Positions 1-49,284 of a DNA stretch of 49,284 bases are shown one piece after another. The DNA comes from Deltaproteobacteria bacterium. Lineage in GTDB: Bacteria; Myxococcota; JACPTQ01. The stretch spans positions 1 through 49,284 of the forward strand of contig JACPTQ010000001.1 of NCBI GenBank assembly GCA_016192705.1. The letters run 5' to 3'. How positions within the stretch are numbered: position 1 is the first letter of the stretch; every line of letters begins with the position of its first letter. The notes under the pieces are model-generated. The model saw only the letters and a list, made by a program, of their open reading frames with translations. It was not told the DNA's origin and did not search any database. A program made the position numbers and the translations under genes.

Positions 1-1
1 A

Positions 2-859
2 TCTGACCTTCCTGGGCAAAAACTCTTATTTCGCGGAAAAGTGCGCGACGTCTACGATCTCGGCGACGCCTTACTCATCGTGGCGACCGATCGCCTGTCG
101 GCCTTCGACGTTGTTCTCCCAACGCCGATTCCAGGCAAGGGCGAAATCCTGACGCAGCTCTCGAACTTTTGGTTCGCGAAGCTCGCGAGTGCGTCCCCCA
201 ATCACCTAACGGGTCGGCCCGTTCGCTCCGTCCTCAATGATGAAAGCCTCGCCGCACGTTACGCCGACCGATCGGTTGTCGTGGCGAAAGCGGAACCGCT
301 CAAGGTCGAAGCGATCGTGCGCGGCTACTTGGCTGGCTCCGGGCTCATTGAATATCGTGAAAAAGGGAGCGTGAGCGGGATTGCGCTTCCGCCCGGTCTT
401 CGCGAGGCCGATCGACTCCCCGCGCCCATTTTCACGCCGTCGACAAAGGCGCCTCGTGGGACGCACGATGAGAACATTTCGTTTGACGCGGCGGCGCGCA
501 TCGTTGGCGGTTCGATCCTCGAGGAAGTTCGCGCGCGCAGCCTCTCCTTATATAAGGAGGCGGTCGCCTGGGCGGAATCGCGTGGCATCCTACTTGCGGA
601 CACGAAGTTTGAATTTGGGCTGCTCGGAGGGAATCTTACGCTCATTGACGAAATCCTGACGCCCGACTCGTCGCGATTCTGGCCGGCCGCGGGCTACACC
701 CCGGGGCATTCGCAGCCGAGCTTTGATAAGCAGTTCGTACGGGACTTCCTCCTCTCATTGAAGTGGAACAAACAACCTCCTGGGCCGGTTTTGCCGCACG
801 ATGTCATTCGTAAGACTCTTGCGAAGTACCGCGAGGCGCTGGAGCGACTTTCGCGGTAA
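2..859 (+). CDS. purC: SAICAR synthetase, 5' end cut by window edge
   Basis: Phosphoribosylaminoimidazole-succinocarboxamide synthase joins aspartate to CAIR in purine synthesis, using ATP, in the cytoplasm. The frame is open to the left edge and reads [11 protein letters not shown], the usual N-terminal ATP-loop motif, so the true start lies a few residues outside the window. The GTG at 41 falls inside this motif and is not the start. Family signatures are present: LADTKFEFG and [14 protein letters not shown]. The C-terminus ([19 protein letters not shown]) is typical of the single-domain, roughly 300-residue form. No other purine gene is in view, and nothing downstream is close enough to share its transcript. 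Confidence 0.96.
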
Positions 860-1350
860 CCTGTTGCGGCAACCCGTTGAATTTATTTGGGTCGCGGGAT
901 TGAATTTTTTGGACCCACGCGCGTCTAATAGGTGGTAGATGGTGGGATATTCGCCGGAGGGTCTGTTGTGAATCGGGCGCACAAGCCGTATGATTATCCA
1001 TGCCGGATTCGCGAGCCCAGAAATGGAGATTAGGCGGCCAAAAGCTTGACACGGGTGAGGCCACCCAATAGCATCGCGAACACTGTTAACCCTTTTCGTA
1101 CTTTCGTATCCGAGAGTAGGAGCCCCAGGGCAGACAGGGATGCATGTGCGACCGTCACCGAAGAGGTTCGGGGGCGGCATGTTGGTTGCTCCTCGTCCGA
1201 CCAAGGCGGTGCGTCAGGCGGCGCGTCGACCGAGGGTGGATGAAGAGAGTTTTGATTGGTTTGAGGGTTAAGTAGAGTCTGTGAAACAGGGCGGTGTGGG
1301 CGTTTCGGCGTCTTCACCGTGGTGGTTTTGGGAAACCTAGGAGGAAACGA
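860..1350. other. Long non-coding stretch between purC and barrel gene
   Basis: This stretch of about 490 bases holds no convincing gene. Short open frames exist on both strands but have no ribosome binding site and no recognisable sequence. A promoter-like pair lies at 1046-1074. A short imperfect dyad (TGGGTC and GACCCA, about 887-916) and two copies of TTGAATTT lie just after purC; no T-run follows, so I do not call a terminator. If the promoter is real, the next gene has a leader of roughly 270 bases. Confidence 0.5.
1046..1074 (+). promoter_or_regulatory. Candidate sigma-70 promoter with dyad in spacer
   Basis: TTGACA at 1046-1051 is a perfect -35 box. A 17-base spacer separates it from TAGCAT at 1069-1074, which matches four of six -10 positions. 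The spacer holds GGGTG-AGGC-CACCC, a small perfect dyad that could be a regulator site or chance. It points toward the barrel gene at 1351, with a leader of about 270 bases. There is no expression evidence. Confidence 0.35.
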
Positions 1351-1947
1351 ATGAAACGGTTATTGACGGTTGCCGCGGTTCTTACGATGTCGAGTGGCGC
1401 GGCGCTCGCGAAGCAGGGCGATTTTAGCGTCGGCTTCGGGTTAGGGTACGGCTTTCAATACTTTCCAAAGCAGACGGTCAATGGCGTCGAGACGCCGTCA
1501 GGCGTGAAGCCGGGCGCCCTCGATTTCATCGTGCCGATCATGTACGAGTGGCGACAGAACATGGCGCTCTCGCTCGAGCTCTTGGGCGCGATGAACACGT
1601 CGGAAGATGCGGCGAACAACGAGATCAACACGACGACGAACACGAAGACCAAGGCGAAGATCGTTGGGTCGCGCCCTGGTATCTTCCTGTACTTAGGCGA
1701 TGACCGCGGCTATCGGAAGATGGGCGCATCGCGGCTTTACCTGCGCGCGGCCGTTCCGCTCGAGTACAACGTGACGACGGGCGAACTCCAGTTCGGGTTC
1801 CTCGTGGGCGCTGGGCTCGAGTTTAACTACAAGAGCTGGGGGCTCTGGGGCGAGGTGCTCGCGGTCCCGGCGTTCTACAAGGCGGGTGGCGAGAATCGGT
1901 TCTACTTGCCGATGGAGTTCCACGCGGGCGCGATCCTGCACTTCTAG
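1351..1947 (+). CDS. Predicted secreted outer-membrane beta-barrel protein
   Basis: This 198-residue protein starts with a Sec signal peptide: MKRLL, a hydrophobic stretch, then a small-residue site near GAALA at about residue 20. The rest is alternating polar and aromatic sequence with many glycines. It ends in F (GAILHF), as many barrel proteins do for BAM recognition. The ATG at 1351 is chosen over an upstream in-frame ATG at 1294 because AGGAGG lies 7 bases before it and the signal peptide begins there. I recognise no specific family. It stands alone and is closed by a strong terminator. Confidence 0.8.
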   Translation: MKRLLTVAAVLTMSSGAALAKQGDFSVGFGLGYGFQYFPKQTVNGVETPSGVKPGALDFIVPIMYEWRQNMALSLELLGAMNTSEDAANNEINTTTNTKTKAKIVGSRPGIFLYLGDDRGYRKMGASRLYLRAAVPLEYNVTTGELQFGFLVGAGLEFNYKSWGLWGEVLAVPAFYKAGGENRFYLPMEFHAGAILHF

Positions 1948-2004
1948 TGTGACGCGATCGTCGTTGTGCGGCGAGTCAGCGACGACGAACCGAAACGACA
2001 TAAG

Positions 2005-2034
2005 ACGGCGGGTTAAGAGCCCGCCGTTTTTTTT
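2005..2034 (+). terminator. Rho-independent terminator after the barrel gene
   Basis: An 8-base perfect stem (ACGGCGGG at 2005-2012 and CCCGCCGT at 2020-2027) with a 7-base loop is followed by eight T residues (2027-2034) on the plus strand. It ends the gene at 1351-1947. The last codons of the convergent minus-strand glycosyltransferase lie inside it (its stop is 2013-2015). On the minus strand the hairpin is not followed by a T-run. Confidence 0.9.
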
Positions 2035-2723
2035 CGCGAGAACCGCCAGCGCCACCAGTAATGAAAGAGGTCGCGGGTCGCGCGGGCGATGACTTTGGGC
2101 TTGCCGCCGGCGGCTTCGCCGTGTTCGCGCGGGACGTAGCCAATTTCGACTTCGGTCAGACGAAAGCCGGCGTCGCGCGCCTTGATGCAAATCTCCGCTG
2201 TGATGAAGACGCTGCCATATTCGACGTCGAACTTTTCGAAGATGGCGCGGCGGTACATGTGAACGTAATTGAATTGGCGCTGCGGCATGGCGAACAGAAG
2301 TTTCACGAGGCCGATGTAAACGACGGAGCTGAATTTGCGCCGGAGCGAGTAGTCGCGGCGGTCGGAGCGAAGGCCGACGACCACGTCCGCGTGTTCGGCG
2401 GCGGCGATGTAACGTGGAAGATGATCGAGATCGATGGCGATGTCGGCCGGGATAAAGATGATCCAATCGCCGCGTGCTTCGCGGATACCCGTCTTGACGC
2501 CGCTTCCGGGGCCGAGGTTCTGCGGGTGTCGAATCAGACGGATTCGCCCGTCGCGTGTCTGAAAACCCTCAACAACGGCCGCCGTGCTGTCCGTCGATCC
2601 ATCGTCGACGACAAGAACCTCAAAATCGCGGGCGTAAAGTGCGGCCTTTTCAAGGATAGAGGGAAGATGCGTGCGCAGATTCACCTCTTCGTTGAACGCG
2701 GGGATGAGAATCGTTAGGAACAC
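2013..2723 (-). CDS. Family 2 glycosyltransferase, polyprenyl-phosphate type
   Basis: This 236-residue GT-A fold protein opens with the classic GT2 start (LTILIPAFNEEVNL), followed by VVDDGSTDS at about residues 40-48 for nucleotide-sugar binding and PADIAIDLD near residue 92, in the place of the metal-binding DxD. It resembles dolichyl- or undecaprenyl-phosphate mannosyl or glucosyl transferases but has no C-terminal membrane segments, so it is probably peripheral, with a basic tail. Substrate and acceptor cannot be told from sequence. Its neighbour upstream on this strand is a VanX-like dipeptidase, from which a mobile element separates it; the two were probably once 12 bases apart in one operon. 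Confidence 0.85.
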   Translation of the reverse strand: MFLTILIPAFNEEVNLRTHLPSILEKAALYARDFEVLVVDDGSTDSTAAVVEGFQTRDGRIRLIRHPQNLGPGSGVKTGIREARGDWIIFIPADIAIDLDHLPRYIAAAEHADVVVGLRSDRRDYSLRRKFSSVVYIGLVKLLFAMPQRQFNYVHMYRRAIFEKFDVEYGSVFITAEICIKARDAGFRLTEVEIGYVPREHGEAAGGKPKVIARATRDLFHYWWRWRFSRKKTAGS

Positions 2724-2762
2724 GCGATCACTTTATCAAAGCCACGAGTCGCGTACAGGAAA

Positions 2763-3106
2763 CCCTGGTTCCCGGATAACGGGGAAGATTTGAGTGGGGC
2801 GGGCGGGGTCTGGGCTCGCTCCGGCTCGCGGAAGTCCTCGGGTCTGATATGAAATGTGAGTCTGCACGAATTGAATCAAACATCACGAGAACGGCAATCC
2901 CACGCTCCATCGGCACCTCATCCCCTGCACAAAGGTGCGCTACGGGCTGCAGCGCGATATCGGCTGGGACCGCTGAGCTTTCACGTGCCTCTGAACTTCC
3001 GATCAATCGCACGTCTTAAGTCAGACCCGAGGACGTCGGCGCGCCGAAGCGGCCCCCGCCGATCCTACGCACAGAAGAGAACTGGTCGCTTATCCGGGGA
3101 TCAGAG
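2763..3106. mobile_element. MITE-like element, copy A (344 bp)
   Basis: The ends are inverted repeats: CCCTGGTTCCCGGATAA (2763-2779) against TTATCCGGGGATCAGAG (3090-3106), 14 of 17 matching. Inside, GTCCTCGGGTCTGA (2834-2847) recurs inverted at 3021-3034. A 9-base direct repeat, TACAGGAAA (2754-2762 and 3107-3115), flanks it, as expected for a target-site duplication. It carries no credible gene. Both arms resemble copy B at 14264-14801, which has about 190 extra bases in the middle. The right tip supplies the last codon and the stop of the VanX-like gene. The family is not identified. The whole 2724-3100 gap is this element plus a short left flank. Confidence 0.8.
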
Positions 3107-3724
3107 TACAGGAAAGCGTGCGGCGTCGGGCGCGTTGAAATGCCACCACTCGGTGGTGATGGCGCGAAAACCCGCGCGCAGCATGGCGCGCCGCAGTCGC
3201 TCGCGGTTCTTTTTCGCGACGACCGGAAGATCGCGGGCGCGGGCGTGCGCGCGCGGCGAAAACTCGTCGTGTGGCGTTGGCATCTCAACTTCGTGTCCGC
3301 TCTCATCGACGAGCGTCACGTCGATGGCGGCGCCTCGGTTGTGGTTCGACCCCTTCGCAGGATTTCCGACGTAGCGTTCATCGGGGACGAGCCTCCACAT
3401 CTCGCGCTGAACCGACAATGGGCGGTAGCAGTCCCAAACCTTGATGCGCAGTCGGTGTGCCGAAAGGAAGCGCTGCGCGCGGGCGAGACGTTTTGCCGTT
3501 TCGGGGCGCAAAAGGCAGCGTGCACCGGCCGGATAAACGGCGCGCTTTAAAAAGTTGTCCGCGGTTGCGTAGCGAAGGTCAACGACGAGGTTCTTGACGA
3601 CCGTCGCTGCGTCGACGAGGCCAGCGTTGCGCGCCGCGCGAGGCGCGGATACGGCGGCCAGCGGGAGAAATGATAACCCTGCAAGGCACGCGGCCGTCGC
3701 GGTGAGAAAAGGTGGCGCCCTCAT
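3101..3724 (-). CDS. VanX/DdpX-like D-alanyl-D-alanine dipeptidase
   Basis: A 207-residue secreted zinc peptidase of family M15D that cleaves D-Ala-D-Ala or related dipeptides, probably in the periplasm for peptidoglycan recycling. It has a signal peptide (residues 1 to about 26). The zinc and catalytic motifs are intact: SNHNRGAAID (the SxHxxGxAxD motif) and EWWHF near the C-terminus. There are no vanH or vanA neighbours, so resistance is not implied. The gene follows the B12-binding gene by 12 bases. Its final leucine codon and stop come from the tip of the mobile element; read through the other copy of the target repeat, the frame would have ended RDSWL-stop at 2736. Confidence 0.9.
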   Translation of the reverse strand: MRAPPFLTATAACLAGLSFLPLAAVSAPRAARNAGLVDAATVVKNLVVDLRYATADNFLKRAVYPAGARCLLRPETAKRLARAQRFLSAHRLRIKVWDCYRPLSVQREMWRLVPDERYVGNPAKGSNHNRGAAIDVTLVDESGHEVEMPTPHDEFSPRAHARARDLPVVAKKNRERLRRAMLRAGFRAITTEWWHFNAPDAARFPVL

Positions 3725-3736
3725 CGCTCGCGAAAT

Positions 3737-4150
3737 CTACGCGCGTGGGCGAACGTTGGCGCGAATCCAATCGACGATAGCCGTCGATGACGTGCCGGGC
3801 GTGAAGACTTCAGAAATCCCCATCGTCTTGAGGTCGGCGATGTCCTCAGCCGGGATGATTCCGCCCGCAAAGACGACGATCGATTCGCCGCCTTGCGCGC
3901 GCAGGAGCCCCAAAACTTTTGGCAACAATACGTTGTGAGCGCCCGAGAGAATCGAAAGCCCCACGGCGTCGACGTCCTCTTCGAGCGCGGCCCGTGCGAT
4001 CATCTCAGGTGTTTGGTGAAGCCCCGTATAAATGACTTCGAACCCGGCATCGCGAAGGGCGCGCGCGACGACTTTCGCACCGCGATCGTGCCCGTCAAGG
4101 CCCGGTTTCCCAACGAGGATCCGAATCCGTCTTTCACTTGTCGTCGACAT
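3737..4150 (-). CDS. Stand-alone B12-binding subunit of acyl-CoA mutase
   Basis: A 137-residue cobalamin-binding domain equal to the C-terminal part of methylmalonyl-CoA mutase. It shows [19 protein letters not shown] with the DxHxxG motif, whose histidine is the lower cobalt ligand, followed by SILSGAH and GGIIP on the nucleotide loop. Split mutases (archaeal and some bacterial) carry this as a separate small subunit beside a catalytic barrel protein. No catalytic subunit, MeaB or epimerase is in this window, so its partner must be encoded elsewhere. The substrate could be methylmalonyl-, ethylmalonyl- or isobutyryl-CoA. It sits mid-operon on the minus strand. Confidence 0.9.
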
Positions 4151-4200
4151 CGGGCAACGGGATAGCGAAGTTGCGCGCGCTTGTCAAAGCGGCGTCGCTC

Positions 4201-4665
4201 TCACTCCGACAGCGGTCGCTTGGTACGACGCGCCGACCGCACGCGCGGCGGCGGTTCGGTCTCACGAACGCCTTCATCGGGCGTCATTCGCGCTTCGCGG
4301 GCGCCGTTGGGAAACTCGCGCGACACTTCGCGCGATGGCTCCATCCCGCGTGACGGCGATGCCACGCGGCGCTTCTGAGGCACTGGCGGCTCGTGCAACT
4401 CCGCGTCGGAGTCGATCGCCTCGTCCTTCGCGTCATCGGCCTCGTCGGCGCCTTCATGTTCGGCGGCTTCGTCGTCGCCAGCGGCTTTCGGCATTCGCGC
4501 TTGGACGAGTAAATAGAGAACGCCGTACGCCATGACCGCCATGATCCCAAGCAGCACCCAGACGAGCACCATGGGATTCGCCCAGAGCAGTGCGATGATG
4601 AGGATAAGCCCCAGCAAAAGACCGCCGGTGATGAGATGGGCACGGCCCTTGCGGGTCATGTCCAT
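4201..4665 (-). CDS. Two-helix membrane protein with acidic/basic tail
   Basis: I do not recognise this 154-residue protein. Two hydrophobic helices lie at about residues 10-29 and 31-53. A long, low-complexity cytoplasmic tail follows, acidic first (about residues 60-92, rich in D, E and A) and then basic and proline-rich. Membrane topology with both termini inside is likely. Start could be ATG 4665 or the in-frame ATG at 4659. It lies 40 bases after the MshEN-receiver gene and 50 bases before the B12-binding gene, so it is probably cotranscribed. Confidence 0.7.
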   Translation of the reverse strand: MDMTRKGRAHLITGGLLLGLILIIALLWANPMVLVWVLLGIMAVMAYGVLYLLVQARMPKAAGDDEAAEHEGADEADDAKDEAIDSDAELHEPPVPQKRRVASPSRGMEPSREVSREFPNGAREARMTPDEGVRETEPPPRVRSARRTKRPLSE

Positions 4666-4705
4666 CGTTGTAACACCCGCCCATTCGGCGGTTCAAGTTT
4701 TCCTC

Positions 4706-6130
4706 TTAGAGCATGCGAATAAGGTGCTCTTTGATCTTCTCGCGCATGTCGGTGTCGCGACAACTCTTCAGTGCGCGCTCCCACATCTCGGCGGCCTTAT
4801 TGACGAACCCGAGCTTTTGATAAAGAACGGCAATCGTTTTGAGCGCGGCGAAAAACTCGGGCGCCAGCGCAATGGTGCGCTCATACTCGGCGATCGCTTG
4901 ATAGATGAGCTTCTTTTCAAAATAGAGGTTCGCGAGCAGGAACGAAATCTTCGGCGACATCGGATCGATTGCGCCCGCCTGTCGTATCGTCTGAATCGCG
5001 TCGTCCGTCTTGCCTTCTTTGTGAAGCGCAATCGCCTGGCCGTAAAGCGCCTCCGCATCGCGCGAAATATTCTCCTGTCTCTCGGCGGTGGGTTGCGCGG
5101 CGCGCCCTTCGAGCAGCGCTTTAACGGATTGTAAAAGCATCGCGACGTTGAACGGCTTTTCGATGTAGCAGTCCGCGCCGTAGAGCTTTTTGACGTCTTC
5201 CTCGAATCGCCACCCGCGATAAACGGCGCTCAGCATAATGACAGGAATGTGGCCAAACCGCTGACTTTGCTTGACCTTGCGGCAGACGTCGAAACCGTGC
5301 ACTTCGGGGAGCATCGCGTCGAGCAAAATCAAGTCAGGATGAACCGCCTTGATCATTTGCAGGGCTTGTAATCCGCGGTCTGCGGCGAGAACTTCGTGCC
5401 CCGCTTTCTCCATGATCGTCGTGAGCATCTTCGAAATCTCTTCGTCATCTTCGATCACGAGAATGCGCCGCCGCGACGCTCCGGTACGCTGGACTGGCTG
5501 CGCGAGGCGCTCGTCAAACACCTCCTCGTTGATGGTAAGCCGAGAAAACGTCACGTTGGGCGGGTCGATGCGCGCGGCAGCCGCGGCTTTGGCGGCCATT
5601 TCAGCGGTCACAATTTCGAGGTAGCCGTTTGGTCCTTGGCGCGTCGAACCCATGTCGACTTCGTTGCCGACGAGAAACTCCTGGTGCGACTGAACGCCGA
5701 GCGTGTAAACGCGGTCGATCGTGTCGCGCACGGTTGCCTCAACCGCAACGTGCTCGATGATTCGCTTGCCCGTCACAAATTGAAGCTCGTTCAACACCTG
5801 CAGGTCGTGTGGATTCGCCATCGCGACGATGAGCGCACCGCCATCGACCATCGCCGGCAACACCGTGTATTTGAAGGCGATGTCGCGCGGGACAAGCTGA
5901 GATGTGGCGATGCGGATGATCGACTTACCGATGTGGACCGCCGGCACGCCGTACTGTTTCGACAAGTAAATGGCAAGCGATCGTTCGGGGAGAAAACCCA
6001 TCGCGAGACAGTGCGACGCAAAGCGACCCCCGAACCGCTTCTGCATGCCGAGCGCGCTGCGAAGCTGCATCTCGTCGATAAGGCCGTCCTCAAGGAGGAG
6101 TTGCCCAAGCGACTTTTTCGCCTTTGTCAT
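4706..6130 (-). CDS. MshEN - receiver - TPR protein
   Basis: This 474-residue cytoplasmic protein has three parts. Residues 5-145 form a type II secretion/MshE N-terminal domain (LGQLLLEDGLI, then LPAMVDGGALIVAMANP), a fold that in MshE-type ATPases binds cyclic di-GMP. Residues 222-342 are a receiver domain with the acidic pair E-D-D near 227-229, phospho-acceptor D271 (LILLDAMLPE) and a conserved lysine in YIEKPF. Residues 362-465 hold two or three TPR repeats. No ATPase domain is present. Start 6130 is chosen because MTKAKKSLGQ matches family starts; the upstream extension to 6202 looks non-coding. A role linking phosphorylation to pili or secretion is inference. Confidence 0.85.
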   Translation of the reverse strand: MTKAKKSLGQLLLEDGLIDEMQLRSALGMQKRFGGRFASHCLAMGFLPERSLAIYLSKQYGVPAVHIGKSIIRIATSQLVPRDIAFKYTVLPAMVDGGALIVAMANPHDLQVLNELQFVTGKRIIEHVAVEATVRDTIDRVYTLGVQSHQEFLVGNEVDMGSTRQGPNGYLEIVTAEMAAKAAAAARIDPPNVTFSRLTINEEVFDERLAQPVQRTGASRRRILVIEDDEEISKMLTTIMEKAGHEVLAADRGLQALQMIKAVHPDLILLDAMLPEVHGFDVCRKVKQSQRFGHIPVIMLSAVYRGWRFEEDVKKLYGADCYIEKPFNVAMLLQSVKALLEGRAAQPTAERQENISRDAEALYGQAIALHKEGKTDDAIQTIRQAGAIDPMSPKISFLLANLYFEKKLIYQAIAEYERTIALAPEFFAALKTIAVLYQKLGFVNKAAEMWERALKSCRDTDMREKIKEHLIRML

Positions 6131-6142
6131 CGATCTCTTTGA

Positions 6143-6172
6143 ATCATAGCAACTGCGCGAAAACCCAGTCAA
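6143..6172 (-). promoter_or_regulatory. Candidate promoter for the MshEN-receiver operon
   Basis: On the minus strand TTGACT (6172-6167) is separated by 18 bases from TATGAT (6148-6143), matching five of six positions in each box. Transcription would begin around 6136, only a few bases before the ATG at 6130, so the messenger would have almost no leader. It lies in the gap shared with the divergent heme operon. Confidence 0.5.
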
Positions 6173-6222
6173 ACTCTTGCCCAGTTGACTTCTCACGTCC
6201 ACGAGGTGATGAATATCGATCC

Positions 6223-7254
6223 ATGGATACCCTCGATCGAAAGATTCTGAATCGTTTACAGGCGGACATCCCGTTCGTTGCTCGACCCTTTGCCGAAATT
6301 GCCACGGCGCTCGATTCGTCGGAAGACGAAGTCTTAAGGCGCGTCGAACGACTCAAAAAGGAGGAGCGCGTCATCCGCCAGATTTCCGCGATATTCGACA
6401 CGCGAAGCCTGGGTTACGCGTCGAGCCTCGTCGCCGCTGCGGTTCCAGCCGCGAGCGTTCAGCACGCCGCGCAAGTCTTGAACGGGCACCCCGGTGTTTC
6501 GCACAACTACGAGCGCGACAACCGTTTCAACATCTGGTTTACGATTGCGGTGCCGCCTGAGAGTTCGCTCGAAAAAACAGTTGCCCGTCTCGGCGAACTC
6601 GCGCGGGTTGAGACGATTCGAACTCTCCAGACGCTCCGGCTTTTCAAGATCGCCGTCAAGCTCGACGTCGCTGAAGAGCGGGCCATCACGGCAAAAGACG
6701 ACGATGAGTCACCGTACAGCGACGAAAAACGCAGCGCCCCGCGTCAACTCACGGCCGACGACCGCGTGTTCATTCGGGAAATGCAGCGCGACATCGACCT
6801 CGTGGCGCAGCCATTTGATCGCGTCGCAGATGCGCTGGGGGTGTCGCTTTCCGCGCTTTTTGGGAAGGCCGAGAGTTTGCAAAAAGAGGGTGTCATGCGA
6901 CGTTTCGCGGCCATATTGCGGCACCAGAAGGCTGGATTTGTTGCGAATGGAATGGGCGTCTGGAAGGTGCGCGGCGCACAGATTGCGGAGGTCGGTGCAA
7001 AATTTGCCGCCTACCAGGCCGTTTCTCATTGTTACGAGCGCCCAGTCTACGCGGACTGGCCGTATGCGGTGTTTTCGATGATTCACGGAAAGAGTGAGGC
7101 GGCCGTTCGCGAAATTGCTGCGACCATGTCGAAGGAGACAGGTGTGTCGGAGTACGACATCTTGTTTTCGACGCGCGAATTCAAAAAGACGAGGGTGCAG
7201 TACTTCACGGACGATACCCCGAACTGGGAAGCGAGGTTCATGAATGGCCCGTGA
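6223..7254 (+). CDS. Fused siroheme decarboxylase (AhbA-AhbB type), Lrp/AsnC fold
   Basis: This 343-residue protein holds two Lrp/AsnC-like modules, each a winged helix followed by an alpha-beta domain. Module one (1-160) has LDRKILNRLQ and ARPFAEIA; module two (about 182-343) has REMQRDIDLVAQPFDRVA and HCYERPVYADWPY, which is the AhbB/NirL-type signature. The enzyme removes two acetate carboxyls from siroheme to give 12,18-didecarboxysiroheme, toward heme by the Ahb route or toward heme d1. AhbA and AhbB are usually separate genes. A plain transcription factor is less likely given these motifs and the cytochrome c maturation neighbours. Start ATG 6223 has GAGGTGAT upstream. Its end overlaps ccmE by 11 bases. 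Confidence 0.85.
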   Translation: MDTLDRKILNRLQADIPFVARPFAEIATALDSSEDEVLRRVERLKKEERVIRQISAIFDTRSLGYASSLVAAAVPAASVQHAAQVLNGHPGVSHNYERDNRFNIWFTIAVPPESSLEKTVARLGELARVETIRTLQTLRLFKIAVKLDVAEERAITAKDDDESPYSDEKRSAPRQLTADDRVFIREMQRDIDLVAQPFDRVADALGVSLSALFGKAESLQKEGVMRRFAAILRHQKAGFVANGMGVWKVRGAQIAEVGAKFAAYQAVSHCYERPVYADWPYAVFSMIHGKSEAAVREIAATMSKETGVSEYDILFSTREFKKTRVQYFTDDTPNWEARFMNGP

Positions 7255-7783
7255 TGCGTCGTCCCCACAGCCGATCGATGTGACCCTCGACGCGGAAGTT
7301 CGGCGCGGGCGGCGCGATCGCAATCTGTACGTCGCAATCACGGTTCTCGTGCTGGTTGCGGGACTGCTTTACCTTGCGGTGTCGGGCCTCGGGTCGGGGT
7401 CACGGTGGGACTTGACGGTGTCGCAGGCGGCGGCGCGCATCGGCGAGTTCAAGGCGGCGGATGTGCGGGTGCGCGGGAAGTTGGTCGACGATTCGCTCGC
7501 GCGGATGCCGGGTGAGAAGTTTGGCGTCACGTTTGCGATGTTTACGGAAGGGGATCGGATTCACGTCGATTACTACGACAAGGCACCCGACCCGCTCGTC
7601 AACGGCGCCGAGGTGACGGTCGAAGGGAAATTCAAGGACGACGGGCGATTCCTAGCGACGCGTGTTTTTGCGAAGTGCCCGTCGAAGTATGAGGGGAAGG
7701 GAAAGCCGGGGCCGGGGTACGGAGGGAAGCGAACAGGCGCAGGGTATCCGGGTAGCGGGTTTCCGGGCGCGGGCGCGCGTTGA
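7244..7783 (+). CDS. ccmE: CcmE heme chaperone, CxxxY variant
   Basis: A 179-residue periplasmic heme chaperone of cytochrome c maturation system I. It has one N-terminal anchor helix (about residues 28-47) and an OB-fold beta domain (VRVRGKLVDDSL, FTEGDRIHVDYY, GAEVTVEGKF). Where the common form has HxxxY with a heme-binding histidine, this one reads FAKCPSKYEGK, placing Cys145 and Tyr149 in CxxxY. That form is known from archaea and some sulfate-reducing deltaproteobacteria. A glycine-rich tail follows. Start ATG 7244 has GAGG upstream and overlaps the previous stop. Confidence 0.93.
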   Translation: MARDASSPQPIDVTLDAEVRRGRRDRNLYVAITVLVLVAGLLYLAVSGLGSGSRWDLTVSQAAARIGEFKAADVRVRGKLVDDSLARMPGEKFGVTFAMFTEGDRIHVDYYDKAPDPLVNGAEVTVEGKFKDDGRFLATRVFAKCPSKYEGKGKPGPGYGGKRTGAGYPGSGFPGAGAR

Positions 7784-7790
7784 GGCGGTT

Positions 7791-10439
7791 GTGGCGAATT
7801 TAGGTTACATCGTTCTGCTCGTCGCGTTCTTCTTCGGGACGTACACAGTTTTTTTGGCCGCGAACGCGGGGTTCGGCCGCAAAGAGCAGCTTTACGTTGC
7901 CGCGCGGTACGGCGTCTTTGCGGTCGCGGGACTCATGTCGGCCGCCGCTTTCGCGCTCCTCTACGCGTTTGCGACGCACGACTTCACGATTCGTTACGTA
8001 TGGCAGCATTCGGACTCGACGATGCCGATGTTCTACAACATGCTTGCGCTGTGGGGCGGGCAGGAAGGGTCGCTTCTTTTTTGGGCGTGGATCCTGTCCC
8101 TCTTTTCGGCGGTCGTCGTCGTTCAGAATAAGAATCGCCACCGTGACTTAATGCCGCACGTCATCTGGATTCTCCAGGCGATCGTGCTGTTCTTCACGGT
8201 GCTCATGGTGTTCTCGGCAAATCCGTTTCACCCGTTCGCGGAGTTCGATTCCGCGGCGGCGCTCGATTTGCCACTTCGCGGGCGCGGATTAAATCCGCAA
8301 CTTCAAACGCCCGTTATGGCGATCCATCCGCCGATGCTTTACTTCGGCTACATCGGATGGACGATTCCGTTTGCGTTTGGGATCGCGGCGCTCATCACGC
8401 GGCGGAGCGACGCCGAGTGGACAAAGACGACGCGGCGATGGGCGCTGGTCGCGTGGATCTTCTTGACCGTCGGGAATTTGCTCGGCTCGTATTGGGCCTA
8501 CACGGAGCTTGGGTGGGGTGGCTTTTGGGCGTGGGACCCAGTTGAAAACGCGGCACTCATCCCGTGGTTCACGGGGACCGCGTATCTCCACTCGATTCAA
8601 ATTCAGGAGCGTCGCGGCATTTTGAAGATTTGGAACGTCGTGCTCGTGACGCTTTCGTTCGTCTTGACGGTGTTTGGAACGTTTCTCACGCGCAGTGGCT
8701 TTGTCAATTCGGTGCACTCGTTCGCGAAATCGGACATCGGTTTTTATTTTCTCTTTTTCCTGGCGGTCGTTCTTCTGGGTGCGTTCGGCCTCATCATCGC
8801 GCGCCGAGATGTCCTCAAGGCCGAGGCGCGGATCGACTCGCTCGTGTCGCGTGAATTCGTTTACCTCCTGAACAACATCTTACTCCTGGGTTCTGCTCTC
8901 GCGGTGCTCGCAGGGACGATTTGGCCGCCGCTCTCAGAGCTTATCCTCAATTCGCCCATCACCATTGCCGAGCCATGGTTCAACCGCGTGATGGCGCCGA
9001 TTGGAATTCTGCTCCTTTTTCTCGCTGGGGCCGGTCCGCTTTTTCCGTGGCGGCGCGCATCGAAGGGCTTTTTTATGAAGCAGGTCCTTTGGCCGACGAT
9101 TGCCGCCCTCGTCATGGCCGGTGCGACGGTGGCGCTTTGGACGACGCTTTTCCCGTTGTCGCCGGTCGTCGCGTGCGCAACCGACGCCGTGTGTGGGCCG
9201 GGTCGCCACTGCGCGGACGGCACTTGCGTTCGTGATACTTCGATCGCCGCGGTGCTGGCCGTCGCGTGCGTCGTTTTCCTCGTTGTCACCGTGTTGCAGG
9301 AGTATGCGCGAGGGACGCGCCTTCGAATGAAAAACACCGGAGCGCGCGTCGCATCGGCTGTCGGCGGTCTTGTCGCGCGCGCGCCGCGACGATTCGGCGG
9401 CTACATCGTCCACGTCGGATTTGCGTTTTTGTTCATTGCGTTTGCGGGGCAGTGTTTCAAACAGGAGTTCACTGCGACGATGAAGGCCGGGGAAACCGTG
9501 TCGTTTGCGGGGCACTCGATTCGGCTCGACCGCGTTGAGACGTACACCGACACGCATAAGCGGGGCGCGATCGCGCACATTTCGCTCTTCGATGGAAACG
9601 AGCTTGTCGCGACGCTTGCACCCGAAGACCGCGTCTACAATTCGCAGGACAACCCGAAATCAACGGAAGTCGATATCCACTCGACTTTGTGGCGCGACCT
9701 TTATTTCATTTTGCGCGGGGTTGGCGGACCCGCGGCGGCGCCGACGATCGCCGACATCAAAGTTTACTACAACCCGATGATGCTCTTTTTGTGGTTGGGC
9801 GGCGTTGTGATGGTGCTCGGGACGATCGTTTCGATCATGCCGGTCATGACGCGGGCCACGGTGCCCGTGAGGCGAAAGTCGCTCGCGCCGGTGCCGACGG
9901 TGGCCATCATTATTGTTGTTGCGATTCTTTCGCTCATCGGAATTGGGGTCGCGTCAGCGCGAGCGGAGGAGCCGCGCGAACGTGAGCGCGTGGTGCAGGC
10001 TGCCGAGACGCGAGATCCGCGCGCGCAACGCGTTGACGATGCGCTCATGTGCCCGTGCCCCGACTGCAACTTCTCGAAGATTCTTGCGAGGTGCGGATGC
10101 GGCAAAGCCGAAATGCATCGCGAGCGAATCGGAAAGCTGGTCGCAGCCGGGAAGAGTCCCGACGAGATCATCGCGATGTACCTCAAAGAGTTTGGCGGGC
10201 GTGTTCTTGCGGTGCCGGTTGCGACGGCGGCGAACACGATGGTTCGGGTGTTGCCGTACGTGGCGATTGGGCTCGCTCTCTTACTGGTTGTGGGGCTTGC
10301 GCGCGTTTGGATCAAGAGGAGCGCCAAAGAGGCGCGCGGTGATGGCCGTCGCGTCGAACCTGGGCCGGGCGCTTTGCCTGCGACGACGCCGCCATTTGAC
10401 GAGAGATTTGAACGCGACCTCAAGAGGATCGATCGATGA
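7791..10439 (+). CDS. ccmF: CcmF heme lyase fused to a CcmH-like cysteine domain
   Basis: This 882-residue inner-membrane protein joins heme to apocytochrome c. Residues 1 to about 685 are CcmF, with many helices and the WWD motif (ELGWGGFWAWDPVENA, about residues 240-255). Between two helices lies CATDAVCGPGRHCADGTC (Cys462, 468, 474, 479), an EGF-like cysteine loop I do not know from CcmF. After a helix at about 700-720, residues 745-810 resemble CcmH (IGKLVAAGKSPDEIIAMYLKEFG) but carry CPCPDC plus CGC (Cys754, 756, 759, 768, 770) instead of the usual CxxC. A final helix and tail follow. GTG 7791 is chosen because AGG lies 5 bases before it and the upstream frame overlaps ccmE. Confidence 0.92.
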   Translation: MANLGYIVLLVAFFFGTYTVFLAANAGFGRKEQLYVAARYGVFAVAGLMSAAAFALLYAFATHDFTIRYVWQHSDSTMPMFYNMLALWGGQEGSLLFWAWILSLFSAVVVVQNKNRHRDLMPHVIWILQAIVLFFTVLMVFSANPFHPFAEFDSAAALDLPLRGRGLNPQLQTPVMAIHPPMLYFGYIGWTIPFAFGIAALITRRSDAEWTKTTRRWALVAWIFLTVGNLLGSYWAYTELGWGGFWAWDPVENAALIPWFTGTAYLHSIQIQERRGILKIWNVVLVTLSFVLTVFGTFLTRSGFVNSVHSFAKSDIGFYFLFFLAVVLLGAFGLIIARRDVLKAEARIDSLVSREFVYLLNNILLLGSALAVLAGTIWPPLSELILNSPITIAEPWFNRVMAPIGILLLFLAGAGPLFPWRRASKGFFMKQVLWPTIAALVMAGATVALWTTLFPLSPVVACATDAVCGPGRHCADGTCVRDTSIAAVLAVACVVFLVVTVLQEYARGTRLRMKNTGARVASAVGGLVARAPRRFGGYIVHVGFAFLFIAFAGQCFKQEFTATMKAGETVSFAGHSIRLDRVETYTDTHKRGAIAHISLFDGNELVATLAPEDRVYNSQDNPKSTEVDIHSTLWRDLYFILRGVGGPAAAPTIADIKVYYNPMMLFLWLGGVVMVLGTIVSIMPVMTRATVPVRRKSLAPVPTVAIIIVVAILSLIGIGVASARAEEPRERERVVQAAETRDPRAQRVDDALMCPCPDCNFSKILARCGCGKAEMHRERIGKLVAAGKSPDEIIAMYLKEFGGRVLAVPVATAANTMVRVLPYVAIGLALLLVVGLARVWIKRSAKEARGDGRRVEPGPGALPATTPPFDERFERDLKRIDR

Positions 10440-10942
10440 AGTCGGTTTCCGCGCGGCAGCTCGTTTATCTTTCGATGGGGTTCGCCTGGCTTGCGTCGTG
10501 GCTTGCGGCCGGACCGCTCCTTTCGCTCTTGCGTGATGTTGGTTTCGTTTTGCCTCGCGGGCTTGTTTTGTCGTCAGGCCTCTCGGAGCTGCTTTTTTCG
10601 CTCTTGTCGCTGTCCGCGATTTTGGCGGTCTGGGCTTTGGGTGGGTTGCTCGTGCGACCGTTTCGCAAGGGGACTGTTTTTCGCGACGAGCCGGCCGACG
10701 TCGTTTTGCGCGCAGAGTTGAATGAGCGAAAGTCGCGGCTCCTTCTTGCCATGCGGGAGCTCGATTTTGATGGCGCAACGGGCAAGGTGAGCGACGAGGA
10801 CCGTGCGATTCTTGGAGATCGAATCCGGCGCGAGGCCGCGGAGGTTTACGCGGAGCTTGATCGCCTTGAGCCGGTTCAAAGATACCGGGCGGAAATTGAA
10901 CGCGACGTGGCTGAAATTTTGGCGAGAGGTGGGCCGGCGTGA
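10436..10942 (+). CDS. CcmI-like small membrane protein of the ccm operon
   Basis: A 168-residue protein with hydrophobic segments at about residues 8-32 and 42-70, then a soluble cytoplasmic helical part. The stretch LLLAMRELDFDGATGKVSDEDR resembles the segment after the membrane helices of CcmI/CycH proteins (RDLEFDxxTGKLSDEDY), which help present apocytochrome to CcmF/CcmH. The periplasmic TPR domain of full CcmI is missing, so this is at most a short relative. It overlaps the ccmF stop as ATGA, and the next gene's ATG overlaps its stop by one base, indicating tight translational coupling. Confidence 0.7.
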   Translation: MKSVSARQLVYLSMGFAWLASWLAAGPLLSLLRDVGFVLPRGLVLSSGLSELLFSLLSLSAILAVWALGGLLVRPFRKGTVFRDEPADVVLRAELNERKSRLLLAMRELDFDGATGKVSDEDRAILGDRIRREAAEVYAELDRLEPVQRYRAEIERDVAEILARGGPA

Positions 10943-11856
10943 TGGGCGTTACGGCGCTAACGATCGCTCGGATTCATATCCTGCTTGCGTTTCGCGGCGA
11001 CGTTGTGTCGGTCAAGGAGTGGCTTTTTTTAGAAAATGCGACGCAGGCGCCGATTGAGGCGAGGGCGCCGATGCCGCTTCTCGAGGGAGCGGTGCGGGCG
11101 AAGATGACGGACGGTCCAGTGCCGTTTGCGCGCGTGGAATCGGGCAAGGGTGCCGCAGCCGTGGTTTTTACTGGGCCGGTTCCGCCCGGGCAGACAAAAA
11201 TTGAGGTCGAATACGAGCTGCCGCGCAAGGCCGGGATGAAGTTTGTGAAGGCGATGCCGTACGCGGCGAAAGCGGTCGTGCTCATGAGCGAAGAGACGGA
11301 GGTTGATGTCGTCGGGCCGGAGGTCCAGGCGTCGAGTGTTCGTCGGATGGGCGAGGGGCTTTCGCTCCTTGTGGCGCGGCGGAGTCCCGTCGCGGCGGGC
11401 GGCACGATTGAGTTTGAGTTTAAGGGGACGCCGAAGCCGCTTGCGCAAACACCTGGGCCGGTTGCGCCTCCGTTGCCCGCGAGTGCTGGCGAAATGGCGG
11501 GAGCCGGGAGTGGGGCGTCGATGTCGAGTGGCGGAGGCGGCGCGCGGGCGGCGGGCGAGCCAAAGCCAGGCCCCGTGCGGGATTGGCGGCAGCTTCGATG
11601 GCTCGTGGTGCTCGCGCTCTTTGGGGCGTTCTATGTGGCGATTTATTTGGGCGGACGGCGTCGTGCTGAAGCGGAACGGTTGGCCGCGCTCGAAGTTGAC
11701 GACGAGAGGCGTGCGTTGCTCGCGAAGTTGGCGGAGCTCTCGCGACGGGGGACTGAAACCGATGCGGACAAATCTCGCCGCGAGCGGCTCATCGCGCGGC
11801 TCGCCGAGATTTACGACCGCCGAGACGAGACCGGACCTCGGGGCGTCTCGGGTTGA
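10942..11856 (+). CDS. Single-span membrane protein of unknown function in ccm operon
   Basis: About 304 residues. The N-terminal 160 residues look like a beta-sandwich (EWLFLENATQAPIEARAPMP, then GQTKIEVEYELPR), of the kind seen in carboxypeptidase-regulatory-like folds. A proline, glycine and serine linker follows (about 165-205), then a membrane helix (about 213-234) and a charged cytoplasmic tail, probably coiled coil. The start has a hydrophobic ALTIARIHILLAF stretch that may be a short signal. ATG 10942 overlaps the previous stop; GTG 10939 in frame is also possible. I do not recognise the family. Its place between ccmF and ccmA suggests a role in cytochrome c assembly. Confidence 0.7.
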   Translation: MGVTALTIARIHILLAFRGDVVSVKEWLFLENATQAPIEARAPMPLLEGAVRAKMTDGPVPFARVESGKGAAAVVFTGPVPPGQTKIEVEYELPRKAGMKFVKAMPYAAKAVVLMSEETEVDVVGPEVQASSVRRMGEGLSLLVARRSPVAAGGTIEFEFKGTPKPLAQTPGPVAPPLPASAGEMAGAGSGASMSSGGGGARAAGEPKPGPVRDWRQLRWLVVLALFGAFYVAIYLGGRRRAEAERLAALEVDDERRALLAKLAELSRRGTETDADKSRRERLIARLAEIYDRRDETGPRGVSG

Positions 11857-12488
11857 CGCTCTCGATCGACGGAGTTTCTAAATCGTACGGTCCGGGCGTC
11901 GTGGCGCTTCGGCCGTTCACCCTTGAAGCCAAGGCCGGCGAGACGGTTGTGCTGACTGGGGCGAACGGCTCCGGAAAAACGACGCTCTTGCGAATCATCG
12001 CGGGGCTCGCGCGCCCATCGAGCGGCTCGATTCGATTCGGTGGGTTCGACACGCGCGACCTCGGGCGGGCTTTTGGCCGCCGCGTCGCTTATCTCGGGCA
12101 CGATCCCGCGCTCTATCGTGAGCTCACGGCGCGCGAAAACGTCGATCTCGCGGTTGCCTTGAAGGGTGAGGTCAACCGAGGCGCGGCGGACGCCCTCACT
12201 GCGGTTGCGCTCGACCCTGATGACACGCGCCCGGTCGGCGCCTATTCGCGCGGAATGAAGCAGCGCGTTGCGTGGGCGCGCATTTTAGCTACGAACGCTG
12301 AAGTCGCCCTTCTCGACGAGCCGTTTACCGCGCTCGATCACGCATCGACCGCGCGCGTGCTCACCGCGCTCGGCGACTGGCTTCGCGCGCGTTCCCGCAT
12401 CACGTTTATCGCGACACACGCGCTTGAACCCGTTTCGGCACTTGGTGCTCGGTTCGTAGAGCTGCAAGGGTTCGGCGGACCATCATGA
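11853..12488 (+). CDS. ccmA: CcmA heme exporter ATPase
   Basis: This 211-residue ABC ATPase works with CcmB (and CcmC) to release holo-CcmE. Walker A is GANGSGKTT (about residues 34-42), the ABC signature is YSRGMKQR, and Walker B is VALLDEPFTALD, followed by a switch histidine in ATHAL. The short length and signature are typical of CcmA. The start is TTG 11853 overlapping the upstream stop as TTGA. The downstream gene overlaps its stop as ATGA. Confidence 0.93.
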   Translation: MTLSIDGVSKSYGPGVVALRPFTLEAKAGETVVLTGANGSGKTTLLRIIAGLARPSSGSIRFGGFDTRDLGRAFGRRVAYLGHDPALYRELTARENVDLAVALKGEVNRGAADALTAVALDPDDTRPVGAYSRGMKQRVAWARILATNAEVALLDEPFTALDHASTARVLTALGDWLRARSRITFIATHALEPVSALGARFVELQGFGGPS

Positions 12489-13156
12489 CCTCGCGCGAAC
12501 TTTTTTTCGTTCTTCTGAAAAAAGATTTTCGCGTGGAGCTTCGCGCGCGCGACGCGCTGTTCACGGCGTTTTTCTTCTCGATTGTGGCGATCGTTGTTTT
12601 CACGTTTGCCATCTTCGAGCCCCAAACCGCCGCGCGCTTGGTCAATGGCCTCGTCTGGGTTGCGACGACGTTCGCCGCGACGTTTCTTTTCTCGCGCTCT
12701 TTCGCACGCGAGGTTGAAGCCGGAACGCTCGATCTCCTCCTCATGTCGGCCGCGCCTCGTCCGCTCGTCTTTTTGTCGAAGTGGGTTGTCAACTTCACGT
12801 TTTCGATTTGCGTTGCCCTTTTTGTCGCCGGCCTCGCATCTTTCCTTTTCACGGTTCCGCTGACGACGCGCTTCGATTTGTGGCTCGCCGTGCTTGCGCT
12901 CGGGCTGTTCGGATTCACCGCCCTGGGAACGCTCCTGTCAGCGATGGTCGCCTCGGCGCGCCTTCGCGATGGGATGCTTCCGATCGCGCTTTACCCGCTC
13001 TCGGTCCCCGCGCTCTTGGCCGCCGTGAAAGGGTCACAGGCGCTGACGCTTCCCGGTACACCCGACTTTGACGCGTGGATTATGGTTCTTTTGATTTATG
13101 ACGGCGTCTTTGGTGCCGCCGCGCTGTGGCTATTTGGAATGGTGGTCGAGGAGTAG
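12485..13156 (+). CDS. ccmB: CcmB heme exporter permease
   Basis: A 223-residue integral membrane protein with six predicted helices. The start (LLKKDFRVELRARDAL) and the hallmark ATTFAATFLFSRSFAREVEAGTLD match CcmB. It partners with CcmA in the complex that acts on CcmE. It is the last gene of the operon. The usual next genes, ccmC, ccmD and ccmG, do not follow, and the strand changes after 13156. Confidence 0.93.
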   Translation: MTSRELFFVLLKKDFRVELRARDALFTAFFFSIVAIVVFTFAIFEPQTAARLVNGLVWVATTFAATFLFSRSFAREVEAGTLDLLLMSAAPRPLVFLSKWVVNFTFSICVALFVAGLASFLFTVPLTTRFDLWLAVLALGLFGFTALGTLLSAMVASARLRDGMLPIALYPLSVPALLAAVKGSQALTLPGTPDFDAWIMVLLIYDGVFGAAALWLFGMVVEE

Positions 13157-13161
13157 CGCGC

Positions 13162-14196
13162 CTAATTGCCGCCTGAGCGCTTAGCGGCAGATTCCGAAGC
13201 CTTCGTGAGCTCTTGTTCGAGCGCATCGGCGAGCACCCGGCAAGCGTGCCCCGAGCGCCGGAGCGGTTCGACGCGCAGATTCTTTTCGGCGAGGCGCGCT
13301 TCGAGCACGGCCAGGTGGGCCGAGCGGATCGCCGCCGAAAGCTCCCGAAGTCGGTTCTCAACGGCAACGGCCATCACCTCGATCTTTTGGAAAACTTCAG
13401 CTTCACGCGCCAGGCGGTCGATGCGAGCCGTGTCCGCCGCCGCACGCGCCGCTTCAAGTTCGCTCGCGAGTGCGCCGCGCGGAAACCCGTTAACGAGCGC
13501 AACGGTTCGCCGGTTGTCGCGAACAAGGCGTGCCGCTCTTTCGTAAAGGTCGTCGATCGCCACCTGAAATTCGTCGAAAATTTCAGCCGCCCCGCTCGCT
13601 GAGCGCTCCTCGGTGCTGACGTCATCGATCGCATTGCGCGCCTTCCGGTAACTGTCGCGCATTTCGCGAAACGTCTCTTCAAGCGTCCCCGGGAGCGGCT
13701 CGAATTCGATTCGCGCGAGTCCGCTCTGGTAGCGGTGCGCGAGCCAGGCCGCCATCATCATGAGCACCACATTGGGCCAAAAAATGAGGTGGTACTTGTA
13801 ATCCTGAGCGGCGTCGACGACTTCATTCTCCCATCGAAACGCGCTGAACCCCAAAAAAATGAGACACGCGACAAACCCGATGCGCATCCCCACGCGGTAC
13901 GAGGCAACAACCGTCGAGAGCGCTTCATCGCGGTCGAGGTCGAGTTCGGTTGGGCTCGGGTCGACCTTGCGCGCGTGCGCGAAAAACGCGAGGAGGCCGA
14001 TGAGACCCAAGCCGCCGAGGAAAAAGTAAAGGACGTTGCTCGCATCTTTGACGCCGACCGGTTCCGACATGTAGTGCCACGCGTTCAAGAACGACATGAC
14101 CACCACGAGGAGCGCGTAAAAGCGCGCCGTTCGAAGATGCCCTTCATCGACGCGAAGGTCGGATGCGCGGCGGAGGCGAGGTTCGACGGGTGGCAC
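13162..14196 (-). CDS. Four-helix membrane protein with coiled-coil tail
   Basis: A 344-residue protein of unrecognised family. Hydrophobic helices lie at about 25-42, 54-72, 105-122 and 137-153. The remaining 190 residues are charged and helical (for example ASELEAARAAADTARIDR), which suggests a long cytoplasmic coiled coil. Such an arrangement can serve as a scaffold, but there is no domain to name. The start is GTG 14196 with a weak TAGG upstream. The stop lies 5 bases from the convergent ccmB stop, with no room for a terminator. Confidence 0.7.
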   Translation of the reverse strand: MPPVEPRLRRASDLRVDEGHLRTARFYALLVVVMSFLNAWHYMSEPVGVKDASNVLYFFLGGLGLIGLLAFFAHARKVDPSPTELDLDRDEALSTVVASYRVGMRIGFVACLIFLGFSAFRWENEVVDAAQDYKYHLIFWPNVVLMMMAAWLAHRYQSGLARIEFEPLPGTLEETFREMRDSYRKARNAIDDVSTEERSASGAAEIFDEFQVAIDDLYERAARLVRDNRRTVALVNGFPRGALASELEAARAAADTARIDRLAREAEVFQKIEVMAVAVENRLRELSAAIRSAHLAVLEARLAEKNLRVEPLRRSGHACRVLADALEQELTKASESAAKRSGGN

Positions 14197-14263
14197 GATT
14201 TGAGCCTAGTCGGATTCTTGACCCTAGCCAAGCGCCGGTGATACGAAACGAGCATCGGATGAA

Positions 14264-14801
14264 CCCTGATTCCCGGATAACGGAGAAGACTTCAGTGGGG
14301 CGGTCGGGGCTGGACTCGCTCCGGCTCGCGGAAGTCCTCGGGTCTGACATTAAATGCGAGTCTGTACGAAATGAATCAAGCATCATGAGAACGGCAATGC
14401 CACGCTGCATCGGCACCTCATCCCCTGCGGACGCGAGCCTCCGCTTGCCCAATCCCCGCCCGCCCAATCAGAACCCGGCCGTTTTCCTGGAACGGCGATT
14501 AAGAGACTTGGGGGTCGATCGATCGTTAGCCGACACCCAGCGGGTGAACTCTTCGAACCGCCCTCAAGCACAGAAAACACGTCTCCGGAAAGCGGCCCGC
14601 CCGGTTTTGCGTGGGGTCGGCAGGGGCGCCGCGCAGGCGCGCCTCCGCAGGGTCTGCAGCGAAATATCTGCTGGGATCGCCAAGATTTCGCTTGCCTCTG
14701 AACAGCGGCTCTGTCATGCGCGATAGTTTAGACCCGAGGACGTCGCGGCACCTGCCGACCCTACATACGGAAGAGACCTGGCCGCTTATCCGGGGATCGA
14801 G
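14264..14801. mobile_element. MITE-like element, copy B (538 bp)
   Basis: The tips are CCCTGATTCCCGGATAA (14264-14280) and TTATCCGGGGATCGAG (14786-14801), the same inverted ends as copy A at 2763-3106. Both arms match copy A, while about 190 bases between roughly 14435 and 14630 have no counterpart there. A 14-base direct repeat, GAGCATCGGATGAA, flanks it (14250-14263 and 14802-14815); the right copy contains the start codon of the next gene. The inner inverted pair GTCCTCGGGTCTGA (14334-14347) against its partner at 14729-14741 is also kept. No transposase or credible gene is inside. This element fills the 614-base gap 14197-14810. Confidence 0.8.
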
Positions 14802-14810
14802 GAGCATCGG

Positions 14811-15647
14811 ATGAAGCTTCGTGTCGTCGCGGTTGTGCTCGTTTCCTTAGGGATGTCGCTCACGGCGCGCGCGAACTCGAACGACCTGCATCTCCTCAAC
14901 TTCGTCACGAAGACCGCGAATCCTCAGACCGGCGGTTTCATCTACACGCAGAACAGCGACATGTTCAATCAGCTTGCCGAAATCATGGGGCACATTATCG
15001 CGCCCCGCGTTTTGGCGCCGGGCGACACGCTGGGCGCGTGGGGAATCGAAGTCGCCTACGAACAGGCGTTCGTCCATTTGAACGCGTCGAATGCCGCGCT
15101 CGCGGCCGCGGTTGAGGACGGGAGTCCCGATTCTTTTATGCTGCTTCCCGCGATTCGGTTTCGAAAAGGGCTTCCGTTCAGCCTCGAGCTTGGCGCGACG
15201 TTCACGGCGATCAAGGCGAGCGAGATGTATACGCTCGGCGTCGATTTGCGATTCGCGCCGATCGAAGGGTATTACGCGGCGCCCGATTTCGCGATTCGCG
15301 CTTCGGGAACGCGCCTCATCGGGTCGCGCGACCTTGATCTGACCACCGTTTCGCTCGACTTCACGATCGGAAAACGTTTCGCTGTTGGCGGCGTGATGAC
15401 GATGGCGCCTTACGGCGGGTACCAAGTCCTCCTCATCATCGCTTCATCGAAGGTGATCGATCCGACACCGAGCGACGCATCGGACACTGGGAACGACTTT
15501 GCGTTTCCGTTTCCGGGCTTGGCGATTGGTCACCGAGGGTTTGTCGGGATGCGCCTCAATTGGCGCTGGCTCACCTTCGTCGCCGAGGCGCTCATCGGCA
15601 CGGCGGAAGTGCAGACCTATTCGTTCAAACTCGGCTTCAACCTTTAG
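14811..15647 (+). CDS. Predicted outer-membrane barrel protein
   Basis: This 278-residue protein has a Sec signal peptide (MKLRVVAVVLVSLGMSLTARA, cleavage near 21) and a body rich in glycine with alternating hydrophobic residues, ending in SFKLGFNL, which fits a beta barrel. I do not recognise a specific family; OmpA-like or porin signatures are absent. ATG 14811 has GAGGAG 8 bases upstream, and that purine tract comes partly from the tip of mobile element copy B. The native promoter, if it was upstream, has been displaced by the 538-bp insertion plus the duplicated target. Confidence 0.8.
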   Translation: MKLRVVAVVLVSLGMSLTARANSNDLHLLNFVTKTANPQTGGFIYTQNSDMFNQLAEIMGHIIAPRVLAPGDTLGAWGIEVAYEQAFVHLNASNAALAAAVEDGSPDSFMLLPAIRFRKGLPFSLELGATFTAIKASEMYTLGVDLRFAPIEGYYAAPDFAIRASGTRLIGSRDLDLTTVSLDFTIGKRFAVGGVMTMAPYGGYQVLLIIASSKVIDPTPSDASDTGNDFAFPFPGLAIGHRGFVGMRLNWRWLTFVAEALIGTAEVQTYSFKLGFNL

Positions 15648-15864
15648 TAGGTTGCGGAAAAACGCCCGCCGCGCGCTCCGGTTGGCTCCGCAGCTCCGCG
15701 CTCGCAGACCTTTTGGTCTGCTCGCTCTTCGGGCGTTTCCATAGACCAGTGTAAAACCGCGGGCTTCAGATGCGCCCTCAGAGTCGCTGCTGCACCAACC
15801 GTGCGCGCGGCGGGCGTTTCAGTCGCCCCCAGGGGCTTCAAAAGGGTATTTCAGCACCCTGTTA
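15643..15864. repeat. Nested palindromic repeat between convergent genes
   Basis: The tips are imperfect inverted repeats: TAGTAGGTTGCGGAAAAAC on the left against GTATTTCAGCACCCTGTTAG on the right. Inside, AAACGCCCGCCGCGCGC (15660-15676) recurs perfectly inverted at 15803-15819, and the match continues through CGGTTGG. At the centre-left is a perfect hairpin, GCAGACC-TTTT-GGTCTGC (15704-15721), itself enclosed by AAACGCCCG and CGGGCGTTT (15730-15738). The left tip holds the TAG of the barrel gene and the right tip the TAA of the kinase gene. Similar CAGGTTGCTGAAAAA-type tips are, from memory, common dispersed repeats in related genomes. No gene is inside. Confidence 0.7.
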
Positions 15865-18006
15865 GCGCGCAGCCGGCAGCCGCAACGTGAAGGCGCTCCC
15901 TTTGCCGAGTTCGCTTTCGACGTCGATGCGCCCGCCGTGGTCTTGAATGATTTTGTACGACAAGCTAAGCCCCATCCCCATCCCTTGGCCGACGTCTTTC
16001 GTTGTGAAGAACGGCTCAAAAATGCGCTTGATGTGTTCGGGCGAAATACCGCAGCCGGTGTCGCTCACGGAAACGCAGACGTGCGCGGTTTCGTCGAACG
16101 TTTTCACGCGAATCGCGCCGTGGCCATTCTGCACCGACTGCGCGGCGTTGACGATAAGGTTGATGAGCACCTGTTCGATGCGCTGCGGAAACCCGAGGAA
16201 TCGCTGATGCGCGTTGAGTTCGATGTCGAGCGTCGACCCAGACTTGACTTCGTGGCGTGAGAGATTCGCGGCGCGCTGCACGAGGCGATTGATTTCGCAC
16301 TCCGTGGGGCGGCTCGGCTCTGGGTGCGCAAACGAGCGAAGGTCACCGACGATCGACTGCACGCGGCGAATCCCTTCGAGGTTTTCGGTGATGATGTTCT
16401 CGAGGTCTTTAAGGACGGACGCGACATCGACTTCGGCCTCGACGCTCTGCGCCCGCAACACGGCGTCGCCAACCGCGTCGTCAAGCCCCGGCTCGTTGCC
16501 GACCGCTTGCCACGACTCGACAACGCGGCGAAGCGATTCAAAATATTCACCGAGCTGCGTTGTATTCGCCTTGATATAAGCCATCGGGTTGTTGACTTCG
16601 TGCGCGACGCCGGCCGCGAGTATCCCGAGCGATGCCATTTTATCTTCTTGCATGATGCGCGCTTCGATGCGGCGTTTTCTCGTGACATCTTCAAAGAGTG
16701 CGACGTAGCGTGCGCCGCGCGGCGCGTTTTCGAGTGCGCACAGCGTGAAATCGTACACCGCACGCGTCCCGTCGGGTGTGACGCCCGATAAGTCGTAGAG
16801 TTTAACCGGCTCTTTGCCCCGCGATATCCGCGACAACGAATCGCGCACAACTTCGCGCGATGCGAGCGCGAGCGGGAGTACGCCGAGCGGCGTTGTTTGC
16901 GCAACGAACGACGGCGTCGAAAACAACTCGCGGTACGCGCGATTCTCGGCCACCATGCGCATCCCGTCGTCGAGAACGACGATGGGGTAGGGGACGGCGT
17001 CGAGCACCGTCGCGTTGAAGTCACGCGCGGCGATGATTTCTTGAATGAGCTCGGCGTTCGCGAGGACAAACCCGGCTTGAGCCACCAAGTTTTGCACGAA
17101 CTCGATATCTGGCTGCGTGTACGTTCCGCCGTCGCGAAGGCCCGTCACGTTGACGACGCCGATAACGCGCTCCTTGACCATCACGGGGACCGTCAGCGAT
17201 TTGGGGAACGGCTCGCGCGGCGCGTCTTCGAGGACGAACGCCGCGAAGTCGGGCGCTTCGCCCTTTAATGCGGTGTGATCGTTGATGCAGAGCGGCTTCC
17301 CGCTTTTCGCGACGTACCCCGCGATCCCTTCGCCAACCAGCGGGCGCGCATGCCACGCCTCGTCGGGGACGCCAACGGCAGCTTGCATTTCGAGTCGTCG
17401 CGCGCGCACGTCGCGGTCTTCGACGATCCGCATGATGGAGACCCGCGAACTCATCAGCTCACGCGAGATGATTTCGACGATCTCTTGAAAGATGACTTTC
17501 ATTGAGTGAAGCGACGTGAGGACACGGCCGGCGTGGTGAAGCGCGGTGAGGCGGCGGTTCGTCACCTCGAGGGCCGAGTTTTTCCGCTCAATTTCGCGCG
17601 TGAGCGCCGCCGTGCGAAGCGACAACCGTCGACGCTCCAGCGCGGACCGAATCGCGTGGCCGAGGAGCCCCACGTCCTCGAGCGGTTTTTCGAGAAGTTG
17701 GCTTGCGCCCGCGTTCAGCGCCTCGATCGCGCGCGCGCGCGTTGCATTCGCGGAGGCGACGATGACGTCGCATTCGGGGCTCTTGGCTTTAACGGCGCGA
17801 AGGACGTCGAGCCCGGACCCCCCGGGCATGACGATGTCGACAACAACGACCGCATAGGCGCGGCCGTTTAAAGCCTCAAGCGCGACGTCGACGTCATCCG
17901 CTTCATCCACGGTGAACCCATCGGCGTGCAGGTACGACGTGAAAAGAGCGCGAACCGCTGGATCGTCGTCCACAACGAGAATGCGCGTCTCGGCCCGATC
18001 GCCCAC
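15862..18006 (-). CDS. Receiver-GAF-PAS histidine kinase (NtrB/AtoS-like)
   Basis: A 714-residue cytoplasmic sensor kinase. Residues 1-130 form a receiver domain with the DDD acidic cluster and phospho-acceptor in VVVVDIVMPGG. A coiled-coil linker leads to a GAF domain (about 165-315), a PAS domain (about 335-440), the HisKA box GVAHEVNNP with phosphorylated His469, and an ATPase domain ending FTLRLP, with N, G1 (DTGCGI) and G2 (GMGMGL) boxes. There is no membrane segment. The input receiver suggests it takes part in a phosphorelay. It is the last gene of a long minus-strand run, 46 bases after the acyl-CoA dehydrogenase. Confidence 0.93.
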   Translation of the reverse strand: MGDRAETRILVVDDDPAVRALFTSYLHADGFTVDEADDVDVALEALNGRAYAVVVVDIVMPGGSGLDVLRAVKAKSPECDVIVASANATRARAIEALNAGASQLLEKPLEDVGLLGHAIRSALERRRLSLRTAALTREIERKNSALEVTNRRLTALHHAGRVLTSLHSMKVIFQEIVEIISRELMSSRVSIMRIVEDRDVRARRLEMQAAVGVPDEAWHARPLVGEGIAGYVAKSGKPLCINDHTALKGEAPDFAAFVLEDAPREPFPKSLTVPVMVKERVIGVVNVTGLRDGGTYTQPDIEFVQNLVAQAGFVLANAELIQEIIAARDFNATVLDAVPYPIVVLDDGMRMVAENRAYRELFSTPSFVAQTTPLGVLPLALASREVVRDSLSRISRGKEPVKLYDLSGVTPDGTRAVYDFTLCALENAPRGARYVALFEDVTRKRRIEARIMQEDKMASLGILAAGVAHEVNNPMAYIKANTTQLGEYFESLRRVVESWQAVGNEPGLDDAVGDAVLRAQSVEAEVDVASVLKDLENIITENLEGIRRVQSIVGDLRSFAHPEPSRPTECEINRLVQRAANLSRHEVKSGSTLDIELNAHQRFLGFPQRIEQVLINLIVNAAQSVQNGHGAIRVKTFDETAHVCVSVSDTGCGISPEHIKRIFEPFFTTKDVGQGMGMGLSLSYKIIQDHGGRIDVESELGKGSAFTLRLPAAR

Positions 18007-18052
18007 GCGTCAAGTGTACGACCTTGCGAGAAATCAGGTCAAATCTATGGCT

Positions 18053-19228
18053 TTACGCGAATGCGTCGATTCCCGTGAGCGCTTTGCCTAAGACAAGGGT
18101 GTGGATGTCGTGCGTACCTTCGTACGTGTAAACCGACTCGAGGTTCGCCGCGTGCCGCATCGGCGGGTAGTCGTCGCAGACACCGTTCGCGCCCAGGATT
18201 TCGCGCGCGCGCCGCGACACGTCAAGCGCCATGCGGACGTTGTTCCGCTTCGCGAGCGAGACTTGAACGGGCGTCATTTTGCCGGCGTCTTTGAGCTCCG
18301 CGAGTCGCCACGCAACGAGCTGGGCCTTCGTGATCTCCGTCGCCATTTCGGCGAAGTGCTGCTGAATGATCTGGTGGCTCGCGATGGGGCGCCCCGCGAA
18401 CTGAACGCGCGTCACGGCGTAATCACGCGCGCATTCGAACGAGCCGATCGCCGCGCCGATCGCACCCCATGCGATCCCGAAGCGCGCTTGCGTGAGCGCC
18501 ATGAGAGCGCTCTTTAAGCCCAATGACGCTGGGAGCAGCGCGCCCTCGGGGAGTGCGCAGTCCTCGAAGAACAGTTCGGCCGTATCGCTCGCGCGCATCG
18601 AGAGCTTGCCGTGCATCACGCGTGCTGTGAAGCCAGGCGTGTTCGAGGTCACCAAAAAGCCGCGGACACCGTCGTCGGTTTTTGCCCACACGATGGCAAC
18701 CTCTGCGAGCGTGCCGTTCGTGATCCACCGCTTCGATCCGTTCAGCAGCCAGCCGCTCTTCGTTCGCTTCGCTGTTGTTCGCATTGCGCCTGGATTTGAC
18801 CCCGCGTCGGCCTCCGTAAGACCGAAGCAACCGATCGCCTCGCCGCGTCCGAGCCGCGGAATCCAATCTGATTTTTGTGCGTCCGAACCGAACAGGAGAA
18901 TCGTGCCCATCACGAGCGACGTCTGAACGGAGCAGAAACTGCGAATCCCAGAGTCTGCGCGCTCAAGCTCAGCGAGAATCAGGCCGTACGCGGTGCTCGA
19001 AAGGCCCGGCATTCCGTAGCCTTTGACATTCGCACCCAGAAGCCCGAGCTCGCCGAAGCGCGCGATGAGGTGTTTGGGAAACGTTCCCGCGCGGTAGTGC
19101 TCCACGATGCACGGCATCACTTCGGCGTCGACAAAGGCGCGAACCGTGTCTCGGACCATGCGTTCTTCGGGGCTGAGAAGTTCTTCGATCGCAAAGAGAT
19201 CAAGCATGGCGAAACCAGAGCACGACAC
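18053..19228 (-). CDS. Glutaryl-CoA dehydrogenase-like acyl-CoA dehydrogenase
   Basis: This 391-residue flavoenzyme has the acyl-CoA dehydrogenase fold. CFGLTEADAGSNPGAM binds FAD and substrate. GYGMPGLSSTAYGLILAELE and ERADSGIRSFCSVQTSLVM closely follow glutaryl-CoA dehydrogenases, and YEGTHDIHTLVLGKALTG carries the catalytic glutamate. It would oxidise and decarboxylate glutaryl-CoA to crotonyl-CoA in lysine, tryptophan or aromatic breakdown; a non-decarboxylating or other short-chain substrate cannot be ruled out. No ETF or other pathway gene is nearby. The start is either GTG 19228 or ATG 19207; neither has a clear ribosome site. Confidence 0.9.
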   Translation of the reverse strand: MSCSGFAMLDLFAIEELLSPEERMVRDTVRAFVDAEVMPCIVEHYRAGTFPKHLIARFGELGLLGANVKGYGMPGLSSTAYGLILAELERADSGIRSFCSVQTSLVMGTILLFGSDAQKSDWIPRLGRGEAIGCFGLTEADAGSNPGAMRTTAKRTKSGWLLNGSKRWITNGTLAEVAIVWAKTDDGVRGFLVTSNTPGFTARVMHGKLSMRASDTAELFFEDCALPEGALLPASLGLKSALMALTQARFGIAWGAIGAAIGSFECARDYAVTRVQFAGRPIASHQIIQQHFAEMATEITKAQLVAWRLAELKDAGKMTPVQVSLAKRNNVRMALDVSRRAREILGANGVCDDYPPMRHAANLESVYTYEGTHDIHTLVLGKALTGIDAFA

Positions 19229-19279
19229 GAGCTGATCCGCAACCCCGCGGATGTCGACACTGCGGGTCGATTTCGTGTG

Positions 19280-19753
19280 CTAATAGACGCGAACGATGCG
19301 GGGCTGGCCATTCTCATTGGCAACTTCCGCGCGGCGTTCAGCGCCCCCGTCGAGTGTGATGACAACAACCGTTTGAGCTTTCGGCGAGCCGACCGTGACG
19401 CGGTTCACCGACGCGCCTTGGTAGAGCGATCGCCAATCGTCACGGATGATTTCCGTGGCCAAGGCGTCACGAAACGCGCCGTGACGTTCGGGACCGAGTG
19501 GCTGCGCTTGGGACTTATCGACGGCGTCGGCGAGTCGCACGGCAAGGACGGTATCGCCAATCGCGACGCGGTCGCGCGCGTCAAGCCCCGCAAGGAATCG
19601 CTGCACAACGCGCACTGCGTCGTCTTTCGTGACGACCGACGCAATTCTCAATGAAGAGCCGGCATCGGGCGCAAGCGGGGCCTCTGGCCTGGTGTCAGTG
19701 CACGCGGCCGCTGCGGCAACAGCCGTTATCAAAAAGGAGGAGACACAACGCAC
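19280..19753 (-). CDS. Small predicted lipoprotein
   Basis: A 157-residue protein with a lipoprotein signal (MRCVSSFLITAVAAAAAC), giving a lipidated Cys at residue 18. The mature part is short and mixed alpha/beta, with no motif I can name. It lies 12 bases after ispG and 51 before the dehydrogenase on the same strand, so it is probably cotranscribed. It is likely membrane-tethered and periplasmic. Function unknown. Confidence 0.7.
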   Translation of the reverse strand: MRCVSSFLITAVAAAAACTDTRPEAPLAPDAGSSLRIASVVTKDDAVRVVQRFLAGLDARDRVAIGDTVLAVRLADAVDKSQAQPLGPERHGAFRDALATEIIRDDWRSLYQGASVNRVTVGSPKAQTVVVITLDGGAERRAEVANENGQPRIVRVY

Positions 19754-19765
19754 GATTCGGAAACG

Positions 19766-20899
19766 CTACCTTTCTTCACGCGGCGTCGCAAGGCGCTTCA
19801 CCTCGGCGACGACCACGTCTTCCATCTCAGACTCCGCGATTTTTCGGACGACTCGCCCCTTGGCAAAAAGGAGGGCTTCACCATCGCCACCCGCGACGCC
19901 AATGTCGGCTTCGCGCGCTTCGCCGGGACCGTTGACGGCGCACCCCATGACCGCAACGCGAAGATCGGCTGTTGAACCCGCGAGTTCCGATGCGAGGCGC
20001 TTTTCGATCCGCGAGGTGAGACCGATGAGGTCGATGCCGCAGCGTCCGCACGATGGGCACGAGACGAGCGTCAGGCCGGGGCGCCGAAGACCGAGCGATT
20101 TCAAGATGTCGATCCCGACGCGAACTTCAGCGACCGGATCCGCCGTAAGCGAAACGCGCAGGGTGTCGCCGATGCCGTCCGCGAGAACGACGCCGATGCC
20201 GACAGCGCTCCTGACGGTTCCCGGCGCTTCGGGCCCCGCTTCGGTCACGCCAATGTGGAGCGGCCAATCTCCGCGCGGGGCGAGGAGTCGATAAGCGCGG
20301 ATCGTTTCAACGACGTCGCTCGACTTAACCGCGATCTTGAACGTGTGAAAACCCAAGTCGTCGAGAAACGCCGCCGTCTCAACAGCGCTTTCGACGATCG
20401 CCTCGGCTGTTGGGTGCCCGTATCGTGCGAGGATCGCCTTCGACAGCGAACCGCCGTTGACACCGATTCGAAGCGGGACGCCGCGCTCTCTGGCGGCGTT
20501 TGCGATTTCGCGAAGGCGCTCGCGCGCGCCGATGTTGCCGGGGTTGACGCGCACGGCGTCGGCGCCGCGTTCGATCGCGCGAAGCGCCAAGCGGTAATCG
20601 AAATGAATGTCGGCGATGATCGGCGTTTTCACGGCGCGCCGAATCTCGGGAAGTCGGTCGGCGGCCTCGGCGTCTTGCACGGCCACGCGCACGATGTCGG
20701 CACCGGATGCGGCAAGCGCCCAGATCTGGCTCGCCGTCGTTTCAACGTCGCGCGTATCGGTCGTCGTCATCGACTGGACGGAGACCGGCGCGCCACCGCC
20801 CACCTCGACCGAGCCAACGCGGATGCGACGCGAACGTCTTCGAGGCCAGGGATTCGCCTCGGCAACGTTCGCAGGAGACTCTTTTTCGTTCGGGCCCAT
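19766..20899 (-). CDS. ispG: IspG (GcpE) MEP-pathway enzyme
   Basis: 4-hydroxy-3-methylbut-2-enyl diphosphate synthase, 377 residues, reduces MEcPP to HMBPP in isoprenoid synthesis. The TIM-barrel half shows VSVQSMTTTDT, ADIVRVAV and IADIHFDYRLAL. The C-terminal iron-sulfur half has CPSCGRC and MGCAVNGPGE, supplying three cysteine ligands and the glutamate ligand for the 4Fe-4S cluster. The length fits the short bacterial form. The start ATG 20899 directly follows the uvrA stop, and a lipoprotein gene follows by 12 bases. Confidence 0.97.
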   Translation of the reverse strand: MGPNEKESPANVAEANPWPRRRSRRIRVGSVEVGGGAPVSVQSMTTTDTRDVETTASQIWALAASGADIVRVAVQDAEAADRLPEIRRAVKTPIIADIHFDYRLALRAIERGADAVRVNPGNIGARERLREIANAARERGVPLRIGVNGGSLSKAILARYGHPTAEAIVESAVETAAFLDDLGFHTFKIAVKSSDVVETIRAYRLLAPRGDWPLHIGVTEAGPEAPGTVRSAVGIGVVLADGIGDTLRVSLTADPVAEVRVGIDILKSLGLRRPGLTLVSCPSCGRCGIDLIGLTSRIEKRLASELAGSTADLRVAVMGCAVNGPGEAREADIGVAGGDGEALLFAKGRVVRKIAESEMEDVVVAEVKRLATPREER

Positions 20900-23395
20900 T
20901 TACATCTTCTCGGCCAAGTATTGCGCCGTCGCCGACTTTTCGCACCGTGCGAGGTCGGCGGGACGCCCTTCAAAAATCACTTCACCCCCCAAGGGCCCAC
21001 CGCCCGGACCCAAGTCGATGACCCAATCCGACTGTTTCACCATGTCGACGTCGTGTTCGACAACAACGATTGTGTTACCGCGATCAACGAGGCGGTGAAG
21101 GAGGAGGACGAGGCGCTCGACGTCAGCCGCGTGTAACCCCGTCGTCGGTTCATCGAAAACAAAGAGCGTTGTTCCGGTCGCGCGGCGCGAAAGTTCGGTT
21201 GCGAGGCGAAGGCGCTCGGCTTCACCGTTCGACAGCGTGTTCGCGGGTTGCCCCAGTTGCAAATACCCAAGCCCAACTTCGACCAGCGTCGCGAGTCGTT
21301 CGTAAAGCGCTGGGACGGCCGCGAAGACCGTCGACGCTTCTTCGATGGAGAGCGCGAGCGCGTCCGCGATCGAGCGCCCGCGGTATCGGATGTCGAGCGT
21401 ATCGCGGTTGTAGCGCGTGCCGGCGCAAACGTCACACGTCACATACGCGCCTGGAAAAACGTTTGCCGACAACGCGACGACGCCGTTTCCTTCGCACGCT
21501 TCGCAGCGCCCGCCCTTGACGTTAAAGCTGAAGCGGCCCGCATCGTATCCGCGTGCGCGTGCGTCGGGCGTCGCGGCGTACAACTCGCGGAGTGGCGCGA
21601 AGAGTCCCGTGTAGGTCGCCGGGTTTGCGCGCGGCGTGCGTCCGATCGGGCGTTGATCGACGACGACGACGCGCTCGATGACCTCGAGCCCCGTTGCGCG
21701 CGTGACGGCGAGGTGGGTGGCATTTTCGGCGCGAACGTGCGCCGCCGCGATGCGCGCGAGGGTTTGAAGGGCGAGGCTCGATTTCCCGGAGCCCGAAACG
21801 CCCGTCACGGTTGTCCAGGCGCCGAGCGGAAACGACGCGGTTACCGATTTGAGGTTGTGCGTCGAAACCCCGGTCAGCGTGATCTTGTGGTGCACCGAGC
21901 GCGGTGCTTCGGGTCGCGGAATGATGGCACGGCCCGTCGCGTACGCTGCGGTGAGCGACGCCTCGTTAGTAAGCACGGCGGCCGACGGGCCGGCCGCGAT
22001 GATGCGACCTCCCGCGACGCCAGCGCCCGGACCAAGCTCGACAACATGGTCCGCCGCACGAACCGCATCGAGATCGTGCTCGACGACGATGACCGTGTTC
22101 CCCGCATCGCGCAGGCGCTTGAGCGTTGCAATGAGTGCCGCGACGTCGCGCGGGTGCAACCCGACGGTCGGCTCGTCGAGGAGATAAATGAGACCAGTGA
22201 GCCCCGCGCCCATTTCACCCGCAAGGTGGACACGCTCCGCTTCACCCCCCGATAACGTCGCGGCTGCGCGGTCGAGCGTGAGGTAACTGAGTCCGACCTC
22301 GCCGAGAAAAGCGAGCCGCGTTCGTGCCGCCTTGAGCAGCGGATTCGCAAGCGCGAGCGTTGATCCTTCGAGCCGCAGTCGTCGAAGCCATGCGTCCCCC
22401 TCGGCAACGTCGAGCCGCGCGACATCCGAGATCGATGCGCCCTCGACGAAAACCGATCGCGCTTCCACGCGGAGCCGCGTTCCGTCGCACGTCTCGCATC
22501 GATTCGCAGCATCGTTCGCGTCGTCACCGTCGTCGTCGCGTGTCTCGGCCAACGCGCCACGCCCCGCGCACGTCGGGCAGGCGCCGTCGGGTGCTGTGAA
22601 CGAAAAGAGCCGCGGCGTTATGGGCGGAAATCGAATGTTGCAGGTGCGACAGATGGCCGTCTCCGTGAACGTCTCGGTTGCCCGCTCATCGACGCGTTCG
22701 ACCAGAGCGACACCGTTCCCGACGCGATACGCCGTTTCGATCGACTCGGCGATGCGCTGCTCCGTGCCGGGCCCAAGCGTCAGTCGGTCGACGTAGACGG
22801 CGACATCGCCGCCGATCGGTGCGTCGTCATCGAGCGCACGCGGTTGGCCGTCGACGCGAATTCGAACGAATCCACTCTTTCGCAAGGTCGCGATCGATGC
22901 GGCGTCGGACAGAGCCGGTGCGAGAATGGCGACGCGCGTCTCGGCGGGCCAAGTCAATACGCGCGCGACCGCAGCGTGAACGGAGCTCGCGCGAATTTCG
23001 GTTCCACATGTTGTGCAACGCGCGACGCCAGCGTGCGCAAACAGGAATCGCAAAAAATCGTGAACGCCGGTCGCCGTGGCCACCGTTCCCTGAGATGCAC
23101 CGAACCTCGTCCGATGCTGAATGGCAATGGCTGGTGAGAGCCCGAGAATCGCGTCGACTTCGGGTCGATCGCGCATTGGGATGAAGTGTCGCGCGAACGG
23201 CGAGAGCGCCTCCAGGTAGCGTCGCTCGGCCTCTGCGAAAATCGTGTCAAAGGCGAGCGACGATTTTCCGCTTCCCGAAACACCGGTGACGACGGTCAAC
23301 TGGCCCTTCGGGATGTCGACATCGACGCCGCGCAAATTGTGGACGCGCGCGCCTCGAACGCGGATAAAGCTAGTGCCGTCTAGTTCCAAGGCCAT
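20900..23395 (-). CDS. uvrA: UvrA excinuclease ATPase, compact form
   Basis: This 831-residue protein recognises DNA damage with UvrB. It has two ABC modules with two Walker A loops ([11 protein letters not shown]), a first signature LSGGEAER and a second one altered to LSNGEAER (near residue 722), and Walker B in [10 protein letters not shown] and [19 protein letters not shown] and CPTC cysteines and the C-terminal zinc module ([18 protein letters not shown]) are kept. The region between CTTCG and ICRTC is near normal length, so the UvrB-binding domain seems present. The roughly 110 missing residues all fall between CPTCAGRG and [10 protein letters not shown], where only a D/A-rich linker remains. 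It overlaps pdxA by 16 bases. Confidence 0.93.
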
Positions 23396-24303
23396 CGCGC
23401 CGCAAGAAGCGGAATGAACGACATTGCCGCGATCATACCGCGTGGGCTCGCCACACCACGCCCCGCGATGTCGAGCGCGATGCCGTGCCCTGGGGAGACG
23501 CGCGCAAATGGCAAGCCGAGCGTGACGTTGAGCGCCGCGTGCCCCGCGAGAAGTTTGGCCGGGATAAGCCCCTGGTCGTGATAGAGCGCGACGACACCTT
23601 GATACCCTTTGGCGCGCGAGGCGAAAAGGGCGTCCGCGGGGAGCGGCCCGCGCAAATCGACGCCGGCCTTCCGCGCCGCGAGGACGGCGTCCGCAAGGAG
23701 CGCATTTTCACGGACCGCGGCGTGACGCGTGACCGGCCCCGCGTCGTTATGCGGGTTTAAGCCGAGGAGCGCGAGGCGTGGAACTTTTTGGTGAAGGACG
23801 CCTTCAAGGTACGTTGCAAGAAGGCGCGATACGCTGGCGATCCCTTGCGGCGAGAGGCGTTTCGGCACGTCACGGAGCGGAACGTGGACCGTCGCAAGCG
23901 CGACGCGAAGACCATCGGCCTCCATGAGCATCGCCGCCTCGCGTCCGCCCGTGCGCGTCGCCAAGAGCTCGGTGTGGCCCCGCGCTCCCGGTTCGCGCAA
24001 CATCGGCGCCGTCACGAGCGCCGCGCAACTTCCCTCGAGAACCGCGTTGACCGCCGTGTCGAGCGACGCACGCTGCGCCCCCATCGGGTCGATGGCCGCG
24101 CTCGGCCCCACGCTAACGATGGTTGTCTTTTGGCCGGGCGGCGTCCTTTTCGCCCAGCGGCGAAACGCCGTCGCGATGACCGCCTCGTCACCAAACAAAA
24201 CCCACTCAGCCGTCGGGGCCTCGGCCATTGCCTTTGCGAGAATCTCTGGTCCAATCCCGAGCGGGTAACCAAGCGACACCGCGTACCGCTTCAGGGTCCG
24301 CAT
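23380..24303 (-). CDS. pdxA: PdxA 4-phosphohydroxy-L-threonine dehydrogenase
   Basis: This 307-residue NAD-dependent enzyme acts in DXP-dependent pyridoxal phosphate synthesis. Metal-binding and substrate motifs are present: [16 protein letters not shown] with TRHAAVRE, and [10 protein letters not shown]. The N-terminal motif reads [12 protein letters not shown] where GDPAGIGPE is usual, a modest departure. It lies 3 bases after the surA-like gene; surA-pdxA linkage is also known in enterobacteria. PdxA2-type paralogs with other substrates are possible but less likely. Confidence 0.9.
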
Positions 24304-24306
24304 CGC

Positions 24307-25293
24307 TCACTGTTCACGAAGGTCCACGAACGCCTTCTTTCGCGCCTCCTGAAGCCAAATCCCGAATTGCTTTTCCTGCTCTTCAAGCAAGAGCCGCCCG
24401 CGCAGGACATCTCGAATCTCCTCAAGCGGCTTCACCTCGGGCGCTTCTCGCTCCTTCAACTTCACGACGAACAGCCCCTTCGCCGACCGAATCACTTTCG
24501 AAACCTCCCCCGCCTTCAGCCGCCACGCCGCCCGCTCAAACCCCTCCGCGAGAACACCGCGCGACAACCACCCCACGTCCCCGCACGCGTCAACCGCCGC
24601 CCCCTCGCTGTGCTTTTTGACGAGCGCCGCAAAATCTTCGCCGCCCTGCGCCTTGATCTCGATCTCGTCCGCGAGCTTCACGCGCCGCTCCCGCTCGGCC
24701 GCAGCCATTTTTGCGTCGAGCGCAATGTGGATCTGGCACAATCGAATTCGCGCATCCTTCGCGAGCGAAGTCACATACCGCGTATAATAGCTCCGAATAT
24801 CCTGGTCGCTCACCTTGATGCGCGACTCAAGTTTCGCCTGCATGATCCGCATCTTCTCAAGGTCGCGCCGAATCTGCATCGCGAATCGCCGCCACGAAAG
24901 GCCATGCGACTTCAGCGTTTGCCGAAACGTCTTCTCGTCCATTTTATTGCGGCGCATGGTGTCGTCGATCGCCTGGCGCACCTCTTCATCTCGCACCGCG
25001 ACATTCATCTTCTTCAGCTCGCCGCTCGTCACGAGCTCACCGATGCGCGCGTTCAGCGCCTCCTTCCGAAGCTCTTTGGCCTTCAGCTCGCGCGTCGCCT
25101 CGTCGGGAAACTCGGCGGTCGCCCGGTCCATCTCTTCCTCAACAAGCTCGTTGACCTCCGACGACAAAATAATCTCATCGTTAACAACCGCGACGATTCG
25201 ATCGACAACCTTGGCCTCCGCTCGGCTCTGAAACGTCATAGCCAAACTGAGACCCACGACGGCCCAATTCATTGCCTCAAGCCTTTCTCTCAT
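24307..25293 (-). CDS. SurA-type periplasmic chaperone/PPIase
   Basis: A 328-residue secreted protein. A signal peptide ends near AEA (residue 27). A SurA N-domain (VVDRIVAVVNDEIILSSEVNE) and a helical segment lead to one parvulin-like domain at about 185-290 (HIALDAK, GGEDFAALVKKHSEG, DVGWLSRGVLAEGFE, GLFVVKLKERE). E. coli SurA has two parvulin domains; this has one. It would guide barrel proteins to BAM in the periplasm. ATG 25293 overlaps the upstream stop as ATGA. Confidence 0.87.
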   Translation of the reverse strand: MRERLEAMNWAVVGLSLAMTFQSRAEAKVVDRIVAVVNDEIILSSEVNELVEEEMDRATAEFPDEATRELKAKELRKEALNARIGELVTSGELKKMNVAVRDEEVRQAIDDTMRRNKMDEKTFRQTLKSHGLSWRRFAMQIRRDLEKMRIMQAKLESRIKVSDQDIRSYYTRYVTSLAKDARIRLCQIHIALDAKMAAAERERRVKLADEIEIKAQGGEDFAALVKKHSEGAAVDACGDVGWLSRGVLAEGFERAAWRLKAGEVSKVIRSAKGLFVVKLKEREAPEVKPLEEIRDVLRGRLLLEEQEKQFGIWLQEARKKAFVDLREQ

Positions 25294-26246
25294 CGCACCA
25301 CCTCAAGGGCTTTTTCGTCGCGCTCGATTTCAACGCTTGCGAGCACCGCCGTTTTCCAGTTCCCTTCGGTCTCCCGGAGTTTCTTCTCGCGCAACTCCGC
25401 CACGATTTTTTCGCGCACATCTGGAAGCGTCACATCTTTCGCCGCCTTTCGTTCCTCGACCATGAAGATGTGGTATCCATAATCGCTCGCGACGACGTCA
25501 CCCACATCGCCAACATTCAGCCGAAAGGCGGCTTCGAAGACCTTCGGGCCTTCGCCCAGCGCGAACCAGCCGAGCTGTCCTCCCGTTGTCCGCTCGGGGC
25601 CGAGCGAATGCTTCTTGGCCAGTTCCGCGAATGTTTTTCGCTTATCGACCCCTTTGGCTGTCAGGAGAGACCGCAGTTTCTTTGCGAAATCTTCCGTACG
25701 GACAACGATTTGCGACAGGCGAATCCTGATTGGCAGTTTCTCCTTGGGCCACGTTTTCCAGCGCGCTTCGATTTCGTCGTCTCCAACCGTGACCTTGTCG
25801 AGTCCCTCTTTCCGCAAAAGCGCGTCGACCACCAGGCGCTCGCGCGCGACTTCGCGCAACTCCAGGGGGCCAAGCCGCGCCGAAAAAAGCGTTGCGTCAA
25901 ACGAATCGACTAAGTAGCCGCGCCGCATGGAGAGGAGCGCCGCATCGACCGCTTCCTCGGGTACTGAGATTTCGGCTTTTCTCGCCGCGAATCGCACGGC
26001 CCGATCAAAGAGGAGCGCCTCCAGAGCGAGCTTTCGTGACGGCTCATCCGACGCCGCTCGGCCCTTAAGCCGCACCACGGCTCGCCGCAGCTCGCCCTCG
26101 GTGATCGGTGCGCCATTGACGCGTGCCACGACGCGCATCTCTGGCCGGGCCACCAAGGGTGATGACCCGGATGGCGCCGGCGAGTTTTGTTTGCACGCGA
26201 GCACGACCGCCAGCGTCGTTAACAGAAGTGCGGCTCTGTTCGTCAT
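25290..26246 (-). CDS. Parvulin-type PPIase lipoprotein
   Basis: This 318-residue protein has a lipoprotein signal (LLLTTLAVVLAC, Cys18), so it is membrane-anchored in the periplasm. A SurA-like N-domain begins at VVARVNGAPITEGELRRA. The parvulin domain at about 195-295 shows IRLSQIVVRT, FAELAKKHSLGPE, GGQLGWFALG and YGYHIFMVEE. It is the middle one of three consecutive folding factors and probably helps envelope proteins fold. Prsa- or PpiD-like client ranges cannot be told apart by sequence. Confidence 0.88.
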   Translation of the reverse strand: MTNRAALLLTTLAVVLACKQNSPAPSGSSPLVARPEMRVVARVNGAPITEGELRRAVVRLKGRAASDEPSRKLALEALLFDRAVRFAARKAEISVPEEAVDAALLSMRRGYLVDSFDATLFSARLGPLELREVARERLVVDALLRKEGLDKVTVGDDEIEARWKTWPKEKLPIRIRLSQIVVRTEDFAKKLRSLLTAKGVDKRKTFAELAKKHSLGPERTTGGQLGWFALGEGPKVFEAAFRLNVGDVGDVVASDYGYHIFMVEERKAAKDVTLPDVREKIVAELREKKLRETEGNWKTAVLASVEIERDEKALEVVR

Positions 26247-26254
26247 CGTTTCCG

Positions 26255-27373
26255 TTACCGCTTGGCCGGCACCGGCGTCACCCGAACGCCCGGCGGCGTC
26301 CCACCAAGGCGCGGCGGCCCCCCGGTCGTCGACATTTTTGGCACTTTCACGAGATCAAGGAGTGGCTTATCGATCTGCACCTTCGCCTTTTCACGGAGCT
26401 CGGCCAGGAACGCGTTAAAAGACTTTTCGCGCCTATCTCTATAGAGGCGATTCTTGATTTGCGCTTTGATGGTGTTGTTGAACGGCTTCTGTTGCGGTGG
26501 CTTGCGGTCGGTCAGCTTCAAAATATGAAACCCGTGCTGCGATCGCACGAGCTCCGGCGTCACGTCACCCGCTTTTTTCAACGCGAACGCCGCATCGGAA
26601 ACTTCCTTCGGAAACGCCCCCATCTCCTCCGCGCGCGTAAAGAAGCGCATGTCGCCGCCTTGCGCCTTGGTCGCCATGTCCTCGGAGTGCTTCTTCGCAA
26701 ACTCCCCAAACGCCAATGGATTCGCCGCTTGCGCCTTGACTTCCTGCAGAACGTGCTTCGCCCGCTCCCGCGCTTTTTGAATCTCCGCGGCGCTCGCATC
26801 CGGCTTCGTTCGAATCAAGATTTGGCTCGCCTGAACCTGCTCGGGTTGCATGAACTCCTTGGGGTTTGCATCAAAGTACTTTTTCGTGTCATCGTCCGAG
26901 ATTTCATCGCGCGACAGCTTCGATTCAAACGTTGTCGCCATCAGCTTTTGAATGAGCGCCTGTTTCAGCGTTCGCTGCACGTCGGGATGTTTGTCGAGTC
27001 CTTGCGCGAGCGCCTCCTTCGCCATCAGCTCAAACCGCACCATCGAGTCGAGAAAATCGAGTTTCTTCTCGACCGTCGTGTAAGTCGAAACAATGTACGG
27101 GCTCTGCTTCTTAAGGTTGTTCGCAAAATCGCCGAGCGTGATCGCGGGCGCTCCGTTGAACGTCACGAGCGGCTTCTTCTCGTCGTCTGGGTTAAGCGGC
27201 GCGATGAGGGCCGTTGGATCCGTCGGGTCTCCGATGCGAGGCAGCGCACCTGGGTCGCCAACTTTTTTCACGGCGTCACGCGGGTCGACGGGCTTTGCTT
27301 TCTTCGATTCACACGCGAGTCCGAAGGCGGCGAGCACCGCGAGCAGTATTGAAATCGAAAGAATCCTACTCAT
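26255..27373 (-). CDS. Parvulin-type PPIase lipoprotein
   Basis: A 372-residue protein, the first gene of the folding-factor run. ATG 27373 has GGAGGA 7 bases upstream and begins a lipoprotein signal (LLAVLAAFGLAC, Cys21); a longer frame from 27451 lacks these. After a proline and aspartate linker come a SurA-like N-domain (VTFNGAPAITLGDFANNL) and a parvulin domain at about 185-290 (VQASQILIRT, FGEFAKKHSED, GGDMRFFTRAEEMGAF, HGFHILKLTDR). The proline-rich tail has no clear role. Confidence 0.88.
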   Translation of the reverse strand: MSRILSISILLAVLAAFGLACESKKAKPVDPRDAVKKVGDPGALPRIGDPTDPTALIAPLNPDDEKKPLVTFNGAPAITLGDFANNLKKQSPYIVSTYTTVEKKLDFLDSMVRFELMAKEALAQGLDKHPDVQRTLKQALIQKLMATTFESKLSRDEISDDDTKKYFDANPKEFMQPEQVQASQILIRTKPDASAAEIQKARERAKHVLQEVKAQAANPLAFGEFAKKHSEDMATKAQGGDMRFFTRAEEMGAFPKEVSDAAFALKKAGDVTPELVRSQHGFHILKLTDRKPPQQKPFNNTIKAQIKNRLYRDRREKSFNAFLAELREKAKVQIDKPLLDLVKVPKMSTTGGPPRLGGTPPGVRVTPVPAKR

Positions 27374-27461
27374 CTCATCGTCCTCCGGTTCCCTTCTAGG
27401 AATCGCGGTTCGTACCATGTCTATTCCGTTCGGGTCAAACGAAAACCGCAAAGAAATCCGC

Positions 27462-27489
27462 TTGACTTATAAGCGCTTGACGCTATTGT
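27462..27489 (+). promoter_or_regulatory. Candidate promoter for the VolA-FadL operon
   Basis: TTGACT (27462-27467, five of six) is followed after 16 bases by TATTGT (27484-27489, four of six). Transcription would begin near 27496, leaving a leader of about 45 bases with a strong GGAGGAGG ribosome site at 27526-27533 before the ATG at 27540. A second TTGACG at 27477-27482 has no good -10. Confidence 0.45.
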
Positions 27490-27539
27490 GCGCGACATCC
27501 TGGCGGGATAAAACCGCCGTCGCGCGGAGGAGGTTCTCG

Positions 27540-29777
27540 ATGATGCTCTTGGTTCCCAAACCCTTCAAAGGGATGTTCTTCGGAGTGGGTATAAGCTGCG
27601 CTCTCGCGTCGCTCACCGGCTGCCCCGACATTAAACAAGACCCGGTTCCTGGGTCGACGGGCGCGGATCCGGCCGCGCTCACAACGATGTTCGATACGGA
27701 CGCGGGGCTCTTGCCGCTTCCGACCGACGCGCTTCGCAAAGACGGCGGCACGTCGGGGTCGATGCGCATCGATTTCGGTTATCCGCCGTCGTACTGCGCG
27801 ACCGTGCTCACGGCCGACGCAGGTGCGTACGATTCGAAGACAAGACTTTACTGCGGACTTCAGACGCTCGATGGCTTCGGGACGTTCCAGACGATCTCGT
27901 TCCCCGTTCGAGACACGACGAGCGCCTACATCAACACGACAAACCTCACGAATCCAGCGACACTTATTGCGGGCCTCCTCATTGAAACCACGACGTTCTC
28001 AGCCATTCCGCTTATCTTCGACAGCGAGACGTATAAGTCGTATCGAAACGAAACGGGTGGCGGCCAGATTTATTTGAAGCCCGCGCGCCCTCTGAAGCAG
28101 CAGACGACGTACATCGCGGTCCTCACGGACACGCTGCTCGACAACGTTGGGCGGCCGGTCGCGCCAGACGCCGTCACCGGGTTTTTGATGGGAACGGCGA
28201 AGCTCTACGATTCGACGACCGGCAAGATCATTCACCCGTTGCTTCTGAAGGAGCCATCGGGGTGGACGTTCGCTGCGTGGACCGCGCAGGTTGCATACCT
28301 CGAGGCGATTCGGCAACAGCTCAGTCCGGGAATCGATTTGGTGGTGGCGGTCGCGGGTGCGGTGCGTGCGGGATTCACGCGGTCGAACCTCGTTTCGTTC
28401 ACGGTCTTTACGACGCAGACAATCACGGGCGTCATGGCGACGGCCGACCCTTCGATCCCGGCGGTCGGAAATGTTCCGGCGGGCGTCTTAACGACGGAGT
28501 ACGTTGCGGGATTGATCGCGGCGCACTACACACCGTCGGTGACGAAGTCGGCGTCGACGCCGAGCGGGTGGTTTGGGGCTTACGCAGACGCTGGGCTCGG
28601 TGTCTACGGCGGGCCGCCCTACAGCACGGGCATCAAGGAGATTATTACGGGGACGATCAAGATTCGAAGCTTCTTGAAGGACAAGGGGCTCGGGTCGTTT
28701 GATTCGGCGAAGCTCCCGTCGACGACGGCGCCATTCGGCGCGCCCGAAGAGCAGCTTGTGCCGTACGTCCTCTTCACGCCGGCAACGTCGCCGGGCGGTG
28801 ATGACGGGGGCACCGCTGGTCCCTACAAGTACATCATCGCGTCGCACGGGTTCGCGGGGTGGCGTTGGACGACTTACCTGTTTGCGGGTGCGCTTTGCAG
28901 CGCGGGGTTTGCGGTTATTGCGATCGACTTGCCGCTTTTCGGCGACCGGACGCTTGACCTCTCGGGTAACAACGTTTGCCAAACTTATTTCGGTGGGGCC
29001 TGCACGCCAAATCCAGCGGCGACGGCGCCGGCTGCCATCAGCTCGACGGTTTATTCGGGATCGCTCTTTATTTCGCCAACCGACATTTTCGCTACGCGCG
29101 ATCATATGCGGCAGGCGGCACTCGACCTCTTCCAGGTGGGTCAGGCGATCATCAATGTCGACGGTGGATTCAATAACGTCACGACGGTCGATACGCGTGT
29201 CCAATCGGGCTCGGCTGTTGGCTTCCTTGGCCACTCGATGGGCGGCATGGTTGGCGCGCAGTACGCGTACCTTGGGCGATCGGCCGACGGTGGGATGGGA
29301 CCTCTCGTCAACCCAGTGGTCTTGTCGGGAGCGGGCGGTGGCCTTGTCGATATCTTGAAGAAGAATGCGCTGCTCAAGGCTGCGGCGGATATCGCGCTCG
29401 CCGATGCGGGGTATGTCGCGGGGACGCAGACGTACGACATGTTCTTTCAAACGGCGCAGTGGGTCATGGATCCGGGCGACCCAATCAACTGGGCGTGGGC
29501 GCTTCGAAACGACGTCTCGACGCGCAAGTTTTTGCTGCATCAACCGCGGGACGGCGGCGGCGGAACGGATGAGTTTATCCACAACGACACGCAAGACCGG
29601 CTTTACAACGCGTTCAACAGCGACGGTGGCGTCAAGCGCGTGAAGTGCAGCGGGAGCCACTTCCAGTTGTATAACGGATCGGCTCAGACCGCGGCGGTGC
29701 AGTCGATCATCGCGACGTTCTTTGCGAATCCGGCGGTGTTCCCGGCGGTTACGACAACGCTTTGCGATCAGATGTAG
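27540..29777 (+). CDS. VolA/Pla-1-like surface lipase lipoprotein
   Basis: This 745-residue lipoprotein has a signal ending LASLTGC (Cys28). The N-terminal half resembles the bacterial virulence factor lipase N-terminal domain (LLPLPTDALRKDGGTSGSMR). The C-terminal half is an alpha/beta hydrolase with the oxyanion strand YKYIIASHGFAG, the nucleophile elbow GHSMGG with Ser566, and a probable catalytic His in SGSHFQL. In Vibrio, VolA is an outer-membrane lysophospholipase encoded beside fadL that frees fatty acids for FadL uptake; here fadL is the next gene, 13 bases on. The strong ribosome site GGAGGAGG fixes the start; longer frames run over the divergent gene. Confidence 0.85.
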   Translation: MMLLVPKPFKGMFFGVGISCALASLTGCPDIKQDPVPGSTGADPAALTTMFDTDAGLLPLPTDALRKDGGTSGSMRIDFGYPPSYCATVLTADAGAYDSKTRLYCGLQTLDGFGTFQTISFPVRDTTSAYINTTNLTNPATLIAGLLIETTTFSAIPLIFDSETYKSYRNETGGGQIYLKPARPLKQQTTYIAVLTDTLLDNVGRPVAPDAVTGFLMGTAKLYDSTTGKIIHPLLLKEPSGWTFAAWTAQVAYLEAIRQQLSPGIDLVVAVAGAVRAGFTRSNLVSFTVFTTQTITGVMATADPSIPAVGNVPAGVLTTEYVAGLIAAHYTPSVTKSASTPSGWFGAYADAGLGVYGGPPYSTGIKEIITGTIKIRSFLKDKGLGSFDSAKLPSTTAPFGAPEEQLVPYVLFTPATSPGGDDGGTAGPYKYIIASHGFAGWRWTTYLFAGALCSAGFAVIAIDLPLFGDRTLDLSGNNVCQTYFGGACTPNPAATAPAAISSTVYSGSLFISPTDIFATRDHMRQAALDLFQVGQAIINVDGGFNNVTTVDTRVQSGSAVGFLGHSMGGMVGAQYAYLGRSADGGMGPLVNPVVLSGAGGGLVDILKKNALLKAAADIALADAGYVAGTQTYDMFFQTAQWVMDPGDPINWAWALRNDVSTRKFLLHQPRDGGGGTDEFIHNDTQDRLYNAFNSDGGVKRVKCSGSHFQLYNGSAQTAAVQSIIATFFANPAVFPAVTTTLCDQM

Positions 29778-29790
29778 GACGAGAAGAACC

Positions 29791-31086
29791 ATGAAAGGGA
29801 TGAAGATGAAGCGGAAACAACTGAAGGTGGTGGTTGGGCTCTCGATCCTTACGGCGCTCTACTCGAACGTCGCGTGGGCCGATGGCTTCGGGATTCCGGA
29901 GCAGGGCGCGCGGGCGATGGGGGTTGCCGGTGCGTTTACGGCGGTCGCGAACGATTTGAGCGCGATCTATTACAACCCAGCGGGGCTCACACAGATGGAG
30001 CCTGGGATCCATATCGCCGCGGGCGGAACGTTTATCTTGTTTGGTTCGGAATACCAGACGTTAAGTGGGAGCGGGAAGCGCGATTCGGTGCAGCGGGGTC
30101 AGTTTCCGCCGCACCTTTACTCGGCGTACGTTTTTGACAACAAGAAGATGGCGCTTGGGCTAGGGATTTTTGCGCCCTACGGTCTTGGCGTCGACTGGGG
30201 TTCGCGCGATGTCTCGAAGTGGAATGGTCGATACAACGTCGTTGCGGTTGATTTGAAGACAGTCTTCATCAACCCGACCTTTGTGTTCAAACCGGTCCCG
30301 GAGTTATCGATTGCGGTGGGCGCGAGTGCGGTTCTCGGTATCGCGGAGCTCAAGCGTCAGCAGATCTTTAGCCAACCGCCAACGGACGACGGTTCGGCGC
30401 ATATGGGGGCGACGGGGGCAAGCTTCGCGGCGAACGTTGGTTTGCTTTGGAAGCCGATGGAAGAGCTTGCGATCGGGCTCACGTGGCGGAGTCACTCGCA
30501 TCTTTTCTTGGGCGGCAACGTCGATTTCACGGTTCCGGCGACTTTCGCAACGTCGTTCCCAGACCAAACGGCGACGACAAAGATCTCGCTGCCCAACAAG
30601 ATCACCTTCGGCGCGGCTTACAAGGTGACGAAGGAGATCGAACTGTCGCTTAACTTCGACTACACGTTCTGGTCGATCTTCGACCAAGTGGTCTTTAAGT
30701 TCCCGAACGTGGGCGGCGCGCCGGCTGAAAACGTTTACGTCGAAAACTGGAAGGACAGTTTTACCGTGAGACTCGGCGCTTCATGGAACCTTAATCCTTC
30801 GTGGCAACTGCGCTGCGGATTCCTCTTCGATTCGACACCGGTGCCGGACGACACTTTGTCTCCGCTCCTTCCGGACCAGGCGAGGTTTGGCGCGTCGGTT
30901 GGTTTCGGATGGAAGACGGGTTCCTTCTCGCTCGATTGGGCGTTTATGGCGCTCTTCTTCACACACCGGACAGGTACGGCATCAAACATTCTGTCGAACT
31001 CTGATTCGTTGTCCGATGGGCCGTATACGCAAAAGTACTACAACTCAGCGTATCTTTCGGGCCTGACGCTCGGATACAAGTTCTAA
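29791..31086 (+). CDS. fadL: FadL-family outer-membrane fatty acid transporter
   Basis: A 431-residue beta-barrel transporter. After a signal peptide ending near VAWA comes the FadL plug motif DGFGIPEQGARAMGVAGAFT, then DLSAIYYNPAGLTQM with the diagnostic NPAG. It ends in LTLGYKF, a barrel C-terminal signature. FadL carries long-chain fatty acids or other hydrophobic compounds across the outer membrane. Pairing with the lipase just upstream points to lipids as substrate. The start may be ATG 29791, 29800 or 29806; GAGAAG precedes the first. Confidence 0.93.
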   Translation: MKGMKMKRKQLKVVVGLSILTALYSNVAWADGFGIPEQGARAMGVAGAFTAVANDLSAIYYNPAGLTQMEPGIHIAAGGTFILFGSEYQTLSGSGKRDSVQRGQFPPHLYSAYVFDNKKMALGLGIFAPYGLGVDWGSRDVSKWNGRYNVVAVDLKTVFINPTFVFKPVPELSIAVGASAVLGIAELKRQQIFSQPPTDDGSAHMGATGASFAANVGLLWKPMEELAIGLTWRSHSHLFLGGNVDFTVPATFATSFPDQTATTKISLPNKITFGAAYKVTKEIELSLNFDYTFWSIFDQVVFKFPNVGGAPAENVYVENWKDSFTVRLGASWNLNPSWQLRCGFLFDSTPVPDDTLSPLLPDQARFGASVGFGWKTGSFSLDWAFMALFFTHRTGTASNILSNSDSLSDGPYTQKYYNSAYLSGLTLGYKF

Positions 31087-31134
31087 CAGGGAAGAAAAAG
31101 AAAAGTTTTACATCAGGAAGGCTGGAACGTAGAA

Positions 31135-31266
31135 ATGGCGGCAAACAAGAAGATTGTAAAGCGGGTTCGAAAGCGAAAAAACCGAAGTGCGGGAAAGAAG
31201 CGCAAGCGTGCGATTCGGGTGCGCGGGACAACTCCGTCGGCCGCCAACTTGGTGAAAAAAGCCTAA
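31135..31266 (+). CDS. Very basic 43-residue protein
   Basis: A short frame from ATG 31135 to TAA 31266 encodes 43 residues, nearly half Lys or Arg in the first 30 (starting MAANKKIVKRVRKRKN) and then RGTTPSAANLVKKA. AGGAAGG lies about 14 bases upstream. It sits 48 bases after fadL on the same strand and 10 bases before the convergent kinase stop. The composition suggests an RNA- or DNA-binding peptide, like small ribosome-associated proteins, but I do not recognise the family. It would be missed by a 60-residue cut-off. Confidence 0.65.
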   Translation: MAANKKIVKRVRKRKNRSAGKKRKRAIRVRGTTPSAANLVKKA

Positions 31267-31276
31267 GAGGGTCCTG

Positions 31277-33136
31277 TTAACCGTTGGTAGACGGTGCGAC
31301 GTCGCTGGCTGCTGCCGGAAGATAGATTCTAAATCGTGTTCCCGATCCCACTTCGCTTTCAACGGTAATTTTCCCACGGTGTTCCTCTACAATGCCGCGT
31401 GAGATGGCGAGCCCGAGTCCGGTGCCGCCCGCGCGACTGTGCGTCGTGTAGAACGGGTCGAAGATGAGCGGCAGATCGGCCGGGGAAATTCCGGTGCCGG
31501 TGTCTTCTACGACAACAAGGATAACAGGGCCTTGAAGCCCGCCCCCTTGCGTCACATCGGTTGTAACGGTGAGTGTGCCGCCGTTTTCCATGGCGCGAGC
31601 GGCGTTCGTGAAAAGGTTGACCATGACCTGTGAGAGCGCCTTCCCGTCGGCTTGGATGTAAGGCAACGCCTTGCTGAACGACGTAACCACGTTGACTTTT
31701 CTCCGTCGTAGCTGAGGCGCGACAAGCCCCAGCGAGCGGTCGGCAACGCTGTTGACGTCGGTTGGTAAGCGATCGCCGCGCTGTGGCCGGGCGAAATCTA
31801 GGAGGTTTCGAACGATCTCCTGCACGCGGGTCGCTTCCTCGGCGACGAGCGTCAGTGCGCGGTGGTCGGGATCGGTCGAGGGTTTGGACTCAAGAAGGAG
31901 CTTTGAGTAACCGAGAATCGACGTGAGAGGGTTGTTGATTTCATGTGCGACGCCGGCCGCGAGCACACCGACGCTCGAGAGCTTCTCGGCTTCAAACGCG
32001 ATCTCTTCGAGGCGCGCTTCGTTCGACTGGTCCTCTTGGAGGATAACCGCCCCGGCAATTTGAGAGCTGTCGCGCCGAGCGTCGAGAGACTCTGCGCTGC
32101 CCCCGGTCGTCGCATCGGATTCCAGATCGTCGTCGAAGAGGGGAGCAACGCGAATTCGGTATCTTAGTTTTTCGTCGGTCGAGAACGGGGTCATGGTGTG
32201 GCGGTAAATCTTGTCGATGGTTTGTCCGTTCGAAAGTGTGCGGGCGAGGCCAACGTAAAAATCGGCGGCTGGACCTGTCACCGGCGGCGGGAAAACTTCG
32301 GCGATTGGCCGTCCGATCGCATCGACGGCTGGAACATGTGAAAGCGCCTCTTGCGCGCGGTTGAGGCCCGTGATCGCCATGTTTTGGTCAACGGCGACGA
32401 CGCCCACCGGGACGCCATCGACCAAACGCTCGCTAAACTCATGAAGCGCGTGGAGTTGATGCACGGCCTCGGAAAGCTCTTGTTCGCGTTCGGCGCGAAG
32501 TCGTCGCTCCGTTCGGTGATGGAGAAAAAGTCCCATGGCGATCCCAATGACAAGCCACGCGACCGACGCCGTGAGACCTGATTCGGCTCGTCCATGAACC
32601 GCCGTGAGGCGCGTCGTTTCGCGCGTGACCACGACTGTCGTGAAGCGGCACGTTGGCTGAACGCTCGTCTCGAACGTGCGATACGAAGCCCACCAAAGGT
32701 CGCCCGATCTCGCATGCAGCGTCGATTCGCCGCCGCCGACGCGCGATGTGGTGAGCGCGGCCAGCCGCTCGCGTGCATCGCCCGCGATGAAGGGGTGCTT
32801 GGGGTCGCTCACAAAAACAATTTTCCCGGTCTCGTTGAAGATGGCGACGATTTCGTCTGTCGGAAGCGAGAGAGGGCGCTGGCCAGGTAAGAATCCCTCG
32901 ACGAGGCGGCCGTGCGCGGTTGAGCACGAGGGGCCGAGTGCCGACAGGAAGGCTTCGTGCAGAACATTTGCGCGCGCCGTGAAGTGGCCGCGTTCGTCGG
33001 CGATCGACTCGAAATAGATAACGGTCCACCACGTAACAGGCACACTGACCCAAACAAGCAGCGGCACAACGAGCGTGAGAAGGCGATGTCGGCCCCCGAT
33101 TCTCGCGCGGTCCGTCCGGTGCGCTGTCTCTTTCAA
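31277..33136 (-). CDS. Membrane-bound PAS sensor histidine kinase
   Basis: This 619-residue kinase has a helix at about 18-42, a periplasmic sensor of roughly 150 residues (cache-like, with EIVAIFNETGKIVFVSD), and a second helix near 192-212. A coiled coil, a PAS domain (about 240-370, GVPVGVVAVDQNMAI), the HisKA box GVAHEINNP with His398, and an ATPase domain (DTGTGI, GGTGLGLAIS) follow. It lacks a receiver. Start is TTG 33136, overlapping the upstream stop as TTGA. Its target regulator is not adjacent. It is the last gene of its run and converges on the small basic gene. Confidence 0.92.
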   Translation of the reverse strand: MKETAHRTDRARIGGRHRLLTLVVPLLVWVSVPVTWWTVIYFESIADERGHFTARANVLHEAFLSALGPSCSTAHGRLVEGFLPGQRPLSLPTDEIVAIFNETGKIVFVSDPKHPFIAGDARERLAALTTSRVGGGESTLHARSGDLWWASYRTFETSVQPTCRFTTVVVTRETTRLTAVHGRAESGLTASVAWLVIGIAMGLFLHHRTERRLRAEREQELSEAVHQLHALHEFSERLVDGVPVGVVAVDQNMAITGLNRAQEALSHVPAVDAIGRPIAEVFPPPVTGPAADFYVGLARTLSNGQTIDKIYRHTMTPFSTDEKLRYRIRVAPLFDDDLESDATTGGSAESLDARRDSSQIAGAVILQEDQSNEARLEEIAFEAEKLSSVGVLAAGVAHEINNPLTSILGYSKLLLESKPSTDPDHRALTLVAEEATRVQEIVRNLLDFARPQRGDRLPTDVNSVADRSLGLVAPQLRRRKVNVVTSFSKALPYIQADGKALSQVMVNLFTNAARAMENGGTLTVTTDVTQGGGLQGPVILVVVEDTGTGISPADLPLIFDPFYTTHSRAGGTGLGLAISRGIVEEHRGKITVESEVGSGTRFRIYLPAAASDVAPSTNG

Positions 33137-34113
33137 CGGGTGTTGCGAATCGGTGTCGCGCGAAGGGTGGCGCGCCCTGCCTTGGAGTAAACCTCAAAGC
33201 GAACATCGTCGACCCCAGACTCTCGTCGAATTGAATCGCGCCGAGCGTTCAGCGAATCGATGAATCGCTCGCGCGGCGGCGCGGGCGGCTCGTGGTTTTC
33301 GGCGCGGAGCCGCGCAAATTCACGGTAAAGCGCGTCGTAGTCGTTCTGGGGCGCGCGTGTTGTTGCGCGCGGGGCCGGAGCGGCGACGGCGTCGCCTTCT
33401 GGTGAAGGAGCGGGAAGGGGGCGGCTTGGTCCTGGAGCGCCCGCGGTAACGTCGTCCAATCTAAGCCCCAGCAATGTTTTCCCGGCCGCGTCGTCGATCG
33501 ACGGGAGGGCGCGATCCGGTGCCGAAAATGGAGGCGCTAACGGCGGCGCGGACGCAAACGAATCGAGTGGCGACTCGAGGAGCGTCACCGGTGCAGTTGT
33601 TGTGGCCGCTGCCGGCGCGGGTAGAGGAGGCTGCGTGGGGGCTGGAATGACGGAGGGCATCATCATTGTCATCCCAGGAGAATCAAACGGAGATGATGCG
33701 AGGGCCGGGGCGTCGGGAGAGGATGCGGGAGCGGGTGTCGAAGCAGGTGCGAAGGCGACGGCCGCCTTCGACTTGCTGGCCTGGTCCGTGTCGGCGGCCC
33801 ATGCGGCTTCGCTCAATATCTTTGCGGGCGGACTTGGTGGGAGCGCAACCGACTTCGACTTTTTCTTTTCGGTGGGAGCGGACGGAGGCGCGGGCGCAGA
33901 AACCGAAGCCTGGGGTTTTGCCGGGGCGCCCGACGCCGCCGTAAACGAAAAGCCGGTGACCCACAAAAAGACGGCGGCAAAACCAGCAAGCAGCCAGAGG
34001 TCGCGGGAAATCCCGAACACCTCCTCAGACATCGGATAGGGATCGACGATGAAGATGTAAAGGGGGGCGAGAACGGCAATTGTTCCAAGAGGGGCTAAAA
34101 TTCGGCGCAACAT
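33133..34113 (-). CDS. Membrane protein with MXAN_5187-like C-terminus
   Basis: A 326-residue protein with helices at about 8-26 and 39-58, a long low-complexity middle rich in proline, alanine and serine (60-245), and a compact C-terminus (about 250-326). That end (YDALYREFARLRAENHE, then SGVDDVRFEVYSKAGRATL) resembles, from memory, the C-terminal domain of myxobacterial MXAN_5187-like proteins, whose role is unknown. It overlaps the kinase start, so the two are coupled and may form one signalling unit. Confidence 0.7.
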   Translation of the reverse strand: MLRRILAPLGTIAVLAPLYIFIVDPYPMSEEVFGISRDLWLLAGFAAVFLWVTGFSFTAASGAPAKPQASVSAPAPPSAPTEKKKSKSVALPPSPPAKILSEAAWAADTDQASKSKAAVAFAPASTPAPASSPDAPALASSPFDSPGMTMMMPSVIPAPTQPPLPAPAAATTTAPVTLLESPLDSFASAPPLAPPFSAPDRALPSIDDAAGKTLLGLRLDDVTAGAPGPSRPLPAPSPEGDAVAAPAPRATTRAPQNDYDALYREFARLRAENHEPPAPPRERFIDSLNARRDSIRRESGVDDVRFEVYSKAGRATLRATPIRNTR

Positions 34114-34184
34114 GGGATGGAGAGTATCAAAGCGGTGCGTCGGGCCTCAAGCAAACTTAACGCGGAGCCGCAGCGAGCAGCGGC

Positions 34185-35552
34185 CTACTTTCTTGCCGGA
34201 CCGCGCTTGAGATGGGTCAGTCGCGTGAACGCGACGACGATCGCGCCGCCCAGGAATGCCCCCACGGCCGCTGTCCAAATGTCATTGATATCAGCGTGGC
34301 GCCGCGCGATCCAAAAGTACTGAACGGTCTCGAGCGCTGTTGCGAAGGTCGTCGCAGCCAACAGCCCAAAAAGAACGCGCGCAAAACCGCTGAGACGTGT
34401 CGATAGGCCGAGGGCAAGAACCAGGAGCGCACCAAACGGCACAAAGAGCCCGATGTTGTGGATTCGGTCCGGGAAATCGGCGGTTGAGAAACGAAGGTCA
34501 AACGGGCGCGGGGGAGCGGGCGCGCGCGCGAGGGTTTCGAGGCGTTGCGCGGTCAACTGTACGCCGTTCGCCGACTCGGTTGAAAGGCCGGTTCGTGCCC
34601 ACCAGGCGGCGAACTCGGGGCTCGCTTTGACGAGTGCACTCGCCGAAGAGGCGACGGTGTTGTAGACGTCGGCGTGCCTTTCGAGGGCGCCCGCAAGCAG
34701 CTCACGCGAGACGCCGGCAAGTGCAGGATTTTTTTCGACCACGGCCACCGCGAGGGTGAGGCGCCTTGCGAGAGCGGCAGCGTCGAGGTGTCCGAGGCGC
34801 GCATCGGCGAGGAGGAGGCGAATCACCATGGAACGAAGTTCGATGGGAAGCGTCGCGGGATCGAACGTTCCAATCGCACGAAGGCCACGGGCAACGGCAT
34901 CACGCGCGACGAGAAATCGGCTATCCGACACGGCGTCGTCCGCGTCGCGTGCGGCGAGGTGGGCCGCGACGAGTGGCCTGGGACTTGACGCCGCGTTGTC
35001 GCGCACGATGCGCGTGAAATCGCGCGCGAGATGAGGGTCGCCCTCTGCGAGCGCGACATCGGCGCACGAAAGCGAAAGCGAAGGATCGCGTCGTGCTTCG
35101 TCGGGAAGTGCTTTGCAGCGTCGCAGCGCATCCGCGTGTTTGTTTTCGGCACGATCGATCTCGATCGCGCGGGTCTGAGCGCCGGCGCTTTGATCGAATT
35201 TCGCCCATCGCTCCATAAACCGTCGCGCGTCGGTGGTCTTTCCGAGCCGGAGGAGGACGCGCGTTGCTTTGTCGAAGAGCCACCGCGAATCAACTCCGTC
35301 GCGGATCTCCGCGTAGAGCAGTTCGAGATGAGGTCGATACGGTGTGCTGACGGTCAGGCCATTCAAGAGACGCGAGAGAGCAACGCGCGTTTGCTGTTCA
35401 TTGCCAATAAAACGATAGAGCTTAACGACGTACGTGTCCGCCATGACGCCCTCGGTTGTGGTGAGCAGCGCGATTCCCACCGTGATGGCGGCGAAGATAG
35501 CCCACGACAAAAGAGCGAAGATTGCTCGAGTCGGACGCGACGCACGACTCAT
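34185..35552 (-). CDS. VanZ-like protein with large helical N-terminal domain
   Basis: 455 residues. One helix near 10-30 is followed by about 290 residues of helical, TPR-like sequence (repeated A/L-rich helix pairs such as ADALRRCKALPDEARRDPSL). A VanZ-like membrane domain forms residues 345-450, with VPFGALLVLALG and ETVQYFWIARRHADINDIW. VanZ domains are found in teicoplanin resistance and in many unrelated membrane proteins of unknown role. The fusion with a helical-repeat domain is unusual to me. ATG 35552 overlaps the MFS gene stop as ATGA. Confidence 0.8.
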   Translation of the reverse strand: MSRASRPTRAIFALLSWAIFAAITVGIALLTTTEGVMADTYVVKLYRFIGNEQQTRVALSRLLNGLTVSTPYRPHLELLYAEIRDGVDSRWLFDKATRVLLRLGKTTDARRFMERWAKFDQSAGAQTRAIEIDRAENKHADALRRCKALPDEARRDPSLSLSCADVALAEGDPHLARDFTRIVRDNAASSPRPLVAAHLAARDADDAVSDSRFLVARDAVARGLRAIGTFDPATLPIELRSMVIRLLLADARLGHLDAAALARRLTLAVAVVEKNPALAGVSRELLAGALERHADVYNTVASSASALVKASPEFAAWWARTGLSTESANGVQLTAQRLETLARAPAPPRPFDLRFSTADFPDRIHNIGLFVPFGALLVLALGLSTRLSGFARVLFGLLAATTFATALETVQYFWIARRHADINDIWTAAVGAFLGGAIVVAFTRLTHLKRGPARK

Positions 35553-36859
35553 GAAGCCGCCGCGCGTTTCATGTCGGCGGCAACGTGCCGACCACCGAGA
35601 TAAATGATGAACGCTCCGATGAGCCCGACGCCAAGCGGGACCCAGAACGCGGTCCGCAAGCTTCGCGTTGCGTCGGACACGAGGCCGATGATCGGCGGAG
35701 AAATTGCGTCGCCCCCCATATGGATCGCAAAAATAAAAAGGGCGATCACCATGGCGCGTTGATTCGGGCGAACGACGTCATGGAGAACGGCAAATATAGG
35801 GCCCATGTACCAAACGAAAAATGAGATTCCGATGGTGAAGACACAGAAGAAGAGCCACTGGATTTCAATGAACTGGCCAATCACCGCGAGCGGAATACCG
35901 ATGAGGAATCCGGCAGCGATGACATTGAGCCGGCCCGCGGGGTTTCGCGCGAACCATCGATCGCCGAGCGCTGCGCCCGTTGGGACGCCGACGACGCTGC
36001 CGATGAGAGCTGCGATGGCCGCGGGCACGCCGAGCTTCGCGAGGACCTCGGGTGGCAACTTGCGAATTTCCTCAAGCGTCATCTGGGCGCCATCCGCGCC
36101 AAATCTCACAAACACATACTCCGTAAAGAAAGCAACGATGCCACCGACGCAAAATGTGATGAGCATTCCACCCACGAAAACGTAGCGCAGCGTTCGGATT
36201 CGAAAAAGATCGGCGATGTCGGCGCGGCGCAAAGGCACATTCTGGACCTCGGCGCCGGGCGGGCCTTCTTTGAGACGCCACGCGAAAACGGCGAGAACAA
36301 ATCCGGGAACGCCGACGACGAGAAACGCCTCGCGCCACCCGACGTATCCGCCGATTTGCGTGCCGGCGAACATGCCAACGGCGCCGCCGACGAGCAGGCC
36401 GAGGTTGAAGATGCCCATCGCCTTCGCTCGGTCGCGCTGTATGAAGTACGCGCTGATGAGGGCGGTGGCCGCGGGGGCGTACGTCGCTTCGCCAACCCCG
36501 ATGAGCGCGCGGAAAATGAAAAGCTGCGTGTAGTTTTCGGCGAGAGCGGAGAGGGCGGTTGCGGTGCTCCAAATGGCGATGCCGATGGCGATGAGTCGCG
36601 ATTTGAGCCAGCGGTTGGCGAGAAGTGCAGCGGGAATCGAGAAGACGGCGTGAATGACGAGAAACGCAGGGACGAGAAGGCCGAGCTCAAAATCGGAGAG
36701 GACAAACTCTTTTTTAAGGAGCGGGAAGAGCGACGTTGCGACGAAACGGTCGACGTAGTTGATAAAATTGATGAGCGACAAAATGATGAGGACGCGACCG
36801 GCCGGGCCGCGAAGGATGGCTAAGCGGATTCGCGGGAGGTGCGATTCCGCACCGGTCAT
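35549..36859 (-). CDS. MFS transporter, Spinster-like
   Basis: A 436-residue carrier with 12 predicted helices. LINFINYVDRFVATSLFPLLKKEF and the loop RFALIGVGEATYAP-type stretch (RALIGVGEATYAPAATALI) resemble Spns/Spinster-like carriers in the major facilitator family. Substrate is unknown; relatives carry sphingolipid phosphates, lysophospholipids, sugars or organic acids. It starts with ATG 36859 overlapping the methyltransferase stop, and ends overlapping the VanZ gene start, so all three are coupled. Confidence 0.88.
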   Translation of the reverse strand: MTGAESHLPRIRLAILRGPAGRVLIILSLINFINYVDRFVATSLFPLLKKEFVLSDFELGLLVPAFLVIHAVFSIPAALLANRWLKSRLIAIGIAIWSTATALSALAENYTQLFIFRALIGVGEATYAPAATALISAYFIQRDRAKAMGIFNLGLLVGGAVGMFAGTQIGGYVGWREAFLVVGVPGFVLAVFAWRLKEGPPGAEVQNVPLRRADIADLFRIRTLRYVFVGGMLITFCVGGIVAFFTEYVFVRFGADGAQMTLEEIRKLPPEVLAKLGVPAAIAALIGSVVGVPTGAALGDRWFARNPAGRLNVIAAGFLIGIPLAVIGQFIEIQWLFFCVFTIGISFFVWYMGPIFAVLHDVVRPNQRAMVIALFIFAIHMGGDAISPPIIGLVSDATRSLRTAFWVPLGVGLIGAFIIYLGGRHVAADMKRAAAS

Positions 36860-37659
36860 GCGGGGCCTTGGGTCAAGATGGAGTCGGCGGTGCGTGTGTA
36901 GACACCAGGCGACTCAAACAACGTGACGGGAGGAAGGGCTCGCTCGACGCCACCGGCGCTCGCCTCAACGAGGATGAATCGCGGCGGGAGCTCAGCGCGC
37001 GCACGTATCTCGCGGGTCGCACTCGCGGACAAGCCGTGACGATCGAGTGCTGCATTCAAGCGGCTTCGCCCGGCGGACGGATAGACGATGACCAATCGCC
37101 CGTTGGGCGCGAGGAGATGTCGCGCGGCAGCAATGGTGTCGTCGATCGTCGCGTGGACTTCGTGTCGTGCGATAGCGCGTTCGGTGTTGGGGCTCACGCG
37201 GCCTGCGGCGACGCGGTGGTACGGCGGGTTGGTGACGACGAGGTCGAACGACGCGGCCGGGAATACGGAGAAGCGGCTCGATGGGATTGCGCGCAGATCG
37301 CCGCTCACAATTTTAACCCGAGCGGCAAGGCCATTCGCTTTGACGCCCGCTCGGGCGAGGCGAACGAGGGTCGGTTGTATTTCGATGCCGGTCACGCTCG
37401 CGCTTTGCGCACCAATCGCCATCCAGATCGCCACAACACCGCTCCCGACGCCGAGTTCGGCGATGTTCGGTTGTTCGATCGCCATTTCACGAAGTCGCTC
37501 GATCGCGAAGTTTGCGAGCAGAACCGAGTCGACCGTGAATCGATAGCCACGCTGACTCTGGAACACGACGACACGACCACGCCCGATCGAGTCCCGCGTC
37601 ACCGGGGAACCGATCTCGTCAGAAAGCTGAGCGGGGAATGGGGAGGGTTGCTGGTCCAT
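36856..37659 (-). CDS. TrmN6-like adenine-N6 methyltransferase
   Basis: This 267-residue SAM-dependent enzyme resembles tRNA1(Val) A37 N6-methyltransferase. QSQRGYRFTVDSVLLANF is the family start, IAELGVGSGVVAIWMA binds SAM, GIEIQPTLVRLA continues the Rossmann fold, and VVTNPPYHRV carries the NPPY catalytic motif for amino-group methylation. Family relatives also modify ribosomal RNA or protein, so the exact target is uncertain. It follows the DUF1015 gene by 2 bases. Confidence 0.88.
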   Translation of the reverse strand: MDQQPSPFPAQLSDEIGSPVTRDSIGRGRVVVFQSQRGYRFTVDSVLLANFAIERLREMAIEQPNIAELGVGSGVVAIWMAIGAQSASVTGIEIQPTLVRLARAGVKANGLAARVKIVSGDLRAIPSSRFSVFPAASFDLVVTNPPYHRVAAGRVSPNTERAIARHEVHATIDDTIAAARHLLAPNGRLVIVYPSAGRSRLNAALDRHGLSASATREIRARAELPPRFILVEASAGGVERALPPVTLFESPGVYTRTADSILTQGPA

Positions 37660-37661
37660 GC

Positions 37662-38972
37662 TTATGGGTCCTCGATGGTTTCAAGAGGTTCGATGCGCCG
37701 GAAGAAAAGGCCGGAAACGATTTTCGGAACAAAGTAAGTCGACTTTTGGGGAAGTCGAACGCCGCGCGAAGTGACGCGAAAGAGGTCGTTGAGCGGCGTG
37801 CTCCGCAGGATGACGGCGAAGGTCGCCCGACCGTCCGCGACCGCTGCGACCGCCTCCGCGGCACTCTTGACGTACGAGAGGTTTTCTTGGCGCGCCTGCG
37901 ATTCGGCCGACAACCCGAATCCGCGCGTGAGCAAATCTTCGTGGAGCGCGACGACATCGAGCGCGGTTTCGTTGCGTGTTGCGTCGGTCGGCACGGGGCG
38001 CGTCGCAATGAACGCGCTTTTCGCGCGATGATGGACCACCGCGAACGCCACGCGGTCGTCGTTAATCTTTGCAAGCTCCGCTTCGCATTCAGCCGCTGAC
38101 GCGAGCGGCGTCGCGTCAAACCCGGCGCCCCTCAACTTTCCGCGAATGGTCTCGTCTGGGTTTGGTCCGAGGTCGACGTCACGGAGCAAGCGATGTGTTG
38201 GCAAGATAACGAGTCCTCGGTCGCTGAGCGGTGTGAGCGCAAACAGCGTGAAGTTGCTCGCGGCGTTTGGATTTTTGACCGAGCGCGCCGAAACGCTCGC
38301 CGCGTAACGGAGTGCGGTTTCGTAGCGGTGATGCCCGTCGGCGATGAGAATCTGTCGCGACTTCAAAAACCCAGCGACCGCGCGAATTGTTTCGCGGGCG
38401 TCGACGCGCGCGAGTGCGTGCGTAATCCCATCGGGAGTGGTGGCGCGTGAAACGAGCTTTTTCGAAAAATCGAGCGCCGACAAAACGGTGTTGGCCGGGT
38501 CTTCGTACAGCCCAAAGACGGGCGACGTTTGGGCGCCGAGTGCGCTTATGAGTCGAAACCGATCTTCCTTAGGCGCCGACAGCGTTCGCTCGTGCGGGAG
38601 AACGACGCGCTCCTCGAACGGGACAAGTCGCACAGCCGCAACGACCGATCGGCGTGTGCGGCGCGCGCCCCACGGGTCTTGAAACGATTGGTCGTAAACG
38701 TAGAGCGCGGGCGTCGCATCCTCGATGAGCGTGCCCTTTTCAAACCACGATCGCATGGTCTTCGCCGACCGCGTGTACCGATTGTCGCTTTCGGTGTCGT
38801 CATCGCGCGTGTATCCGAGTTCGAGCCGTACGAAGTTGTTCGGGTGCGAATCGTGAAGGGCGCGTTGTTCGCTGGGCGAAATGATGTCGTACGGCGGGGT
38901 CAAGAGTCGGGCGAGAAGGGCGGAGTCGGTGGTTGCGTAACGGCAAGCTCGAAACGGTCTCACATCAGCCAC
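37662..38972 (-). CDS. DUF1015 family protein
   Basis: A 436-residue cytoplasmic protein of the DUF1015 family. Its start (VRPFRACRYA, then LTPPYDIISPSEQ), YVYDQSF, and the invariant ILIADGHHRYETAL are the family hallmarks. Biochemical role is not settled. GTG 38972 is chosen: GAGGTG lies just upstream and the gene overlaps the TsaC-like gene by 8 bases. DUF1015 genes often sit beside serine or phosphoglycerate metabolism genes; here the neighbours are tRNA-modification enzymes. Confidence 0.93.
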   Translation of the reverse strand: MADVRPFRACRYATTDSALLARLLTPPYDIISPSEQRALHDSHPNNFVRLELGYTRDDDTESDNRYTRSAKTMRSWFEKGTLIEDATPALYVYDQSFQDPWGARRTRRSVVAAVRLVPFEERVVLPHERTLSAPKEDRFRLISALGAQTSPVFGLYEDPANTVLSALDFSKKLVSRATTPDGITHALARVDARETIRAVAGFLKSRQILIADGHHRYETALRYAASVSARSVKNPNAASNFTLFALTPLSDRGLVILPTHRLLRDVDLGPNPDETIRGKLRGAGFDATPLASAAECEAELAKINDDRVAFAVVHHRAKSAFIATRPVPTDATRNETALDVVALHEDLLTRGFGLSAESQARQENLSYVKSAAEAVAAVADGRATFAVILRSTPLNDLFRVTSRGVRLPQKSTYFVPKIVSGLFFRRIEPLETIEDP

Positions 38973-39579
38973 GGAGCACCTCCTCTATGGTTCTTGCGCG
39001 TGACCACGGGATTGCGCCCTCGCGCACAAGCGTGACCGCGAAGGCGTCTGAAACCGAGACGATGGTCGATGGAGCACCGCCTTTGAGCACGCCGCGGTCG
39101 AGGATTGGCAGATCGGGGAAAACGATCGCCGCTTGAAGCGGGTCGACGGTGGGTGGATCGCCTGCGCGGTTTGCGCTTGTCGCGGTCAGCGGTGAACCGA
39201 CGGCGGTACAAAGCGCAATGAGGGTTTCGTCGCGCGGAATGCGGATGGCGATTCGACCGCAGTCCGCGACGTGCGTCGGCAGTCCGGGACGCGCGCGCAC
39301 GGCGACCGTGAGAGGCCCTGGCCAAACGGCCAGGTCGACGAGGCGCAAGAGACGCGGAACCCACGCGGGGTCGACGACGTCCGCCATCTGCGCGGCGGTC
39401 GCGACCACCGGAAACGCCTTCCCGTCTGGTCGCCCCTTGAGCGCGGCAATTCGCGCGCACGCCGCATACGACACGGCATCGCTCGCCACGCGCGCCGCGA
39501 GGGCGTAGCTGCTTTCAGTTGGGACGACGGCGACACCGCCATCTTTGAGAGCCGCCGCGATGCTTGTCACCGACTGCAT
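38965..39579 (-). CDS. Threonylcarbamoyl-AMP synthase (TsaC/Sua5 family)
   Basis: 204 residues. A YrdC-fold enzyme that makes threonylcarbamoyl-AMP for t6A37 in tRNAs. VVPTESSYALAARV is the family start, LKGRPDGKAFPVV the substrate loop, VWPGPLTVAVRAR and SPLTATSANRAGDPP the conserved ATP and threonine motifs. It lacks the C-terminal Sua5 domain. A YciO-type paralog is possible. ATG 39579 opens a run of tRNA-related genes on the minus strand, 69 bases from the kinase. Confidence 0.92.
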   Translation of the reverse strand: MQSVTSIAAALKDGGVAVVPTESSYALAARVASDAVSYAACARIAALKGRPDGKAFPVVATAAQMADVVDPAWVPRLLRLVDLAVWPGPLTVAVRARPGLPTHVADCGRIAIRIPRDETLIALCTAVGSPLTATSANRAGDPPTVDPLQAAIVFPDLPILDRGVLKGGAPSTIVSVSDAFAVTLVREGAIPWSRARTIEEVLRG

Positions 39580-39648
39580 GGGGACGCGAAGTCTACGGCA
39601 AATGCGATCGGGAGTTCAACGGCGAAATCGCAAGCGGGGCTGGGCTGG

Positions 39649-41043
39649 CTACCGCACGCGGTCGTTGATGAGCGCCCTGAGGCGCGCCGCATTAAACGGC
39701 TTTTCGAGGTGAGAGTTTGGCACCCTATCGAGAAATTCACGAGCGCTCGACGTCACGGCGGCGCCGGTCATGAAAATAAAGCAACCAGCGACTTCAGGCA
39801 ACCTGCGCGTCACCTCGCCGTGCAGTTCCATTCCAGTCATTTCCGGCATCATCAGGTCGCACAAAATGACGTCGAACACCTCGCCCGCCGTCAAGCGCTC
39901 GAGGGCTTTGCTCCCACTCGGCACGGTTACGACATCGTGCGCGCCGGCGAGCATACGGCGGAGAGCGGCACACATCGTCGGCTCGTCATCGACGATTAAG
40001 ACTCGTCCCCTCCTTGACGGCGGCGCGGTTCGCACGTCCACGATCGGCGCTGCTGGCGCGACATCTGTCGAAATCGGCAGGGCGAGGCGGAACGTGGTTC
40101 CATGTTCGAGCTCGCTATGCACGGTGATTTCACCGCCGAGGGTGGTGACGATGCGGTGGCAAATGGCGAGCCCGAGCCCGGTGCCGACGCCCGCGGGCTT
40201 CGTCGTGAAGAAGGCGTCAAAGATCCGCGGAAGGTTCTCGGGAGCGATTCCCGTGCCGGTGTCACGGACCTCGATGAACACGCGTTTACCGTCCGCCATC
40301 CCAATGCGGATACGGATTTCGTTTTTGTCGGTGCGGTCCTCGGGGATCGCCTGCGCGGCGTTGACGATCAAGTTGAGTACGACTTGCCCGAGTCGGCCCT
40401 CGGTGGCCTGCACGGGCGGCACCTCGGCAAAATCGTTCACGAGCCGCGCGCGGTGGCGAATCTCGACCCACGCCATGCGGGCTGACGATTCGACGACCCG
40501 GCGCACATCGACGGGCCCCGGCCGTTCCCCATCGTTCGAGCGCGCGAAGACTTTGAGGTCCTTTGCGATGTTTCGGATTCGTTCGGAGGACTCCCGGGCA
40601 TCGCGAAGCGGCTCTAACGCCTCGCCAATACGTCGCGCGAGCCAGTCTCTCCAGGCGTCGTCTGATGGGTGCGTCTGGGAATCGTCGACGACCCGCGCAA
40701 GATCTTCCATGGCGAACTGGAGATTTGCCATGAGGGCGCCGAGAGGATTGTTGATCTCGTGGGCCACACCGGCAGCCAGCGATCCGACGGACGCCATTCG
40801 GTCGGAGATGACGAGCTGTCCCTCGAGCGTGCGACGCTCTTTCCGCAGGGCGGTGTCGTGGATCTCCCGCTCGACCACGGGGACCAAGCGCGTGAGGTTT
40901 CCCTCGGACATGAAGTCATGCGCGCCCGCCGTTTCGACTCGCTGAACTTCGGGTTCAAACCCGCCCCACCGCAACGCGAGGACAACGAGATCAACGTCGC
41001 CCTCGCGGTCTTCGGCTATGAGGACGCGCAGCGGATTAGCCAT
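39649..41043 (-). CDS. Hybrid histidine kinase with degenerate N-terminal receiver
   Basis: 464 residues. The N-terminus begins as a receiver (VLIAEDREGDVDLVVLALR) but jumps at residue 39/40 (position 40926/40927) from VETA to GAHDFMSEGNL, which in relatives lies some 65 residues later. The phospho-acceptor Asp and the Thr/Ser strand are therefore absent. A coiled coil, HisKA box (AAGVAHEINNP, His95), ATPase domain (DTGTGI, GVGTGLGLAI) and an intact C-terminal receiver (VIDDEP-type start, CDLMMPEM, LEKPF) follow. Kinase and second receiver look functional. ATG 41043 is preferred; GTG 41052 is in frame. Confidence 0.88.
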   Translation of the reverse strand: MANPLRVLIAEDREGDVDLVVLALRWGGFEPEVQRVETAGAHDFMSEGNLTRLVPVVEREIHDTALRKERRTLEGQLVISDRMASVGSLAAGVAHEINNPLGALMANLQFAMEDLARVVDDSQTHPSDDAWRDWLARRIGEALEPLRDARESSERIRNIAKDLKVFARSNDGERPGPVDVRRVVESSARMAWVEIRHRARLVNDFAEVPPVQATEGRLGQVVLNLIVNAAQAIPEDRTDKNEIRIRIGMADGKRVFIEVRDTGTGIAPENLPRIFDAFFTTKPAGVGTGLGLAICHRIVTTLGGEITVHSELEHGTTFRLALPISTDVAPAAPIVDVRTAPPSRRGRVLIVDDEPTMCAALRRMLAGAHDVVTVPSGSKALERLTAGEVFDVILCDLMMPEMTGMELHGEVTRRLPEVAGCFIFMTGAAVTSSAREFLDRVPNSHLEKPFNAARLRALINDRVR

Positions 41044-41056
41044 GACGCTCACAAGC

Positions 41057-41422
41057 TCATTTAGCGACCGGCGGCGGCCCCTCGTTCAGGATGAGCCAGT
41101 AAAGTCCAAGCTGCCTCATCGCTTCGGAGAACTCCGCAAATTCGATCGGCTTGCGAACGTAGCTGTTTGCCCCTGACGTGTAGCCTGCGAGGCGGTCCTG
41201 CTCCTCTTTCGACGACGTGAGGATCACCACGGGGATGAGCTTGGTTCGTTCGTCGGCGCGGATGCGACGGAGCACCTCGAGCCCTTCGATCTTTGGGAGC
41301 TTGAGGTCGAGAAGCACGATCGTCGGCACCTCGGCGGTGTTCCGCCCGGCGTGCGCCCCGGTCCCGAACAGGTAGTCGAGCGCCAAGGCGCCAAGAGCGC
41401 CAAAAGGATCGGGGGACCGCAT
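41057..41422 (-). pseudogene. Response regulator lacking its N-terminal strand
   Basis: 121 residues of a single-domain receiver of the kind paired with bacteriophytochrome-like or hybrid kinases. It keeps ALDYLFGTGAHAGR, the phospho-acceptor in VLLDLKLPK, LTSSKEEQD and VRKPIEF. The first 35-40 residues, including the acidic metal-binding pair on strand 1, are missing, and no frame upstream of 41422 encodes them. It could still be made from ATG 41422 but should not be phosphorylated normally. It lies 13 bases before the hybrid kinase. Repetitive sequence begins just beyond the break. Confidence 0.65.
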
Positions 41423-41434
41423 TCCATCCTGAGT

Positions 41435-41492
41435 ATCTTGTTCATCCCGTCAAGGAAATATTCGGTTACAAGATGGATTGGATGAACAGGAT
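41435..41492. repeat. Inverted repeat in repetitive non-coding stretch
   Basis: ATCTTGTTCATCC (41435-41447) and GGATGAACAGGAT (41480-41492) are inverted with one mismatch, spaced by 32 bases. A further motif, CTTGGCGTCCCTGGCGTC (about 41519-41536), follows. Both types of sequence recur, from memory, as dispersed repeats in unrelated environmental bacteria. They lie directly upstream of the truncated response regulator. No T-run follows either arm, so this is not an obvious terminator. Confidence 0.55.
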
Positions 41493-41608
41493 AGGCTGCG
41501 TCAACCCTGGATCGTGCTTCTTGGCGTCCCTGGCGTCTTGGCGGTTAATCCTGGTCCCGAACTTCTGGGGAGCCGTAGTAGGTGCAGGAATACGAGCAGG
41601 TATGTCGG

Positions 41609-41614
41609 TATAAT
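41609..41614 (+). promoter_or_regulatory. TATAAT box just upstream of RNase HI
   Basis: A perfect TATAAT lies 6 bases before the GTG at 41621. No -35 is visible at normal spacing. If used, transcription would begin at or next to the start codon, giving a leaderless messenger. Chance occurrence in GC-rich DNA is unlikely but possible. Confidence 0.4.
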
Positions 41615-41620
41615 GTCCCC

Positions 41621-42028
41621 GTGACGCGCGACCACATCGAAATCTATACCGACGGCGCATGCTCCGGGAATCCAGGGCCCGCGGGAGCGGGTGCGATCTT
41701 GCGGTGGAACGGGCATGAGAAAGAGCTGTCGGTTTATTTGGGCGAAGCGACGTCGAACATCGCCGAGCTGATGGCCGTGCGACTTGCGCTCGAGTCGGTC
41801 AAGAATCGAAAAATCCCCGTCCGCATTCACCTCGATTCAACTTACACGCTTGGCATTTTGTCGCTCGGCTGGAAGGCGAAGGCGAATCAGCAGCTCGTCG
41901 CCGAGGTTCGCGCGCTCGTGAAGACGTTCACGTCGATCTCGTTCATCAAAGTTCCGGGGCACGCCGGTGTGCCGCTCAACGAACGCGCCGACGAACTCGC
42001 ACGCGCGGCGATTGAGCGCGGTGGTTGA
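41621..42028 (+). CDS. rnhA: Ribonuclease HI
   Basis: This 135-residue enzyme cleaves RNA in RNA-DNA hybrids. The catalytic carboxylates are all present: Asp11 (YTDGACSGNPGPAG), Glu49 (NIAELMAV), Asp72 (LDSTYTLG) and Asp124 (NERADELA), with His114 in PGHAG. The segment after Asp72 is short and lacks the basic handle loop of E. coli RNase HI. GTG 41621 gives the natural start of the first strand; an upstream in-frame GTG at 41582 adds unlikely residues. No ribosome binding site precedes GTG 41621. It converges on the radical SAM gene with an 8-base gap. Confidence 0.93.
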   Translation: MTRDHIEIYTDGACSGNPGPAGAGAILRWNGHEKELSVYLGEATSNIAELMAVRLALESVKNRKIPVRIHLDSTYTLGILSLGWKAKANQQLVAEVRALVKTFTSISFIKVPGHAGVPLNERADELARAAIERGG

Positions 42029-42036
42029 GCCCTCTG

Positions 42037-43647
42037 TTACGCGTGGTGATCGAAACCGTAACGGACGCCACACGCGCGAGAGTAGACCGACCGCAGGCGA
42101 CGGCCCGCGATGAAATCGTGAACGCCTTTGGGCTCGTGGTTGAGTGAGACCTTGGGGTGCCCGGGTCCCTGGAGGCGAGTCAACATGCGGAGGTAATCGT
42201 GGTTGCTCAATCGCTCGACCGCGAGGTCAATCTGCTTCACGATCGGCCACGACGGGCCGATGAGAAGATGAAACCAGTGCTGCGTGCGCCGCGCAATGTC
42301 GATCGCTTTTCGCCACAAGTTTGCCGCGCTGTAAAACTTTCGGTAGGCGCCGAGAAGCCCCGTGTAGAGCGCTTTGGGGGTCATGCGCTTCGGAAAAAAG
42401 ACGACGTGCTGGACATCGTAAAGTTCCCAGTCGTCGGTGAAGATGCGTTCTTCGTGCGCGAGACGCTCGTGGAGCGGTGTCCCGGGAAATGGTGTGAGCG
42501 GCATGAACCCCGCGACGACGCATCCCGAGTCGAGCGCGAATTCGAGCGTCGCGTCGATCGTTGCGAGATCGTCGTCGTCGGTGCCAACGACGAAGAATCC
42601 GTTTACGTAAATCCCGTTCGTGCGCATCGTTTCGATCGTGCGGCGAATGTCGTGCGGCGATTGGCCTTTGCCCATTGTCTTTAGGCTGCGCGGATTGATG
42701 CTCTCGAAACCGAACGTCGCGAAGTAGCAGTTTGTTTCGCGCATGAGCCGCACGAGGTCTTTGTCGCGCGCAACATCGACGCGCATTTGCGAGTGCCATC
42801 CGAGTTTGGGGACGAGCTTCGCGCGCCGCATGCCGTCGAGGAGCGCCTTCAGCCACTCGGGATCGCAGCCGATCGAATCGTCCTGAAAAAAAAGGAATTG
42901 CGTCGTCGGGTTGAAGCGCGAGCCGAGTTCCTCGAGGACGTTTGCAACGGAGCGGTGCCGGAAGTCGCGAAAAGTTTGGGCGACGGAGCAAAACGTGCAT
43001 TTCATTGAGCAGCCGCGCGAGACCATCGTTTGATAGACGAATTGGTTGAGCGGTGCGCGCGCGATGCGGTCGAGTCCAGCGATGCGCGTCATGTCGGGGA
43101 AGGGGAGGGCGTCGAGCTCGTCGCCGGTGAGCATTGGGCGGTCGGGGTTGTGCTTGACGACGCCGGCGTCGCGATAAGTGAGGCCGAGAATTGCGTTGAG
43201 AGTCGTCGCGTCAACTGAAAGCGCGCCGAGAAGCTCGGGGAGCGTGCGTTCGCCCTCGCCGCGAATGACGAAATCACCGTGAAGGATGGCGTTGTCGGGG
43301 GCGAGCGTTGCATGGGCGCCACCAAACGCGACGAGGATTCCGCGGGCGCGGGCGCGTTCGGCGAGTGCGTAGCCGCGTTCGGCCCACGCGGTCTGGATCG
43401 AAATGCCGACGAAATCCGCGTCGTCGAACATTCGCTCGTCGAACGGCGTCACCGATTCGTCGTAAACGCGAACGTCGTAACCTTTCGCGGTGAGGATCGT
43501 CGCGAGGATCGGAAGCCCGCTGTGCGGTGTCGCGAGTCCGGGCAGGTGGTGGGTCGACAGCTTTCCGATGCGTCGCCGCGCCGCCGGGTAAAGAAGTGTG
43601 ACCCGCTTCACGTTCAAAGCGTCGCGTCCTTTTCGGTTCTGCTCCAT
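42037..43647 (-). CDS. B12-binding domain radical SAM protein
   Basis: 536 residues. Residues 10-160 form a cobalamin-binding-like Rossmann domain (TLLYP, GLPILATILTAKGYDVRVYDE, GGAHATLAPD). The radical SAM core from about 195 has CSMKCTFC (CxxxCxxC) for the 4Fe-4S cluster, and GFFVVGTDDDD plus GFMPLTPFPGTPLHERL, both typical of the BchE/HpnJ-like superfamily. About 120 C-terminal residues follow without a motif I recognise. Reactions in this group include methylation and ring closure, so the product cannot be named. ATG 43647 overlaps the upstream gene by 34 bases; GTG 43611 is an alternative. Confidence 0.9.
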   Translation of the reverse strand: MEQNRKGRDALNVKRVTLLYPAARRRIGKLSTHHLPGLATPHSGLPILATILTAKGYDVRVYDESVTPFDERMFDDADFVGISIQTAWAERGYALAERARARGILVAFGGAHATLAPDNAILHGDFVIRGEGERTLPELLGALSVDATTLNAILGLTYRDAGVVKHNPDRPMLTGDELDALPFPDMTRIAGLDRIARAPLNQFVYQTMVSRGCSMKCTFCSVAQTFRDFRHRSVANVLEELGSRFNPTTQFLFFQDDSIGCDPEWLKALLDGMRRAKLVPKLGWHSQMRVDVARDKDLVRLMRETNCYFATFGFESINPRSLKTMGKGQSPHDIRRTIETMRTNGIYVNGFFVVGTDDDDLATIDATLEFALDSGCVVAGFMPLTPFPGTPLHERLAHEERIFTDDWELYDVQHVVFFPKRMTPKALYTGLLGAYRKFYSAANLWRKAIDIARRTQHWFHLLIGPSWPIVKQIDLAVERLSNHDYLRMLTRLQGPGHPKVSLNHEPKGVHDFIAGRRLRSVYSRACGVRYGFDHHA

Positions 43648-44312
43648 AGCCGCCCCCACCAACGCTTCAACCTCGCCCAAATCCCCGCTAACCCGGCTCT
43701 CGCACCCGCGTCCGCTCCCGCTTCCGCTCGTACTTTCTTATACCTATTATCTTTCTCCTCCGATCTCAGTGCTTCTGTGTCTCTGTGGTTACTCCTGTCT
43801 ACTACCTGTTCCTCTTCTCTTCTTTTCCCAAGCGCCGCCGCGAGCTTCACCCGAAACTCTTTTTGAAATTCCGGCACCTTCGTCTTGATCAGCATTTCGT
43901 AGATTCGCCGCAGCCGCCCTTCCGCTTCGACCCCCGCGACGTACTTCACGCGCGTGCCGCCGCCTTCGCCGTCGCGTAAGTCGATATGGATGTCGAGCGT
44001 GCCGACCGAATCGCGCGACATCCCGTCGCCGCCCGACTTTCCGGGCTTTGAGACCGCCTCGCCGAGGTACGAAACGCCGAGCGCCTTGATGCACTGGGGC
44101 GCGCGCCGCTCGACGATGTCGATCGAGATGCGGCTCGAAACCGGCACGAGGCCGAGTTTTACGCCGACGCGACCTTCAATGTGTGTGTCGTCGACGATGC
44201 GATGTTCGATGAGCGTCGGGATGCACATCGCGAAGCGATTCACGTTTTCGATGAGGCGCCACGCTTCGTCGGGAGCGCACGCAACGTCGAATTCGTCTTC
44301 GATCGTAATCAC
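43614..44312 (-). CDS. SRPBCC (CoxG-like) protein with repeat-derived tail
   Basis: 232 residues. The first 160 form a START-like lipid- or ligand-binding fold (FDVACAPDEAWRLIENVNRFAMCIPTL), resembling CoxG and other SRPBCC proteins. The C-terminal tail changes character: after RREEEQVVDR it reads SNHRDTEALRSEEKD, which is translated dispersed-repeat DNA, and then alanine- and arginine-rich sequence with WARLKRWWGRLW. GTG 44312 is chosen because it overlaps the upstream stop as GTGA. It lies between a flavoprotein and a radical SAM enzyme and may hold a shared hydrophobic intermediate; that is inference. Confidence 0.75.
   Translation of the reverse strand: MITIEDEFDVACAPDEAWRLIENVNRFAMCIPTLIEHRIVDDTHIEGRVGVKLGLVPVSSRISIDIVERRAPQCIKALGVSYLGEAVSKPGKSGGDGMSRDSVGTLDIHIDLRDGEGGGTRVKYVAGVEAEGRLRRIYEMLIKTKVPEFQKEFRVKLAAALGKRREEEQVVDRSNHRDTEALRSEEKDNRYKKVRAEAGADAGARAGLAGIWARLKRWWGRLWSRTEKDATL
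43736..43800. repeat. Dispersed-repeat sequence inside the SRPBCC gene tail
   Basis: The stretch CTTCTGTGTCTCTGTGGTT at about 43772-43790, within an AT-richer patch, matches, from memory, a short sequence scattered through many environmental bacterial genomes (reverse strand AACCACAGAGACACAGA). On the minus strand it is read as NHRDTEA in the tail of the SRPBCC protein. The local base composition is visibly lower in GC than its surroundings. Confidence 0.5.
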
Positions 44313-45913
44313 GATTGTTCCCACCACTTTGTGAGGCCGAGGTCGTCGGCGACGACTTGCGCGGCGATGTAGCCGGGTGCGCCCGTGATGCCGCCACCCG
44401 GATGGCAAAACGATCCCGCGAGGTAAAGCGCGTCGATCGGTGTGCGGTGTTGCGAGAGCTCAGGGAGTGGGCGAAAAAATTCGATCTGGTCCTGCGAAAG
44501 TCGTCCCATAAAAACGCCGCCGCGACACATGTTGGGAAACTTGAGTGAAATATCGGCGGGCGTGAGCGCGCGCGCGGAAAGGATTGCGTCGCTCGCCATG
44601 TTGGGCGCGTAGATGCGAAGCGTCGCGAGGCATCGCGCGAGCAAATCTTTTTTGACGTGCTCCCATTTGTCGAAATCGGTTTCGCCGGGAACGCCGTCAA
44701 GGTGAAACGGCACAGGTGTCCAAAGGAGGCCGGTGTGAAAACCGGGCGGCGCTTGCGAGGGGTCATGGAGTGATGGGAATGCGGCGTAGAGCGCCGTGTG
44801 ATCGGGGATTCGGCGCTTGCGAATCGCGGCGAGCGCGTCGGCGAAATCGGCCGGTGTCTCGAAACCCAGGTCGAGTTTTAGGGCGCGATCGATGTCGGGG
44901 TCGAACGCCGCGGCCGAGAATCGCGGCGGCTCGCGAAGCGCGAGGTGGACACCAAAAAGGCTGAATTCGTCGAGCTTATAATTGAGGAGTCTCCGCGTGA
45001 GTTTCGGGTCGAGCTTGTCGAGTCCGACGAAATGTTTGAATGTTTGTCGAAGACCCGTTGCCGAGATGACCGCGCGTTTCGCCTCGTACCACTCGCCATT
45101 CGCGAGGGTGACGCCGCGCGCGCGGTTGTCGTCGATTTCAATTTTTGTGACTTCCGCCATGCCGCGAAGGACACCGCCCGCGGAGACGAACGCGCGCCAG
45201 AGTGCGTGCGCGAGGGCGTGCGACCCGCCGACACAAACCTGCGAGCGTTCGATTTGCGAGACGACGAGCGGAACAACCATCCCGAGACCCGCGTAATCCG
45301 GGAGAATGCCGCGTGGCACGGCGAGTTGAAACAGCACGCCCGCGCGGATGGCGTCGTTTTCGAATGTTGCGCGCACAACGTCGGCCGGTGTCGAACGCGA
45401 GAGCCGCAAGTAATCGGCGCCTTCGGGGGACGTTTCGAGCGCGCCCGTGACGTGCGAGGGTGGTGGTGGCGCGGAGTAGAGCCCCGGCACGACGATCGTC
45501 TCCATGAATTCGCGGTAACCGTCGCGCATCTCGGCGTAGGCCGCTGCGTCGGCGGCCGAAAGGCGTGCGATGGAGCGCTCGGTCGCCGCGGCGTCGTTGT
45601 GAATCGTGTAGCCGCGCCCGTCTCGAAGCGGGACGGCGACTTGAACGTCGGGGCAAATGTACCGCGCGCCGTGATCCGCGAGCTTTAAGTCGCGGAACGG
45701 GGGCATGACGTCGATCGTGTCGTGAAAAAACGAGTGCAAATTGTGGAGAAACCCGCCGCGCGTGAACTCTTCGGTTGTAAGGCCGCCGCCCGCTTCGAGG
45801 CGCCGCTCGAGGATGAGGACGCTTGCGCCCGTGCGCGCGAGGTAACTTGCGGCGATGAGGCCGTTGTGCCCCGCGCCGATGACGATGAAGTCAAATGTTC
45901 CGGTCGCGGTCAT
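44309..45913 (-). CDS. Phytoene dehydrogenase-like FAD oxidoreductase (1)
   Basis: 534 residues. A Rossmann motif, IVIGAGHNGLIAASYLAR, then LERR with EAGGGLTTEE binds FAD. The C-terminal FAD segment reads LYLAGSFCHPGGGITGAPGY. This fits COG1233-type carotenoid desaturase/isomerase relatives (PYROXD2-like), which often act on hydrophobic substrates and are not all carotenoid enzymes. Genes for phytoene synthesis are not nearby. It is a clear paralog of the next gene upstream (45910-47550) and overlaps it as ATGA; its own stop overlaps the SRPBCC start. Confidence 0.88.
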   Translation of the reverse strand: MTATGTFDFIVIGAGHNGLIAASYLARTGASVLILERRLEAGGGLTTEEFTRGGFLHNLHSFFHDTIDVMPPFRDLKLADHGARYICPDVQVAVPLRDGRGYTIHNDAAATERSIARLSAADAAAYAEMRDGYREFMETIVVPGLYSAPPPPSHVTGALETSPEGADYLRLSRSTPADVVRATFENDAIRAGVLFQLAVPRGILPDYAGLGMVVPLVVSQIERSQVCVGGSHALAHALWRAFVSAGGVLRGMAEVTKIEIDDNRARGVTLANGEWYEAKRAVISATGLRQTFKHFVGLDKLDPKLTRRLLNYKLDEFSLFGVHLALREPPRFSAAAFDPDIDRALKLDLGFETPADFADALAAIRKRRIPDHTALYAAFPSLHDPSQAPPGFHTGLLWTPVPFHLDGVPGETDFDKWEHVKKDLLARCLATLRIYAPNMASDAILSARALTPADISLKFPNMCRGGVFMGRLSQDQIEFFRPLPELSQHRTPIDALYLAGSFCHPGGGITGAPGYIAAQVVADDLGLTKWWEQS

Positions 45914-47550
45914 TCGATCTTCGCCATTTTCTCGCGCCAGCGTTCAACCGCCGGCCACCACGGCTTCGATTTGAACGGCAGCTTGTCGAAAACGCCGAGG
46001 TCTTCGGCGAGTACCTGCGCGCAGTTGTAACCGGGCGACGACAAGATTCCGCCGTGCACGTGTTGCGATGCGCCGCAGAGGTAGAGCCCCGTGACCGGCG
46101 CGCGAAACCCGGATAGCTCGGGAATCGGACGGTTCTCGGCCGCTTGGTCGTGAGAAATCGCAGCGACGTGAAATCCGCCGCGACGCATGTTCACCATTTT
46201 TCGCGCGATGTCGTACGGCGTGTAAGGGTGAACGGCAAGAACGTTGTCGCCGCCCATGTTCGGGGCGTATTCGCGCCACGCGTCGACGCATGCGCGGGCG
46301 TAGTCGTCGCCGAGGCTGTCCCAGGCGGCCCCACCGCGTTCGCCGATTTCGAACGGCGCAAACTGCCAGATGAGCGCGGTGTGCCGTCCGTGGGGTGCCT
46401 GGCTCGGGTCGAAGAGCGTGTTGACGCCGGCATTGAGGCGTGGACGTTTCGGGAGTTCGCCGCGGTCGATCTCCTCGTAATGTTCGTAAAGATCTTCGGG
46501 GGTTTCGTAGCCTATGTTCAAGTTCCAGGTGCGATCGATGTCGGGGTGCCCGGCGGATGCGATGTGATGCGGCGGCTCTTTGAGGGCAACATGGGCGCCG
46601 AACAGAACATCTCCGTGACCATAGCGGATCGCCTCGACTTTTTTTCGAAACGTGGGGTCGAGCGCCTCACGCGGCAGGAAATCGAGAAACGTCTGGTGCG
46701 GGTCGACGCTCGAAACGACGGCATCGCGCGCGCGGAATTCGGTGCCGTCGACGGTGACGACGCCAACGGCGCGGTTGCTTTCGACGAGAATCTGTTTGAC
46801 GCCGCGGCTCTCGAGGAGCTCGCCGCCCTGCGCGAGGAGCTCACCGCCCATGGCGTGCGCGAGGTGGTGTGAGCCGCCGACGCAAAGTTGCCAGTTGGTG
46901 AGGTAGGCGAGGTAGCCGATGCCGAGCGCGGCGAGTCGTGGCAGGCGCACGTCAAAGCCACAGATCGCCATGTGATAGAGGAGGAGGGCGCGGACGTGCG
47001 GGTTTTCGAAGTGGCGTTCGACCCACTCGGCGGCGGTGTGGTCGAGCACGTCGTCGCCGAAGATGCGGCCGTACTCTTCTTCGAGGAAGAGGCGCTGGCG
47101 CGGCGAAACGGCGGGGGGCGAGAAGGCGCCGCCCAGGACTTCGGCGCTGTGAAAGGCGAGGCGGCGGCGAACTTCCAGGAACTCCTCAGCGTCGCGCTCG
47201 GAGAAGGCGGCGATTGAGTCGGCGGCGCGGCGATCGTCGGAGTAGAGGATGAGCGCGCGGCCGTCCTTGAGCGGCATGCCGATGTCGGCTTCGGGGAGGA
47301 TGTAGCGGACGCCGCGGCGCGCGAGGTTGAAGTCGTTGTAAGGGGGAAAGAACGGCATGATGCCGTGAAAGTTCGAGTGGAGGTTGTGATAGTAGCCCGG
47401 GATGGTGACTTCTTCGGTCGACAATCCGCCGCCGAATTCGTGACGGCGCTCGAGAACGAGGACCTTGAGTTTCGCGGCGGCCATATAAAGCGCGAGCGTG
47501 AGTCCATTATGCCCGCCGCCGATGACGATGACGTCGTAAGTCTGGTTCAA
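45910..47550 (-). CDS. Phytoene dehydrogenase-like FAD oxidoreductase (2)
   Basis: 546 residues, collinear with the flavoprotein that follows it. FAD is bound by VIVIGGGHNGLTLALYMA, LERRHEFGGGLSTEEVTIPG and LYLCGASQHVHGGILSSPGY. Shared anchors with its paralog include HNLHS, VCVGGSHxLAHA-type (LCVGGSHHLAHAMG), SHDQ and APNMGGD, so they come from a duplication. It opens the minus-strand cluster. The start is TTG 47550, with AGG just upstream; no better start codon precedes the conserved motif. Substrate is unknown. Confidence 0.87.
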   Translation of the reverse strand: MNQTYDVIVIGGGHNGLTLALYMAAAKLKVLVLERRHEFGGGLSTEEVTIPGYYHNLHSNFHGIMPFFPPYNDFNLARRGVRYILPEADIGMPLKDGRALILYSDDRRAADSIAAFSERDAEEFLEVRRRLAFHSAEVLGGAFSPPAVSPRQRLFLEEEYGRIFGDDVLDHTAAEWVERHFENPHVRALLLYHMAICGFDVRLPRLAALGIGYLAYLTNWQLCVGGSHHLAHAMGGELLAQGGELLESRGVKQILVESNRAVGVVTVDGTEFRARDAVVSSVDPHQTFLDFLPREALDPTFRKKVEAIRYGHGDVLFGAHVALKEPPHHIASAGHPDIDRTWNLNIGYETPEDLYEHYEEIDRGELPKRPRLNAGVNTLFDPSQAPHGRHTALIWQFAPFEIGERGGAAWDSLGDDYARACVDAWREYAPNMGGDNVLAVHPYTPYDIARKMVNMRRGGFHVAAISHDQAAENRPIPELSGFRAPVTGLYLCGASQHVHGGILSSPGYNCAQVLAEDLGVFDKLPFKSKPWWPAVERWREKMAKIE

Positions 47551-47774
47551 CCTGCGGCGGTGGTTTCAAGAATCGAACCACGTGCGCGCACCATCACGCG
47601 CGGAAATCGGAGCGAACGAGGCGCTGATTTTGCGAAAATGCGCGGAACAGCGACCCCGCGTGCGCAGTTGTTGCGGAAGGCGCAGCTTGGCGCCCACGAG
47701 AAAAACGGGACAGAACGGCCCCGCGTCGACGCCGTGAACGCGGTTGCGATGAGCATGCGCCGGCGTTTTCGAGG
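47551..47774. other. Divergent intergenic stretch, no gene seen
   Basis: This gap between the flavoprotein cluster (minus) and the ArsR operon (plus) holds only short frames without ribosome sites. A 69-residue minus-strand frame at 47547-47756 overlaps the TTG start but looks random. The promoter for the flavoprotein cluster should be here, but I could not pick out convincing boxes. Confidence 0.5.
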
Positions 47775-47818
47775 TTGACGGACGCGGGACGAACTAATAT
47801 ACTATTCAATTGAATAGT
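47775..47818 (+). promoter_or_regulatory. Promoter with overlapping 18-bp palindromic operator
   Basis: TTGACG (47775-47780) and TATACT (47798-47803) are separated by exactly 17 bases and match five of six positions each. The perfect palindrome ACTATTCAATTGAATAGT (47801-47818) overlaps the end of the -10 and the start site. ArsR-family repressors bind such ATTCAA-TTGAAT dyads, and the first gene encodes one, so the operon is probably self-repressed and relieved by an inducer, likely a sulfur species. The start codon of the regulator is 13 bases beyond the palindrome. Confidence 0.85.
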
Positions 47819-47830
47819 TGATTATTGGCG

Positions 47831-48517
47831 ATGAACCATCACCTCAAAGATCGCATTTACGCTCAGTTCGCGCGCATCTCGCGCGCACTCGCGAGCCCGC
47901 GCCGCCTCGAGCTCATCGATCTCCTCGTCCACGCCGAACGGACGGTCGAGGATCTCGCCCGCGAGGCACACCTCTCGATCGCCAACGCCTCGCGCCATCT
48001 CCAGATCCTTCGCGCGGCGCAACTCGTCGATTCCCGCAAAGAGGGTCTTTTCGTCTATTGCCGCCTCGCCGACCCCGACGTTCACGCCCTTTCTCGCGCG
48101 GTTCGCGCCCTCGCCGAGCGCCGCCTGACCGAGCTTGAGCGCATCGTTTCCGATTATTGGGGCGCGCGCGACGGGCTCGAAGTTGTCTCGATCTCCGAGT
48201 TGCAGAAGCGGGTCCGCGCGGGCGACGTAACGGTCGTCGATGTTCGTCCGTTTGACGAATACCGCGCGGGACACCTTCCGCACGCCGTTTCCATCCCGCT
48301 CGCCGACCTCGAGCGACGCCTCGCCGAGATCCCGCGCGGGAAGGACGTCGTCGCATATTGTCGCGACCGGTACTGCGTGATGTCGTTGCGCGCCGTCGAC
48401 ATTCTCCACGCGCATGGTCGTCGCGCCCGACGCCTTGACGACGGATTTGCCGAGTGGGCCGCGTCACGTCGCCCGATCGCGCGCGGACTTTCGCGAACGA
48501 GAAGGAAGGTTTCATGA
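47831..48517 (+). CDS. ArsR-type repressor fused to a rhodanese domain
   Basis: 228 residues. Residues 8-95 are an ArsR winged helix (LASPRRLELIDLLVH, TVEDLAREAHLSIANASRHLQIL). Residues 118-220 are a rhodanese domain (VVDVRPFDEYRAGHLPHAVSIPL, then VVAYCRDRYCVMS), with active Cys177 and a second Cys182 in the loop. Cys77 is the only cysteine of the DNA-binding part. Such fusions plausibly sense persulfide through the rhodanese cysteine; that is inference. ATG 47831 is preferred over TTG 47825; the ribosome site is weak. It overlaps dsrE as ATGA. Confidence 0.92.
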   Translation: MNHHLKDRIYAQFARISRALASPRRLELIDLLVHAERTVEDLAREAHLSIANASRHLQILRAAQLVDSRKEGLFVYCRLADPDVHALSRAVRALAERRLTELERIVSDYWGARDGLEVVSISELQKRVRAGDVTVVDVRPFDEYRAGHLPHAVSIPLADLERRLAEIPRGKDVVAYCRDRYCVMSLRAVDILHAHGRRARRLDDGFAEWAASRRPIARGLSRTRRKVS

Positions 48518-48864
48518 AGTTTTTGTTCGTTCTCAACGATGCGCCTTACGGCGTGGAGCGACCGTACAACGCCCTCCGGCTCGCCGGTGCGTTGGCGCGC
48601 TCCGAGGGAACATCGGTTCGCGTTTTCTTGATGGGCGACGCCGCATCCGCTGCAAGACAAAACCAAAAGGTTCCGGGCGGCTATTACAACGTCGAGAACA
48701 TGCTCGGCGCGGTCGTTCGGCATCATGGCGCCGTTGGCGTTTGTGGCACCTGCATGGACGCGCGAGGTATCAGCGCCGACGATCTTGCGGATGGCGCGGA
48801 GCGCAGCAGCCTTGACGACCTCTCGCGTTGGACTCTCGAAGCGGATAAAGTTCTGGTGTTCTAG
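48514..48864 (+). CDS. DsrE-family sulfur-transfer protein
   Basis: 116 residues. The DsrE/TusD-like fold is seen in MKFLFVLNDAPYG, VRVFLMGDAA and GVCGTCMDARGI, with Cys77 and Cys80 as candidate persulfide carriers. It would pass sulfane sulfur between the rhodanese and other acceptors. ATG 48514 has GAAGGAAGG upstream and overlaps the regulator's stop. The following flavoprotein gene starts 30 bases on. Confidence 0.9.
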   Translation: MKFLFVLNDAPYGVERPYNALRLAGALARSEGTSVRVFLMGDAASAARQNQKVPGGYYNVENMLGAVVRHHGAVGVCGTCMDARGISADDLADGAERSSLDDLSRWTLEADKVLVF

Positions 48865-48894
48865 GTTCGTCGTAAGTTCTCACGAGGTGTTGAC

Positions 48895-49284
48895 ATGCAG
48901 AAATCAGTGTTGGTTTTGGGCGGCGGTGTTGGTGGGCTCGCAGTGGCCAATCTGCTCCGAAAGAAACTGCCGAAGGCGCACACCGTCACCCTCATTGAGC
49001 GCGAGGAGAGCTTCGTGTTCGCGCCATCGCTGCTTTGGGTTCTCACGGGTGACCGAACGCGCGAGAAGATTTCGCGTTCGGTGGATCGCCTCAAGAAGCG
49101 TGGGATCGATGTCGTTCGAGCCGAGATTGAGGCCATCGATGTTGAACGGCGAGTTGTGCGCGCGTCGGGCCGCGAATTCTCAGGTGACTACATTGTAATC
49201 ACGCTCGGCGCGGAGCTTGTGCCAGAAGCAATTCCGGGCCTCGCCGACGCGGGGCACAACTTCTATTCGCCCGCCGGGGCCGAA
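48895..49284 (+). CDS. SQR-like FAD oxidoreductase, 3' end cut by window edge
   Basis: The first 130 residues of a two-dinucleotide-binding flavoprotein. SVLVLGGGVGGLAVANLLRK binds FAD, and FVFAPSLLWVLTGDR and the strand DYIVITLGAELVPEAIPGL match sulfide:quinone oxidoreductase and related enzymes. The catalytic cysteines lie beyond the edge, so SQR is not proven. The start ATG 48895 has GAGGTG 5 bases upstream. With the ArsR-rhodanese and DsrE genes it makes a sulfide-oxidation operon: SQR would oxidise sulfide to persulfide and feed the sulfur carriers. Confidence 0.88.
   Translation, partial: MQKSVLVLGGGVGGLAVANLLRKKLPKAHTVTLIEREESFVFAPSLLWVLTGDRTREKISRSVDRLKKRGIDVVRAEIEAIDVERRVVRASGREFSGDYIVITLGAELVPEAIPGLADAGHNFYSPAGAE

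Follow-up and report, generated by a model that had tools for sequence, protein, structure and literature searches.

A probable lineage-specific MITE family with long imperfect inverted repeats and a second structured repeat in its arms

Two elements in the window and the family to which they belong

In the window under study, a stretch of 49,284 nucleotides that forms part of contig C74 in the 5.2-Mb, 88-contig assembly of a deltaproteobacterium (Myxococcota, JACPTQ01), two unannotated elements with similar tips are each bounded by their own direct repeat, and the question raised by this locus is what these elements are and how they came to lie there. The sequence-only reading had taken them for copies of a non-autonomous transposable element, and this has been borne out by terminal inverted repeats, site-specific target-site duplications, more than 100 dispersed copies and no coding capacity. 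Every defining feature of a MITE that is open to test supports this reading, and with a probability of about 0.87 the elements belong to a lineage-specific, non-autonomous DNA transposon (MITE) family with long imperfect inverted repeats, which would have been mobilised in trans by a DDE transposase. The family has a high copy number and is well supported; it comes from a bacterial lineage that has been little sampled, and the enzyme that mobilises it was not found.

Copy A (2763-3105, + strand) was recognised by sequence inspection and a single-strand fold as a foldback MITE of 343 bp. Its left terminal inverted repeat, CCCTGGTTCCCGGATAACGGG, occupies 2763-2783 (+) and its right one, CGCTTATCCGGGGATCAGA, 3087-3105 (+), while the inner conserved block of the left arm, GAAGTCCTCGGGTCTGA (2831-2847, +), is nearly invariant in 24 aligned copies and returns inverted in the right arm as TCAGACCCGAGGACGT (3021-3036, +). 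The duplication to its left, GTACAGGAAA at 2753-2762, is identical to that at 3106-3115, so that the element and flanking repeat claimed earlier both stand, with the end moved from 3106 to 3105 and the repeat lengthened from 9 to 10 bp. Copy B (14264-14801, +) is of the standard class of about 545 bp and forms one long imperfect inverted repeat, predicted to fold end to end as a single imperfect hairpin (z = -4.65). Its limits had been given correctly, as had its 14-bp direct repeat GAGCATCGGATGAA, found on the left at 14250-14263 and identically on the right at 14802-14815; likewise the sequence contains the tips of both elements, as well as their flanking repeats and the inner pair GTCCTCGGGTCTGA / TCAGACCCGAGGAC.

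Both copies abut genes. Copy A lies just where an M15 D-Ala-D-Ala dipeptidase gene ends (3101-3724, - strand; PF01427, E=7.8e-43); the stop codon of this gene now falls in the right tip of the element, and the left flank would extend the dipeptidase by a few codons (...RFPVRDSWL*). The gene downstream of copy B (14811-15647, +; no Pfam match) has its start codon inside the right duplication, and a Shine-Dalgarno-like GAGGAG 5' of its ATG was created by the junction of element and duplication. A promoter and terminator scan across copy B returned nothing, nor did an Rfam search of the window.

The family extends far beyond the two copies to which it had first been limited: both are real, but the genome holds more than 100. 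Copy A as query gave 145 matches in its own assembly, and the left-tip 14-mer, at up to 2 mismatches, was found at 96 and 90 places on the two strands as against 10 for a reversed control pattern. Within 2.16 Mb of sampled sequence, at least 122 stretches of at least 130 bp belong to the family, a count and not a density, since the sampled stretches were picked around tip matches. Family members lie in both orientations, and a search of the host genome returned many copies with the same tips, with target-site duplications that differ from site to site. Extraction from tip to tip gave 68 intervals, a few of which stop at an internal sequence that resembles the tip; the consensus tip, CCYYGATYCCCGGWTAA, stands at both element ends. 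Three complete copies with different duplications are clustered within 3.3 kb at one locus (L029:3487-6729), where they surround an inositol monophosphatase gene and a PRK-type kinase gene.

Outside the host genome, an arm 25-mer was absent from GTDB r220 contigs, a search that may leave out records near the window's own, and the left arm gave only two weak matches of 31-46 bp, taken as chance, in 96 same-phylum genomes, relatives that share only the phylum with the host. The 19-bp tip has three single matches in GTDB r220 contigs, all in unrelated MAGs and about the number expected by chance, and these were set aside. The open-access literature searched contained no account of this family, nor of any tRNA-trailing hairpin repeat like the one discussed below.

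Target-site duplications and the mode of insertion

Evidence for mobility is found at the flanks. Of the 67 testable elements, 44 have a perfect direct repeat of 7 bp or more at the predicted boundary, where about 0.11 would be expected from randomly paired flanks, and when mismatches are allowed (repeats of 7-14 bp permitted) this rises to 53 of 67 against an expected 0.6, some two orders of magnitude above shuffled flanks. Duplications of 8 bp (17 elements) and 10 bp (15) are most frequent, followed by those of 9 (8), 12 (5), 11 (4), 13 (2) and 14 bp (2). This excess over chance, together with the lengths of 8-14 bp, shows that these are real target duplications and that the elements were inserted. 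The duplicated targets are AT-rich (47% GC versus 61% in the genome), begin with G in 31 of 53 cases and end with C in 24 of 53.

Under the MITE reading, a DDE transposase acting in trans would bind the tips of about 20 bp, and perhaps also the nearly invariant inner pair, would excise or copy the element, and would join it to a staggered AT-rich target bounded by G on one side and by C on the other. The length of the duplication is unusually variable, with a floor of 8 bp, and a range of 8-14 bp is wider than that left by most DDE transposases. Such variation would be explained if the copies had spread through an RNA intermediate by target-primed reverse transcription, as would the very stable predicted RNA fold; this reading is, however, very improbable, in that inverted repeats are conserved at both tips, the majority of copies are intact at either end, neither a 5' truncation gradient nor an A-tail is seen, and the symmetric G...C preference at the target ends is what is expected of a DDE synaptic complex.

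Pneumococcal BOX elements are short modular repeats that fold stably and vary in their interior, and the present family is likewise modular, variable inside and stably folded, a likeness of description; BOX differs in that its boxB modules stand in tandem and that it is not characterised by target duplications. The inner blocks of the present family, GAAGTCCTCGGGTCTGA and TCAGACCCGAGGACGTC, are conserved as well as the tips or better, and when both flanks of ten insertions were searched against Pfam, in no case did one family match on the two sides, so that no clear disrupted gene is seen among the ten. These observations, and the Shine-Dalgarno-like junction given by copy B to its downstream gene, would fit a functional intergenic structured element, a BOX/BIME-like regulatory repeat kept by host selection for which past mobility was incidental. 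Nevertheless, such a function is very improbable as the account of the family, as target duplications at most sites show that the copies arose by insertion, element length varies greatly with many deletion derivatives, and open-frame statistics do not clearly separate insertion sites from random sites.

Age of the family and the search for its transposase

Among assembled full-length copies, pairwise identity reaches 93.8% at most (nearest-neighbour median 87%), which is counted as a caveat on current mobility. A sub-case of the MITE reading, in which insertion ended long ago in a now long-dead family and the transposase was purged, draws on this divergence and on the lack of any transposase match to eight Pfam families in the whole assembly. 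It is a possibility, though not the favoured one. The two members of aligned duplication pairs disagree at only 17 of 516 positions, a count biased downwards by the selection of pairs for good score, as compared with about 10% divergence of copies from the consensus, which argues that many insertions took place after the family had diverged. In addition, copies cut at the ends of sampled stretches have closer relatives than internal copies (a median of 94%, reaching 100% over 140 bp), a pattern to be expected if the assembly broke at the youngest copies. Many copies do run to the end of a sampled stretch, mostly a contig end, which suggests that family copies help to fragment the assembly and would explain part of its fragmentation. 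One short contig (C18, 2827 bp) reads entirely as N and was set aside. Error-prone copying had been considered for the occurrence of perfect duplications beside diverged copies and was dropped, recent near-identical copies having probably been lost at contig ends.

The eight families searched were PF01609, PF03400, PF00872, PF01610, PF12762, PF00665, PF01797 and PF03050, which cover IS4/IS5 relatives, IS1, IS256, ISL3, IS1595, the rve families, Y1/RAYT and IS66, and the same searches give matches in control genomes. Recent multicopy IS elements are often missing from such assemblies, and the absence of a transposase from this one is therefore weak evidence. No autonomous element with the same tips was found, and those solo tips with a good match that were inspected run into MITE arms rather than a longer element; the source transposase is lost, unassembled or outside the tested families. 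IS1, IS4 and Mutator/IS256-type transposons leave duplications of about 8 bp or more, some of them variable, and long inverted repeats occur in eukaryotic Mutator relatives. The present family differs in that a search of the genome returned none of their cognate transposases, and its tips are so far assigned to no named family. REP/REPIN elements, which are mobilised by RAYT, were rejected, as PF01797 (Y1) has no match in the assembly and target duplications are present.

Modular arms and the two-hairpin repeat

The standard element is 543 +/- 5 bp, with 28 of the 68 elements falling within 533-548 bp, and further classes are seen at 627-637 bp (8 elements), 704-711 bp (4), 796-800 bp (2) and 882 bp (1). 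Overall, lengths range from 111 to 882 bp and include many shorter deletion forms, among them copy A, a deletion derivative in which consensus positions of about 166 and about 389 are joined. No Pfam family was matched by the ORFs within copies A and B and the 882-bp copy. The added length enters at two points, at consensus positions of about 167 and about 383, that lie opposite one another as partners in the folded element, and the left inserts are reverse complements of the right inserts. The size classes stem from the presence or absence of an internal module at paired points of the two arms; the element is one long imperfect inverted repeat, and longer copies nest a second structured repeat in its arms.

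This arm insert of about 90 nt is a member of a separate two-hairpin repeat family, in which 18 of 27 pairs have changed on both sides with pairing kept (20-member alignment). With a covariance model, 79 non-redundant copies were detected in the sampled sequence, 42 in MITE arms and 37 alone, but none in the window and none in the 96 same-phylum genomes; on this comparison the repeat is lineage-specific. Three loci tested against Rfam had no match. The longer elements would have arisen when the separate two-hairpin repeat became part of both arms. Most parsimoniously, a foldback ancestor would have carried the module in both arms, shorter classes having lost it from one or both, and copies A and B would have lost it with other arm segments by internal deletion. 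The family shows how MITEs may grow and shrink in modules, by uptake of a second structured repeat at paired arm positions.

Comparable modularity has been described in BrickBuilt of Porphyromonas gingivalis, where an internal repeat also sets MITE length, long stem-loops are predicted and copies are intergenic (PMC4596501). BrickBuilt grows by 23-nt tandem repeats and its tips match IS5-family elements (PMC4596501), whereas the present family uses a two-hairpin module of about 90 nt at paired arm points and no IS with the same tips was found. Chunjie, a MITE of 178-235 bp in Geobacter uraniireducens, is like the present family in several respects: its copies number in the tens and are mostly intergenic, their terminal inverted repeats are conserved and accompanied by direct repeats, partial copies are numerous, and the element has no transposase gene within it (PMC10969869). 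The present family differs from it in its standard length of about 543 bp (up to 882), near-complete inverted repeat, duplications of 8-14 bp and second structured repeat nested in the arms. What is unusual in the present family is that its duplications vary between 8 and 14 bp, that it folds back over nearly its whole length, that its length classes are modular and paired and involve a foreign structured repeat, and that a partner is missing.

The two-hairpin repeat also has a distribution of its own. In 9 of 25 distinct tRNA genes at the sampled loci (Cys, Val, Glu, Arg, two Gly, Leu, Tyr and Thr), a unit of about 86 nt starts directly at the tRNA 3' end or about one base away from it, and its outer stem is mostly ATTTTT.../...AAAAAT (L169:2537-2623, L168:19700-19786, L031:6419-6504, L062:5604-5688, L038:221-307, L138:7199-7283, L146:8865-8951, L149:17286-17372 and L168:19346-19433). 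Other standalone units lie away from tRNA genes (L052:1363-1449, L120:16991-17076, L139:3840-3924, L179:18001-18087 and others), and standalone copies show no excess of MITE-type flanking direct repeats. The tRNA-trailing repeat may be a new structured RNA or a mobile hairpin in its own right. It is also conceivable, although doubtful, that the whole reflects a repeat ecology without a known transposase, in which a foldback element moved by an undescribed transposase with 8-14 bp duplications, and an RNA-like two-hairpin trailer of tRNA 3' ends spread without duplications and was built into both arms.

Some standalone two-hairpin copies carry a tandem G-A step (GCGAGC opposite GCGAGC), and others have C-G pairs there (CGCCGC opposite GCGGCG). 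A further hairpin, TTGGTGTCGCGGCAGTGCCGCGCAG, is seen by itself as well as inside both the two-hairpin unit and the arms of MITE copies (L126:11211-11353, L106:4743-4770 and L182:1994-2039).
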